Assembly: GCA_029865345.1 (NCBI GenBank)
Contig: JAOUHD010000002.1
Span: forward strand, 1-60,678
DNA: 60,678 nt
Source of the DNA: Nitrospira sp.
GTDB taxonomy: Bacteria > Nitrospirota > Nitrospiria > Nitrospirales > Nitrospiraceae
Reading direction: 5' to 3'
A program made the translations under genes and the position numbers. Of the stretch, positions 1-60,678 are shown one piece after another. Below the pieces are notes generated by a model, which saw only the letters and a program-made list of their open reading frames with translations, made no database searches and was not told where the DNA came from. The first letter of the stretch is position 1; each line of letters opens with the position of its first letter.

Positions 1-98
1 GGTGGTCCTGCGCCTTCCAGCCCATTCTTTCCTCCCGTGACAGACTCCGTCAGATCTGTTATTTACTCGATACTGCCTTACGAGACTGCGCCGTTCGT

Positions 99-1196
99 AT
101 GACTCGACAACAGATCTTTTCTATCGTGTTCTTTGCCCTCCTGGTCTTGCTCCTCTACCAAATCGGGTTGATGTTTAAACCGTTTGTGTTTTCGGCCCTG
201 TGGGCCAGCCTGTTGGCCCATTGGGCCTTCCCCATGCATCTCCGGCTGGCCAAATGGTTCGGTGGGAAGGACGCGCTCTCTGCCGCTCTGCTGACCGTCG
301 GCGCGCTGGGGGTTGTCGTTGTGCCGTTAGTTGCAATGGGGGTGATGTTGGTGCGGGAAGCCGGGGCAGCGGAGCAGGAGATCCGAGCATGGATCTCAGC
401 CGGCGGGCTCCAGCGATTGCCGGATCACGTGGCTGGCATTCCGTTGGTGGGAGATTGGTTGAAGGCGGCGGTCTCCGGGACCGGCAGCCCCACCGTTTCG
501 TTGGAGCAGTCGCTCGTCGGTGGGGTCACGGAATTGGGCCAGTTCTTAGTCGGAGGAATGGGCGGCTTGCTGAAGAACACCTTCGCGCTGGTGACGAATT
601 TCTTCATTATGCTGTTGGTGCTGTTTTTTCTCTTCAAAGACGGTCAGCAGTGGCTCACCGTGTTATACGATTTGATTCCGATGGAGGAGTCGCATAAGTC
701 AAAAATCCTGACCCGGTTGGATCAAACGATTCGGGCGGTGGTGAAAGGGATGCTCGTCACGGCGATTGTTCAAGGGCTTTTGGCGGGGATGGCCTATTGG
801 GCGCTTGATGTGCCGTTTCCGATGGGACTGACCGCGTTGACGACTGTGTTGGCGCCGATCCCGTTCGGCGGAACAGGACTGGTGTGGGGACCCGTGGCGC
901 TCTACCTATTATGGGTTGGTGCGAGCGGGAAAGCGCTGGTTATGTTGGTTTGGGGAATTGGCGTCGTGTCGATGGTCGACCAGTTCCTACGCCCGTGGTT
1001 GATCGGCCAAGACGTGCAGATTCCCGTGTTGCTCCTCGTACTCAGCGTGTTGGGCGGGTTGGCGCTGTACGGGTTGCTTGGACTTTTCGTCGGCCCGATC
1101 CTTATCAGCCTGCTGATGACAGCGGTGCAGATCTATCGAGAGGAGTACCACCTCAAGCCACCGGTTACTCCTGCAAGCCCGCCCACGCCTTCGTAA
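99..1196 (+). CDS. AI-2E family transporter (PerM-like permease)
   Basis: 365 aa multi-TM ORF; PerM/YdiK-like pattern with C-terminal LLGLFVGPILISLLMTAVQIYREEY. Confidence 0.85.
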   Translation: MTRQQIFSIVFFALLVLLLYQIGLMFKPFVFSALWASLLAHWAFPMHLRLAKWFGGKDALSAALLTVGALGVVVVPLVAMGVMLVREAGAAEQEIRAWISAGGLQRLPDHVAGIPLVGDWLKAAVSGTGSPTVSLEQSLVGGVTELGQFLVGGMGGLLKNTFALVTNFFIMLLVLFFLFKDGQQWLTVLYDLIPMEESHKSKILTRLDQTIRAVVKGMLVTAIVQGLLAGMAYWALDVPFPMGLTALTTVLAPIPFGGTGLVWGPVALYLLWVGASGKALVMLVWGIGVVSMVDQFLRPWLIGQDVQIPVLLLVLSVLGGLALYGLLGLFVGPILISLLMTAVQIYREEYHLKPPVTPASPPTPS

Positions 1197-1269
1197 CCTC
1201 CTTAGCCACGCTGCACCTGCGCACAGTGCTTTTGGTTCTCTAGTCGACAATGACCTATCACATGTCCTG

Positions 1270-1863
1270 CTACTCCAGCGGAATCGTAATGGCGATCCCA
1301 CCCATCACATCATTCAACTTGAAGTCCTGCTTCGGGCTTAACGGATGACTGTTGTGGCACATGATGCAGGCAGATGAGACGGCACGGTCTGCATAGATGG
1401 CTTGGAAGTACTGCTTCTTGCCGCTTGACACAACTCCGGTAATCGGCCGGTCAGGCTCTCGCCTAAGCACCTCCAGCGCTTTTCGTTCAAACTCTGTGGC
1501 AGGCGCGTTGCGTTGATAGATCGGAGAGAACCCGATGAGCCTATAGCGAATGCCTCGTCCGCTCTCGGCGACCAACCGGCCTGAATGTTGAAGAAACTGA
1601 GCCGGCAGCAGGAGTGTGCTGTCCTGCTCCCAATGTTCGGTCGCAGCGACGATGCCTTTCTCCTGCATACGGTTGACGATGTGCGTCGTATAGATCGTCC
1701 GGTCAGCCTCCAGGATGGCATGCACGTAATCGGCGACTCTCTCCGGAGAGATGCTGCCGATGGGTGGGTTCTCCTTGGCTGCGTGAAGAGACGCCCCGCC
1801 CCAGAGTCCCCCTACGAAGAGTGCGATGGTTGCGGCTCGGAACGTGACGCGGACGATGTCCAT
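1270..1863 (-). CDS. DUF3365-like (Tll0287-like) heme-binding protein with signal peptide and CxxCH motif
   Basis: N-terminal signal sequence; CIMCHNSHPLSP near C-terminus; start overlaps the upstream kinase gene by ~52 bp. Confidence 0.7.
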   Translation of the reverse strand: MDIVRVTFRAATIALFVGGLWGGASLHAAKENPPIGSISPERVADYVHAILEADRTIYTTHIVNRMQEKGIVAATEHWEQDSTLLLPAQFLQHSGRLVAESGRGIRYRLIGFSPIYQRNAPATEFERKALEVLRREPDRPITGVVSSGKKQYFQAIYADRAVSSACIMCHNSHPLSPKQDFKLNDVMGGIAITIPLE

Positions 1864-4307
1864 GGGCCTCCTTCGGAAGATAGGGGAGAACCGATCGGGA
1901 GGGTGACCACGCAGGTGGTGCCTTGGCCTTCGACGCTCTCGATACGGAGATCGCCCCCGAACTTTCGGATAATCCGCCTGGCCACCGTGAGTCCGAGTCC
2001 AGAACCTTCCCCTTGTCCCTTGGTCGTAAAAAACGGATCAAAGACTTTTGATAGGTGCTGTTTGGAGATGCCGGGGCCGGAATCGGCGATCGTCGCCGTC
2101 ACCGTATGGTCCGACGCGGCAGTCGTCAATGTAAGCGTGCCGGTGCCCTTCATGGCTTGGGCAGCATTGGTCACGAGATTCACCAACGCTTGCCGAAGTT
2201 GGTCCGGAAAGACCAGCACGGGCGTATGGCCCGCATAGGTTTTGTGGATCACAATGTCTTTCATTTCAACGGTGGTCTGTGCCATGGCCAGCACTTGGTC
2301 CAATATCTGCTCCACAGGCACCGGTACGTGCTGGTCGAAGGCCTCACGGTTCGTCACGCCGGTAAAATCACGAACGATCGTCGCCATGCGACGGCCATGG
2401 GCCACAATGTCTTGGGCGCAGGACTTGATTTGCTCCAAGTCCTGCTCGTCCTGAATCGCTTCTCCCAACCCGATGATCCCAAACAAGGGGTTGTTGAGTT
2501 CGTGGCCGATTCCAGCGGTGAGGACGCCGAGGCTTCCCGTTTTCTCTGCCTGGACCAGCTTATCTTGCAATTGGCTCTCGTCGGTGGTGTCTCGAAGCAC
2601 CAGCCCAATGCTGTCTTCTTCCCCTGGCCTCGCGGGTAGTCGGAACCATTGATAGTGATAGATGCGCGATCCGATGTGGAGCTCAGCACGATGGCCGGCC
2701 GATTCGTGATCGGCACTCGGCGCAAGTGGATCCCTCGGCGCTGTCTCGCGCTTGATACCGGCTGTGGCAAGAGACGTATCCCCGTTGGCTTGGAACTCTG
2801 CGTGAAGTTGTTTCTGAACGGCTGGGTCGAGTGGAAGAATCGTGAATAACGACGTTCCCGACATCGGGTCCTGGACCTTGAAGGATTCGCGGGCCGCCTG
2901 ATTGATGTAGCGTACAGTTTCGTGGGCATCGATGAGGAGAATGGGAGTAGGGACGGCGTCTAAGATCTGATCCGTCGACTGCTGAAGGACCTGGACTTCC
3001 TGGGTTTTCAACTTGACCTGGTCAGTCAATCCGGCGAACGCGGCTTTCAACTGCTGGTTCATGCGGTTGAATTCTTCGGCCAGGTCCTCCAATTCGTCAC
3101 CCGTGTGGATCTGAATCGGTGTCCGCAATTCACCACGTCCGATTGACTGCGCGGCCAGTTGCAGTTGCCGTACGGGTGTCACGATGCGGCCGGCCGCGAC
3201 GTAACCCAGCGCGGCCAGCAGCACCACAGCGACGGCTCCGAATACTGTCACCCAGGTGAAGAGATGCTGAATCGGTGCGAAGAGTTCATCGGACGATTGC
3301 CAGACGAAGGTGTGCCATGACCCATTGTCGATCGAGCCGTTGGTCGCTCGGCTGGTCTCTGCCAGAGGGGCAAAGCCGATGACGGAGGTCGACTGTCCGC
3401 CGTGGCCGTCGCTTGAGGTTTGCACCCAACCGGGGTGTGGCGGTGTGATGAGCGGGATGAGCTTCGGATCGGACAGCGGGACGCCGGTGGGAAGAATCGG
3501 GCAGCTGACGACGATCCCCCTGGTGTCGATCAACATGACGTGGCCGGTCTTCCCAAATCGAGTGACATGGGTGGCGGGAGAGAAGAACTCTTTGGCATCG
3601 ATCACGCGGTGCAGCACTCCGACGACCTCGTACCGGAGACTATCCATGACAGGAAGTGAGATGGAGAAGACATAGGCGTTCACCTGGTCGTCGAAACGGA
3701 CACCCTCGATATAGAGCTTACCCACCGTTTTATTGAAGGCACCCTGCCACCAGTGGGTCTTCTGATGGCGGAACGCCGGATGGTCGGTCATGGTCCCGAC
3801 GAGTGTGCCCTGTGCATCGGTCAGGAAGAGCATCTTTGTCGATGAACGAACCACGTGCGGAAGTAATTGGCCTGGCGCACTATGGACGCCGGTAAAGTAT
3901 TCGTGGAGCAAGGTGCTGAGCGGATTGTCCGTGATGGACGTGATGGCAGCAGCGTCTTTTGCCTTCCAGCGCTGCTCGAAATCAGTGAGTGCCGTGGTCA
4001 GATTCTTGGAGTCTCCCCGTGCATCGCGCCGTTGCTCCAACGCTCGAATGATCGCCGGGTCATTCGCGATGCGTGCGGTGTGCGCGATTTCTTCGGCGAG
4101 GAGGAGATCGAGTTTGCGGGCGGCTTCAGTTGCGAGTGCTTTAAAGCTTTCTCCGCTGACTTCCCGGATTTCTTGAGACCCCTGCCAGAATGCCATTCCC
4201 AAGCCGACGACGAGCGGGATGACACCGACGAGCAGCATGGAGAGGATGACTTTCGCCTTGAGCCCCCATCTGGTGCCGGACGGCAAGGATGTCGGCGTCT
4301 CCGTCAC
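1812..4307 (-). CDS. Sensor histidine kinase (periplasmic cache domain, HAMP, PAS, HisKA, HATPase_c)
   Basis: 831 aa; TM at N-terminus, HAMP-like region, H-box GIGHELNNPLFG, DSGPGIS and GSGLGLTVARRI ATPase motifs. Confidence 0.9.
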   Translation of the reverse strand: MTETPTSLPSGTRWGLKAKVILSMLLVGVIPLVVGLGMAFWQGSQEIREVSGESFKALATEAARKLDLLLAEEIAHTARIANDPAIIRALEQRRDARGDSKNLTTALTDFEQRWKAKDAAAITSITDNPLSTLLHEYFTGVHSAPGQLLPHVVRSSTKMLFLTDAQGTLVGTMTDHPAFRHQKTHWWQGAFNKTVGKLYIEGVRFDDQVNAYVFSISLPVMDSLRYEVVGVLHRVIDAKEFFSPATHVTRFGKTGHVMLIDTRGIVVSCPILPTGVPLSDPKLIPLITPPHPGWVQTSSDGHGGQSTSVIGFAPLAETSRATNGSIDNGSWHTFVWQSSDELFAPIQHLFTWVTVFGAVAVVLLAALGYVAAGRIVTPVRQLQLAAQSIGRGELRTPIQIHTGDELEDLAEEFNRMNQQLKAAFAGLTDQVKLKTQEVQVLQQSTDQILDAVPTPILLIDAHETVRYINQAARESFKVQDPMSGTSLFTILPLDPAVQKQLHAEFQANGDTSLATAGIKRETAPRDPLAPSADHESAGHRAELHIGSRIYHYQWFRLPARPGEEDSIGLVLRDTTDESQLQDKLVQAEKTGSLGVLTAGIGHELNNPLFGIIGLGEAIQDEQDLEQIKSCAQDIVAHGRRMATIVRDFTGVTNREAFDQHVPVPVEQILDQVLAMAQTTVEMKDIVIHKTYAGHTPVLVFPDQLRQALVNLVTNAAQAMKGTGTLTLTTAASDHTVTATIADSGPGISKQHLSKVFDPFFTTKGQGEGSGLGLTVARRIIRKFGGDLRIESVEGQGTTCVVTLPIGSPLSSEGGPWTSSASRSEPQPSHSS

Positions 4308-5401
4308 GATTGAGTGCTCCTCTCACCAGGAAATGTGAGGGTAAAGGTTGAGCCTCGGCCGATCTGACTGTCGACCCCTATCGTGCCATTCATGTGATGA
4401 ATCACATTTTTGATATTGTACAAACCCAATCCGGTTCCCTTCCCTGGCGGTTTTGTCGTGAAGAAGGGTTCAAAGATTCGACCAAGGAGCTCTGGGGCGA
4501 TGCCGCTGCCGGTATCGGAGACACGAATCTGCGTCGCGTCGGCCATCGCGTGGGCTTCCAGCGTCAAGGTTCCGTGGTGTTCCATGGCCTGCACGGCGTT
4601 GGTAATAAGATTGACGAACACATGGAGAAGCTCATCGGGGTTCCCCTTCACAACGACGTCTGGCTGATACAGCTTACGAATTTCAATGTCTTGGAGCGCC
4701 ACCGCATAGCGGGCAATCTTGAGCGCTTCATCCAACTTGCCGCCGACGCCAATCAGGCAGTCTTGCCGCAAGGATGCGCGACGAGAATAGGACGTAAGGT
4801 CTCGACAAATGGCCGTCGTCCGTTTCACGGCTTCAATAATATCGTGGGCCTGCAGGTGCACGGCTTCCAGGTCCGTTTCGTCCGTCAGATTTTCCGCCAG
4901 ACCCAGAATCAGCTGGAGCGGATTGTTCATGTCATGCGCAATGCCGGCAGCGAACGAGCCGATTCCAGCAAGTTTCTCTGCATGGAGCAATTCGGTTTGC
5001 AATGTCGATTCATGTTGCACGAGTACCCAGAGAAGCCGTGCGGTCTGGCCATTGACCACGTCGGCTCCTGCAGGCACCTCCTCCCGAAGCATCGACTCCA
5101 TCGCTGGATCACCGGTGACGTCTATCACAAGGTTGAGCCCTTGGTGCGTGATCAAGTCGGTCACCCGGTCATAGACCGGTACGTGGAGTTCTTGGGCGCG
5201 TGTGAGCCCGGGAGCCGAGGGATTCTGATCGGTGATGCCGACGATCTGAATCCTGCTGATCTGGTGGAGTACATCGAGCAGGGCCATGCCCCCACGCCCT
5301 GCCCCAATGATGGCCACTCTCATCGGAGGCGAGGCGGGAGCTGATCCGATTCCCTGATTGTCGGCTTGCGGATGGGACATGGTCGGAGAGATGATCGTCA
5401 T
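4304..5401 (-). CDS. Histidine kinase with N-terminal NAD(P)-binding Rossmann-like domain
   Basis: N-terminal MRVAIIGAGRGGMALLDVL...VIDVTGDP, then H-box AGIAHDMNNPLQ and ATPase DTGSGI/GTGLGL; 4 bp overlap with next gene. Confidence 0.85.
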   Translation of the reverse strand: MTIISPTMSHPQADNQGIGSAPASPPMRVAIIGAGRGGMALLDVLHQISRIQIVGITDQNPSAPGLTRAQELHVPVYDRVTDLITHQGLNLVIDVTGDPAMESMLREEVPAGADVVNGQTARLLWVLVQHESTLQTELLHAEKLAGIGSFAAGIAHDMNNPLQLILGLAENLTDETDLEAVHLQAHDIIEAVKRTTAICRDLTSYSRRASLRQDCLIGVGGKLDEALKIARYAVALQDIEIRKLYQPDVVVKGNPDELLHVFVNLITNAVQAMEHHGTLTLEAHAMADATQIRVSDTGSGIAPELLGRIFEPFFTTKPPGKGTGLGLYNIKNVIHHMNGTIGVDSQIGRGSTFTLTFPGERSTQS

Positions 5402-5433
5402 GCCGGCTCCCTGCGATGCTGTGGTCCGTTCCC

Positions 5434-5868
5434 TCAGAGATGGGCCAATTCACGCTGCTCCATGGCACGTGCGACGGAGGCCTTCAGTTTCTCGCCCTCT
5501 ACCGGTTTCACGAGATAATCCACCACCCCTTGTCGCAGTAAGGCCGTGGCCATATCGGTGTCGGGGAATCCGGTCAGGACGATCAAGGGGACCCGAGTAT
5601 AATTCTGACGGAAGTAGGCGATCGCTTCGATCCCATTCACCTTTGGCATTCGGATGTCGCAGATGATGACATCAAGGAGCAGCCGATTTTCCCCGTAGTT
5701 GATGGTTTCGATGGCCTTCTCGCCATTCTCTGCTTCAAGGACATCGTAGCCGGCTTTCTGCAACGTCATGCGGACGACCTTGCGGATATCGGGCTCATCA
5801 TCCACAATGAGGACGCGGCCATTGCAGCTCTCACCTCCCACAAAGAACCCGGATTTGAAGTCACTCAT
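5434..5868 (-). CDS. Response regulator, receiver domain only
   Basis: VLIVDDEPDIRKVV...VIICDIRMPKVNGIEAI...VDYLVKPV; start at MSDFKS preceded by GAGGAGG-type RBS (ORF track start is further upstream). Confidence 0.9.
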   Translation of the reverse strand: MSDFKSGFFVGGESCNGRVLIVDDEPDIRKVVRMTLQKAGYDVLEAENGEKAIETINYGENRLLLDVIICDIRMPKVNGIEAIAYFRQNYTRVPLIVLTGFPDTDMATALLRQGVVDYLVKPVEGEKLKASVARAMEQRELAHL

Positions 5869-5998
5869 AACAACCTCCTCGGTGAAGGACGGGGTGATCT
5901 GTTTCCGTTTGTATTGTGAGTAGGGCAAGCTTGATGCCGAAACGTGACAAAGGTGAGCCTGAAACAATTCAACGGCTTGCTTAATCAGAACTGTGTGT

Positions 5999-6052
5999 CA
6001 CTGGTGGAGGCTGGTTTACATGCACCACCATAATTGTGGAAAACCACCAGTG
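5999..6052. promoter_or_regulatory. Perfect 9-bp inverted repeat (CACTGGTGG...CCACCAGTG) between divergent genes
   Basis: CACTGGTGG at 5999-6007 and CCACCAGTG at 6044-6052, with a nested CCAC-N7-GTGG. Confidence 0.5.
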
Positions 6053-6120
6053 AGGATGCACATTGCGTTTCAGAACCAATTTCAGCTAGGGTATGGAATA
6101 AGTAAGAGGAGTGGAGGCCG

Positions 6121-6360
6121 GTGATTACACCAGACGTACTGACTGACTATGTTCGCAAGTCCTTGCCGGATGCCGTGGTGACGGTGACCGACCGTACAGG
6201 AACAATGGACCACCTCAAAGTCGTGATTGTCTCAGATGGTTTTCATGGGAAAAACCTCTTAGACCGGCATCGGATGATCTATCAAGCGTTAGACGTGCCG
6301 ATGAAAGACGGACGAATCCATGCGCTCGAATTAACCGCGCGCACCAGAGATGAGGCTTAG
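6121..6360 (+). CDS. BolA family protein
   Basis: 79 aa GTG-start ORF with BolA-like pattern (VSDGFHGKNLLDRHRMIYQAL) directly upstream of a glutaredoxin. Confidence 0.85.
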   Translation: MITPDVLTDYVRKSLPDAVVTVTDRTGTMDHLKVVIVSDGFHGKNLLDRHRMIYQALDVPMKDGRIHALELTARTRDEA

Positions 6361-6369
6361 GAGGACATC

Positions 6370-6693
6370 ATGGCCGACCAAATTGAAGAAGAAATCCAAA
6401 GCGAAGTGAAGGCCCATAAAATTTTGATCTACGGCAAGGGAACGAAGACCATGCCGATGTGCGGGTTCACGAGGGAAACCATGCAGTTTTTCGATAAGTA
6501 TGGGTACCCGTACGAACTGATCGACGTCCTGTCGCAACCGGCGAAACGGGAAGTGCTGGCGAAGATCACCAATTGGCCGACACTCCCCAAGGTATTTATC
6601 GACGGTACGTTCTATGGAGATACCGACGTCCTCGACCCAATGGCTGCCAAAGGTGAGATCGAACCGCTGCTGAAAAAAGCCTTCGGGAAGTAA
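6370..6693 (+). CDS. grxD: Grx4-family monothiol glutaredoxin
   Basis: KGTKTMPMCGFTRETMQFF ... NWPTLPKVFIDGTFYGDTDVLDPM. Confidence 0.9.
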   Translation: MADQIEEEIQSEVKAHKILIYGKGTKTMPMCGFTRETMQFFDKYGYPYELIDVLSQPAKREVLAKITNWPTLPKVFIDGTFYGDTDVLDPMAAKGEIEPLLKKAFGK

Positions 6694-6845
6694 GCAGGGC
6701 ATCCCTGCTAATCTCTTGTTCCCCGAGCGTGCACGTGGGAGCAACGGTAGTGCGCTCTTCAGCATCGGGGTTTCTCGGGTTGAGATTATAGCGGCTTCCT
6801 TCTTCATCCTTTTCGGTTCTAGCAGACGCATGTATACTCGTCCTC

Positions 6846-7028
6846 ATGAAGCCAAGGCAACCGACCATCTCTCAGGAGTCACGACGGCGACCGAGCAAGT
6901 TGGGTCAGCAGCTTGCTGACGAGAAGATTGAACGGGCTAGGCGTCAGACTCCAGAAGAACGGCTGACGATTGCATTGAGCCTCTCCGATTTCTGCTACCA
7001 ATTGAACCGGTGTTCTCCGAAGCCCTAA
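6846..7028 (+). CDS. Small hypothetical protein, possible partner of the downstream nucleotidyltransferase
   Basis: 60 aa charged ORF overlapping the start of the next gene. Confidence 0.4.
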   Translation: MKPRQPTISQESRRRPSKLGQQLADEKIERARRQTPEERLTIALSLSDFCYQLNRCSPKP

Positions 7029-7558
7029 GCCAGATTGTTGGAAGTCTAGACCAAGCGCAGGAGGAGCGCCTGCTTCATTCGTACGCGTTGATCGGTGGTT
7101 TTGCTGTGTCGGCTTGGGGTGTTGCGCGAGCCACGCAAGATATTGATCTCGCAGTGGCTCTTGGGACCTCAGACCCACAGGCGTTGGCTACCCACCTTGG
7201 AGCCGCATACGAATCTGGTGGCATAGATGACCCGCTACGAGGTGTCTTCAGGCTCAGCCTGAAATGTGAAGGGCAAGAAGTGCCGGTTCAGCTGATCGTT
7301 CTGCCGTCAAAATTGGCAGCCATTACGTTTAATGGAGTTGAAACCCTAAACGTATTTGGTCGTTTGGTGCCGGTCGTAAACTGGCAAGCGCTCGTGCTCT
7401 TGAAGCTCTACGCCGGAGGGCCAGTCGATCTACAGGACGCCCGAAGCATTGTAGCGGTCCGAAAACCCAACGGGATAGACCGGGAAAGCCTGATCGCCCA
7501 GGCCGATGTATTAGGACTTGCCCAAGAAGTGCGCATTCTGCTCGAATCTTCCGTCTGA
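7010..7558 (+). CDS. Nucleotidyltransferase-fold protein (MNT/AbiEii-like)
   Basis: LIGGFAVSAWGVARATQDIDLAVAL matches the GG(F/W)A...DxDL nucleotidyltransferase core. Confidence 0.7.
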   Translation: MFSEALSQIVGSLDQAQEERLLHSYALIGGFAVSAWGVARATQDIDLAVALGTSDPQALATHLGAAYESGGIDDPLRGVFRLSLKCEGQEVPVQLIVLPSKLAAITFNGVETLNVFGRLVPVVNWQALVLLKLYAGGPVDLQDARSIVAVRKPNGIDRESLIAQADVLGLAQEVRILLESSV

Positions 7559-7575
7559 GTTAGTGGCTTGCTGGC

Positions 7576-8390
7576 GTGAGCGTGCGCGGTACCTTGTTTC
7601 GATACGCCGCAATAGCCTGGAAGTTCAGAATGTCTCCATTGTGCTCAATCCAGCTTAAGAAACCAACCTCTCCATCTTCCTCACTTTTGTCAACTCGCGC
7701 ACGGTCCAACAAGTTCAAGCAGTGGAAGAGACAGTTCCAGGTAATCAAGAATTCTATATATGATTTGGCGTCAAAGCGATTCGTTTATCAGTAAGTTACT
7801 AAACTGATCCAGGACAACCCACGTCTTCAGGTGCCCAGCGCTTTTTATGACTGGATGCATAGAGCATATGTCAGCGATATGTCGATTCACATCCGCCGAT
7901 TGGCTGACAGAGATAAGAGATCTACCTCGCTCTACAATCTGGTGAAGGACATAGAAGATTATCCACAGGTGATAAGCCGTCGTCGGTTCACTCGTCCCTA
8001 TAAAGACTTTGTGAAGCAATTCGGTCATAGGGATTTTGATCGTTTGTCGACGCCAGGAGCTGATGTGATCAGCAAGAAACTTATATCAAGACATAGAACG
8101 GCGCTTGTTAAGAGTCAGAAGAGGTTCGCATTTACACGAACAAACACGTTGCGCATCTCGACAAAACGGGTATGAAAAAGTTTCCTACCTATGCAAAGCT
8201 AGATTCGTGCATTGATACAATTAAACGCCTTGCTAAGGACTGTACTCTTCTCCTTGAACAGAGTGCTCTCATCACCGCAGTTCTTGCTATTCAATATGAC
8301 TGGATGGCCCCTTTCAGAGTTGCTTGGCTTGAAGCAAAGAGAGGGCGCCAAGGCATGAAACTCGTCACTTGGACGAATGTTGATGGCTAG
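7576..8390 (+). pseudogene. Disrupted HEPN/AbiU2-like protein (in-frame stop plus frameshift)
   Basis: ORFs 7576-7794 and 7831-8175 share a frame separated by TAA at 7792-7794; the third piece is in another frame, where bridging sequence reads EVRIYTNKHVAHLDKTGMKKFPTYAKLD; WMHRAYVSDMSIHIRRLADRDKRSTSL is AbiU2-like. Confidence 0.6.
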
Positions 8391-9589
8391 ACCGCAATAG
8401 CTTGTTTGGTTTCGTCCAGGTGCTTCTGTAGGTAGGTCATGAAGGGGGTACCACCGGTGCCGACGGCCGTGGGATTGGTCGTACTCGTTTGATGTTGGCG
8501 ATTGATGTAGCTGTCTGCGTAGCCGATGTGGATTTCCCGAAACTGGGCCAGAAGGTCAACACAGGCACAGTAGGCGGACCACAGTTCGGGGTGACGCTGT
8601 TTGCGATCATGAACATAGCCAGATAGCAGGGCGCGAGCCTGATCGTCAGTCCGGATCTCCAGAGCCTGAAGAAAGGCGCGGTGGGTAGGTGGCATGTACT
8701 CCCGCATTTCTTGTAAGTACACCGTCAAGGGATCAGGTGCATGGTGGATGCCCAGTCCGGCGTCCAAACAAGGGACGATTGAGCTCTGCGCGCCGGTCTC
8801 GCCACGAAACTGCTGCGGCTGCCGTGCATAGGCTTCGACGTGGTCATAGATGAGTCCCTCGGGCAGGGACGGACTATTCTTCCAGCCGTGAATGTAGGGT
8901 CTCACGCGGGTGTAATAGACATAGGGATCGCAGCGCTCTATCATGCAGAGCAGCGTGTCGCGCATAGCGGTTTGCGCGGACGCGAGAGCCTTTAAACCCA
9001 ACAGGACTGCATCGTCATTCCCTTTTGAAGCCGCATTGATCGCCCGCACCAGGCCCTCCAGGCCAGGCCCCGCTTGCTTCTCAATCTGGATATGGACGAC
9101 GACGAACCACTCTTCATCCAACCCACCGAGAAAATTTTGCAACAGCACGATGTTGTCGAGCTGAATCGGCTTCGTCCGGTCAAGCCGGCGCCAGTTGTCC
9201 AGTGCGTAAGAGGCATAGGACAGGACCGGCGGACGGCCGAGCTTCTGGGCGATCTCATACCATGGCTGGGCGAGGTGAGAGGGGAGCTTGATGGCTGGTT
9301 GCCCCGGTGTTTCCCAGACATAAGCGTGGCCGGCGAATGACAGGATCCTCATCGAGGCTCGGTATTCGTTATCATGCCAACTGGGTGGAATGGACGGGAG
9401 CAACGATGGTTGTTCGTCGATAAACTGCCGGACTCGCCGCGCGCTCAACAGCTTCGGCATCTCGCGGCCGAGATGGTTTAGCGTGGGAGAGTTGGGCAGA
9501 GTTTCACAAGGATCCGACGGCAGGAAACCCCGTTCAGGGGAAATCTCAAAATCTGCAAGCGACAGCGGTTGGGATGGGTGGGAGTTCAC
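8387..9589 (-). CDS. Indoleamine 2,3-dioxygenase family protein
   Basis: N-terminal LADFEISPERGFLPSDPCETLP, C-terminal GTGGTPFMTYLQKHLDET typical of IDO. Confidence 0.8.
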   Translation of the reverse strand: MNSHPSQPLSLADFEISPERGFLPSDPCETLPNSPTLNHLGREMPKLLSARRVRQFIDEQPSLLPSIPPSWHDNEYRASMRILSFAGHAYVWETPGQPAIKLPSHLAQPWYEIAQKLGRPPVLSYASYALDNWRRLDRTKPIQLDNIVLLQNFLGGLDEEWFVVVHIQIEKQAGPGLEGLVRAINAASKGNDDAVLLGLKALASAQTAMRDTLLCMIERCDPYVYYTRVRPYIHGWKNSPSLPEGLIYDHVEAYARQPQQFRGETGAQSSIVPCLDAGLGIHHAPDPLTVYLQEMREYMPPTHRAFLQALEIRTDDQARALLSGYVHDRKQRHPELWSAYCACVDLLAQFREIHIGYADSYINRQHQTSTTNPTAVGTGGTPFMTYLQKHLDETKQAIAV

Positions 9590-9720
9590 AGAGGCCTCCT
9601 CGGCCTCACTCTACCACTCTAGCCGGAGATTGCAATCCGCATGTTTCGGTGGTGGCTCATGAGGTCGAGACTCAAATGGCGGGGATCTACCGTGCCGTGG
9701 GCGATGTGACAGCTGGAACT

Positions 9721-9802
9721 CAGTTGAGAGGGAAAAGGCCACCTTTTCAGGTGGCCTTTCCGTTTCTTCTCTCAACGGGTGCGGCGCGGGTGCTCTCAAC
9801 TG
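9721..9802. terminator. Nested hairpin region, terminator-like
   Basis: GGAAAAGGCCACCT-tttc-AGGTGGCCTTTCC inside a larger CAGTTGAGAG (9721-9730) / CTCTCAACTG (9793-9802) inverted repeat. Confidence 0.6.
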
Positions 9803-9897
9803 GCGCATTCACCGAGCATCTCCCGCTATTTGTAATTGAATTGGTCCTGCATGCGCGGTGAGCGAGCACTGAGAGTACCCGCACCCCGCCTTGCTTC

Positions 9898-11193
<1,296 letters not shown>

Positions 11194-11223
11194 TCAACGG
11201 TTAATGGTTATCATGCGCCATCA

Positions 11224-11260
11224 TGCAAAGGGGGGCGGGTGGAGAACCCGTCCCCCTTTG
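11224..11260 (-). terminator. GC-rich hairpin between metK and ahcY
   Basis: GCAAAGGGGGGCGGGTggagaACCCGTCCCCCTTTGC. Confidence 0.6.
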
Positions 11261-11283
11261 CCAACATGCTACACCCAGGGCGC

Positions 11284-12432
11284 TTACAGCCCGGCGTCTT
11301 TGCGCAGCGCCTTCGTCTTGTCAGTTTTCTCCCACGTGAACTCAGGTTCGGTGCGACCGAAATGGCCGTATGAAGCGGTCTTTCTGAAAATCGGTCTTCG
11401 GAGCTTGAGATAATCGATGATGCCGCGCGGAGTCATGGGGAAATGTTTGCGCACGAGCTTATCGAGAATATCGACCGACACCTTTTCAGTGCCCTTGGTG
11501 TCGACGAGGACAGACACCGGATCGGCAACCCCGATCGCGTAGGCCAGCTGCACTTCACACTTGTCGGCCAAGCCGGCGGCGACGAGATTCTTGGCGATAT
11601 AGCGAGCCATATACGAGGCGGATCGGTCCACCTTTGTGGGATCCTTGCCTGAGAACGCGCCACCGCCATGACTGCCGTGTCCGCCATAGGTATCGACGAT
11701 AATTTTCCGACCTGTGAGGCCCGTGTCCCCCATCGGGCCGCCAACGACGAAACGACCGGTGGGGTTAATGTGATGCTTCACACTGGTTGCATCGTAGAGC
11801 CCTTTCGGCATCACGGGTTTAATGACCTTTTCCATGATCTCACGCTCAATCTGCTTGCTGGTGACATCAGGGCTGTGTTGCGTGGAGACGACGATCGTGT
11901 CGATCCGCACGGGTTTGCCGTTCTTGTATTCGACCGTCACTTGGGATTTGCCGTCGGGTCGTACCCACTTAAGAATATTCTTTTTGCGCACCTCTGCCAG
12001 CCGCTTGGTCAGTCGGTGAGCCAAGACGATGGGCATCGGCATGAGCTCATCCGTTTCATTGGTGGCGTAGCCGAACATCAAGCCCTGATCACCGGCTCCT
12101 CCGGAATCCACGCCCATCGAGATATCAGCAGATTGCTGGTGGATAGCGGTGAGAACCGAGCAGGTATGATAGTCGAACCCCCACGACGCATCGCAATAGC
12201 CGACGTCCTTGATGACGTCACGGATAATATCCGGGATTTCAACGTACGCCTTGGTTGAGATTTCGCCTGCTACCAGGGCGATGCCGGTGGTTAGGATGGT
12301 TTCGCAGGCGACGCGGGAATATTTATCCTGCGCAATGATGGCGTCCAAGATGCCGTCAGAAATCTGGTCGGCAATCTTATCCGGGTGTCCTTCAGTGACC
12401 GATTCTGAAGTAAATAAGAAATTGTCTCGCAT
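11284..12432 (-). CDS. metK: S-adenosylmethionine synthetase
   Basis: [42 protein letters not shown]. Confidence 0.98.
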
Positions 12433-12683
12433 GTGCCCCTCGTGGGTTCAGGTTTATGGAAAGCCAGCGTTGCTGTGTTTGCTGATTGTGGATGCGACGA
12501 GCGGTGCCGAGTGACAGACCCCGCACAAACCTTGGCAATTCTAGAGAGATCAGTCGGCTTTGTCCATCACTTCGATCGTAGGGGAAGAAATTTGTCATTC
12601 GCCGCTTGCTTGACTCAGGTTTTTGCGGACTTGTAACATACCCTCAGCAGCATGAGAATCTGCCGATGGCTGAGTAAGAGAGT

Positions 12684-13301
12684 TTGTTTGAAGTGACCAT
12701 GGCTATATTGACGGCAGACGAAGACCGTGCCCATCCGTGTATCAACATGACACTTCATCGAGCGGCGTTGGTTTTCACCTTCATGGCAGTCGGTGTGTTT
12801 TGCACGGCATTGTTCTCCGAGGCAGAATCACCCCAACCGAAGACACGGCCAGGCTTCGAGCGTGGCGTTGTCCAAGTTGGTGACGAAGCACCGAACTTTA
12901 TGTTGCGGGACCTTGCCGGTAACGTTGTAAGCTTGTCTCAGCTCAGAGGGAAAGTCGTCCTTCTAAATTTTTGGGCGACCTGGTGTGGACCATGCCGTGT
13001 CGAGATGCCGGCGATGGAACAGCTGTACCGTACGTTGCCGCGAAGGGAGTTCGAGATCTTGGCCGTGTCGACGGATCAACAGGGCGCTGCGGTCACCCGT
13101 CCGTTTCAGCGAGAAATGGGGTTCACGTTTCCCATTCTTCATGACTCGGAATACCGTGTAGGCCTGACGTACGGAGCCCGTTCGCTTCCGCTCACGTTTA
13201 TGGTCGATCGTCGAGGCATCGTGCGACAAAAGATTTTCGGTGCACGTGATTGGGGTTCTCCGGAGGCCCGTGACCTCATTCAAGAACTGATGAAGTCGTA
13301 G
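12684..13301 (+). CDS. TlpA/ResA-type thioredoxin-like protein
   Basis: GKVVLLNFWATWCGPCRVEMPAMEQL; true start may be downstream of the listed one. Confidence 0.9.
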   Translation: MFEVTMAILTADEDRAHPCINMTLHRAALVFTFMAVGVFCTALFSEAESPQPKTRPGFERGVVQVGDEAPNFMLRDLAGNVVSLSQLRGKVVLLNFWATWCGPCRVEMPAMEQLYRTLPRREFEILAVSTDQQGAAVTRPFQREMGFTFPILHDSEYRVGLTYGARSLPLTFMVDRRGIVRQKIFGARDWGSPEARDLIQELMKS

Positions 13302-13303
13302 CC

Positions 13304-14050
13304 ATGACACAATCCATCCCACAGATTTCGCTCATTGCCGCTTTTTCAGCGGGGCTCCTTTCGTTTGTGTCCCCATGCGTCTTGCCGTTGGTGCCGAGCT
13401 ATATTTCCTACATTACAGGCCTGTCCGTCGAGCAGTTGACCGATGCGTCTGAACGAGTGAAGTTTCGGAAGGCCATCGTTGTGAACTCCTTGCTGTTCAT
13501 CGGAGGGTTTTCATCGGTCTTTATTGCATTCGGGGCTTCAGCGAGTTTTCTCGGCCAGATCCTGATCACCCATCAAGATCTCATCCGTCGTGTCGGTGGC
13601 GTGTTGATTATCGTGTTTGGGCTCTATTTGCTCGGGATTCTGAACTTGAAGTTCCTCAAGATGGAGCAGCGGTATCAATTCCGTAATAGACCCGCCGGGT
13701 ACCTGGGGTCATTCTTGATCGGGGTTGCCTTCGCGGCCGGTTGGACTCCCTGTGTCGGGCCAGTGCTGGGGTCCATTCTTCTCTATGCCAGCACGACCGA
13801 CTCTCTTTTTAGTGGGGTCGTGTTGCTGACCTTTTACTCGTTGGGGTTGGGCTTGCCGCTGTTCCTCACGGCATTGGGGGTCGATCGGTTTCTGGCCTAT
13901 TTCAAGGAAGTGCGGGCGTATCTGTGGGGCGTGTCGACCGTGAGTGGAGTCCTGCTGATTCTCGTCGGCGTGATGATCTACGCCAATTCGCTGACGATGG
14001 TGACAAGCTTCTTGGAACGGTATGGGATCGGTTGGTATTTCGGCCAGTAG
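13304..14050 (+). CDS. ccdA: Cytochrome c biogenesis protein CcdA
   Basis: FSAGLLSFVSPCVLPLVPSYISYITG ... AAGWTPCVGPVLGSIL. Confidence 0.95.
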   Translation: MTQSIPQISLIAAFSAGLLSFVSPCVLPLVPSYISYITGLSVEQLTDASERVKFRKAIVVNSLLFIGGFSSVFIAFGASASFLGQILITHQDLIRRVGGVLIIVFGLYLLGILNLKFLKMEQRYQFRNRPAGYLGSFLIGVAFAAGWTPCVGPVLGSILLYASTTDSLFSGVVLLTFYSLGLGLPLFLTALGVDRFLAYFKEVRAYLWGVSTVSGVLLILVGVMIYANSLTMVTSFLERYGIGWYFGQ

Positions 14051-14175
14051 ATAGGCATCAGCTTTCAGCAACCAGTCGTCAGCTCACGAACAATCTGGAT
14101 CAAACCACTCCCATCTCCACTCATCCAGCGGAGATGCGGTATTGATTGCCGTATGTTGGCAGTTAACCGGCTAAA

Positions 14176-15177
14176 TCAGCACCAGGCACCGAGACGGCAG
14201 GCTGTAAAGCCTTGACCCAGTGTCGTGGCAGTAGAAGCGGAAGTGCTGAAAGAGTCGAGTGATGGAGGAATGCCGAGTGTACCCATTACTGTTGGAGCGA
14301 GCGATGGACTAACGGCCGGTCGGTTGCTTCGGACCATCCCTGGGCCTGCGTCGGAAAGGGGAACTGATTCTGATTTTTGCGCGAGGAGCGTATTCGGTTG
14401 GGCCCCACCGATTTTCTCAAGCAAGCTCTTTCCGGCTCCTGAGGCGGTACTGTTCGGATACTTGTCGACTAAGACGACGAGATTCTCCCTGGCCCAATCG
14501 TCGGCACCCATTTCATGGTACGCCTTTGCGATGGAGTACAGGGCTTCTGCGGCGATGGGCTTATCAGGATACGCCTTTAGGACTTGCTGAAACCGATGCG
14601 TGGCAGCAAGGTAGGAGCCTCGCCGGTAATAGAATTGTCCCACGAAGAGATGCATCTGTGCGATCCAATCATGGCATTCCTCGAGCTTCTGCAGCGCCTG
14701 GATGTCATAGCGGCTACCGGGGAACTCTTTTCTCATCTGCTCGAATGCAGTGATGGCATTGCGCATCGGTTCAGGATCACGATCGATGGTCTTCGCCATC
14801 TTGAAATGAATTTCCCCGATCCTAAATGCTGCGTACGGAGCCAGGACGTGATTGCGATGGAGCTCCAGAAAATGTTTGTATTCGACTAAGGCCTCCGCAT
14901 ACTCCTCTTTCTCGAAATAGGCCTCTCCCCGCTTCATGATGATGTTGGGGTGGTAGTGGTTCTCAACGGTATCTCCGAGAAAAATTTGCTCGTCTGTGCT
15001 GCTGAAGACCTTCTTGATCCCGCTTCGAACGTCACTTGTACCGATATCGCCGGCACACGACGTGATGAACAGGGAGCCGATACCGAGATAAACAGCCAGA
15101 CTGAGTCGGGATGATCGTGACGGTCGATGGGCAATGATTCCGATGGAATGAAGGGACATATTCTCAAAACATATCAA
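14176..15177 (-). CDS. bamD: Outer membrane assembly lipoprotein BamD/YfiO-like
   Basis: lipobox-like LFITSCAG and tetratricopeptide pattern (GEAYFEKEEYAEALVEYKHFLELHRNH). Confidence 0.8.
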   Translation of the reverse strand: MICFENMSLHSIGIIAHRPSRSSRLSLAVYLGIGSLFITSCAGDIGTSDVRSGIKKVFSSTDEQIFLGDTVENHYHPNIIMKRGEAYFEKEEYAEALVEYKHFLELHRNHVLAPYAAFRIGEIHFKMAKTIDRDPEPMRNAITAFEQMRKEFPGSRYDIQALQKLEECHDWIAQMHLFVGQFYYRRGSYLAATHRFQQVLKAYPDKPIAAEALYSIAKAYHEMGADDWARENLVVLVDKYPNSTASGAGKSLLEKIGGAQPNTLLAQKSESVPLSDAGPGMVRSNRPAVSPSLAPTVMGTLGIPPSLDSFSTSASTATTLGQGFTACRLGAWC

Positions 15178-15299
15178 GGATACGGGCTAAAAGCAATGCA
15201 GGAGCGGTTTGGTTGACCTGCCTCTTTCCACTCCCTATAATCCGGCCGAGCATCGCAAGTTTGAGTATTTTTGCGGGGAACGGACGGTGTCTAGCGGTC

Positions 15300-16292
15300 A
15301 TGATTCGTTCAAGAATCATTGGAACAGGTAGCTATCTCCCTTCCCGGATCGTCTCGAATGAAGAGATTGCTCCTACGTTAGGGGTATCCCCGGCCCGGAT
15401 CTACCGTCTGACCGGTATTCAGACACGTCATTGGGCCGGCGATCACGAGGCGTCTTCCGACATGGCCGTCGAGGCGGGACGTCGGGCACTTGATGCCGCA
15501 GATTGTCCGCCTTCTTCAATCGATGCCATTATTCTTTCCACCACCTCTCCGGACATGGCGTTCCCGTCGACGGCCTGCTTGGTCCAACGAGGATTGGGCT
15601 GCAAGCCAGTGGGGGCATTTGACGTGTCTGCCTCCTGCTCGGGGTTCTTGTACGGGCTCTCCATGGCACAAGCCATGATTCTGAGCGGACAGGCCAAGAC
15701 CTGTCTGGTTGTGGCCTCAGAGGTCAAGTCTCGGTCGCTCGATCCTCAGGATGACTCGACGGCGCTGTTGTTCGGCGACGGGGCCGGTGCTGTCATACTG
15801 CGGGGTGAAGAGGATGGCACGCCTGAGTGGCGAGGGATTCTGGGGATCAGGTTATATGCCGATGGAGCCCACCATGGACTCATTCGACTCCCCGGCGGAG
15901 GATCACGGCTGCCCTTGTCCTCCGACACGTTGCGTAAACGGGAGCACTCGCTTCGTATGCAGGGAGCGTCGCTCTTTCGGATAGCCATTCGCCGGATTGA
16001 ACAGGCTGTGCTGGAGATCTTGAAGGAATTCGGCGCCTGTCCAGGAGATCTTAAGCAGGTCGTTCTCCATCAAGCAAACGGTCGAATCTTGTCGCAAGTT
16101 GCCGAGCGCTTGGGTATCGATCAGGGGCGCTTAGCCTCGGTGATCGAACGCTATGGCAATACGTCCTCAGCCTCTCTTCCGATCGCGCTCGATGATGCGG
16201 TTCGCGGCGGGAACATCTCACCGAATGATCTGGTGCTGCTGGGCACTTTCGGCGGCGGAGTCACCTGGGCAACGGGTCTTCTCCGCTGGTAA
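15300..16292 (+). CDS. fabH: 3-oxoacyl-ACP synthase III
   Basis: Catalytic Cys region DVSASCSGFLYGLSMAQ, VVLHQANGRIL; start MIRSRIIGTGSYLPSR at 15300. Confidence 0.93.
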   Translation: MIRSRIIGTGSYLPSRIVSNEEIAPTLGVSPARIYRLTGIQTRHWAGDHEASSDMAVEAGRRALDAADCPPSSIDAIILSTTSPDMAFPSTACLVQRGLGCKPVGAFDVSASCSGFLYGLSMAQAMILSGQAKTCLVVASEVKSRSLDPQDDSTALLFGDGAGAVILRGEEDGTPEWRGILGIRLYADGAHHGLIRLPGGGSRLPLSSDTLRKREHSLRMQGASLFRIAIRRIEQAVLEILKEFGACPGDLKQVVLHQANGRILSQVAERLGIDQGRLASVIERYGNTSSASLPIALDDAVRGGNISPNDLVLLGTFGGGVTWATGLLRW

Positions 16293-16316
16293 CTCTAATA
16301 GATCGGGAGCGGGCGT

Positions 16317-18176
16317 TTATACCTTGCTTGTTTCGCTCAACTGAGTGGACACTCGCTTGCCGCCGCTGACTGGAAGTCGAACCACGAACCGACTCCCCTG
16401 AGGATGATTCGCTTCGACCCACACCTGTCCTCCATGTCCTTCAACGATATGCTTCACGATCGCCAATCCGAGTCCCGTACCTCCCAACTCGCGTGACCGG
16501 GCTTTGTCGACGCGATAAAACCGTTCGAAGACACGAGGCCTATCCTCTTCGGGGATACCGATTCCGGTATCGGCGACGCTGAGGTCGATCGCTCGGGCTG
16601 CTGGCTCGGCATTTCCGATCGGGGGAGCAAGCTTGGCGCCGACCGTGATGGTTCCTCCTTCCGGCGTATATTTGATGGCGTTATCGAGCAGATTGGTCAA
16701 GACTTGCACGAGCCGACCTTCGTCGCCCGCCACCGGAGGGAGCGACAGATCGACCGAGGTGACGAGACGGTGCCGTTTCTTATCGGCGATCGGTTTGATC
16801 ATGGACAGCGTCCGGTCGACGGCGGAACGCAGTTCAAGCGGCTCTTCCTTCAGTGAGACGCGGCCAGATTCGATTTTCGAAAGCTCAAGCAGATCTTCGA
16901 TGATCAGGTTCAGTCGATCGCTTTGTTTGAGGATGATCTCCAAGAATTTCACGGACGTCACGGGGTCGTCCTTGGCGCCGTCCAGCAGGGCTTCCACGTA
17001 GCCCTTGATGGAGGTGAGCGGTGTCCGAAGTTCATGGGAGACATTTGCCACAAAGTCCTTCCTGATCTTCTCCAGACGCCGCAGTTCGGTGATGTCATGA
17101 AAGACCAACACGATACAGGCTTCGCGTTCCCGTTCTCCCCCTGCTGGAGAAGCTTCGATCTGAAGACACCGCCCCGTTAGAGGCAGCACGATTTCATCTT
17201 CGCCCGGTACGCGTGATCGGAGGATGGTCGTGACCAGGTCGTTAAGCTGTTGATGGCGGAACAGCTCGGCGCAGGGGCGCCCTCGAGCTTCCACGCGCGA
17301 GATGCCGAACATCCGTTCCAACGCCGGGTTGATCTGCAACACGTGGCCGCGAGAGTCCAAGACCATGACGCCTTCGACCATTGATGTGAGTACGGCAAGG
17401 AGTTGGGCTCGATCTTCTGAGAGTTCGTCGATCTTGGCATGCAGCTGGCCTGCCATGTCATTCAGCGTCGTTGCTAAGAGACCGACTTCATCCTGGGCGG
17501 TTGTTCTGATGGGCATGGTCTGATGGCCGGAACTGAGTCTTCGCGCAGCCGATGCGATGTCCGAGAGAGGTCTGGTGATGTTGTGCGCCAACCAGACACT
17601 CAGGGGTAGGGCGACGAGGAACGCGACTCCGAGCGCGAGAAGAAGGTGCCGTTTCAATTCTGCAATCTCGCGGTCGACGATGGCCATCGGCAGGCCCACG
17701 CGCACGGCGATCGCCGCTGCCTCCTGAGGCTGACGTAGCAGCACCGCGCGATACATGGTGCGCTCGCCGGTGGTATGACGTGGGCGGATGTCCTCTCCCT
17801 GTCCCGTGGAAAAGGCCTGTTGGATTTCTGGCTGAGATGTGTGATTCTCAACAGCGGGCACGTCGGCATCTCGTACGGCGCTATCCGCGAGAACCGTTCC
17901 GTCTGCGGCGACCAGCGTCACACGGGCAGATGATCGGTTGCCGAGGTCACGTGCCGTCTCCTGCAAGGAGGAAGGGGTCGGAGGTGAAAACGATGAGTGA
18001 AACAGCGGCTGAAAGCCGTATTCAACAAGCTTGGTTTTTGCCTCCAGCGCATCAGCGAATTGCGCGAGGTACTGTTGCTCGAGGGCCTGGACCGTCATTA
18101 CGCCGGCGATCAGCAGCCCACAGGCGACCGCCACAAGCGTGCCAAGCGTCAATTTCCATCGAATCGACCACGTCAT
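16317..18176 (-). CDS. PhoR-like sensor histidine kinase
   Basis: HAMP, PAS, H-box VANVSHELRTPLTSIKGYVEALLDGA, ATPase GTGLGLAIVKHIVEGHGG. Confidence 0.92.
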   Translation of the reverse strand: MTWSIRWKLTLGTLVAVACGLLIAGVMTVQALEQQYLAQFADALEAKTKLVEYGFQPLFHSSFSPPTPSSLQETARDLGNRSSARVTLVAADGTVLADSAVRDADVPAVENHTSQPEIQQAFSTGQGEDIRPRHTTGERTMYRAVLLRQPQEAAAIAVRVGLPMAIVDREIAELKRHLLLALGVAFLVALPLSVWLAHNITRPLSDIASAARRLSSGHQTMPIRTTAQDEVGLLATTLNDMAGQLHAKIDELSEDRAQLLAVLTSMVEGVMVLDSRGHVLQINPALERMFGISRVEARGRPCAELFRHQQLNDLVTTILRSRVPGEDEIVLPLTGRCLQIEASPAGGEREREACIVLVFHDITELRRLEKIRKDFVANVSHELRTPLTSIKGYVEALLDGAKDDPVTSVKFLEIILKQSDRLNLIIEDLLELSKIESGRVSLKEEPLELRSAVDRTLSMIKPIADKKRHRLVTSVDLSLPPVAGDEGRLVQVLTNLLDNAIKYTPEGGTITVGAKLAPPIGNAEPAARAIDLSVADTGIGIPEEDRPRVFERFYRVDKARSRELGGTGLGLAIVKHIVEGHGGQVWVEANHPQGSRFVVRLPVSGGKRVSTQLSETSKV

Positions 18177-18181
18177 CCTGA

Positions 18182-18883
18182 TCAGTCGAGATCCCTGAGC
18201 TTATAGCCCAATGATTTAACGGACACGATGGCTCCTTCTAGGAGCGGCAGCTTTTGCTTGAGGCGGCGGATATGCACATCGACTGTTCTGGTTGTTCCGT
18301 AGTAGTCGTAACCCCACACGGCGCTGAGCAGGACTTCACGGGTCAACACACGGCCACGATGCCGAAGCAGATGCTCGAGCAGGCCAAATTCCTTTGCCGT
18401 TAACGGTACTTCGTGTTTCCCGAGGCTGACCTCATGCCGAGCCAGGTTCATGGTGAGCGCACCATAGAGGTGCAGATCTGGGCCATCAGCAGGGGCACGC
18501 TCGATACGACGCAGCAGCGCTTTGACACGCGCAACCAGCGCTTTGGGGCTGAACGGCTTGGTGACGTAATCGTCAGCCCCTAACTCCAGCCCGACAATCG
18601 TGTCCGATTCTTCCGCTTTTGCCGTGAGCATGAGGATCGGAAGCATGGCAGTGCTGGGCATGGAGCGGAGGCGTTTGCAGACTTCGAGCCCATCCATCTC
18701 GGGCAACATCAGATCGAGGACGACCAGATCGGGCTTCTCCTCTTTGACCTTCTTCAGCGCGTCGAGCCCACTGATCGCGGTGATCGGTCGAAACCCCTCT
18801 CTCTCCAAATAGTGTTTCACGAGCTGCAAGATGTCCTGCTCGTCTTCGACGATGAGCACTTTCTTGTGAGCGGAAATTCCCAT
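18182..18883 (-). CDS. PhoB-like winged-helix response regulator
   Basis: Receiver domain VLIVEDEQDILQLV plus OmpR-type C-terminus VDVHIRRLKQKL. Confidence 0.93.
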   Translation of the reverse strand: MGISAHKKVLIVEDEQDILQLVKHYLEREGFRPITAISGLDALKKVKEEKPDLVVLDLMLPEMDGLEVCKRLRSMPSTAMLPILMLTAKAEESDTIVGLELGADDYVTKPFSPKALVARVKALLRRIERAPADGPDLHLYGALTMNLARHEVSLGKHEVPLTAKEFGLLEHLLRHRGRVLTREVLLSAVWGYDYYGTTRTVDVHIRRLKQKLPLLEGAIVSVKSLGYKLRDLD

Positions 18884-18965
18884 AGGACGTCAGCGTACGG
18901 GGGAGGGGAGAGAGAGTCAAGCGGACAGGGGCTGCCGGGCAGGTGGCTCGCTCGGTGATGGCTGG

Positions 18966-19991
18966 TTATTTGTAGGCGATCGCCGCGCTCGATGGCCCAA
19001 CGAGATGGATGACCTCGACCCGTGTGAAGCCCACCTCGCTACACCACCGGCGGAAGTCTGCGCCGGAATAATCAAACGCGTCGCCGAATTCGATGAGCAT
19101 GTTGAGCGACATCAGCAACCCCTGCACATTTTCTCGACGGGCATCATCGATCAGTGCTTCGATGGCCACCAACGCGCCGCCCGGTGGCAATGCGTCGTAG
19201 GCGGCTCGGAGTAAATACATCTTTTTCTCCAGATTCCAGTCGTGCAGAATCATGCCCATTGTAATGATGTCTGCCTTTGGTAGCTGGTTCTTGAAGAAGT
19301 CGCCGGACGCCGTGCTCACACGATGTTCCAACCCAGCGGCAGCGACATATTTCTTCGCAATCGGTTCGACCACCGGCAGATCGAAGCTGATGCATTGCAG
19401 ATGGGCATGGCGCTTCGCGATTTCGATGCTGAGCAGACCGGTCGCGCCGCCGACGTCGCAAAGGGTCTGGTATTTTGAGAAGTCGAATTTCTCCGCGAAC
19501 GCCTCGAAGTTGAGGCGTGAAATGCCGGTCATGGCGTCCATGAATTGTTCCAGCCTAGGCAGATCCGAATAAAGTTCTTCAAACATTCCCTTCTGCCCAT
19601 GCTTCACCTCGTTCTGCGGCCGTCCTGTCCGCAACGCTTCCGGCAGATCATTCCAAAATTTGAACAGCCGCGCGTTGAGCATAACGAGAATTCCTCCGAT
19701 GTACCGCGGGCTCGCAGCATCGAGGAAGAGGGTGCCTTCTGCCGTATTGAAATACTTCGCATCGGGACCGTCACCATCACGACCGAGAAACTGCATCGCC
19801 ACGAGCGCATCAAAAAAATCGGGATTTGCGCGTGGGTGGAATTGCAATTCCTTGCCCAACTCCGCCCCTGTAAGACGGCGACCGCCAAGTGTCGTGAAGA
19901 GACCGACCTCCACAGCTGTGAGCAGCACCTTAGAGCCCCAAAAGCCAAAGGCAGTTTGCAAAATGGAGGAGGGATTTGGAGAGGGGTTCAT
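18966..19991 (-). CDS. SAM-dependent O-methyltransferase-like protein
   Basis: LCDVGGATGLLSIEIAKRHAHLQCISFDLPVV; hydroxyindole-O-methyltransferase-like layout. Confidence 0.85.
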   Translation of the reverse strand: MNPSPNPSSILQTAFGFWGSKVLLTAVEVGLFTTLGGRRLTGAELGKELQFHPRANPDFFDALVAMQFLGRDGDGPDAKYFNTAEGTLFLDAASPRYIGGILVMLNARLFKFWNDLPEALRTGRPQNEVKHGQKGMFEELYSDLPRLEQFMDAMTGISRLNFEAFAEKFDFSKYQTLCDVGGATGLLSIEIAKRHAHLQCISFDLPVVEPIAKKYVAAAGLEHRVSTASGDFFKNQLPKADIITMGMILHDWNLEKKMYLLRAAYDALPPGGALVAIEALIDDARRENVQGLLMSLNMLIEFGDAFDYSGADFRRWCSEVGFTRVEVIHLVGPSSAAIAYK

Positions 19992-20065
19992 ATGACAGTG
20001 ATCTCCTGCTGGTGGTTACAGGTCACCATTGATAATTTCGTCGCCGATCCGCTCGTTTCCTCATC

Positions 20066-20449
20066 TCAAACATCAACGAGCAGTCCGCAGATGTCAATAA
20101 ATACTCTGACGTTACCCGCGGTGTCCTTGCGCGCGACTGAAAAGATAAGGTTGGACTTGGGATCCGCGTAGAGCATCGCTTCTTGGCTTCCAAAGAACCT
20201 CGCGGGAAACTCTGGCTCGTCTATCTCAGACACACCGGTGAGCCCAATGGGATAGATACCGACTCTCGAACGTGTCGTCACGTGAACCGCGTAAAAGAGG
20301 GGTTGAGTCGGGTGCCCGAAACCATTGATGCCGAGAAATTTGACATCGAATCGTTTCCTGGCCGGCACGGTACAGACGACGACATCCTTGTTGCTTTCTC
20401 CATCACTCAGATTGACAACCGCTCCCGTCTGAAAAGGTCGTTGAGCCAT
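20066..20449 (-). CDS. Hypothetical protein
   Basis: 127 aa from internal start MAQRPFQTGAVV; no recognised family. Confidence 0.6.
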   Translation of the reverse strand: MAQRPFQTGAVVNLSDGESNKDVVVCTVPARKRFDVKFLGINGFGHPTQPLFYAVHVTTRSRVGIYPIGLTGVSEIDEPEFPARFFGSQEAMLYADPKSNLIFSVARKDTAGNVRVFIDICGLLVDV

Positions 20450-20930
20450 ACGAGGGATTCCTTTCATAAGAAGAAACAGCGAACAAAAGTTTTGACAGAG
20501 ATTGAGCGTACGAGGGGTGGTAGGGGGAGTCAAGTCAGCAGAGTGATGGCGGCACAAAGTGGGTCTGTTATTCAATGGCGTGAGCATGACTCCCAAGGGC
20601 GTTTTGGGCCGACACCTGTCCGGGTGGGATCGTCAAAATAGAATCCATATCGGTAGCATTATGGATGCCCAATGAGGAGGAGTGGGTGCGGTGACTTTGA
20701 CTATCAAGTATGCTGCAGAATCACTGTTGAATCGACAGATCAAGTTATGGGGTACTGAAAGAGTCGGTCGAGGCTCATGCGAGACCTGGAGTTGGCAAAG
20801 CAGTTTGTAAGGGCTAGGGTAATGGCGACGGCAATTCTGTTGACGAGGCCGGTGGATCTGACGTATCGTGGCTTACCGATCCGGGTTCATGACTAGATAC
20901 TGGATCTGAGCCTAAGGAGCTACGCTAACC

Positions 20931-21893
20931 ATGAAGATCTATCTTGCCAATCCCCGTGGGTTTTGCGCCGGTGTCGATCGGGCGATCGATATCGTGGATC
21001 TGTCGCTTAAGAAGTACGGCGCTCCAATTTATGTTCGTCACGAGATCGTCCATAGCCGTCATGTGGTGAACTCACTCCGGCACAAGGGCGCGGTCTTTGT
21101 GGAAGAGTTGAACGAAGTGCCTGAGGGGTCGGTCGTCATTTTTAGTGCACATGGCGTAGCGAAGTCAGTGTGGGAAGAAGCGAATCAGCGTCGTCTGCAC
21201 GTGATTGATGCAACCTGCCCGCTCGTGATCAAGGTTCATAACGAAGTCAACCGCGACTATACCCAGGGGTATGAATTAATTCTGATTGGTCACGCCGGTC
21301 ACCCGGAAGTGATCGGGACGCTAGGCCAGGTTCCAGACAAGTTTCATTTGGTGTCTTCGGTGGAAGATGTGGAAAAGCTACAGGTGGACAACACCGTCAA
21401 TCTGTCGTATGTCACACAGACGACGCTGAGTGTGGATGAATGTCGGGACATCGTCGGCGCACTGCACAAGCGGTTTGCAAACATCAAGGGGCCACATCAG
21501 GAAGACATCTGTTACGCAACGCAAAACCGGCAGAATGCCGTCAAGGAATTGTCTCGTCTGGTGGATGTCATTCTGGTCATCGGGTCACCGAACAGCTCCA
21601 ATTCCAATCGTCTACGCGAACTGGGGGAGCAATGCGGCATTCCGTCGTACCTGATCGATTCAGCTGCCGACATCGATCCTGCATGGCTGCAAGGGGCCAA
21701 GGCAGTTGGGATTGCGGCCGGTGCGTCAGCTCCGGAAATCCTGGTCACGGAAGTCGTTGCATTCCTGAGAGCGTCGGAACCGTCCGATGTTGAAGAACTC
21801 ACGGTGATTGAGGAAGACGTCGAATTTCTCTTGCCGAAGGAACTGGTCCAGATAGAATCCTCGAAAAAGCCGGTCGGTAGCATTGCCGGGTAG
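20931..21893 (+). CDS. ispH: 4-hydroxy-3-methylbut-2-enyl diphosphate reductase
   Basis: [35 protein letters not shown]. Confidence 0.97.
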
Positions 21894-21920
21894 CTGGCAG
21901 TGCCATCCACTCATATCCCC

Positions 21921-21949
21921 ACATGGCCCTATATATTGTAGGGCCATGT
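21921..21949. terminator. Hairpin downstream of ispH
   Basis: ACATGGCCCTA-tatattg-TAGGGCCATGT, 11-bp stem; no strong T tract. Confidence 0.5.
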
Positions 21950-22071
21950 TATCCATTCCACCACGCAATGTGTTTTGTTTTTGATTTCCAAAAACCCTTG
22001 TGGTACAAGGGCCGGAAACTTTTTGTTTCTCAAGCACGCGTCCTAATCTGCGCGTAACCGAGGGTGAGCTG

Positions 22072-25000
22072 ATGTATCTGAAATCTATGAACATGATGGG
22101 CTTCAAGTCGTTCGCGGAAGCCAAGATTGAATTCCCTGAGGGGGTCACTGCGGTCGTCGGGCCGAATGGGAGCGGAAAGAGCAACGTCGTAGATGCCATC
22201 CTATGGGTATTGGGCGAGCAAAGCACCAAAACGCTCAGAAGTGAAAAGATGGAAGACGTCATTTTTAACGGTACCGAACTACGAAAGCCTTTGGGGATGG
22301 CGGAAGTGTCGTTAGTGATGGGTGGGCTTGATCCGGCAATGATGAAGCTGGACGGTGGCTCGGGACTTCCGAACGAGCTGACTGAGGCGCAAGAGATGAT
22401 GATTACCCGCCGTTTGTACCGCAACGGCGAGAGCGAGTATCTCATCAATAAGATTCACTGCAGGTTGAAGGATATCCGTAGCTTGTTGCTCGATACGCGG
22501 GCGGGGAGCAAAGGACACACGGTCATTGCCCAGGGTCAGATCGATCAGATTTTGAATGCGTCGCCGCAAGACAGGCGTGAGCTCATCGAGGAGACCGCAG
22601 GCATTGTCCGGTATAAGAAACAGAAAGCCGAGGCACTACGGAAGTTGGAAGCGACGCAGCAGAATCTTCTACGTGTCCGAGATATTGTGGCAGAGGTCAA
22701 AAAGCAACTCAATTCCTTGGAACGCCAAGCTCGCCAGGCGCGGACCTTTCAGACGCTGCAGGGTGAGGCGCGCGGAATCGAAGTGATATTGTTGACGAGG
22801 GAATTCAGGGTCTTACGACAGGCATTGCAGGAGGCGGACACTGATGTCCTGAATCTGGATCAACAAGACTCTCAGAAAGCGGCCGACCTGGCTCGGCTTA
22901 CAACAGAACTCGAACAAGTGCGTCTTGATGCGATTGCGACCGCTGATTCCATCGGGAAGATTCGAGAGGAACTGGCGGGTGTCGAACAACGGCAGGCCCA
23001 CGCGCTAACGGCGGCGGAGGTCGAACGAAACCGTGGGTTGTTATTCGGCCAGCAACAGGTACAGGAATCAGCTGAGCTGGAGGAGCTAGTCCGATCACAA
23101 GAGCAGTTGGTTGCCGGACTTCGTGCCATCGAGTCGTCATTGACGTCGGTCGAGGAGGAGATGGCGATTCGGGATCGGACTCTCGAGGAACTCGATGAAG
23201 AGCTGACGCGCTTGCTCAATCAACGGGCTGCGGCTGTTGCGGAGGAGGAACGAGGGCGCAAAGATGTGCTGCAATTGGTTGTGCTTGTCGCGAATACTGA
23301 ACAAGGTATCTCGCAATTGGCCAAGCGAATGGAAGATCTCGCGGGCCGCGGCACTCGCTTGTCGTTGGAGCGAGACGAACTGCGAAGCCAGCGTGAGTCG
23401 GCGATTGAGCGCTACGAGATCTTGCGTAAGGAATATGGAGAGGCCGATCGCCTTGTCTCGCAACTACGAACAGAACAACGCACGGTGCAAGAGGAGGAGG
23501 CTCAAGCTACGGGCGCCCTCCAGTCGTTGGATCCGGTGATCTTACGACGCTCGGAAGAGCTGGCCGGAGTGGACTCGCGGCTTGAAGCATTGCAGGGTGT
23601 GGTTCGTGAAGAGATGGGCTACGGTCGGCAGGGGATCCAGCAAGGCCCCGCCCTGAAGTCTTGTGACGGGGTACGGGACGCGGTGGCCGAATGGTTGGTG
23701 GTTCCGTCGGGGATGGAACGGGCGGTTGAGGCGGTGTTGGGAGAGCGCGTTAGAGGATGGTTTGTAGATGAACCGTCTGTTGGGCAGAGGTTGATTCGAT
23801 TTCTTCAACAGGAATCGCTGGGGCGAGGCAGCTTTATTCCGCAGTGCCCACGATGGGAAGGCGGACGGACTCATGCCTGGTGGACGTCGATCGCAACGCA
23901 GCCCGGCGTGGTCGGGCTCGCCGTGGATCTGATCCAAACCGACGCGGCACGAACGGCGGCTCGTGATTCATTGTTCGATCGCATTGTCATTGTTCGATCA
24001 TTGGACCAGGCGATGCACTTGTGGGAGCAACATGTGTGGAGTGCTCCAAATGGTCCAATCTTAGTAACTCTGGATGGGGAAGTGGTGGATGCGTCGGGCA
24101 TCGTGACGGGCGGTCAGGTTCAAGGAACGCCGGGTTTGCTGGAACGCCGGCGAGAGGTGATCGATCTTGAAACCAAACGCCATGTGCTTGTGGAGGAGCT
24201 TAATCAGAGCAAGCAACAGCGAGAGATGGTGTCTGCCCAGATCCAGATGCTCACCCAGCAGGGCCGCCAACTTGGAGATGCGCTTCGAGCCGCCGAGATG
24301 CAGAATCTGTCGCTGCGCAAGGATGAGGAGAAGCTTCAGCATGTACTGAATGACCTTGACCATCGACTCACTGGGCTGGAGACGGAAATTCAGGACGGTG
24401 TCAGCGAAGGTCAGCGGTTAGAACAAGAATCGCACTCGGTCCAGACTCAATTGGGTCAATGGCTGGCTGAGAAGAGCGGACAGGAAATGATGTTGGGGAA
24501 GGTGCGCGAGCAACTGGGGTTGTTCGATAGAAATATGAGAACGCATCAGGAGCATGTGACCGAGGCGAAGCTGACCGCGGAGGGCTTGCGAGCCAAACGG
24601 CAACATGAGCAACTGAACCGCACTCGGGTGACACAACAGATCCAGGAGACGGAAGATCGGCATCGTGCATTGGGTGAGCACCTGAATAGTCTGAATGGGC
24701 TCATCGAGCAGAGCCAGACAGAACAAGCTCGTCAGGAGGGCCTCTGCCAAGAATTCAGTGTCACCGCTGGGCGGGTGAAGGGAGAATTGGTCGCCGCTCA
24801 AGAGCGACAGGCGCAACAAATGGCGGCGAGTCAAACGCGTGAGTCCGGTCTGGAAGAGTTGCGACGAGGGATTTCAGTCCTGCGAGATGCCCGGATGACC
24901 GTTGAGGTTCGTCGAGCGGAAATCCGCACCCAATTGGGAACTGTCGAAGGAACATTGTCGGGGACCTATCAGCTTGACCCCCTCACATTGATCGTTGATC

Positions 25001-25752
25001 CTACGCAGTCGAGCGACTCTATGGCCGAGGCTGAGGCTATGGCCGTAGAGGAACCCGCGCCTCGCTCTGATGCCGAGTTGAAAGAGCAGTTGCAGAAGCT
25101 CCGTGACCGGATGGATCGAATGGGACCCATCAACTTAGCGGCGATCAGCGAACACCAAGAGCTGGAAGAACGCCATACATTCTTGTCTGCCCAAGAGCAG
25201 GATCTGTCAAATTCGATCGCGTCACTGAAGGAAATCATTCAGCGGATTCACCAGACGACGAAAGAGATGTTCTCAGCTACGTACCAAGAGTTGCAGCAGA
25301 AGTTCACCGAGGTCTTCGGCCAGTTCTTCCCTGGCGGAAGGGCCGAGCTGCAGTTGGTCGATGAACCGCCTGCTGAAAACGGTGAACCTTCCGGCAATCA
25401 AGAGCCAGGTATTGAAATCGTGGCGCAACCGCCTGGGAAACGGCTGAAGAGCATCACCATGCTGTCAGGCGGAGAAAAGACGCTTACGGCGATGGCACTG
25501 TTGTTTGCGAGCTTTCTGATCAGGCCGACACCGTTCTGCCTGTTGGACGAAATCGACGCCCCGCTGGACGAGGAAAATATCGGACGGTTTACGGGGGTCT
25601 TGAAGGAGCTGGCGCAGACCGCGCAGTTCCTCGTCATTACGCACAATAAGCGGACGATGAGCATCGCTGATTCCCTCTTTGGCGTCACCATGGAGGAGCC
25701 GGGGGTATCCAAATTGGTGTCCGTCAGGCTCGGCGATTTGCAACCAGTGTAG
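22072..25752 (+). CDS. smc: Chromosome segregation protein SMC
   Basis: MYLKSMNMMGFKSFAEAKIEF; Walker A GPNGSGKSNVVDAI; hinge; LSGGEKTLTAMALLFA signature and CLLDEIDAPLDEEN. Confidence 0.97.
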   Translation: MYLKSMNMMGFKSFAEAKIEFPEGVTAVVGPNGSGKSNVVDAILWVLGEQSTKTLRSEKMEDVIFNGTELRKPLGMAEVSLVMGGLDPAMMKLDGGSGLPNELTEAQEMMITRRLYRNGESEYLINKIHCRLKDIRSLLLDTRAGSKGHTVIAQGQIDQILNASPQDRRELIEETAGIVRYKKQKAEALRKLEATQQNLLRVRDIVAEVKKQLNSLERQARQARTFQTLQGEARGIEVILLTREFRVLRQALQEADTDVLNLDQQDSQKAADLARLTTELEQVRLDAIATADSIGKIREELAGVEQRQAHALTAAEVERNRGLLFGQQQVQESAELEELVRSQEQLVAGLRAIESSLTSVEEEMAIRDRTLEELDEELTRLLNQRAAAVAEEERGRKDVLQLVVLVANTEQGISQLAKRMEDLAGRGTRLSLERDELRSQRESAIERYEILRKEYGEADRLVSQLRTEQRTVQEEEAQATGALQSLDPVILRRSEELAGVDSRLEALQGVVREEMGYGRQGIQQGPALKSCDGVRDAVAEWLVVPSGMERAVEAVLGERVRGWFVDEPSVGQRLIRFLQQESLGRGSFIPQCPRWEGGRTHAWWTSIATQPGVVGLAVDLIQTDAARTAARDSLFDRIVIVRSLDQAMHLWEQHVWSAPNGPILVTLDGEVVDASGIVTGGQVQGTPGLLERRREVIDLETKRHVLVEELNQSKQQREMVSAQIQMLTQQGRQLGDALRAAEMQNLSLRKDEEKLQHVLNDLDHRLTGLETEIQDGVSEGQRLEQESHSVQTQLGQWLAEKSGQEMMLGKVREQLGLFDRNMRTHQEHVTEAKLTAEGLRAKRQHEQLNRTRVTQQIQETEDRHRALGEHLNSLNGLIEQSQTEQARQEGLCQEFSVTAGRVKGELVAAQERQAQQMAASQTRESGLEELRRGISVLRDARMTVEVRRAEIRTQLGTVEGTLSGTYQLDPLTLIVDPTQSSDSMAEAEAMAVEEPAPRSDAELKEQLQKLRDRMDRMGPINLAAISEHQELEERHTFLSAQEQDLSNSIASLKEIIQRIHQTTKEMFSATYQELQQKFTEVFGQFFPGGRAELQLVDEPPAENGEPSGNQEPGIEIVAQPPGKRLKSITMLSGGEKTLTAMALLFASFLIRPTPFCLLDEIDAPLDEENIGRFTGVLKELAQTAQFLVITHNKRTMSIADSLFGVTMEEPGVSKLVSVRLGDLQPV

Positions 25753-26247
25753 GGGTCGGTCGTCCGGCGCCACAAGCTTCTGCTCAACGTAAGGATTAAG
25801 AGTTCTCACACCTTTCTTCACTGTCCTGGTTAGACTCGTTTCGGGACGGTCTTACCGTTAGCCGTGATCTGTCTCCAGGTGACAGACACAGTTTTCTGCT
25901 TACCGCCATAGCCTCTTTTGTCTCTGCAGTGCCAATTCCCGTAGGTAGTTTGACATTTTAGCGTTCAAGAATGTCCAGGTCATATGCCGGGAAATGCTCT
26001 GGTCATCTGAAAGGGCTGCAGAGTTGTGGAGCGAGCTCCCATCACGTACTGAGACGTGGATGCCAGGTATTGAATTAAAGCGTAATTTGTCAAATGCTTA
26101 TGGAGCTGTTCACTCTTATGTGCCAATAGTGGATGTGTAGTCAAGAAAAGTGGTTTTGCTATGAAATGGCGAATGACTCACGGTATCGTTGTTGCTCTAG
26201 CGAGAGTGTGAAGGCTGCTTCACAACCTGCATCAACGAGGAGGGATC

Positions 26248-26496
26248 ATGGCGCTTTCGAAAATCCAGGATAGAGGGCTCCACCCACAGTCGGTTGCTCT
26301 TGCCTATGTGACCTTGGAAGCACTGCTCAGGTCAAACTGCAAAGCGGCGGAGGGGCCATTGCAGGTGGCGCGGGACGAGCGGAAGGAAGAGTTGGAGCAT
26401 GATCCTTTGAGGTCTGCCAGAGGCATTGTCAATGGACTACGCCTGTCAGTCACGTTGTGGAGTTTCGTTACTCTCGTTGTCCTCTTGACGCGGTAA
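26248..26496 (+). CDS. Small hypothetical protein with C-terminal TM segment
   Basis: AGGAGGG RBS upstream of ATG; hydrophobic C-terminus SVTLWSFVTLVVLL. Confidence 0.45.
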   Translation: MALSKIQDRGLHPQSVALAYVTLEALLRSNCKAAEGPLQVARDERKEELEHDPLRSARGIVNGLRLSVTLWSFVTLVVLLTR

Positions 26497-27198
26497 CCAT
26501 TTTCCCGTCTTGTCGCACTTACCTTTCTGCGCACATCTTTTTCAGGCCCACACCCATCGTGTTTTTAGTGAGGACATGTTGCGAGTGGCAGCATAAGTCA
26601 CTAGCCGAACCTGAATTTGTCACTCCAAAAACTCACTATCTGCTTCTGGCTGAAGATTAAGGTGAACACTGGCAATGTCGGAACCTCCGTCTAGGGTCCA
26701 ACAGTGTGTTGGCTTTAACTCTCTTCGCCACGATGATAACAATACAAGTCCCGACGAGAGCCACGACTGGCTCAGTGACTGCGACGGTTTGGGGGCTGCC
26801 ACGAACAGCGTGAATTTCCGCATTGCTACTGCTGGCCCCATCAGCACTGATCGTGGTATCGATCAACGGCAGCTTTGTCAGGGTGGGCTGTCTACCTACC
26901 ATCTGTAACTTGGCGATAGCAGTGGTGAGGTCCCTCTCATGAAGTGATCGATGGGTGGAGTAATGCCGCGGCGTTCAGTTATGGGTACGGTAGAAGCGGT
27001 GTTCTCAACCACCTACACCGATAAAAAATATAGATACTTCAGACACTTCTCCCGCCACTTGCTTGACTCGTTTCCAATCGTCTGTTATAAGCCTTCGGGG
27101 TATCCACAGGGAGTATTGGAAAGGTTTACGAAGGGAGACCATTGCAAGATGCCGGTCTTTCACCCTCCTCAGTCCTGTCGGTTAAGTCATAAAGATTC

Positions 27199-29382
27199 AT
27201 GAATATCATCAAGGCGTTGTTCAACCGCCTCTCTGACAGCCTGCTCTCGACTGTTCAAGGGCGATTCGATCCTGCTACGGAGTTGACTCCTGTCGCGTCG
27301 CTTCGCTTAGTTTCTGACAAACCGGTTATCCTGGCTTCATTAGATTCTTCGGCTGCTCGCCGGCCTATCGGTCATGCTGTGAGCCAACCTGATGCAGTGG
27401 ATGACGCAATCAGGCGGAGTCAATCATGGTTCTTCAACCGTCAACATGCCGAAGGGTATTGGGTTGCTGAGCTGGAAGCGGACACCACGCTGACCTCTGA
27501 ATACGTCATGCTGCGTCGGTTTCTCGATCGGGTCGATCCTGATCGAGAGGTGAAGGCTGTCCGATACCTCCAGACGACACAACTGCAGGACGGTGGATGG
27601 CCGATTTATTATGGTGGCCCCGCGGAGATCAGCGCATCGGTCAAAGCATATTTTGCACTTAAGTTGTGCGGGGTGTCGGCGGACGAACCGTTCATGGTGC
27701 GAGCAAAAGAGCGGATTCTGGCCATGGGCGGTGTTCTGCAAGCCAACGTGTTTACCAAGATTACGCTGGCCCTGTTCGATCAGTACGATTGGGAAGGTGT
27801 TCCCCATATGCCGGTCGAACTGATGTTGTTGCCGAAGAAGTTCTACTTCAGTATTTATGCGATCTCGTATTGGTCCCGGGCCGTGCTGATTCCCTTACTC
27901 ATTGTATTTGCGCATCGCCCGGTCTGCCGAATCCCACGTGAACAAGGCATTGATGAGTTGTACCCCATTTCGCGCCAGGAAGTCCGTTATTGGAAGTACC
28001 CTCCGTTCAACAAGGATCAGGCCTGGTTCACCCCGCATAACTTCTTCGTGGCATTGGATGTGATGCTGAAACTGTATGATCGGATGCCCATGCGGGTGTT
28101 ACGGGAAAAAGCGCTGCACAAAGCCGCTTGCTGGATGGTGGATCATCTCAAAGGGGCCGGCGGACTCGGTGCCATCTATCCGGCGATGGCCAACTCCATC
28201 ATGGCGCTTCAATGCTTAGGATACGATGCCGATGATCCCCTGGTCGTCAAGGCGCTTCGGGAGATCGAGGCGCTGGAAGTCTACGATTCTGCGATGGTCG
28301 ATGGTGAGTCCGTTCCCACTCTCCATCTCCAGCCCTGTTTTTCTCCTGTTTGGGATACCGCGTTGCTTATGAATGCGCTGGTTGAAGCGGGAGTGGCGCA
28401 GGATCATCCTGCGTTCCAAAAAGCAGGTCGGTATCTCATGTCCCGGCAAACCAAGACTGTTGGTGACTGGATCATCTCCTCACCGAATGCGGAACCTGGC
28501 GGATGGTACTTCCAGTTTGAGAATGAATCGTATCCGGATGTTGACGATTCCGCAGTAGTCATCATGGCGCTCTCCAAGTTGAAGATTCCGGGTCATGCTG
28601 ACGAACTGAACGAGTCTATTCGCCGCGGGATGCGCTGGGTCTTGGCGATGCAGGGATCCGACGGCGGTTGGGGCGCCTACGATAAAGACAACAACCGAGT
28701 CGTCTTCAACTATATCCCCTTTGCCGATCATAAGGCGCTCTTGGACCCCAGTACCTCCGATTTGGCTGGGCGTTGTCTAGAGATGCTCGGCGCATTGGGA
28801 TACGACAAGACGCATCCAGCCGCAGGACCGGCCTTGGCGTTTCTGAAAAAAGAGCAGGAGAAAGACGGCAGTTGGTACGGACGCTGGGGTGTTAATTATA
28901 TCTATGGGACGTGGTCTGTCTTAGCAGGACTCAGGGCCATCGGAGAAGATCTTTCGGCGCCGTATATTCGTCGAGCGGTTGCCTGGTTGGAGTCGAAACA
29001 GAATCCTGACGGTGGATGGGGTGAGTCCTGTCTTTCCTATAGGGACGATGGTGAGGCGCACGGTAAAGGGGAGAGTACACCCTCGCAAACAGCATGGGCG
29101 TTGATGGCTCTGATGTCGGCTGATGAGGTTGATTCTTTCAGTGTTGCGCGTGGGGTGCAGTTTCTCCTTCGTTGGCAGATGAAGGATGGCTCGTGGGAGG
29201 AAATTAGTCATACCGGCACGGGATTTCCGCGCGTGTTTTACCTTCGGTATCATTGGTATTGCCAGTACTTCCCCCTGTGGGCTCTAGCGATGTACCGTAA
29301 TCTCCGTTCCCGCGGGAAGATCCGGGCTGACGAACTTCGTCATCACATTCAAGGAACTGACTTGTATCGGTCCGAGCATTGA
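27199..29382 (+). CDS. shc: Squalene-hopene cyclase
   Basis: DVDDSAVV catalytic motif and several QDGGWG-type QW repeats. Confidence 0.97.
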   Translation: MNIIKALFNRLSDSLLSTVQGRFDPATELTPVASLRLVSDKPVILASLDSSAARRPIGHAVSQPDAVDDAIRRSQSWFFNRQHAEGYWVAELEADTTLTSEYVMLRRFLDRVDPDREVKAVRYLQTTQLQDGGWPIYYGGPAEISASVKAYFALKLCGVSADEPFMVRAKERILAMGGVLQANVFTKITLALFDQYDWEGVPHMPVELMLLPKKFYFSIYAISYWSRAVLIPLLIVFAHRPVCRIPREQGIDELYPISRQEVRYWKYPPFNKDQAWFTPHNFFVALDVMLKLYDRMPMRVLREKALHKAACWMVDHLKGAGGLGAIYPAMANSIMALQCLGYDADDPLVVKALREIEALEVYDSAMVDGESVPTLHLQPCFSPVWDTALLMNALVEAGVAQDHPAFQKAGRYLMSRQTKTVGDWIISSPNAEPGGWYFQFENESYPDVDDSAVVIMALSKLKIPGHADELNESIRRGMRWVLAMQGSDGGWGAYDKDNNRVVFNYIPFADHKALLDPSTSDLAGRCLEMLGALGYDKTHPAAGPALAFLKKEQEKDGSWYGRWGVNYIYGTWSVLAGLRAIGEDLSAPYIRRAVAWLESKQNPDGGWGESCLSYRDDGEAHGKGESTPSQTAWALMALMSADEVDSFSVARGVQFLLRWQMKDGSWEEISHTGTGFPRVFYLRYHWYCQYFPLWALAMYRNLRSRGKIRADELRHHIQGTDLYRSEH

Positions 29383-30206
29383 CCTACGCCGATTCTCTTT
29401 CCCCGCGCTTATCTGGTACTGTGCCATCGAAACGAATCGCAATTTTTTCCGCCACCACTTGGGAAATGAGCGCCGTTCAGTCGGCGCTTCCTCCGGGTGT
29501 TGAGCGTCGAGTCGGCGGGTGCACTGTTTTCGTGTGCACTGTAGGCGATAGGGAATATTGTCTAGCTCAAACCGGCGTTGGTCTTGAAAAAGCGGAGCGA
29601 ATCGCCGCCCAACTGCTTGACAGCCAATCGTTTAGTCTTGTGGTGTCGACGGGGTTTGCCTGTGCGCTTATCGCAGCGGATATCGGGGCACTCTTGGTAG
29701 GTCGTGAAGTGGTGTATTGCGGGAATCATGGCGACAAGCCGTCAGCGGTTCTCGATTTGCCGGGTGATGAACGGGACCTCACCGTGACGTATGTCGAGAC
29801 CCTGGTGCCGTCCGAACACATTGGGCGGTTTGTCTCGACCGATCACATCATTGGCAGTGCCCGAGAAAAGCAAAGGTTTGCGCAGAGGACTCAGGCCATT
29901 GGCCTCGACATGGAAAGTTCCGCTTTGGCTGCTCAAGCACAACGGGCGCAGGTTCCCTTTGTGATCATCCGATCCGTTTCGGATCTTCTGGACGAAGATC
30001 TTCCACTTGACTTCAATCTGTTTCTCAGGCCCACTGGGTGGCTGAAAGGGATCGAGACGATCTTGGCCGCCCCTTCATGTCTCTTGGGTCTTGGCCGGCT
30101 TCGTCGGCAGAGTTTGGTCGCAGCAGAGACCTTGACGACCTTTTTCCGCAGCTACGTGGCAGCGATGGCGACTGATCGACCGAAGAAGGCACTCTCGCCG
30201 ATTTGA
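29379..30206 (+). CDS. hpnG: Hopanoid-associated phosphorylase/nucleosidase HpnG
   Basis: Nucleosidase-like LDMESSALAAQAQ and position directly after shc. Confidence 0.85.
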   Translation: MTYADSLSPRLSGTVPSKRIAIFSATTWEMSAVQSALPPGVERRVGGCTVFVCTVGDREYCLAQTGVGLEKAERIAAQLLDSQSFSLVVSTGFACALIAADIGALLVGREVVYCGNHGDKPSAVLDLPGDERDLTVTYVETLVPSEHIGRFVSTDHIIGSAREKQRFAQRTQAIGLDMESSALAAQAQRAQVPFVIIRSVSDLLDEDLPLDFNLFLRPTGWLKGIETILAAPSCLLGLGRLRRQSLVAAETLTTFFRSYVAAMATDRPKKALSPI

Positions 30207-30208
30207 CC

Positions 30209-30976
30209 ATGACGCTACTCGCACTCATGGGCCGATGGGCCCTTGCCTATGTGGCGGAAATGGGCCGGATGCTGATCTTCATGGTGGCATCCTTCGCCTG
30301 GTTGGCACGTCCGCCGCTACGGGGCAGGCAAATCATCAAGCAACTCCACTTCATCGGCTACAAGTCGACGTTTGTTGTCGTGCTGACGGCCGCCTTTACC
30401 GGGATGGTTCTGGCGCTGCAAGGCTATTATACGTTACGAAAGTTTGGGTCTGAAGGACTGTTGGGTTCCGCAGTAGCGATCAGCATGATTCGCGAGCTTG
30501 GGCCGGTCTTGGCTGCGCTCATGGTGACGGCTCGGGCTGGTTCCGCGATCACGGCGGAGATTGGTATCATGCGGATCACGGAGCAGATCGACGCGCTCGA
30601 TACGATGGCCATCAATCCGCTCCAATACCTGATTACGCCGAAACTTGTTGCCGGGTTGATCGGTGTGCCTCTGTTGGTAGCCATCTTCGACGTGGTGGGA
30701 ATCTATGGAGGCCATCTGGTCGGGGTGGAACTGCTTGGTGTGAATGCGGGTTCGTATTGGAACTCCATCGAGTCTGCGGTGGAATGGAAAGATGTCTATG
30801 GCGGCATTCTCAAGTCTGTTAGTTTTGGTCTCATCGTGAGCTGGGTCTGTTGCTATAAAGGCTTTTACACCAAGATGAGTGCCGAGGGGCTCGGCACCGC
30901 CACGACAGAGGCGGTCGTGTTGTCGTCGGTCTTGATTCTCATCTGGGACTATTTCCTGACATCATTGTTTATGTAA
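30209..30976 (+). CDS. mlaE: MlaE-family ABC transporter permease
   Basis: MIRELGPVLAALMVTARAGSAITAEIGIMRITEQIDAL. Confidence 0.95.
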   Translation: MTLLALMGRWALAYVAEMGRMLIFMVASFAWLARPPLRGRQIIKQLHFIGYKSTFVVVLTAAFTGMVLALQGYYTLRKFGSEGLLGSAVAISMIRELGPVLAALMVTARAGSAITAEIGIMRITEQIDALDTMAINPLQYLITPKLVAGLIGVPLLVAIFDVVGIYGGHLVGVELLGVNAGSYWNSIESAVEWKDVYGGILKSVSFGLIVSWVCCYKGFYTKMSAEGLGTATTEAVVLSSVLILIWDYFLTSLFM

Positions 30977-30978
30977 CC

Positions 30979-31737
30979 ATGCTGAAGCTCGTCGGTGTGA
31001 CAAAGATGTTGGGAGGACAACCGGTGCTGCGAGGTATCGACCTTGACGTACCAGAAGGGAAACTCACGACGATCATTGGACGCAGTGGGGAAGGCAAGAG
31101 CGTGTTGCTCAAGCACATGATCGGCTTGCTCCAGCCTGACTCCGGAGAAGTGTGGGTCGATGGAGTCGAGATTTCTCGGCTCCGCGGCCATGCCCTCAAC
31201 GAAGTGCGCAAACGGTTCGCGATGTTGTTTCAGGGCGCGGCACTGTTCGATTCACTGACGGTCTTCGAAAACGTGGCGTTTCCGCTCAGAGAACGACTTC
31301 GAATGAAAGGGTCGGATGTGACCAGCCGTGTCGATGAAAAGCTGGAACAGGTAGGTTTGGCGGGAATGGGACACAAGTTTCCAGCGGAATTGAGCGGGGG
31401 CATGCGAAAACGAGCCGGCCTGGCCCGCGCGTTGGTGATGCAACCGGAGATTATCCTCTTCGACGAGCCGACGACGGGGCTCGATCCGCTCATGGCTAAG
31501 TCAATCCATGATCTGATTACAAGTATGCAGCGGAAGTTTGGGTTTACCGCCGTGATGGTGAGCCATGAGATTCCAGAGATATTCGGGATTTCGGATTATA
31601 TCGCGATGTTGAAACGTGGGAAAATAGCCGTGATGGCAGAGCCGGAAGAATTTCAACGGACGTCCGATCCTGAAATCAGAGAATTCATTTCAGTTGGCGG
31701 GACGATGCCGCTCACCAAGGTAGTGTCTGGGGGCTAG
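30979..31737 (+). CDS. mlaF: MlaF-family ABC transporter ATP-binding protein
   Basis: Walker A GRSGEGKSVLLKHM, ELSGGMRKRAGLARAL, DEPTTGLDP. Confidence 0.95.
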   Translation: MLKLVGVTKMLGGQPVLRGIDLDVPEGKLTTIIGRSGEGKSVLLKHMIGLLQPDSGEVWVDGVEISRLRGHALNEVRKRFAMLFQGAALFDSLTVFENVAFPLRERLRMKGSDVTSRVDEKLEQVGLAGMGHKFPAELSGGMRKRAGLARALVMQPEIILFDEPTTGLDPLMAKSIHDLITSMQRKFGFTAVMVSHEIPEIFGISDYIAMLKRGKIAVMAEPEEFQRTSDPEIREFISVGGTMPLTKVVSGG

Positions 31738-31749
31738 AGGAGTGCCATA

Positions 31750-32193
31750 ATGGAGAAAAGCAGATTGGAGCTGATCGTCGGGGTCTTCGTGCTGGTCGGG
31801 ATTGTCTGTTTGGGCTATCTCTCAATAAAACTCGGCAAGTTGGAACTCATCGGGGGAGATGTCTACGAAGTGGATGCGCTGTTCAATTCAGCCACAGGGC
31901 TGAAGTCCGGAGCGGCTGTGGAGGTTGCCGGCGTGGAGGTGGGTCGAGTCAAGACAATCAGACTGAAAGAGGACCGGGCTATGGTGAGGTTGGCGGTACA
32001 CAATGGGACGAAGCTCTATTCGGATACCATCGCCTCGATCAAGACCAGAGGGATCATCGGAGAAAAATACCTCGCGCTCTCGCCAGGAGGAGGAGGAGAT
32101 CCTCTGAAACCGGGAGATGCCATTCGTGATACGGAATCAGGCCTCGACTTGGAGGAATTGGTGAGTCAATACGTTCATGGTAAGGTCAACTAA
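31750..32193 (+). CDS. mlaD: MlaD/MCE-domain protein
   Basis: LIVGVFVLVGIVCLGYLSIKLG; MCE pattern YEVDALFNSATGLKSGAAVEVAGVEVGRV. Confidence 0.93.
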   Translation: MEKSRLELIVGVFVLVGIVCLGYLSIKLGKLELIGGDVYEVDALFNSATGLKSGAAVEVAGVEVGRVKTIRLKEDRAMVRLAVHNGTKLYSDTIASIKTRGIIGEKYLALSPGGGGDPLKPGDAIRDTESGLDLEELVSQYVHGKVN

Positions 32194-32263
32194 CCGGATC
32201 TACCCGTAAGGCGTGGCGGGAAAGACGAACATAAATATATTTGGTGTCGGAGAGAGGGGCGCG

Positions 32264-32905
32264 ATGATAGTGATCAGGGATACGTGGATTGAGTGGAGAG
32301 GCGGCAGCTCGTGGTTCATGGTGCTTATGATTGTAATCGGCATCGGGGTGATGGCGGTACCAGGGTATGCAGGGCCTCCTACCGATTCCATGAAATCGAC
32401 GATCGATGAAGTGCTTCGTATCGTAAAGGAAAAGGAGCTCAAGCAACCAGCGAAGTCAGAGGAACGTCGACACCTACTTGAGAAGGTGGTGTCGGCTCGA
32501 TTTGACTATATGGAAATGTCCAGACGGGCGCTTGGAGCTCCCTGGAACCAGCTGACTGATCAGCAAAAACAGGAATTTGTCGATCTCTTTCAGACGCTGC
32601 TGACTAATTCGTACGCGGACAAGGTCGAAACCTATTCTGGCGAAGGCGTGCAGTATCTCAATGAACGAACGGAGAAAGAGTACGCGGAAGTCAGGACCAA
32701 AGTGCTTTCGGGAAAGACGGAGATCCCGCTTGACTATCGCTTGGTCAATAAGGCAGATGATTGGCGGGTCTATGACGTCGTCGTGGACGGAGTCAGTCTG
32801 GTGAACAACTATCGCGGGCAGTTTACGAAGATTCTTCGTGCCTCTTCTTATTCAGATCTCGTCGATCAGCTCCGCAAAAAATCCGACAAGCTCAAGGCGC
32901 CATAA
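32264..32905 (+). CDS. mlaC: MlaC-family substrate-binding protein
   Basis: Position after mlaD; LTDQQKQEFVDLFQTLLTNSYADKVETYSGEGV. Confidence 0.88.
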   Translation: MIVIRDTWIEWRGGSSWFMVLMIVIGIGVMAVPGYAGPPTDSMKSTIDEVLRIVKEKELKQPAKSEERRHLLEKVVSARFDYMEMSRRALGAPWNQLTDQQKQEFVDLFQTLLTNSYADKVETYSGEGVQYLNERTEKEYAEVRTKVLSGKTEIPLDYRLVNKADDWRVYDVVVDGVSLVNNYRGQFTKILRASSYSDLVDQLRKKSDKLKAP

Positions 32906-32921
32906 CGTCGTTTGCGGAATC

Positions 32922-34130
32922 ATGAGTACGTGTATGCGTAGCCTTGTCTTTTGGATTGTTTTTCTGCTGTTGTGGAGCCTCTTCCCTATTTTCTCCAACC
33001 GCGCTGGGGCGGAAGTAAAGTATTTTCCGATCCCCGCCGTCAGTTCCAGTAAAAACGACGGCAATGACATCGGAATGATTGTGCCGGCCCTGATCACGGG
33101 ACCGGACGGGGATCTCAAGTATTTAGTTGCGCCGATGGTGGTCTACAACTCGATCGTCGGCACTCGTGGAACGATTAATCTGTTCCATTATGAGCCAGGA
33201 GGAAAAGAACTCCGAGGAATTGCGTCCTGGACTGAACGAATCGAGCGGAAATTCCTTGTGAGCTATGTCGATCCAGGGTTCAGCAATGGTCGGTATAGCA
33301 TTGGGCTCAGCGCGGTGCATTTCAAGAACGCCACCGTGCGTTTTTTCGGGCTTGGTCCGACCACGGTAGAGGGGCAAGAGACCAACTACACGGCCTCTGA
33401 GACGAGGTTGAACTGGAAATTCGGTGTCTATGCGAACGAGGTCACGCAAATCGCGGTCAGTCAGCGGTTGCGGCACATGCAATCGATTCAACAGGGCGCC
33501 ACGGAACTTCCTTTTTCTGGAGATCTTTTTCCTGAGGCCCCTGGTGTAGGAGGGGCGACGATTCTCGGCCAGCGGATCAGCTTTCATTATGACACACGGA
33601 ACAACTTGGTGACTCCGACGGATGGGATGGCGGTCACGGCATACGCCGAACTGAACTATAACTTCAAAAATGGCGCCGACCCTCTGTATTCTAGGTATGG
33701 CCTCGAGATCAAAAAGATGTTTGCGAGTGAATCCAAGCGGGCGATTTTGGTGATTCGTGGAGATTTGCAAGCGACGCTCGGTTCGGACGTTCCGTTTTAT
33801 GAGCAGAGCTCGTTGGGCGGACAGAATAATCTACGCGGTTTTGGTGTCGATCGGTACATTGATAAGCAGCTGATTGCGTTCAGTGTTGAAGAGCGGATTC
33901 ATATCGTGCGAACGCGTCTGGCCGGGGTCATGGCGGATTTTGAGATCGCGCCGTTCATCGATACCGGACAGGTGTTCAACTCGTTCAAGAACGTGAGCTT
34001 TAAAGATTATCGCATTACGCCGGGTATCGGGTTTCGGGGAATCATCCGGCCCAATGTGGTGGGACGGATCGATTACGGATTCAGTAAAGAAGGAGGAGCC
34101 ATCTTTGCCGGGCTCGACTTTCCGTACTAA
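32922..34130 (+). CDS. BamA/TamA-like outer-membrane beta-barrel protein
   Basis: Signal peptide from ATG 32922; LGGQNNLRGFGVDRYIDKQLIAFSVEERI resembles the Omp85 RGF/LRG region. Confidence 0.75.
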   Translation: MSTCMRSLVFWIVFLLLWSLFPIFSNRAGAEVKYFPIPAVSSSKNDGNDIGMIVPALITGPDGDLKYLVAPMVVYNSIVGTRGTINLFHYEPGGKELRGIASWTERIERKFLVSYVDPGFSNGRYSIGLSAVHFKNATVRFFGLGPTTVEGQETNYTASETRLNWKFGVYANEVTQIAVSQRLRHMQSIQQGATELPFSGDLFPEAPGVGGATILGQRISFHYDTRNNLVTPTDGMAVTAYAELNYNFKNGADPLYSRYGLEIKKMFASESKRAILVIRGDLQATLGSDVPFYEQSSLGGQNNLRGFGVDRYIDKQLIAFSVEERIHIVRTRLAGVMADFEIAPFIDTGQVFNSFKNVSFKDYRITPGIGFRGIIRPNVVGRIDYGFSKEGGAIFAGLDFPY

Positions 34131-34346
34131 CCGACTCATCCAGTGTCCACACCAAATCGGACAGTACGGTCTCTTTATATCAAGGTCCAGAAGAGAGGAC
34201 GCTCCCCCAGGCACATTTCATAAGTGCTTGACTTCATACGGTTCATATGTAAAAATCCACCAAAAATTAGCACCTGAACACACGGTACCTATTAGTCCTG
34301 TGCGTAGGACTGCTGCCGATGGGGTAGCGAACGAAGGAGACCATCT

Positions 34347-36290
34347 ATGTCCCTACTGAAGACGATCCATAGTCCTGCCGATCTGAAGCGGTTGTCTCCG
34401 GATAAATTCCCGGCATTGTGCCAGGAGATTCGTGAACAGATTATCGGGGCGGTCTCAAATGTGGGCGGACACCTGGCCTCGAATTTAGGCGTCGTCGAAC
34501 TCACAGTCGCCTTGCAATACCTTCTCGATACACCGACCGACAAGATTGTTTGGGACACCAGCAATCAGTCATACACCCACAAACTTCTCACTGGTCGGCG
34601 TGAACAGTTCCACACGCTTCGCCAGTACGGGGGATTAAGTGGATTTTGTAAACGGGAAGAGAGTGCGTACGATACCTTCAATGCGGGGCATGCGGGGACC
34701 GGTGTGTCTGCTGCCTTTGGCATGGTCGAAGCTAGAGAGCAGTTAAAACAGAAGAGCAAGGTTGTTTGTGTTGTCGGTGACGGCGCCATGACGGCGGGGA
34801 TGACGCTGGAAGGGCTGCATCATGCCGGAGGGCTCGGAAAAGATTTTCTCGTCATTTTGAACGACAACCAAATGTCGATCTCGAAAAATGTCGGAGCCAT
34901 TTCTGCCTACCTGAGTCGAACCATTACCGGCGAGTTCTATGGGAAGATGCGTGAAGAGACTGGTCAGCTATTGGGGAAGATTCCTCACATCGGCTCCGAC
35001 ATGCAGAAGCTCGCTCGCCGAGCCGAAGAGCTTGCGAAAGGCGTGATTCTTCCCGGATTGCTCTTTGAAGAACTTGGGTTCCAATATAGTGGTCCCATCG
35101 ACGGCCACAACTTTGAACATCTCCTTCCTACGATCGAGAATGTGCTGAAGATGAAGGGACCGGTCCTCCTTCATGTCATTACGAAGAAGGGGCTCGGCTA
35201 CGAACCAGCCGTGAAGAATCCAGTATGGTTCCATGCCTGTCCACCGTTCGTTCGGTCGACTGGCGCACCGGCCAAGAAAGCAGCACGTCCTTCATACACG
35301 GCGATTGCGATGGACGCCCTGGTCAAGTTGGCCCGTGAGGACAAGCGCGTTGTGGCCATCACGGCGGCCATGTGTGAAGGAACGGGGCTGACGGCGTTTG
35401 AAAAGGAATTTCCAGATCGTCTCTATGACGTCGGCATCGCCGAGCAGCATGCGGTGACGTTTGCTGCGGGGCTTGCGACGCAGGGCATAAAGCCGGTTGT
35501 TGTCATGTATGCGACCTTTCTCCAGCGGGCCTACGATCAGGTGGTGCACGATGTGGCGACGCAGAACCTTCCCGTCGTGTTTTGCATCGATCGCGGCGGG
35601 CTCGTCGCCGAAGACGGGACGACGCATCATGGCGCCTTCGACTACGCCTATATGCGCCACGTTCCCAACATGGTCGTCATGGCGCCAAAAGATGAAAATG
35701 AATTGCAGCATATGATGAAGACGTGCGTACAGCATGAGGGCCCAATTTCCGTGCGCTATCCACGCGGCGTCAGTCTCGGGGTCACGATGGATGCGGTGGC
35801 TCAGGCGTTGCCTATTGGTAAAGGGGAGTTGATCAAGGACGGGACGGACGTAGCCATTATCGCAATCGGCGTGTCGGTCTGGCAGGCGCATCAAGCCGCC
35901 GAGCGTCTGAGCAAGGAAGGCGTGTCTACTGCCGTGGTGAACGCTCGATTTGCCAAGCCGCTGGATCACGAACTCATCACGGATGTCGCAAAGCGGGTTC
36001 GCTACGTCGTCACCGTCGAAGAGGGGTGCAGGATGGGCGGATTCGGTTCCGCGGTGCTCGAAACGTTGTCAGAGGCCGGGATTAGCGATGTGAAGACAAA
36101 GGTTCTAGGCCTGCCCGATTGGTATATTGAACAGGGGCCACAAGATTTATTGCGGGAACGGTATGGTTTGACGGCTGAAGGGATCTATCAAAGTGTGAAG
36201 GAAGTGATCGGCAAAGCACCCTCTGTGAAATCATCACTCACAGGTTCGGCGCTGATCGGCCATCCTCATGGAGACGAACAGGGGAGCTGA
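34347..36290 (+). CDS. dxs: 1-deoxy-D-xylulose-5-phosphate synthase
   Basis: GHLASNLGVVELTVALQY; GDGAMTAGMTLEGLHHAG; DRGGLVAEDGTTHHGAFDYAYM. Confidence 0.97.
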   Translation: MSLLKTIHSPADLKRLSPDKFPALCQEIREQIIGAVSNVGGHLASNLGVVELTVALQYLLDTPTDKIVWDTSNQSYTHKLLTGRREQFHTLRQYGGLSGFCKREESAYDTFNAGHAGTGVSAAFGMVEAREQLKQKSKVVCVVGDGAMTAGMTLEGLHHAGGLGKDFLVILNDNQMSISKNVGAISAYLSRTITGEFYGKMREETGQLLGKIPHIGSDMQKLARRAEELAKGVILPGLLFEELGFQYSGPIDGHNFEHLLPTIENVLKMKGPVLLHVITKKGLGYEPAVKNPVWFHACPPFVRSTGAPAKKAARPSYTAIAMDALVKLAREDKRVVAITAAMCEGTGLTAFEKEFPDRLYDVGIAEQHAVTFAAGLATQGIKPVVVMYATFLQRAYDQVVHDVATQNLPVVFCIDRGGLVAEDGTTHHGAFDYAYMRHVPNMVVMAPKDENELQHMMKTCVQHEGPISVRYPRGVSLGVTMDAVAQALPIGKGELIKDGTDVAIIAIGVSVWQAHQAAERLSKEGVSTAVVNARFAKPLDHELITDVAKRVRYVVTVEEGCRMGGFGSAVLETLSEAGISDVKTKVLGLPDWYIEQGPQDLLRERYGLTAEGIYQSVKEVIGKAPSVKSSLTGSALIGHPHGDEQGS

Positions 36291-36337
36291 TCAAGACGGT
36301 GAGGGGTAAAGAGTAAGGGGTAAGAGGGTCACGACAG

Positions 36338-37522
36338 ATGCATATCGCCAGGCGAAAAACTCGACAGATTTCAGTCGGCACGGTGAAGGTCGGAGGCGAT
36401 GCTCCTGTGTCCGTGCAATCCATGTGTTCGACAAATACACGCGATGTGATTGCAACGGTCGCAGAGATTCACCGGCTTGAAGCCGCTGGCTGTGAAATTA
36501 TCCGTGTGGCCGTGCCGGACGAGGAAGCCGCCGCGGTCCTGCCTCAGATCAAAGCAGCGATGACGGTGCCGTTGATCGCGGACATTCACTTCGATCACCG
36601 CCTTGCCTTGAAAGCTGCCACAGTCGTCGATTGCGTCCGCATCAATCCCGGCAACATCGGCGCCTGGTGGAAAGTTGAAGAAGTAATCAAAGCGGTCAAT
36701 GATCATGGCATTCCGATTCGAGTCGGCGTCAACGGAGGCTCGCTCGAACGGCCGTTGTTGGAAAAATACGGATGGCCTTCGCCTGAAGCGCTTTCCGAAT
36801 CGGCGCTCAACGCGGTGCATGCGCTGGAGGACGTCGGCTTTACCAATATGAAGGTGTCGCTCAAGGCCTCCGACGTCAAGCATGCCATCGATGCCTACTG
36901 GCTCTTTGCGATGCAGTCCGATTATCCTCTGCACATCGGCATTACAGAAGCCGGCACGGCCATGACTGGCGCTGTAAAATCGTCGATCGGGCTCGGCTAC
37001 CTGTTGTCCCAAGGCATCGGCGATACACTTCGTGTCTCGCTCGCTGCTGATCCGGTGGAAGAAGTCAAGGTTGGTTTCGAAATCCTGAAGTCTTTGGAAC
37101 TGCGGCATCGTGGGATCAACGTGATCGCCTGTCCGACGTGCGGACGTGTGGAGATCGATGTCGTGCGCATGGCGAACGAGCTGGAAAAGAAACTTGGCCA
37201 TATTAAGACCCCGCTGAACGTGTCGGTGCTCGGCTGTGTTGTGAATGGCATTGGAGAGGGCAAAGAGGCCGACATCGGGATCGCTGGCGGTGAGGGCAAA
37301 GGTATTTTGTTCAAGAAGGGTAAGCTTGTCCGCAAGGTTCCCATGGAAGAATTAATGGATACACTCATTGAGGAAGTGGAGCAGCTTGCTAAGGAAAAAG
37401 AGGCGGAAGGGAACGGTGTATCTACTGCGTCTTCGGCAGAAAACGGTTGGGAACCTCTTATCCCTCAGTCGGATCATCTCTCAACGCTTGGAAAAGAAAT
37501 ACCGGTCTTGCCTCGCAGGTAA
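36338..37522 (+). CDS. ispG: 4-hydroxy-3-methylbut-2-en-1-yl diphosphate synthase
   Basis: VGGDAPVSVQSMCSTNTRDV; IACPTCGR; SVLGCVVNGIGEGKEADIGIAGG. Confidence 0.97.
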   Translation: MHIARRKTRQISVGTVKVGGDAPVSVQSMCSTNTRDVIATVAEIHRLEAAGCEIIRVAVPDEEAAAVLPQIKAAMTVPLIADIHFDHRLALKAATVVDCVRINPGNIGAWWKVEEVIKAVNDHGIPIRVGVNGGSLERPLLEKYGWPSPEALSESALNAVHALEDVGFTNMKVSLKASDVKHAIDAYWLFAMQSDYPLHIGITEAGTAMTGAVKSSIGLGYLLSQGIGDTLRVSLAADPVEEVKVGFEILKSLELRHRGINVIACPTCGRVEIDVVRMANELEKKLGHIKTPLNVSVLGCVVNGIGEGKEADIGIAGGEGKGILFKKGKLVRKVPMEELMDTLIEEVEQLAKEKEAEGNGVSTASSAENGWEPLIPQSDHLSTLGKEIPVLPRR

Positions 37523-37631
37523 CGGCCGCTGTTAAGGCCTCTTCTCACCTACGTAATCTAATTCCAGACTTCTTCTGCAAAAGTAACGATTGACGTGTTC
37601 TTCAAGGGTCATGTATTTGTGCCAGTGAACT

Positions 37632-38945
37632 ATGGAATCAAAGCCGATCATTCACTGGATCAATGACTTTGTCAGATCCGTTCTCTTTGTGAGGCTCGTG
37701 AAGGTCGGCCTCGCGATTGCCGCGATGGTGCATGGCTACATTATTTCCTTCGGGCGCTCATTCCACTTCCGTGACATCGATATCCATCGCGAGATCGGAC
37801 GACGCTTTCTCACGGGGGACTATCTCTACGCCAATGACTACTGCTACATGTATTTACCGACTACCGGCATCTATTTCGCCCCCTTGCTCGCTCTGGACAG
37901 AAACCCGAGCTTAGCTTTGCGCTATGCCGTCGCTGTCGGATGCTTAGCCATCACTATCATGTTGTTCCACCGCATGTTGTGTGGCAGATCAGACGCGAAT
38001 GTGTGGAGCCGGCTCTTGGTCGGTATTGGTGCAGGGTTGTTGACGCTACAATTTATCTTGAACGATCTCGACGACGGAGGTCCGCATCTCATCCTGCTGG
38101 GTATTCTGGGCGGCGGCAGTTACGCGATATGGGTTGGGAAGGAACGGCTGGGAGCAGCTTTAGTTGGACTTGGCATCGTGCTCAAGCTCACTCCAGCACT
38201 CTTCGTGCTTCTGTTTCTTTGGAAACGGCAATGGCGAGTCGCCTCGTACACGGTACTTGCCACGGTTTTGTGGGTTCTGTTACCCCTCTTATATATGGGA
38301 CCCACAAGTTGGTGGGAGCATCATACAGAATGGACCAGGAATGCCCTGTTATCCGTGCTTGATCGGCAGGCAGAGGGTCGGCAGGAAAATGAACTCCAGA
38401 AGGCGAACCTCTCGCTCCGCCATACCATGCTGCGCTACCTGGTCACATACCCACCAACCCATCGGCTTCGGCAGGTGGATCCAGGATATCAACCGGTGTT
38501 AGATCTGCCGTCCCCGGTTGCGAACGGGATTGTTGGGGTTGCTGCGATCAGCCTACTTGGATTATTTGCGTGGTCAAGTTGTCGCGCGTTTCAAGGGCCA
38601 GGAGATCCAACGTGGGCACGGGATTGCGCTGGAACCTTGGTCTTGGCCTTATTATTCTCTCCTATCACCTGGGACCAGCATCTGGTATGGCTGATCCCAG
38701 CGGCCTGTGTCGTCGCCGCGGCAGCAGCTCAGGTGAGCGGCGGGTTGAGTCGTTTGGGATACATCATGCTGGCCGTGTATGTGGTGTTGACCATGGTGCT
38801 GAATTATGAAGTCGTGGGTTCGGTAAGATGGGAGGCACTGAAGAGCTACCATCATCTTGGTATCGCGATGTTGATCTTGTACGGATTGCTTCTCAGCAGT
38901 AGGGGTGGTTTGAGCTATCCAGGATTGCATCATGAAAAAATGTAA
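37632..38945 (+). CDS. GT87/DUF2029-like membrane glycosyltransferase
   Basis: 437 aa multi-TM; DRNPSLALRYAVAVG, LKLTPALFVLLFLWKRQW, SPITWDQHLVWLIP. Confidence 0.75.
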   Translation: MESKPIIHWINDFVRSVLFVRLVKVGLAIAAMVHGYIISFGRSFHFRDIDIHREIGRRFLTGDYLYANDYCYMYLPTTGIYFAPLLALDRNPSLALRYAVAVGCLAITIMLFHRMLCGRSDANVWSRLLVGIGAGLLTLQFILNDLDDGGPHLILLGILGGGSYAIWVGKERLGAALVGLGIVLKLTPALFVLLFLWKRQWRVASYTVLATVLWVLLPLLYMGPTSWWEHHTEWTRNALLSVLDRQAEGRQENELQKANLSLRHTMLRYLVTYPPTHRLRQVDPGYQPVLDLPSPVANGIVGVAAISLLGLFAWSSCRAFQGPGDPTWARDCAGTLVLALLFSPITWDQHLVWLIPAACVVAAAAAQVSGGLSRLGYIMLAVYVVLTMVLNYEVVGSVRWEALKSYHHLGIAMLILYGLLLSSRGGLSYPGLHHEKM

Positions 38946-39102
38946 TCAAGCTCGTCTCGTATGGTCCGTGAGGCATAGCCCAGACGCCCGGGAATAACCA
39001 AGACGCTCGTCTCGATTCTCGGAGAAGTTGCCGGTAGGTGGAATATCAGGTTCGCGCGTGTTGTGTTCTAGAAAACGAAGCGACTATAATGCCGACCTCT
39101 GA

Positions 39103-39177
39103 GGCGCCGTACCCAAGTGGTAAGGGAGCAGTCTGCAAAACTGCGATGCAGCGGTTCGAACCCGCTCGGCGCCTCCA
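39103..39177 (+). tRNA. tRNA-Cys (anticodon GCA)
   Basis: Cloverleaf GGCGCC...GCAGT-CTGCAAA-ACTGC...GGTTCGAACCC...GGCGCC-T-CCA. Confidence 0.93.
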
Positions 39178-39622
39178 TACCAACCTTCACCTGACCTGCC
39201 GACTCTTTATCGCTTTATTGGCACTGTCGCTGGTGAAAAAACGTCTCCAGTATTCTCATAGGCGTACCATTTACATTCTCGCTTAAGGGAAACTGCAAAT
39301 GGAGGCATTCTCCAGCTTGTGGGCACAAGGATCCACATTGCATCGAAGGTACTTCTCCTCGTGATGGGATGCAGTAATGAAAGATTCACCAAGATAGCTC
39401 TTACGTTCAGACCTGATTTGCATGTGAAGCGATGGGATGGTTCCCGTCGACTGTGTGGTGCATGGAAGACCTAGACAGGGCTATCTACAGAAATTGACGC
39501 GTCTTAGGTGAGATGTTACAATCCCGACCATTCATGTGCTTCCAAAGTGCGGCTACGACTCGTAGCTGCTCATATATACAGGGTTGCAAGAACAATAACG
39601 CGAGCGAGTGAAGGAGAACGGA

Positions 39623-40639
39623 ATGGCTGTTCCGATTTCCCAAATGTATACAGTGGCGACGTATGTGCTCTCCCAGAAGTTGAAGGGAGTGAAGCGATAT
39701 CCCTTGGTGTTGATGCTTGAACCGCTCTTTCGATGTAACCTAGCCTGCGCTGGCTGTGGGAAGATTCAGTACCCTGATCATGTCCTCGACAAGCGGTTAA
39801 CCCCTGAACAATGCTGGGCGGCGGCGGAGGAATGCGGAGCGCCCATGGTGAGTATTCCTGGGGGGGAACCACTCATTCATCCTGAAATCGCAACGATCGT
39901 AAAGGGTTTGGTAGATCGGAAGAAGTACATTTATCTCTGTACGAATGCCATCCTCTTGGAGCGGAAGTTGGACGAATATCAGCCTTCGAAGTACTTAACC
40001 TTCAGTATCCACATGGATGGACTTAAGGATGAACACGATTTGGCTGTCTGTCGCGATGGGGTATATGAGGTGGCAGTCAAGGCGATCAAAGCGGCACTCA
40101 AGCGGGGTCATCGCGTGACGACTAACACCACATTATTCGATGATGCGAATCCAGAGCGGGTTAGAACATTTTTCGATGAAATGATGGCCCTCGGCGTCGA
40201 GGGGATGACCATCTCCCCAGGGTATAGTTATCAAAAAGCTCCAGATCAGCAACACTTCTTGAAGCGGGAGCGGACTCAAGAGCTTTTCTCGAAGATCCTT
40301 TCTCGCCCCAAGCCAGGTTGGCAGTTCAACCAATCGCCGTTGTTTTTAGATTTCCTTATGGGGCGACGTCAGTACGAATGTACGCCCTGGGGGAATCCAA
40401 CGTATAACGTGTTTGGATGGCAGAAGCCCTGCTATTTACTCCAAGAGGGGTATACCACGACCTTCCGGGAGTTGATGGAGTTGACGGCGTGGGAGAAGTA
40501 CGGAACTGGTCGGAATGAAAAGTGCGCCGATTGCATGGTCCATTGTGGCTATGAGGCCTCTGCAGTTGAAGATACGTTTAGTACGGCCTCTGGATTTGTT
40601 CGGACGGCCAAACTGACATTATCGCCTACCTCGCGATAG
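39623..40639 (+). CDS. hpnH: Adenosyl-hopene transferase HpnH (radical SAM)
   Basis: MLEPLFRCNLACAGCGKIQYP CxxxCxxC radical-SAM motif; HpnH-like MAVPISQMYTVATYVLSQK start. Confidence 0.93.
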   Translation: MAVPISQMYTVATYVLSQKLKGVKRYPLVLMLEPLFRCNLACAGCGKIQYPDHVLDKRLTPEQCWAAAEECGAPMVSIPGGEPLIHPEIATIVKGLVDRKKYIYLCTNAILLERKLDEYQPSKYLTFSIHMDGLKDEHDLAVCRDGVYEVAVKAIKAALKRGHRVTTNTTLFDDANPERVRTFFDEMMALGVEGMTISPGYSYQKAPDQQHFLKRERTQELFSKILSRPKPGWQFNQSPLFLDFLMGRRQYECTPWGNPTYNVFGWQKPCYLLQEGYTTTFRELMELTAWEKYGTGRNEKCADCMVHCGYEASAVEDTFSTASGFVRTAKLTLSPTSR

Positions 40640-40744
40640 CAGTGCTCGTGAAGCCCGCTTCGACTCAGCGAGGCGAGGGGCATCCTTAGCTCGCCAGAGT
40701 GGACAGCGCTTCACGAAATAGACATCACGAACGAGAACCTCACC

Positions 40745-41137
40745 ATGACTGACACAAAAAATCATATAGCGAGCCTGACCGATTCTCTCGAAGGGCGTCT
40801 TTTTACGCCGAGTTCTACCGCGGAAATAACGGAAGCTGTCGAACTCGCGTTCGACTATCGTGGTGATGTGACGTTAACGCTCCGTTCTGGCAAGTCAGTC
40901 ACCGGATATATTTATAATCGACATGCCGGAACTGCTGATCCTTATCTTGAGCTATTTTCCGCTGACCGTACGGATGCTCAACGCATTCCGTATGGAGATA
41001 TCACCACGATCGCCTTCACCGGGGAAGACACCGCAAACGGAAAATCGTGGGAGACCTGGGTGTCCAAGAAAGAGTCTGAGCGTCGAACGGAAGCCGAGAA
41101 AATCGAGGCGGTCACGCGTACGAAGGGCTATCTCTGA
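40745..41137 (+). CDS. Hypothetical protein
   Basis: 130 aa ORF with good composition; no family recognised. Confidence 0.6.
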   Translation: MTDTKNHIASLTDSLEGRLFTPSSTAEITEAVELAFDYRGDVTLTLRSGKSVTGYIYNRHAGTADPYLELFSADRTDAQRIPYGDITTIAFTGEDTANGKSWETWVSKKESERRTEAEKIEAVTRTKGYL

Positions 41138-41227
41138 AGCTCCTGCCATCTCCGCTGATTCTGAAAAATAGAAATTTCGAAAGGCCTTTGTGTATCAGCG
41201 AAATCACCGCCCCTTTCGTTGACAAAG

Positions 41228-41857
41228 ATGGAATGCTGTGTTAGAAACGCCTGCCCGAAACCTAGCGTGCTCGTTATACAGCGAGTGAGTATTTCTTCAA
41301 AAGAGCAAGCGACGAGTCAGCAGTCAAGTCCGAAGCTTGCTAGTCGAAGTCTAGCGGTACTGTCCGTCCTGAGTTGCTGTCTCGTAATGAGCGTCATGTT
41401 TCCACCGGTGGCTCTAGCCACGCATGAAGCGGACCATCGTTTCATGGTCGAGGGTTATGTGTGCGGGCCGGATGGGAAGGGGATGTCGAGTGCAGACGTT
41501 CTTGTCAAGGACACCAAGATTTCATACGGTCAGGTTGTGCGGACGGATGGATATGGCTACTATAAAGCGATATTTCATCTGCACAATGACAATTTTGGTG
41601 ATCCCCTTTTGGTAGAGGCGAGAGGGGAGCAGCAACACCTTAAGGTTGAATTCGACCAAAAAGATTTAGAGAGTGATCGGAAAATCCGCGTTAACTTTGG
41701 AACTGGTTGTGAGGTGAGTGGGCCTCCTATCTGGATTTGGTGGGGGGGCGGGGCGGTGGTTGCAGTAGCTGGCGGTGTTATTGGGATGAAGCTGGCCCGT
41801 TCTCAGCGGAAGAGAGATCGGGGCAAGGTGAAGTCGCAGGGTAAGAGAAAATCATAA
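41228..41857 (+). CDS. Hypothetical secreted/membrane protein with carboxypeptidase-regulatory-like domain
   Basis: Signal sequence, VEGYVCGPDGKGMSSADVLVKDTKISYGQVVRTDGYGYYKAIFHLHNDNFGD, C-terminal TM. Confidence 0.6.
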   Translation: MECCVRNACPKPSVLVIQRVSISSKEQATSQQSSPKLASRSLAVLSVLSCCLVMSVMFPPVALATHEADHRFMVEGYVCGPDGKGMSSADVLVKDTKISYGQVVRTDGYGYYKAIFHLHNDNFGDPLLVEARGEQQHLKVEFDQKDLESDRKIRVNFGTGCEVSGPPIWIWWGGGAVVAVAGGVIGMKLARSQRKRDRGKVKSQGKRKS

Positions 41858-41954
41858 TCGCTGATGACGGCCTTGGGGGCTACGGAGTGTCTTGCCGAAT
41901 CGGTTTATGTGTGGCGGGGCCTTAGTGCAGAGCTATCGACGAAATTGTAGCCAG

Positions 41955-42000
41955 AACGCTTTTGTTAGAGGTGGGATACCTCGGCGGAAGCGTTTTTTTT
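41955..42000 (+). terminator. Rho-independent terminator
   Basis: AACGCTT ... GAGGT-gggat-ACCTC ... AAGCGTT followed by T tract. Confidence 0.8.
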
Positions 42001-42067
42001 GTCTGCCGCTTTTTCAACCGCGTCGTCTTGGCGAGAATCTTTCCTAATGACAGAGTGAGAGATTGTC

Positions 42068-42556
42068 ATGAATATGAGGATAAGATTGATTCACGTTCTG
42101 TTGGTTATGGGTCTCGGACTATTATCGAGTTGTGGTGGAGAGCAGGGCGGAGAAGGCCCGATTGTGCCGCCACCTCCAGCTCCTGCAGAATATGCTGATA
42201 AGCGTATGCCGGCAGATTGGTGGGGCGATGCTCAGAAGCTGGAAGAGGGCCGCAAGCTCTTCATCGGCGAGACAAACCCTGATGTGAACTGTGCCAGCTG
42301 TCATGGGAAGGACGGAAAGCCTGTAAAGGCAGGTGCCACGGATTTCCGAAATCCTGAACGCATGAAACTTTATTCAGACTCCGTTTGGTTCTGGCGCATC
42401 TCCGAGGGTGTAGCCAATACCAAGATGAAGGGTTGGAAGAGCAAGCTCTCAGAGGAAGATCGATGGAAGCTCGTGCTCTATGAACGGAATTTTGCACTGT
42501 CCGGAAAAATCTGGAATGAAGAGACGAAGCAGTGGAGTGAGGTTGGTGCGAAGTGA
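42068..42556 (+). CDS. Lipoprotein monoheme cytochrome c
   Basis: LLSSCGG lipobox-like; NCASCHGKDGKP. Confidence 0.88.
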   Translation: MNMRIRLIHVLLVMGLGLLSSCGGEQGGEGPIVPPPPAPAEYADKRMPADWWGDAQKLEEGRKLFIGETNPDVNCASCHGKDGKPVKAGATDFRNPERMKLYSDSVWFWRISEGVANTKMKGWKSKLSEEDRWKLVLYERNFALSGKIWNEETKQWSEVGAK

Positions 42557-42930
42557 GTGGCAGGATCGCAGGGGTTGCTGCTGGAATGTATTCACGTCGT
42601 CAGCGTCCGGGAGTCTATTGCTTGATTGCGCGTTGAAGTCTATGACTCGGGCTTTTGGTTTTTTATTATGTAGTGTTCTGGAATTTCCTAGATAACGGCT
42701 TGTAAATTTGCGATGCTCGGTTGGCCAGTAAGTTCATATCTGTTGACAATTTATATGGAGCCTGGCCTTCAATGTTTCATAGAGTACTAGGTACCTTGTC
42801 AGTATAGTCACTGAGGCTCAGGTTATTACGTGAAGCTCTCGTGGGTATATTTCTCGTTGGGTATATTTATGAATAGTAAGAGTGAGGCTAATATTCTGGA
42901 GTCTGTACTTAATGTAGGGGGCGAGGCATC

Positions 42931-44643
42931 GTGAAAAAACTGTCGAGCAGTCTCCTGGCTCTCATGGTGTTGTTCGCGCTGTGTGTGGCAACTGTCACCA
43001 ATGTCTACGCTCAGGAGGTTGGGGCGTCTTCGGTGGAGTTTCCGTACACCGGTAATCGAACGGCTGTATGGATCGTCGCTCAGCTCCATATCTTGTTTGC
43101 CGCGTTCATTCTCGGTGCGCCAATCTTTGTGGTCATTTCGGAATGGTTGGGATATCGTAAGCAGGACCCACGCTATGATCGTCTCGCCAAAGAGATCACC
43201 AAGGTCACGGTCATTCTCTTCAGCATGACGGCGGTGACTGGCGGCTTCTTTGTTTTCGTCCTTCTTGCGGCCTATCCGCAGTTCACCACATCATTCATTA
43301 ATCAATTTTATGTGGTTTTTGCGATTTTATATCCGGCGTTGTTTATCGCCGAGACCATCCTCATGTATGCCTATCTCTATACGTGGGATGTGTGGAAAGG
43401 TGAAAAGAAGGGGCGTCATATCGCACTGGGCGTGGTCTTGAATCTCGTGTGTTTGCTGATCTTGTTCGTGATCAACGGCCCCACATCGTTCATGAATACC
43501 CCGCCGAAAGCCGAGGGGGTTTCGCCCCAGGATTTTATCGCTGCGGCTACCTTGTGGGATAAGATTGCGAACCAAAGTTGGTTCCCTCTGAGTCTTCACC
43601 GAATCGATGGGAATGTGGCGTTCGGCGGGTTCATTGCCGGACTGATCGCTGCCTATATGTACATGGCGGCGAAGACGCAGGAGGAGAGAGCCTACTATGA
43701 TTGGATGGGTTTCGCTGCTATCTGGATTGCAGTGGGTGGCACACTGTTGCAGCCGTTCACAGGGCTCTTGCTGGCATACGAAATGTGCGATTACGATTTT
43801 TCATTTTGCCCGTACATGATGGCCGACCAGCTGTCCATGTTTTTTGAAATGCAAGGGGTGATGATCGGGCTTCTGTTCTTGGGAATCAACTATTACAGTT
43901 GGCTCAGTGTCAAACGAATCGAAGGAGCCGAAAATGTGCGGACGACCATTCTGGCTCCAATCGTTCTCGTGGTTCTCCTTCCCGCTACCATGTGGGTGAT
44001 GAATAAATATTGGATTCCCGATCCAATGTCGTTGGCGCTCCTGCTACCTCTTGCACTGTCGCCATTTCTGTTCGGTCGGTTCATTCCAATGACGGTCTCT
44101 GCGCGGACTGTCATCAAGATCGGCTTTATCGTCATGCTCGTGAGCGACGCCGTGTGGCTGACTCCTGCCGGATTTGTGGCGACTGGAGCCGATATGCCGG
44201 ATGAACTGAAACTGCCTGAAGGGTGGGACTTTTTGTCGTCGATGCCAGCAAAGCTATCTGCAATCTTGACGCTGGTATTCGTGACGGTCGTCAATTTCGT
44301 CCTGTATAACCGAACCATCAAACAGGGCACGATTCTCTGGGGGAAAATTGATTTTGTCTCGCAGTTCGTTCTGATTTTCTTGGCGTTTACCTCAACGTGG
44401 ATCATGGGCTTGATGGGAGCCGTGCGGTCGTTACTGAAGAAGTATTTCCATGCCTATAGTTTGGTATCTGATTTGTCGGCGGAGTCATTTACGCCGACGC
44501 TCTCGTATTCGGCTGGCTGGATTACAGCGATTACCGTGTTCTTTATTGCCATCGTCAGTCTCGCTGTGCTGATCGCTCTTCGGCCTTCTGTTTCGAGGGC
44601 CCAAGAGCCTGAGGGGAGTCCAGTCCCCGTCGCAGCCAAGTAA
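42931..44643 (+). CDS. CydA-like (cytochrome bd-like) membrane subunit, copy 1
   Basis: WIVAQLHILFAAFILGAPIF; LSLHRIDGNVAFGGFIAG; multi-TM. Confidence 0.82.
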   Translation: MKKLSSSLLALMVLFALCVATVTNVYAQEVGASSVEFPYTGNRTAVWIVAQLHILFAAFILGAPIFVVISEWLGYRKQDPRYDRLAKEITKVTVILFSMTAVTGGFFVFVLLAAYPQFTTSFINQFYVVFAILYPALFIAETILMYAYLYTWDVWKGEKKGRHIALGVVLNLVCLLILFVINGPTSFMNTPPKAEGVSPQDFIAAATLWDKIANQSWFPLSLHRIDGNVAFGGFIAGLIAAYMYMAAKTQEERAYYDWMGFAAIWIAVGGTLLQPFTGLLLAYEMCDYDFSFCPYMMADQLSMFFEMQGVMIGLLFLGINYYSWLSVKRIEGAENVRTTILAPIVLVVLLPATMWVMNKYWIPDPMSLALLLPLALSPFLFGRFIPMTVSARTVIKIGFIVMLVSDAVWLTPAGFVATGADMPDELKLPEGWDFLSSMPAKLSAILTLVFVTVVNFVLYNRTIKQGTILWGKIDFVSQFVLIFLAFTSTWIMGLMGAVRSLLKKYFHAYSLVSDLSAESFTPTLSYSAGWITAITVFFIAIVSLAVLIALRPSVSRAQEPEGSPVPVAAK

Positions 44644-44682
44644 TCACAGTGTAAGACACTTACTGAGGCAACGGGAATTCGC

Positions 44683-45483
44683 ATGGGGAATATATTGAAA
44701 AAGCTAGGTGTTGGATTGGCGGTCGGTGGAGTGTTGGTTGGTATCGCGCGATCGCAGGCAGTGCCGGCTGACTTTCAAGTGCTGTTCTTTGTCATCGCGC
44801 TGATCGGGGCGATCATCTTCATGCTGCTTGACGCGCAGCCGATCAGAACCATGAGTGGTGGGAAGTCCCTTGTTTCCGTCGTGGCATTTGGGGTCCTCCT
44901 GATTACCGCTGGTGTAGCCGGGCCCTCGTTGTTGCCGCAGTTTAATCCAGAAGACGAAAAAGCAAAAATCGGCAAACTTCTTGAGAAGGAGCGAAAGCAG
45001 TCAGCACAGGGGAAGGCGGATGAACTGATTGCTCGTGTTAAGGCTCTCGATGCACAAGTCAAAGCGCTTGAGGATCGGCTGAAGGGTCTTGGCGGAGTTC
45101 AGGCTGCGTCGACGCCTCCGGCTGGGGAGAAACCCCCTACCGCAGCGAGTGCGAGCGCGGGTGATTTTATGAAGGTGGGCGAGGAGCAGTGGCAACTGCA
45201 AGAGTGTTACAACTGTCACAAGCTTCGGGGTGAGGGTGGAAAGAAGCGAGGTCCAGAATTGGATAATATCGGCACGTTGCTAACTGTCGATGAGATTCAA
45301 GAGAAAATTTCGAACCCCAAGAGTTTTATGGCCGAGGGGTATGAGAAGGAATGGCAGAAGGGCATCATGCCCAACAAGTTTAAAGATCTGATGGATCCCA
45401 AGGAAATGCAGGCTCTTGCTGCCTGGTTAGGGACGTTCAAGAACACCTCGGTGAATACCCCCAAGCCGATCAAGAAAAACTAA
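44683..45483 (+). CDS. Membrane-anchored cytochrome c with coiled-coil segment
   Basis: N-terminal TM helices, coiled coil ADELIARVKALDAQVKALEDRLKG, ECYNCHKLRGEGG. Confidence 0.88.
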   Translation: MGNILKKLGVGLAVGGVLVGIARSQAVPADFQVLFFVIALIGAIIFMLLDAQPIRTMSGGKSLVSVVAFGVLLITAGVAGPSLLPQFNPEDEKAKIGKLLEKERKQSAQGKADELIARVKALDAQVKALEDRLKGLGGVQAASTPPAGEKPPTAASASAGDFMKVGEEQWQLQECYNCHKLRGEGGKKRGPELDNIGTLLTVDEIQEKISNPKSFMAEGYEKEWQKGIMPNKFKDLMDPKEMQALAAWLGTFKNTSVNTPKPIKKN

Positions 45484-46418
45484 TGCTGCAACCGAAGCTG
45501 AAATCCAAGGTTCAGTGCACCGACCTCAACATCGGCGAAGTCACGAAAGTCGTGCTTGATCCGCTTTCCCATGAGATCAGCCACATCGTGGTATCGGTGA
45601 ATGGGAGCGGTGAGCGACAAGTTGCCATGGGCCATGTCCAGGTTGTGACGGACGATCTTGTGCAGTTGCGTGCGCCGTCAACGGAGATCTTGGCGTTACC
45701 TCCCTTTAAGCGAGAGGACTATGTCACCACGCATGAAGTGGAGATCTCACATCTCGAAGACCATATCCATGTGACCCCGGGTGAGGTGTTGGTTCCTCTG
45801 CCGGATCTGGAGAAAAGTGTTAAACGCCGCACGTTTTTCATGAATTTCACCACTGTCATTGGGTTTTTGATCGGTCTTCCCATTGCCTATCCGATTCTCC
45901 GCTTTCTCATGAAGCCGATGTATGCTGATTTCGACAATGAATGGCTGAAAGTGGGGAATGTCAGCAAGATCAAGCAAGTAGATGTTGGTGTGCAGTTTAA
46001 GTACAAGAAAAAGGTCAAAGAAGCCTATATGCCAGAGGCCGAAGTCGATAAAAATGTCTGGGTGTTACAGGCCACTCCAGAGCTTCTAGGGAAAGTCTAT
46101 CAAGGTAAGGACGCCGAATTCCGTGATGCCAGAGGAAAGACTATCTGGACCAACAAGAAAGATGTTCCCTACCTCGCGTTCTCCGGCAAGTGCCCGCATT
46201 TAGGGTGTGCGTTCAAGTGGCGACAGCATAAAGCACTTGGACAAGTCTTTCTCTGTCCGTGCCATCTCAGTATTTATGATGCGGCGGGAAAAGTACTCGA
46301 TGGCCCGGCCCCGCGCGCCCTTGACGCATTGCCTGTGAGGGTTTCTGCAGGGGGAGAGGTTGAGGTCATCGACATGGAGTTCAAGGCCGGTACGAAGTCG
46401 CAAATTCGGATCATTTGA
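45483..46418 (+). CDS. Rieske 2Fe-2S protein with extra N-terminal PRC-barrel-like domain
   Basis: GKCPHLGCAFKW ... FLCPCHLSIYD; N-terminal ~110 aa precede the TM anchor. Confidence 0.9.
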   Translation: MLQPKLKSKVQCTDLNIGEVTKVVLDPLSHEISHIVVSVNGSGERQVAMGHVQVVTDDLVQLRAPSTEILALPPFKREDYVTTHEVEISHLEDHIHVTPGEVLVPLPDLEKSVKRRTFFMNFTTVIGFLIGLPIAYPILRFLMKPMYADFDNEWLKVGNVSKIKQVDVGVQFKYKKKVKEAYMPEAEVDKNVWVLQATPELLGKVYQGKDAEFRDARGKTIWTNKKDVPYLAFSGKCPHLGCAFKWRQHKALGQVFLCPCHLSIYDAAGKVLDGPAPRALDALPVRVSAGGEVEVIDMEFKAGTKSQIRII

Positions 46419-46429
46419 AAGCTGGCGAT

Positions 46430-47557
46430 ATGGATAGTAAGCATTCATCCCCTGCAACGATTTCCGATCATCAGCCCAGCACGATCGAACGGCTTGTCGC
46501 TTTCCTAGACGAACGTGTTGGCCTCAAGGAAATGCAGGCCAAGATGCTCAATGAGCCGCTTCCTGGTGGGTCTCGGTGGGCCTACGTGTTCGGCTCTATC
46601 CTGTTATTCATCTTTGCGATGCAGGCGCTGACGGGCACGTTGCTTATGTTCTATTATGTGCCGACGGCAGACCACGCCTGGGCCAGTACGCAATATATTA
46701 TTCACGACGTTGATTATGGTTGGTTCCTTCTGGGCTACCATTTTTGGGGGTCCAGTGCGATGGTGGTCTGTGTGATCGCCCACATGTCGCAGGTATTTCT
46801 CTGGGGCGCGTATAAAAAGCCGCGAGAGTTACTCTGGATCGTCGGGCTAGCCCTATTCGGTGTGGTGATCACATTCGGATTTACAGGCTATCTCTTGCCT
46901 TGGGACCAGCGGGCGTTCTGGGCGACGACGGTTGGTGTCGAAATTTTGGATAAGACCCCCGTTATCGGCGATTTTATTGCTCGATTTCTGAAAGGAGGCC
47001 CGACTCCTGGGCAGATGACATTGAGCCGATTCTTCGTCCTGCATGTGATGGTTCTCCCAGCTGCACTCATGGCCCTCGCCGGACTCCATCTCTTTCTGTT
47101 TCGCGTGGCCGCTCCTGCTGGACCCTTTACCGGTACAGTGGAAGAGCTCAAGGCGAAGACCGACTACTTCTTTCCCCGTCAGATTTGGAAGGACATGGTC
47201 GGGATGGCGTTCGTCTTCGTTAGTATCTGCGCCTTGGCCCTTTGGGAACCGGTCGTCTTATTGGACGAGGCAGCGCCAGACCCAGGGGACTACCATCCTG
47301 AACCTGAATGGTACTTTCTGTTTTACTTCCAGCTGCTCCGGTTGAAACTGTTCGCGGGTGAGTTCGGCCAATTTATGGGGGCTGTGGCGTTGCCGGTTGC
47401 CTTCATGGTGTTGCTTGTCGCGCTCCCGTTCATCGACAAGGATCCCGAGCGGAATATTTTCAAGCGACCAATTGCCCTCATCAGCTGGATTGCGATCATG
47501 GTGTTCATTCTCTTGTTCACGGTTGCTTCAGTGATTAACCGAGAGTTCTTGGATTAG
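46430..47557 (+). CDS. Cytochrome b (fused b/subunit IV type)
   Basis: RWAYVFGSILLFIFAMQALTGTLL; GYLLPWDQRAFWATTV; PEPEWYFLFYFQLLRL. Confidence 0.93.
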   Translation: MDSKHSSPATISDHQPSTIERLVAFLDERVGLKEMQAKMLNEPLPGGSRWAYVFGSILLFIFAMQALTGTLLMFYYVPTADHAWASTQYIIHDVDYGWFLLGYHFWGSSAMVVCVIAHMSQVFLWGAYKKPRELLWIVGLALFGVVITFGFTGYLLPWDQRAFWATTVGVEILDKTPVIGDFIARFLKGGPTPGQMTLSRFFVLHVMVLPAALMALAGLHLFLFRVAAPAGPFTGTVEELKAKTDYFFPRQIWKDMVGMAFVFVSICALALWEPVVLLDEAAPDPGDYHPEPEWYFLFYFQLLRLKLFAGEFGQFMGAVALPVAFMVLLVALPFIDKDPERNIFKRPIALISWIAIMVFILLFTVASVINREFLD

Positions 47558-47575
47558 CCCTAGGACAGATTAGCT

Positions 47576-48580
47576 ATGGCTGAAGATCGCGAAGCGATGT
47601 CTCCGACGAAGATCGGGTTCAGCATCCTCTGGGCCGCCTGTTGGACTGGGATTCCTATTAAGGCGGTGTTTGCGGTGCTTGCCATGACGATGGGTTTGGT
47701 CCATTTTGAAGGAAGGTTCGGCCTTGCCTTCTTGATAGTGTTTGCCAGTCCCATGACCGTCTTTGCCGTTCCCATCATCATCGCCATGTTTGAGACGCAG
47801 TTTGGTGAAGGAATCGGTCTGCCGATTATTTTTGGGATGTCGATTCCGGTCGACATTTGGGCGCTGGGACTTGTTGGGAGAACGTTCTTCTTGGAACGAC
47901 TTCGGAAAGAGCCACCCCATGATGGACTTGGTTTTGCGATCTGGTGGAGAGCGGCGCTCATTGGGACTTTCTTTTTTCCGCTCCTCTGGTGTATTGTCAG
48001 CCGGGTCACGGAAATTGCCATTGCTGCGTCGCACTCAATGGCCGAAATGGAAAGCATGAGACAGCTCTTTGACACGGGTCTTCCTATTGCGGAACGAATC
48101 GGTCTTGAGCTCACGATTTGGGGATCTATTTCGTCCGCAGTCTTGATCGTTTTGGCGGTCATCGGGATTTCCATTCTTGGGCAGAGCATTCGACGCATGG
48201 CGGAAATTGCCCGTCCGGTGTCTGCAAATTATCAAGGGCTCATTACCCGTTGGGATTTGATGCGAGTGCCGACCGATCAAGGGCTGATGTTGACGTCGTT
48301 GACGGGTGTGGGCGTCGTGTTCTCACTGATGTTTTGGTCGATGCTTCCCGTGACGACTCCCCATCCGCATGAATGCTGTAAAAGACCTGATGTACGGGTC
48401 GAGCCGGTATTCAAACCGGTCGAGTCGTTGAGCAGCAGTGCTCAGCGTATAGCGACGCTTGCGGCACAAATTGGGGCCATGGAGCAGCAAAAGGTCGCCA
48501 CAATAGATCAAAAAGAAAAGGGCAAGGGGAAGGCCGAAGGTGAAACGGCTAAGGACTCTTCTGCCAAGACGAAACCGTAA
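47576..48580 (+). CDS. Uncharacterised multi-TM protein within the respiratory cluster
   Basis: 334 aa, about 5-6 hydrophobic segments, charged coiled-coil C-terminus. Confidence 0.75.
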   Translation: MAEDREAMSPTKIGFSILWAACWTGIPIKAVFAVLAMTMGLVHFEGRFGLAFLIVFASPMTVFAVPIIIAMFETQFGEGIGLPIIFGMSIPVDIWALGLVGRTFFLERLRKEPPHDGLGFAIWWRAALIGTFFFPLLWCIVSRVTEIAIAASHSMAEMESMRQLFDTGLPIAERIGLELTIWGSISSAVLIVLAVIGISILGQSIRRMAEIARPVSANYQGLITRWDLMRVPTDQGLMLTSLTGVGVVFSLMFWSMLPVTTPHPHECCKRPDVRVEPVFKPVESLSSSAQRIATLAAQIGAMEQQKVATIDQKEKGKGKAEGETAKDSSAKTKP

Positions 48581-48596
48581 CTTACGAGGTGATGAG

Positions 48597-50456
48597 GTGA
48601 GCGTCATACAGCAAGGGGTTAGCATAGTTCAACGGGCTCTCCGGGCCGTCGGAAGTCACGACGGATGGCTCGCAGGTCTCTTGTTGATGGCGGGATGGCT
48701 GGCCCTTCCTTCACTCGGGATTGCAGCTGAGGGCACAACCGCGGGTCCTACAGAGTATCGTGATATTCCTTACGTCGGTAGTCGGAATCTTGTTTGGATC
48801 GTTGCCCAGTTGCATCTCTTATTGGCCGGGTTCGTTTTAGGTGTGCCAATGTTTGCCTGGCTATGCGAAGTCATTGCCTGGAGGGGAGGCGAGAAGCGTT
48901 ATGACAAGCTCGCCAAGGAGTTTACCAAGCTCCTGACGTCCGCCTATTCGACCACCGCGTTGTTCGGTGGCATTCTGTTGTTTCTATTGGTGGCGTTCTA
49001 CCCCAAACTGATGAACTATTTGACAGACGTCTTTTTCCCCTCCTTCTTGCTCTATTGCTTCCTGTTCTTATTAGAAACGGCGACGCTGTATCTGTATTGG
49101 TATGGGTGGGATGCCATGCAGGATGGCAGGAAGAAGACATTGCATGTGTTTCTCGGGTTTCTCCTGAACTTCTTTGCCTTATTCATTATGATTATCCCCA
49201 ATGCCTGGGCTACGTTCCAGTCCAGCCCGGTTGTGATTGCAGACGGGACTGCCTTTGAGAGGGCCTGGGCGGCAACGTGGAATCCAACCTGGTGGCCGAT
49301 CAACATCCATCGCCTTATCGCGAACGTCGTCCTTGGAGGTTATATCTGCGGGGCCTATGCCGGTGTCCGGTACTTATCGGTGAAGAGTCCTGAAGAGCGA
49401 GAACATTACGATTGGATGGGGTATGTCGGCAACTTTATCGGTGTGTTCGGTCTGCTGGCCCTACCGTTTGCCGGCTATTGGCTCATGCGGGAAATCTACC
49501 AGTACAACCAGCAGATGGGCATTACCCTGATGGGAGGATTCCTGTCCTGGCTCTTCATCCTCCAGGCCATGTTGATCGGGGTCCTGTTCCTCGGCTCGAA
49601 CTATTATTTTTGGCTGGGGATTACCTATCGAATTCCCGGGTCAGAGGGTAAATATCGCCGAGCCATGTTGATGATGTTAGTCAGTCTGTTGCTGTGTCTT
49701 GCCGTGTGGATGACCCCGCACTCCCTTGTGGCTAGCATTGAAGAGGCTCAGAAAATGGGAGGGGCCCACCATCCATTGCTCGGTGTCCTCGGTGTTATGT
49801 CGGCAAAAATGACGGTCTCCAACCTCATGATCCTGATTACGTTCATGAGCTTCGTCATGTATTGGCGGGCAGGGAAACAGGATACAGCCGGGTGGGCGAA
49901 GCTGGCGAAAGCGGTCATGGGTGCCGTGTTGGTGTTGGCAAGCATTGCGGTCATCGTCCTCGGCGTCTGGGGGTATTTCGTGCCGGCGATCGTCCGCATC
50001 AATTATTTCTCTACGTCTCAGGTGCTGATCGTCATCTTTGTCATTCTGACGATCACGCCGTTGACGGCGCTGTTGCTCAAGAGCGCAAAAACGACGACAG
50101 AGATGGTGTGGGGGAGCATGCCGCCACGCGCTGGGTATTCCTTGGTTCTCAATGCCATCATGGTCATCCTCCTCATGACCTTGATGGGCTATGCGCGGTC
50201 CTCGTCCCGTGTCCACTGGCATGTGTACGGAGTCATGCGCGATACCTCGCCCTATGCCTATTCGCCGGCGCTGGGCAGCGCGTCGTTTATTATGGCTTTC
50301 TGTACATTTTCCTTCTGCCTTATCGTGGCGTTTATCTTTTGGGTCGCAACCATGGGCGATAAGTACAAGGCGGCTCCAGGACCGGGGAAGGGAGAGCTGC
50401 CGCACGGCATTCCGGCGATGGCCGGAGGGGCTCCAGAAGAGCGGTCACAGAGATAA
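48597..50456 (+). CDS. CydA-like (cytochrome bd-like) membrane subunit, copy 2
   Basis: WIVAQLHLLLAGFVLGVPMF; INIHRLIANVVLGGYICG; colinear with copy 1; GTG start after GAGGTGATGAG. Confidence 0.82.
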   Translation: MSVIQQGVSIVQRALRAVGSHDGWLAGLLLMAGWLALPSLGIAAEGTTAGPTEYRDIPYVGSRNLVWIVAQLHLLLAGFVLGVPMFAWLCEVIAWRGGEKRYDKLAKEFTKLLTSAYSTTALFGGILLFLLVAFYPKLMNYLTDVFFPSFLLYCFLFLLETATLYLYWYGWDAMQDGRKKTLHVFLGFLLNFFALFIMIIPNAWATFQSSPVVIADGTAFERAWAATWNPTWWPINIHRLIANVVLGGYICGAYAGVRYLSVKSPEEREHYDWMGYVGNFIGVFGLLALPFAGYWLMREIYQYNQQMGITLMGGFLSWLFILQAMLIGVLFLGSNYYFWLGITYRIPGSEGKYRRAMLMMLVSLLLCLAVWMTPHSLVASIEEAQKMGGAHHPLLGVLGVMSAKMTVSNLMILITFMSFVMYWRAGKQDTAGWAKLAKAVMGAVLVLASIAVIVLGVWGYFVPAIVRINYFSTSQVLIVIFVILTITPLTALLLKSAKTTTEMVWGSMPPRAGYSLVLNAIMVILLMTLMGYARSSSRVHWHVYGVMRDTSPYAYSPALGSASFIMAFCTFSFCLIVAFIFWVATMGDKYKAAPGPGKGELPHGIPAMAGGAPEERSQR

Positions 50457-50535
50457 AGATAATTTTGAATTTTGATTATGAGTTTTAAGTTAGGGACGAA
50501 AAACTAAGAACTCAGCACTTAACATTCGAGGGCCC

Positions 50536-51159
50536 ATGAGTGAAGTCGCACAACTACAACTAATCGCACTGTCCATAATTGGGATCGGCATTCTGATCCT
50601 GTTGTTCATCAAGGCCGTGTTTGTGAGGGTGACGGGATTCGTTGCTATCGTGCTGGGGTTGTTTGCACTGATGTCGCTTGCCGTACCCCAGCTGGCCTCT
50701 CTGCCTCCTGCCGAGGAAAAGATCGATATTGCCAATATCAAGACACCGACTGATATTGCTGCCATCGGCCAGACGGTCTTCTTCAGCAAAGGCCAATGTG
50801 CACTGTGTCATTCCATCGGGCCAAGTGAATCGGCCCGTTGTCCGGATTTGAAGGGAATCGGCGCTAAGTTGAGCAAGGATTTCCTCTTTGAAAGCCTAAC
50901 GGATCCCCAGGCGTTCGTGTATAAGGATTACCGCCATGGTGGCGTGCCGAAAGACTATCCAGCCACGATGCCAGCTATCAATAAGGATCCGATCGGACTC
51001 TCGAAGAATGAAATATTGGCCATTATCGCGTTTCTGCAGCAAATGAGCGGGGAGCCGATCTCTGTCAGCACGTCGGAGCTTGATATCCCTGGGAAGGCCC
51101 CGTCTGCGCCGGTGAAGGCCGCGCAAGCTGCGCTTGTTGCCGACGCACACACGAATTAG
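50536..51159 (+). CDS. Membrane-anchored monoheme cytochrome c
   Basis: Two N-terminal TM segments; GQCALCHSIGPSE. Confidence 0.88.
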   Translation: MSEVAQLQLIALSIIGIGILILLFIKAVFVRVTGFVAIVLGLFALMSLAVPQLASLPPAEEKIDIANIKTPTDIAAIGQTVFFSKGQCALCHSIGPSESARCPDLKGIGAKLSKDFLFESLTDPQAFVYKDYRHGGVPKDYPATMPAINKDPIGLSKNEILAIIAFLQQMSGEPISVSTSELDIPGKAPSAPVKAAQAALVADAHTN

Positions 51160-51174
51160 GGAGGAAGGATTGTT

Positions 51175-51891
51175 ATGGGAGCGTTAGGGAAGCCAATCAT
51201 TCTCATGGTCGCCATGTATGCGTTTCTGAAGTTTGGGTTGCCTAACATACCTGGCTCTGCCCCCCTTCCCTCCAGCCTCATATTTCTGTACCTCTTGCTG
51301 ACTGCGGGCGGCATTTTCATGTTTAAAACATTGAGCGGTGAATCGAAGGATGCCTTCTGGGATCCAATTCGACGATTTCTGACCGGAGAGAACATCGGTG
51401 GTCTGCAAGCGCTTCGCTATGGCGTGTTCATTCTGTTTCCGTTGCTGGTGGGCTGGCAAACATACGGAAGTACGGCAGTGAGCGACCTCCCTCCGACGGA
51501 AAGCCGAACAATTCATCCAGCACCGCCAGGGGAATACACGGGCCTGTCAAATCCTGTTCCTAAAACTCCTGAAAATATTATGCAGGGGAAGGGTTTTTAC
51601 GCTGCCTATTGCTCACCATGTCATGGTGGAAACTTTGACGGGAAGGGGCCGGCGGCTCGTGGATTTATTCCAGCGCCTGCCAATTTTGCCGACCCCACGA
51701 CGATCGCTATGTTGCAAGAAAGCTATCTATTCTGGCGCATCAAAAAGGGCGGCGTCGGTCTTCCGATTGAAGGTGCACCATGGAAGTCGGCTATGCCTCG
51801 TTGGGAAGTCGAGTTGCCCGATGAATGGATTTGGAAGATCATCTTAGGTGAGTACGACGGCGCGCATCAATCCCCACGAACCTGGGAGTAG
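51175..51891 (+). CDS. Membrane-anchored monoheme cytochrome c
   Basis: N-terminal TM helices; AAYCSPCHGGNFDGKGPAARGF. Confidence 0.88.
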   Translation: MGALGKPIILMVAMYAFLKFGLPNIPGSAPLPSSLIFLYLLLTAGGIFMFKTLSGESKDAFWDPIRRFLTGENIGGLQALRYGVFILFPLLVGWQTYGSTAVSDLPPTESRTIHPAPPGEYTGLSNPVPKTPENIMQGKGFYAAYCSPCHGGNFDGKGPAARGFIPAPANFADPTTIAMLQESYLFWRIKKGGVGLPIEGAPWKSAMPRWEVELPDEWIWKIILGEYDGAHQSPRTWE

Positions 51892-51919
51892 CGGGAAGGA
51901 ACAGCGTGGATCGATCTAG

Positions 51920-52771
51920 TTGTGGAGGGAGCACGAGGACAGCATGAAACCGGCGAATCGCATCATGAAACAGGTTTTGCGGGGTGGAACGGCAGCAATC
52001 GCAGCCATGATTATTGGTGGAGCATCGCTTGGCTATGCACAGGAGAGTGTCTCGGTTCGAGCGACGCTTCTGACTGGGGGCGTACCCGTAGATGATCCAA
52101 GTGCGGCAGTCTGGAGCAGTGCACCGCCTGCTACGTTTCCGATGTCACCGCAAGTCCATTGGCAGAATCGTATTCAGGAAGTGACCGTTAAGGATGTCAT
52201 CGTGCGTGCCTTGCATGACGGTACACAAGTGGCTGTGCTGGTCGAATATACCGATCCTACTCAGGATCCCGATGACGCAGCAGCACTGGAGTTTATGGTG
52301 GGTGATAAGAAGGCACATTTCGCCCATGGCCAGCCAATGCTCCAGGTAGAAGGCGGGCCGGTCAATATTTGGTTCTGGAAAAATAAGACCGGCAAGGCCA
52401 TCGACATGAGTGCGAAAGGTTTTGGCACATTAAAGCCACAAGAACATCAGGATGTGACAGCCAAGGGCGTCTATTCTAACGGGACATGGAAAGTCGTATT
52501 TGCAAGGAAATTGTTGACTGGGCATGCTGATGAGGATGTGCAAATTACGGCAGGACAATTCATGAGTATCTCCTTTGCAGTATGGGACGGACGAAAAGAT
52601 GCCGTCGGCGAATTGGTTGAAAAGGGGTCTCAAAAAGCGGTCTCGTCTTGGTGGTATTTCCGAGCCGATGCCCCGCCTGATTATTCCGGCTATATGTACG
52701 CGGCGATCGCTGCTGTATTGGGCTTGGGGTTTCAGTTTGTCCTGATCCGAAAACTCAAGAAAGGGCAGTGA
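51920..52771 (+). CDS. NxrC/ethylbenzene-dehydrogenase gamma-like heme-binding protein
   Basis: Signal peptide; VRATLLTGGVPVDDPSAAVWSSAPPATFPMSPQ ... VKDVIVRALHDGTQVAVLVEYTDPTQD; C-terminal TM anchor. Confidence 0.7.
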   Translation: MWREHEDSMKPANRIMKQVLRGGTAAIAAMIIGGASLGYAQESVSVRATLLTGGVPVDDPSAAVWSSAPPATFPMSPQVHWQNRIQEVTVKDVIVRALHDGTQVAVLVEYTDPTQDPDDAAALEFMVGDKKAHFAHGQPMLQVEGGPVNIWFWKNKTGKAIDMSAKGFGTLKPQEHQDVTAKGVYSNGTWKVVFARKLLTGHADEDVQITAGQFMSISFAVWDGRKDAVGELVEKGSQKAVSSWWYFRADAPPDYSGYMYAAIAAVLGLGFQFVLIRKLKKGQ

Positions 52772-53799
52772 GCATGAAGGCGCCAAGGCTGGGTATCATA
52801 GGATTGGCAGTGGGCGTGATCGGAGGCTTGGCTTTCATCACCGGTGGCTGCGCCAACGAACAGGAAAAACGTGGGCATGAACTCTATACCCACTATTGCA
52901 GCGATTGTCACGGCGAGAGCGGAAAGCAAAATGAAGGGTTTAATTGGTCGGCTATGCCCGATCCAAAGCCTAAGGATTTGTCGAATAAGTCAGAAATGAG
53001 CACGTTCAAGGATGAGGAGCTCTTTGCGACTATCTCGCGGGACATGCTGGACACCAGTGAGGAAGGTGGAGATACGATCGGAGATGACGACTTTGCCGTG
53101 CCCACTATGCCGACCTTTAAATATACGCTCTCTGAGGATGAACTCTGGTCGATTGTCGGATATGTGCGCACGTTGCACGGAACGAAGATGGAGTTTAACG
53201 TCGCGGCACGCAAGACTTCCTTGGAAGAAGGATTGAAGACCGCTCAGGCCAAGTTTGAACAGGCCAAGCAGGCCTATGAAGCAGCCGAAAAGAAAGCCAG
53301 CGATGAAGCGGAGCGGAAGAGCGAGCAGTTGAAGAAAGATGTCGATGTGGATGAATCCGCTTATGCGGCTGAACAAGCAACGATGGGGCAAGCCAAGAAA
53401 GAGATGGATGTGGCCCAGGTTGCCCTCAACAATTTCTCTACGAGAGCGGGAAAGGGACTCAGTATTCCTAGGCCAGATCTGACGGTCAAGCCTGCAGACG
53501 TTGCAAAATTGGTCGATCGTGGCAAGCAACTCTATGAAAATAAGTATGGTTGCAACGGGTGCCACAATGTCGGCGGTGAAGGCGGTAAGATCGGTCCCGC
53601 GTTGGATCGAGCCGGATTTCGGTTGAATGCCACGTGGGTGTATCGTTGGCTCAAGAATCCACAGGCGATGGATTCGCACACACGGATGCCCGCCTTGGGT
53701 TTGAATGATGCGGATGCCAAAGCTGTGACGATGTATGTGGCCACCTTACGGGCGCCAAAGTCTGAACCTGTAGCCGAGAAGCCGGTCGAAAAGCCCTAA
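52768..53799 (+). CDS. Diheme cytochrome c with coiled-coil spacer
   Basis: CSDCHGESGK and CNGCHNVGGEGGK separated by a Lys/Glu/Ala-rich coiled coil. Confidence 0.88.
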   Translation: MSMKAPRLGIIGLAVGVIGGLAFITGGCANEQEKRGHELYTHYCSDCHGESGKQNEGFNWSAMPDPKPKDLSNKSEMSTFKDEELFATISRDMLDTSEEGGDTIGDDDFAVPTMPTFKYTLSEDELWSIVGYVRTLHGTKMEFNVAARKTSLEEGLKTAQAKFEQAKQAYEAAEKKASDEAERKSEQLKKDVDVDESAYAAEQATMGQAKKEMDVAQVALNNFSTRAGKGLSIPRPDLTVKPADVAKLVDRGKQLYENKYGCNGCHNVGGEGGKIGPALDRAGFRLNATWVYRWLKNPQAMDSHTRMPALGLNDADAKAVTMYVATLRAPKSEPVAEKPVEKP

Positions 53800-54686
53800 C
53801 CCACTAACCCGACGAGTAATCCGAGAAGGATGGCAGCGCCTGCCCAGACGTGTGCGCGAAACATGGCGAACGCGTGAGTCGGTGTCATCGGTCTCCGCAG
53901 GCGCATGACCTGGAGTATGAAAAATACCGATACGCCCAATAGTGCTGCATAATATGGCCACCTGAGCTGAGCGAACCACCCTGCGGCGATTAAGCACACC
54001 AGCATGATACTGAACGCCAATCCCACGCCGTGGTGAACCGAATCCCCGAAGTACAGCGCGGCTGACTTGACCCCAACGCGTCGATCATCCTCCTGGTCTT
54101 GGATCGCGTAGATCGTGTCATAGGCTATGGCCCAGGCGGCGGTTGCTCCAAAGAGACACCACGCTGAGCTCTCTAATTGTCCTCGCACCGCAGCCCAAGC
54201 CATGATCGTTCCCCAGCCGAACGCTATGCCAAGCATGGCTTGCGGGATATGAATCCATCGTTTGGAGTATGGGTAGAGGGCGGCAAGAAAGGCCGCGACC
54301 GGGGCGAGCCAGGTTACGATCGGCAGAAGGAAGAATAGGAGGCTTGCCGCCACGACAAGCAGCAGGCTGAGTAGAATCAGCGCATGGCGGCGTGACAATT
54401 CGCCAGAAGCCAACGGACGCGTCTTAGTCCGTGCGACTTGCCGGTCAAATGTTTCATCTGCTAAATCATTCATAATGACGCCAGCGCTTCTCATGAGGAA
54501 CGATCCGCCGATGAAAATAACTAATAGGTGAGGCGGAGGAATCCCTCGAGCAGCCAGCACGAGGCTCCAGAGCGTGGGCAGGAGTAAGAGATAGGTACCG
54601 GTCTGGTTTGGCAGCCGGATCAATCGGGCAAGCGCAGACCAAGAAATTCCAGAGGAAGTGGATGAAGACGCGACCGGACCGGACAT
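53796..54686 (-). CDS. ubiA: UbiA-family prenyltransferase
   Basis: NDLADETFDRQVARTKTRPLASGELS; AYDTIYAIQDQEDDRRVGVKSAAL. Confidence 0.92.
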   Translation of the reverse strand: MSGPVASSSTSSGISWSALARLIRLPNQTGTYLLLLPTLWSLVLAARGIPPPHLLVIFIGGSFLMRSAGVIMNDLADETFDRQVARTKTRPLASGELSRRHALILLSLLLVVAASLLFFLLPIVTWLAPVAAFLAALYPYSKRWIHIPQAMLGIAFGWGTIMAWAAVRGQLESSAWCLFGATAAWAIAYDTIYAIQDQEDDRRVGVKSAALYFGDSVHHGVGLAFSIMLVCLIAAGWFAQLRWPYYAALLGVSVFFILQVMRLRRPMTPTHAFAMFRAHVWAGAAILLGLLVGLVG

Positions 54687-54771
54687 GCCGCGACCTTAGC
54701 CCAGGTGAAATGGGCTGTCAATGCGGCTCCCCCCGGTTGTGACGCCAGTATGAATTCGGTATAACCACAGC

Positions 54772-56814
54772 GTGAACAAGCTACAACCTATACTGACTGG
54801 TTATTCCCAGTCATGCCGCCACATTCTTATCTCCTGCGTGGTGCTTATACTCGTCCTATCAGGTGTCGGCTGTTCGCTGCTCAAGCGAGGGAAGGAACCG
54901 GTCAGTACTCAACCGATTCCTCTGACGCCGGTGATCTGGTTTTCCCCCAGTGTGACCACGGCTGAGGTGCCATACCACGATGGTTGTGGCGAGGTGAGAT
55001 CCTTGTCCCTGACGCATGCGCTTGTCACTTCCGTTCCGAGGAAGTTGACGGGAGTCTTTACCGGTGTCGCGGCCCAGAGCCACGCGGATGAACCCATCGC
55101 CTCAGACGGAGTGGTTGAAGTTGGAGTGGGAGTGAGGCGGATCGAGCTCGCCGTTCCAAAGCAAACGCCTGGAACCTATCCCGCAAAGGTCACGGTGGGA
55201 ATTGAAATGGTGTTTTTAGCGCGCGAGGGAACGTTGCTCTTCAATAAGAAGTTCGAAGGTACCGGCCTTGGTATGGTAATGGTCGGAGAACAGCCGTGTC
55301 AGGTGGAGGGGCTGGAGGCGATAGTTCAAGATGCCATTGACTCCGCGACCAACGGATTGGCTCAACAGATCGGGCAATCGGCGCAGATCCGGGAGTACGC
55401 TGCTCAAAGAGACACATGGGTTCCAGTAGCATCACGTCCACGCTCCTCCGTGGAGCCGTCGGCAGCGGGCCTTATCACGTCGCTCCCCACGGTGATGGAG
55501 GCAACGGAAAAACAACCGCAGGTGGCTTCGAGTACGACAGGTAGGCCAGCGCAACTGAGTTTTCGTGCCATTATCCGAGATGAAAACGGAGACCTATTCC
55601 TTCAGCCTGACGAATCCCTCACGATCCAAATTGAAGTCAAAAACGAGGGCCTGGGGGAGGCAAAAGATGTGATGGTGATAGTTGAAGGAAAAACCGACTT
55701 AGCGGCTTTGTTTCCCTCTGAAGTCCACCTCGGCATGCTCCAATCGGGAGAGATTAAACGGACCTCGATGACACAGCGGGTGACTGCCGCTCAAGAGGCC
55801 CTCCATGGAGAATTAACGCTGAACTTGCGGACGACTAGTCCGGTGACGTCCGTTCCGCCACCCAAGGTTTTTAGTTTTGGGGTCAAACCCAGAGGCATCA
55901 ACCCGGCTCTGGTTCCGAATGTCGACAACCTGCCGAATTCTCTGGCGGCGTTCCATCAGCCGAAGGCCATCATCATTTCGATCGGCATCGGGACGTTTCG
56001 AGACGAACAGATGCCGGCGGTCAAGTATGCGCGCCACGATGCGGAAGTCATGGCTGAATATCTGCGCATCATCGGCGGTGTCCCAGGCGAGCGCATCCGC
56101 ATACTGCTCGACCGACAGGCCCTCGAACGGGATCTGGAAGACGTGTTTGAGCAATGGCTGCGAAAGCGGGCGGACCGAGAGACCGTTGTGTATATATTTT
56201 TTGCCGGGCGAGCACTCGTAGATGGCGGGACCGGTGCGATCTCGCTTGTGCCACATGATGGGACACTCTCCGAGGCGAAGCAGCAGCTATACCCACTTGC
56301 CCGCCTTCAGGAGGCGCTCTCTCGATTGCCAATCCGGCGGGCAATTCTGATGTTTGATGTCTCGATGGACCCGTCTCCTGGCGCTGGTCTTGCCGACATC
56401 CCTTCGCCTGCCTGGGAATCCCCTGTCAGCGAGGCCCGGAAAGATGTGGAGATGTGGATGGTGGGTAATCGAAGCTTGCAAGAGGCCGATCCGTATGACG
56501 AAGGCAAGCACGGGTTGTTTACCTATCATCTGTTAAGGGGTTTGCAAGGTCTCGCTGATGTGGATCGAGATGGAACGGTCATCGCCGGTGAACTCTGTAC
56601 CTATGCTCGTGGACAGGCGGCTCTGGTGGCTCGTGAACAATTCGGGAACAAACAAGATGCGCTCTGTCTACCCGCGACTGGCCGGGGAGGCATGGTGCGA
56701 ATCCATCCGCTGGCGAGAGGTCATAACCCAAAACCTGGTCCGATACAGAAGCCTCCACACCTTCCTGCTGATTCATCAGTTGCAGGCCCCAATCCGATGC
56801 AGATTGGGCCATAA
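54772..56814 (+). CDS. Lipoprotein with CARDB-like domain and degenerate caspase-like (peptidase C14) domain
   Basis: Lipobox LSGVGC; ENGDLFLQPDESLTIQIEVKNEG; caspase-like KAIIISIGIGTFRDEQMPAVKYARHDAEVMAEYL. Confidence 0.75.
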   Translation: MNKLQPILTGYSQSCRHILISCVVLILVLSGVGCSLLKRGKEPVSTQPIPLTPVIWFSPSVTTAEVPYHDGCGEVRSLSLTHALVTSVPRKLTGVFTGVAAQSHADEPIASDGVVEVGVGVRRIELAVPKQTPGTYPAKVTVGIEMVFLAREGTLLFNKKFEGTGLGMVMVGEQPCQVEGLEAIVQDAIDSATNGLAQQIGQSAQIREYAAQRDTWVPVASRPRSSVEPSAAGLITSLPTVMEATEKQPQVASSTTGRPAQLSFRAIIRDENGDLFLQPDESLTIQIEVKNEGLGEAKDVMVIVEGKTDLAALFPSEVHLGMLQSGEIKRTSMTQRVTAAQEALHGELTLNLRTTSPVTSVPPPKVFSFGVKPRGINPALVPNVDNLPNSLAAFHQPKAIIISIGIGTFRDEQMPAVKYARHDAEVMAEYLRIIGGVPGERIRILLDRQALERDLEDVFEQWLRKRADRETVVYIFFAGRALVDGGTGAISLVPHDGTLSEAKQQLYPLARLQEALSRLPIRRAILMFDVSMDPSPGAGLADIPSPAWESPVSEARKDVEMWMVGNRSLQEADPYDEGKHGLFTYHLLRGLQGLADVDRDGTVIAGELCTYARGQAALVAREQFGNKQDALCLPATGRGGMVRIHPLARGHNPKPGPIQKPPHLPADSSVAGPNPMQIGP

Positions 56815-56911
56815 GGATTTGGGTGAGCCCAATCTGCTTTATTGACAGGCTCGCCGGTGGCCGTTATCATGCTGGACTGAGATTCAGTCCCCCCTTCTGT
56901 CTCACCCAGGT

Positions 56912-56987
56912 GCCGGCGTAGCTCAGTTGGTAGAGCAGCGGTTTCGTAAACCGCAGGTCGCCTGTTCAATCCAGGTCGCCGGCTCCA
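56912..56987 (+). tRNA. tRNA-Thr (anticodon CGT)
   Basis: GCCGGCG...GCGGT-TTCGTAA-ACCGC...CGCCGGC-T-CCA. Confidence 0.92.
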
Positions 56988-56992
56988 TTCTT

Positions 56993-58063
56993 TCAACAGC
57001 TTAGAGAAGCCTCACCAGATCGAACCTGCGATTGTGCTAATTTTGTGCTAAACGACCGCCCTGGCTCCAACGCCTCTACCCCTTCTCGCAAGCTTTCCGG
57101 GTAATGATGGGCATAGCGCTGCGTCATGATCGGCGACTTATGCCCGAGGAGACGCTGCACCTTGTACAGGTCCACCCCGGCCTGGACGATCCGCGTGGCA
57201 AACGTATGGCGAAGATCATGGAAGTGGAAATCTTGAATCTTCGCCAGCATCAGCGCGGTATTCAGCCCTCGCCGTATGTTGCTGCCATCGAGAGTTGTCC
57301 CGGCATGGCTATGAAACACCACATCAGTCATCCGTGAACGTGCCGCGTGCTTGTCTTTGAGCAGATCAAGGACGATTGAGTTGATCGGGATTGTCCGCCG
57401 TTCTCCGTTTTTTGACCGAAAGATCGTGACGGTTCGACGGAACAGATCGACACCGGCCCAGGTGAGGGCCAGAATCTCTCCCATACGCATCCCGGTATTG
57501 ACAGCAAACACGATGACTTCGCGCAGCCATGGAGCGGTGGCGGGCAGAAGCCGCTGCTCTTCCTCTACAGTCAACCAGCGGTCCCGCGTATTGTTCTCTC
57601 GCTCCATCGAGACTCGGCACACGGGATTATCGGTGCACCACTCCCATTCTCGACGAGCCAGGTTAAACGCCTTCTTCAAGGTCGCGAGCTCCCGGTTGAT
57701 CGTGGCTGGTTTGACGCCATCGGTATACCGCTTGTTCTTGTAGGCCACGATCAGCTTCGGCGTGATGTGATCCAGTGTTGGATTCCCAAAAAAGTTCTTG
57801 AGATTCTGGATACTGGTCAATTCCCGCCGGTGATTCGCGCGCCTTGCCGCATGTTCATTCGCGTAACGATCCATGAGTTCGGCTAAGCTCCGCTCTTGTG
57901 CTTCCTGCTTCTCAAAGAACCGACCTTCAATGATTTGGACCTTGACCTTGCCTAAGATCGCCTCGGCCAGCCGCTTATCACCAGTTCCTGTGGATCGTCT
58001 GACCTGCTGGCCGCGATACGTGAACGACATCCACCACGTGTTCCCTCTTTTTGCGAGCCCCAT
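56993..58063 (-). CDS. Tyrosine recombinase/integrase
   Basis: NTGMRMGEILALTWAGVD; FHFHDLRHTFATRIVQAG; LLGHKSPIMTQRYAHH. Confidence 0.95.
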   Translation of the reverse strand: MGLAKRGNTWWMSFTYRGQQVRRSTGTGDKRLAEAILGKVKVQIIEGRFFEKQEAQERSLAELMDRYANEHAARRANHRRELTSIQNLKNFFGNPTLDHITPKLIVAYKNKRYTDGVKPATINRELATLKKAFNLARREWEWCTDNPVCRVSMERENNTRDRWLTVEEEQRLLPATAPWLREVIVFAVNTGMRMGEILALTWAGVDLFRRTVTIFRSKNGERRTIPINSIVLDLLKDKHAARSRMTDVVFHSHAGTTLDGSNIRRGLNTALMLAKIQDFHFHDLRHTFATRIVQAGVDLYKVQRLLGHKSPIMTQRYAHHYPESLREGVEALEPGRSFSTKLAQSQVRSGEASLSC

Positions 58064-58067
58064 CAGT

Positions 58068-58427
58068 TCACTCCTTTCGAGTGGGACTCGGTGTTATGGT
58101 TTCCCCGTGGCCGGGAGTATAGCCCTGCCGTTTCGCCGCTTCAATGATCCGGTCGAGGTCGAGTGCTGGATCACGGGGCAGTGATAGGGCGGTCGTGGCC
58201 TGGTGCGGAGTGAATGAACGTAGCCAAACGGCAATCGCTTCTGCGTCGAAGCGGATCAGGGAGTGTATCTTTTGACAGGGAATCTTGCCTTGCTTCGCCC
58301 AAAGATAGAGCGTCGATTGTTTAATATTCAGCTGGTTGGAGAGTTCTTTGATCGTGAGCAACATGGCTTCCCCAATCGGGGGCGTCTTGCGACACCCCCG
58401 CGCCCCCTTTCGCGCTCGCGTCAGCAC
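58068..58427 (-). CDS. AlpA/MerR-like helix-turn-helix protein (possible excisionase/regulator)
   Basis: LLTIKELSNQLNIKQSTLYLWAKQGKIPCQKIHSLIRFDAEAIAVWL. Confidence 0.8.
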   Translation of the reverse strand: MLTRARKGARGCRKTPPIGEAMLLTIKELSNQLNIKQSTLYLWAKQGKIPCQKIHSLIRFDAEAIAVWLRSFTPHQATTALSLPRDPALDLDRIIEAAKRQGYTPGHGETITPSPTRKE

Positions 58428-58450
58428 GCCAGCGTCTCAGGTAGTGGCTG

Positions 58451-58568
58451 GGCCCCGCTGAGGAGCATCTGACGGGGCCTTCTGCGACTTCAGGCCCGAC
58501 AGCTGCACCGAGCGACGCCCAGCAGCTCGGATTCGACCCTGTCCCTGGTGGGTAGTGGGGGACAGGGT
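58451..58568. repeat. Cluster of hairpins next to the replication initiator gene
   Basis: GGCCCCG/CGGGGCC (58451-58457/58473-58479); AGCTGC/GCAGCT around 58501-58527; ACCCTGTCCC/GGGACAGGGT (58536-58545/58559-58568). Confidence 0.55.
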
Positions 58569-58574
58569 CTGTTA

Positions 58575-59600
58575 TCAAGATCCATTCGACTCGATCGGCC
58601 GTGCCTCTGCCGGTTCTCCGTTGTGGCCGGACTGCTCCAACAGTCGATGATGCTTGGTCTTCCAGCGCTTCTTCCCGGCTTTGGCGATACGCTGCATCCA
58701 GTCGAGTCCACCGGGCTGTTCTAGGACGACGGCTAAGAGCGGTCCTACCGACTGGTATAGCCAGCCTTTAACTTCTGCGAGGGTCTGGGGCGCCTTCTCC
58801 ATGACGAGACGGGATTTCCGAAAGCCATCGGTCAACGTTGTCCACCAGTCAAGAAGCGGCGCTCGATAGCGGTACTCCTCGTCTTCGTCTCGTTGGGTGT
58901 CCCGGAAATCGACATGGGACCGCAGGACGCCAACGATGAACTCCAACCAGTGGGTGTCATCGATGGATGCGAGGGCGTGCCCACAGAGCTGGGCTCGGTC
59001 CTGTTTGAGTTCGAGTTCCCAGCGGATACCGTAGTCTTGCCAATCAAGACGCTCTTGCGCCTGCATCTGGAGCCGTTTGTCGTAGATCCGGAGGAGGGTC
59101 TGACTCTTCCGACTGCCGAGATAGACGGTTTCGCCGGTCGCTGTCCCCTCATGGATCAACCCTGACCATGTCTTCTGCCAGCATTTGGCTCGGGTGACAC
59201 ACTGCCCCGCCGCTATTGCGTCTTTGATGGTCATCAGTGAGACGGAGGTGACCCGGTCATCCAGCGCACAATCAAGCCGGGTGAGGTGCCCGTGTTTCTC
59301 AAGCACCCATTGCAGAATGGCCCGCACTTTCTCTGGTGGCCACTGGGCGACAAGGCCCCCGGATAGATCAACATGGACTTCCGCCGGATTTCGATCGACG
59401 CCGGTTCCGAGCTTGCCGATCCCGCGTCCGGTGCTTGTTGTGATCCAGACAAACCGATAGCCTCGGAATCCGCCTTTCGTCTTGGTCCAATCGCCTCCCA
59501 AGACTTCCATGGTCTCTCGCGCCGAGGCAGTCGGTAACGTGAAGCCAAGCCAGTCGATGGTCAGGGTAAAGGGTGACGTCATAGAATCCGTGGAATCCAT
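58575..59600 (-). CDS. Replication initiation protein, Rep_trans-like
   Basis: LTIDWLGFTLP ... HLTRLDCALDDR ... ETVYLGSRKSQTLLRIYDKRLQ ... RWELELKQDRA. Confidence 0.75.
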   Translation of the reverse strand: MDSTDSMTSPFTLTIDWLGFTLPTASARETMEVLGGDWTKTKGGFRGYRFVWITTSTGRGIGKLGTGVDRNPAEVHVDLSGGLVAQWPPEKVRAILQWVLEKHGHLTRLDCALDDRVTSVSLMTIKDAIAAGQCVTRAKCWQKTWSGLIHEGTATGETVYLGSRKSQTLLRIYDKRLQMQAQERLDWQDYGIRWELELKQDRAQLCGHALASIDDTHWLEFIVGVLRSHVDFRDTQRDEDEEYRYRAPLLDWWTTLTDGFRKSRLVMEKAPQTLAEVKGWLYQSVGPLLAVVLEQPGGLDWMQRIAKAGKKRWKTKHHRLLEQSGHNGEPAEARPIESNGS

Positions 59601-59720
59601 AGAATGAAACGTGTGGTTTGCGCCCCCGTATTTTTGGTTGATGGTCGACTCGATGAACGCCGTGCTGATGGTATGACCTTGCCGATAGCCTGCACCGAAG
59701 TTCGGGATGAACGACTTGCG
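59601..59720 (-). mobile_element. C-terminal remnant of an IS transposase (ISKra4-like)
   Basis: Minus-strand reading RKSFIPNFGAGYRQGHTISTAFIESTINQ, in frame with the downstream rep gene. Confidence 0.45.
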
Positions 59721-59746
59721 TGACGATTCGACGGCACTAGGTCCCT

Positions 59747-59850
59747 TCAGATCTGTGTCACGGTCTCCTCCGCCCCATCCAGGACCTTCTGTACCTCTTC
59801 GACATAGATCTCAGTGGTCGCATAATGCTTGTGTCGCATCATCTTGAGGC
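59747..59850 (-). pseudogene. C-terminal remnant of a second tyrosine recombinase
   Basis: Minus-strand reading RLKMMRHKHYATTEIYVEEVQKVLDGAEETVTQI followed by TGA. Confidence 0.55.
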
Positions 59851-60678
59851 GTCCCCTTATAGGTTTCCATACTTTAGATATTTAGCCCAACCATCCAAAT
59901 CAGTTAACAGTGTTCCCTCATGAACTCCTCAGAACCTTGGATACCCGATCGCAGGTTGAGCCAGGGACGCAGGTGACGCAATTCCTGAGCGATCCGGCAA
60001 TCGGCGAAGTTCCCGTCGATCAACTCTGCCAGACGATGCACCACAGAGCGTGGCGTCAACAACTCAGCGAGAAGAGCGAGCTCAACGGGACCAGAAGCCT
60101 GCCCGAGTGGTGGGGAACCTCGGCCCTCGATTTATCGGATGAAGGAATCTGACGGCCCCGCCGCGAGGATCGTCTCCAGCCCAACCTGATGCCGCCACAC
60201 CGGCATGAGCGCCTGGGCGTCCCGGAAACGCACGTCATACAGAAAGCGCTCGTTAGTCGTGAATGCAAACTCCGACAACAACGGGCTTGCCGCGGAATTG
60301 TTGTCTGAGAAGGATCGACCGCGGCTCAGAAACCGGCATGGATGATCGGCGCTCCAGCCGAAGCTGTAGGACGAGCGGACGAGCATGCGGCGCCACCCGT
60401 GAGGGCTGGTGCGCAGCAACGCGACGCGGAGACGGTAGATGCGAACTGCTTGGTTCGCTGAAACATCTTCGCTCAACGGTAGCAACAGCCATCCATTCCG
60501 ATCCAGCGAAATATGTGCTCCCCCCGTTCTTCCAGAGTTTCCTAAAGCGCCTACCACGTAATTGCTCTTACATGACTATGTTGACAAGCGGTTTTCTTTG
60601 ACGTAGTAGATGGTTCTCCATTAGCCAACTACGGGTCATCGCATGCTCGACGGACGGCGCGTTTATGTGCAAGTTCCT

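Follow-up and report, generated by a model that had tools for sequence, protein, structure and literature searches.

The eleven-gene locus at positions 42068-53799 of contig JAOUHD010000002.1 from Nitrospira sp. (the window, the whole stretch of DNA analysed, is 60,678 nucleotides long) probably encodes the main complex III of Nitrospira, a bd-type cytochrome c oxidase and the cytochromes joining them. The earlier note had singled out the combined architecture as deserving structural attention, but the same cluster was described in 2019 in Nitrospira moscoviensis as complex III_1, bd-like_1, bd-like_2 and alt_nxrC_1, with high transcript levels, and that study had already suggested a III-IV supercomplex as well as a function for alt_nxrC_1 (Mundinger 2019, PMC6606698). 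The architecture is thus already known; the present analysis contributes evidence that the two oxidase-like proteins are separable.

The eleven ORFs are consecutive on the + strand, and the identities, order and strand read earlier from the DNA alone were all borne out by the ORFs and by Pfam and NCBIfam searches. The genes of the locus and its right-hand neighbour are:

42068..42556, + strand: cytc1, monoheme cytochrome c lipoprotein (CxxCH at 75, lipobox Cys22; Pfam cytochrome c)
42931..44643, + strand: bd1 (bd-like_1), CydA-like membrane protein (PF01654 Cyt_bd_oxida_I, 1.4e-23)
44683..45483, + strand: cytc2, membrane-anchored monoheme cytochrome c (CxxCH at 175; Pfam)
45483..46418, + strand: Rieske iron-sulfur protein (PF00355, 1e-8)
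46415..47557, + strand: cytochrome b, one chain with ~8 hydrophobic segments (PF00033, 6.6e-49)
47576..48580, + strand: unk, membrane protein of unassigned family (no Pfam or NCBIfam match)
48540..50456, + strand: bd2 (bd-like_2, NIDE0901-like, OR-N2), CydA-like membrane protein (PF01654, 2.9e-18)
50536..51159, + strand: cytc3, membrane-anchored monoheme cytochrome c (Pfam cytochrome c)
51175..51891, + strand: cytc4, membrane-anchored monoheme cytochrome c (Pfam cytochrome c)
51920..52771, + strand: alt_nxrC_1, NxrC-like periplasmic heme b protein of the EB_dh fold (PF09459, 1.7e-22)
52768..53799, + strand: diheme cytochrome c, a lipoprotein (CxxCH at residues 44 and 262; Pfam)
53796..54686, - strand: UbiA-type prenyltransferase, convergent

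Between bd1 and the last gene, neighbouring genes overlap slightly or lie at most 79 bp apart, as is compatible with a single transcription unit; upstream, cytc1 is separated from bd1 by 374 bp. Homologues of cytc1 adjoin the bd1 genes of relatives and are apparently fused to cytc2 in genomes G241 and G070. The UbiA-type gene, syntenic in nearly all relatives, probably lies outside the transcription unit. The true start of bd2 is probably the GTG at 48597 rather than 48540, since a relative starts there. Pfam and NCBIfam searches found neither CydB nor a heme-copper subunit within the eleven-gene locus, as had been claimed, but the implied absence of an oxidase did not stand, bd2 being of the NIDE0901 type (OR-N2), a presumed cytochrome c oxidase (PMC12342949). 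Other contigs of the genome carry a canonical CydB (C190) and two further CydA-like genes (C35), and heme-copper subunit I (COX1, PF00115) had zero matches in this genome, G000. A plasmid origin was rejected, bd2 having no plasmid match.

Of the 49 named loci whose flanks are long enough, 48 carry the exact eleven-gene order, as do three genomes from other orders of the class; this arrangement is kept across the order Nitrospirales, far beyond chance. The linkage of a bc-type core to two CydA-like genes was confirmed in these conserved loci, and a breakdown of gene order in relatives, which the earlier note had named as grounds for giving up its proposal, was not observed. In the single exception (L188) the genes follow the same order, but an insertion of about 3.5 kb separates cytc3 from cytc4; L188 is apparently the same contig as L039. 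The cluster of N. moscoviensis (NZ_CP011801.1) matches the locus gene for gene over all eleven positions, UbiA neighbour included, with 53-85% protein identity, and differs in nothing essential except the species. Absence of the cluster from genome G012 was rejected: a contig break splits it, and pieces lie where C5 ends and C4 begins.

The Rieske protein and cytochrome b would form a b6f/bc-type core exchanging electrons between quinones and c-type cytochromes, in a direction that the sequence does not set. Cytochromes bc1 and b6f share with it the Rieske centre motif (invariant C237, H239, C242, C258, C260 and H261), the four heme b histidines (H109/H123 and H210/H225, with 13 and 14 residues between) and PEWY (at 297). 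In contrast to them, cytochrome b is here one chain whose second histidine pair is spaced as in b6, and the Rieske protein carries an N-terminal extension, weakly PRC barrel-like (PRC 0.015, below the cut-off). No cytochrome c1 or f family scored above the cut-off among the locus proteins in Pfam and NCBIfam, and the several small cytochromes c present instead are candidates for the dedicated cytochrome c subunit. The conserved core of unk consists of one helix near the C-terminus (WDLMRVP..DQ..FW..LPVTTPHPHE), and families f8 and f9 have a single-helix form of 91-126 aa. A hidden CydB was rejected for this protein, with an hhalign probability of 1.8% and no match in a PDB fold search, where the weak model (pLDDT 69) means that a match could be missed. 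Encoded between cytochrome b and bd2, the one-helix core of unk may serve the bc core as a small subunit or connect it with the bd2 part.

Later papers name the CydA-like pair OR-N1 and OR-N2 (PMC12342949, PMC10839748); the labels used here follow the N. moscoviensis orthologues and PMC12342949, papers citing Murali 2021. According to the literature bd1 is of the OR-N1 type, with an orthologue in L189, and in our tree bd1 and bd2 fall on separate branches. Residues H53, E141, H163, H223 and M438 of bd1 align to H19, E107, H126, H186 and M393 of E. coli, and bd2 has H92, E179, H202, H257, M420 and H561. The heme ligands H19, H186 and M393 are kept in both proteins (bd1 H53/H223/M438, bd2 H92/H257/M420), the C-terminal alignment being less certain. 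As modelled (pLDDT 79), bd2 adopts the CydA fold, all ten PDB matches with E<=0.001 in Foldseek being CydA chains. These proteins resemble the canonical cytochrome bd quinol oxidase CydAB in CydA homology and fold but differ from it in lacking CydB in the operon, the quinol site and E445. Quinol-site residues K252 and E257 are substituted in all 20 aligned CydA-like rows, bd1 and bd2 included. The E. coli ligand E445 is gone from bd1 and bd2 alike, so the third heme site must differ, and both share one invariant histidine that canonical CydA does not have. The CydA fold, the kept heme-ligand positions, the lost quinol site and the two paralogues per locus are features of OR-N type CydA proteins.

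On this basis bd2 would be the O2-reducing subunit of an OR-N type oxidase that has lost its quinol site, receiving electrons from cytochrome c via cytc3, cytc4, the diheme cytochrome and alt_NxrC_1. Together with cytc1 and cytc2, bd1 would make up a further CydA-type unit that carries heme, can be separated from bd2 and probably adjoins the bc core. The complete single-contig genome G039 (family f3) encodes NXR, and searches for heme-copper and bd-type oxidases found neither COX1 nor CydB in it, so that within this scope CydA-like proteins are its sole candidate O2 reductases.

The distribution of bd1 and bd2 is modular. They share one unit in families f1, f2, f3, f8 and f9; the four f4 genomes, like the distant genomes G112 and G241, all have bd1 but no bd2, and bd2-type proteins occur without bd1 in families f7, f10, f11 and f12. 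The block of bd2, cytc3, cytc4 and NxrC also recurs as a paralogous block around bd3. In f4, Rieske, cytochrome b, unk and bd1 are adjacent, cytc4 and alt_NxrC_1 are missing from the locus together with bd2, and COX1 and CydB were not found; the cluster is thus not always tied to a bd2 oxidase, and we count this against our main reading. Judged by gene content, the CydA-like pair does not always occur together, and a single obligate machine becomes less convincing.

A single physical supercomplex, with the bc core, bd1, bd2 and all cytochromes in one fixed particle, was proposed by Mundinger (2019) and again in the earlier note. The tight gene order kept over several families, the many membrane-anchored cytochromes c and the position of unk exactly between the bc and bd2 parts are consistent with it, and such contact is a serious possibility, if somewhat doubtful: the parts are separable in other lineages, co-regulation alone can also yield a conserved order, and a complexome study of Nitrospira was not found in the literature, where the one match only cites anammox work.

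Archaeal CydAA', reportedly described by Murali in 2021, is a precedent for paired CydA paralogues. An obligate heterodimer of this type, with bd1 in the role of CydB, has been suggested for OR-N1 and OR-N2 (PMC12342949; PMC10839748) and agrees with the missing CydB and with the units that contain both genes. However, separability of bd1 and bd2 across Nitrospirota makes obligate pairing unlikely, and bd1 retains a full heme-ligand set that a passive CydB-like subunit does not need; we consider this pairing rather improbable here.

Less probable still is that bd1, instead of partnering the oxidase, belongs to the bc complex as an integral subunit. The bc part would then be a quinone:cytochrome c complex that includes a CydA-type heme b subunit along with cytochromes c of its own, and some lineages would have gained the bd2 oxidase block in addition. 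If this were true, the f4 arrangement, with no recognised oxidase, would be its natural example.

It was also proposed that alt_NxrC_1 docks nitrite oxidoreductase onto the oxidase (Mundinger 2019). The protein is a homologue of the type II DMSO reductase gamma subunit (match to the DMSO type II heme b subunit, NCBIfam TIGR03477, 3.2e-30) and has a C-terminal membrane anchor and invariant M126, M140, M163 and K239, and in genomes G164 and G221 an NxrA-like enzyme adjoins a bd-like protein and cytochromes c. Nevertheless, f8 and f9 genomes (97-99% complete) carry alt_NxrC_1 and bd2 with no NxrA match, NXR being scored with the genome's own NxrA as query because TIGR03479 is too unspecific for presence or absence. 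The gene thus tracks bd2 rather than NXR, as its absence along with bd2 in f4 also indicates, and docking appears unlikely. TO_1 and TO_2 of Candidatus Manganitrophaceae (PMC9040806) likewise combine a bd2-type protein with cytochromes c and an NxrC-like heme b protein in the periplasm; unlike the present locus, TO_2-like loci have two antiporter-type (MrpD-like) genes and a fusion of bd2 with cytochrome c, lack bd1, and encode Rieske and cytochrome b in a different, split form.

Finally, the CydA-like proteins could be quinone-linked electron-transfer subunits for reverse electron flow rather than oxidases, as has been suggested for the bd-like protein of Nitrospina and of anammox bacteria; anaerobic anammox bacteria keep a related bd-like gene (PMC3578206) and f4 retains bd1 with no recognised oxidase, but the quinol-site residues are missing, the NXR-bearing G039 would have no recognised O2 reductase and the anammox argument concerns the cluster with the second alternative NxrC (bd3 type) rather than bd2, so we give this little credence.

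The locus bears on how Nitrospira, a dominant nitrite oxidiser, reduces O2; neither an isolation of the presumed oxidase nor biochemistry of any Nitrospirota OR-N protein was found in the literature. The comparative result makes a vague supercomplex idea testable, as bd1-only and bd2-only lineages tell which proteins must pair, and genomes that carry alt_NxrC_1 but no NXR point to a function of this subunit on the side of the oxidase.

The window carries a run of eleven ORFs whose family matches are as expected, bearing out the gene order claimed in the earlier note:

42068-53799, forward strand: cytochrome c (cytc1), CydA-like protein bd1, cytochrome c (cytc2), Rieske protein, cytochrome b, membrane protein unk, CydA-like protein bd2, two cytochromes c (cytc3 and cytc4), EB_dh/NxrC-like protein, diheme cytochrome c

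Intergenic spacing, measured from bd1 onwards, varies between small overlaps and 79 bp. The window corresponds to contig C22 in a draft genome of 3.33 Mb, which also encodes two additional CydA-like proteins (contig C35), a canonical CydB (C190) and NxrA (C61), and gave no match to heme-copper oxidases. Beyond the cluster, 54772-56814 encodes a protein that weakly matches a caspase-like domain (NF047832, E 1.2e-8, below the cut-off), and a tRNA-Thr gene (56912-56987, forward strand) has an integrase-like ORF immediately behind it on the opposite strand, making region 56912-58063 a possible integration site.

An identical order of all eleven genes is found in N. moscoviensis (locus L189, NZ_CP011801.1), where the locus was described as complex III_1 with bd-like_1, bd-like_2 (complex IV), alt_nxrC_1 and cytochromes c, was reported to be strongly transcribed, and was proposed to encode a III-IV supercomplex with possible NXR contact (Mundinger et al., 2019; PMC6606698). 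In later papers the NIDE0901-like protein is termed OR-N2 and its companion OR-N1, and a CydAA' oxidase was suggested (PMC12342949, PMC10839748). The cluster is therefore a correct rediscovery and not a new finding.

The gene order also proved to be conserved in relatives. It is exact in 48 of the 49 named loci with sufficient flank; the sole exception, L188, apparently identical with the L039 contig, has the same order with an insert of ~3.5 kb between cytc3 and cytc4. Within the limits of contig ends, the order is also kept in the 25 loci that were sampled from families f1, f2 and f3, and all eleven genes occur in order in three genomes from other orders of the class, G205 (f8), G211 and G266 (both f9).

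Three blocks are discernible in the cluster: cytc1-bd1-cytc2 (A), Rieske-cytochrome b-unk (B) and bd2-cytc3-cytc4-NxrC-diheme c (C). The f4 locus, mid-contig in genome G037, comprises blocks A and B, cytc3 and diheme cytochromes, and lacks bd2, cytc4 and NxrC; searches of four f4 genomes for bd2-type proteins, COX1 and CydB gave no match in any (0/4 each). Genes for bd1 and its own cytochromes c without adjoining Rieske and cytochrome b genes occur in G070, G112 and G241, with a bd2-like gene at another site in G070. The bd2 type is present and bd1 absent in f7, f10, f11 and f12. In f7, a bd2-cytochrome c fusion is immediately preceded by two antiporter-type proteins (PF00361), and the f10 locus looks the same. 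This arrangement agrees with the published TO_2 locus type of Candidatus Manganitrophaceae (PMC9040806), and we infer that the f7 and f10 genomes are members of this group. Pairs of ~510-codon genes lie directly 5' of bd2-type-cytochrome c fusion genes at loci L123, L124 and L125; the L124 pair, which was checked, is of the antiporter type (PF00361). A paralogous copy of block C surrounds another CydA-like protein, bd3. In the phylogenetic tree bd1 is separated from bd2, bd3, bd4 and the remaining sequences with support of 99/99, the canonical rows being long branches of unsure position. Two tandem CydA-like genes, the first apparently interrupted by a stop, adjoin cytochromes in the f5 genome G171 (L126:7686-11781).

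At the positions of E. coli CydA H19, E107, H126, H186 and M393, bd1 and bd2 alike carry H, E, H, H and M; K252 and E257 (quinol site) and E445 are not conserved in either. The residue roles are those generally known for cytochrome bd. One further histidine (bd1 H507, bd2 H561) is present in 20/20 CydA-like rows and 0/4 canonical or outgroup rows of the alignment, the C-terminal half of which is less certain. The structure model of bd2 (pLDDT 79, pTM 0.79) matched CydA chains first (E 1.1e-8 to 1.3e-5), followed by CydB chains near 1e-2.

Cytochrome b contains the histidine pairs H109/H123 and H210/H225, with 13 and 14 intervening residues, and the PEWY motif; the spacing of the second pair resembles that of cytochrome b6. 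The Rieske protein has a full cluster motif; its N-terminal extension (45483-45700) shows a weak likeness to a PRC barrel (E 0.015, below the cut-off). Family and fold searches with unk gave no match, and in a comparison with CydB it proved unlike that protein. This protein is 91-126 residues long with a single helix in f8/f9 and has 172 residues in one f4 genome; its multi-helix N-terminal part was observed only in f1-f3, families that also have NXR. Since f1-f3 may have a common ancestor, this co-occurrence can reflect one event. The f4 homologues are short (L054:9862-10377, L057:9949-10680), and that of L054 has histidine-rich repeats (GGPDHDM) at its end, which might bind metal.

The presence of NXR was scored with NxrA of the window's genome as a query. 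Matches were found in f1-f3 genomes, G022 excepted, and none in f4, f8, f9 and the remaining relatives tested. Despite this, f8 and f9 retain the NxrC-like gene beside bd2, and at the f4 cluster locus both genes are missing; the NxrC-like gene thus seems to track bd2 rather than NXR, as suggested, not finally, by an f8/f9 sample of three genomes. G022, a single-contig, 99% complete Nitrospira genome, carries the full cluster (L041) without an NxrA match at E<=1e-20; either the gene was lost or a repeat was dropped from the assembly. In phylum-level relatives (L120:350-10123, L122:142-10288), NxrA-like molybdenum, iron-sulfur and NxrC-like gamma subunits, a bd-like protein and two cytochromes c form a single run, the L120 NxrA-like subunit sharing 40% identity over its length with Nitrospira NxrA.

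Neither the direction of electron flow in the bc core nor a physical supercomplex can be read from sequence. What speaks most strongly for an oxidase role of the CydA-like family is elimination: in the complete, single-contig genome G039, which has NXR, the O2 reductases searched for gave no other recognised candidate.
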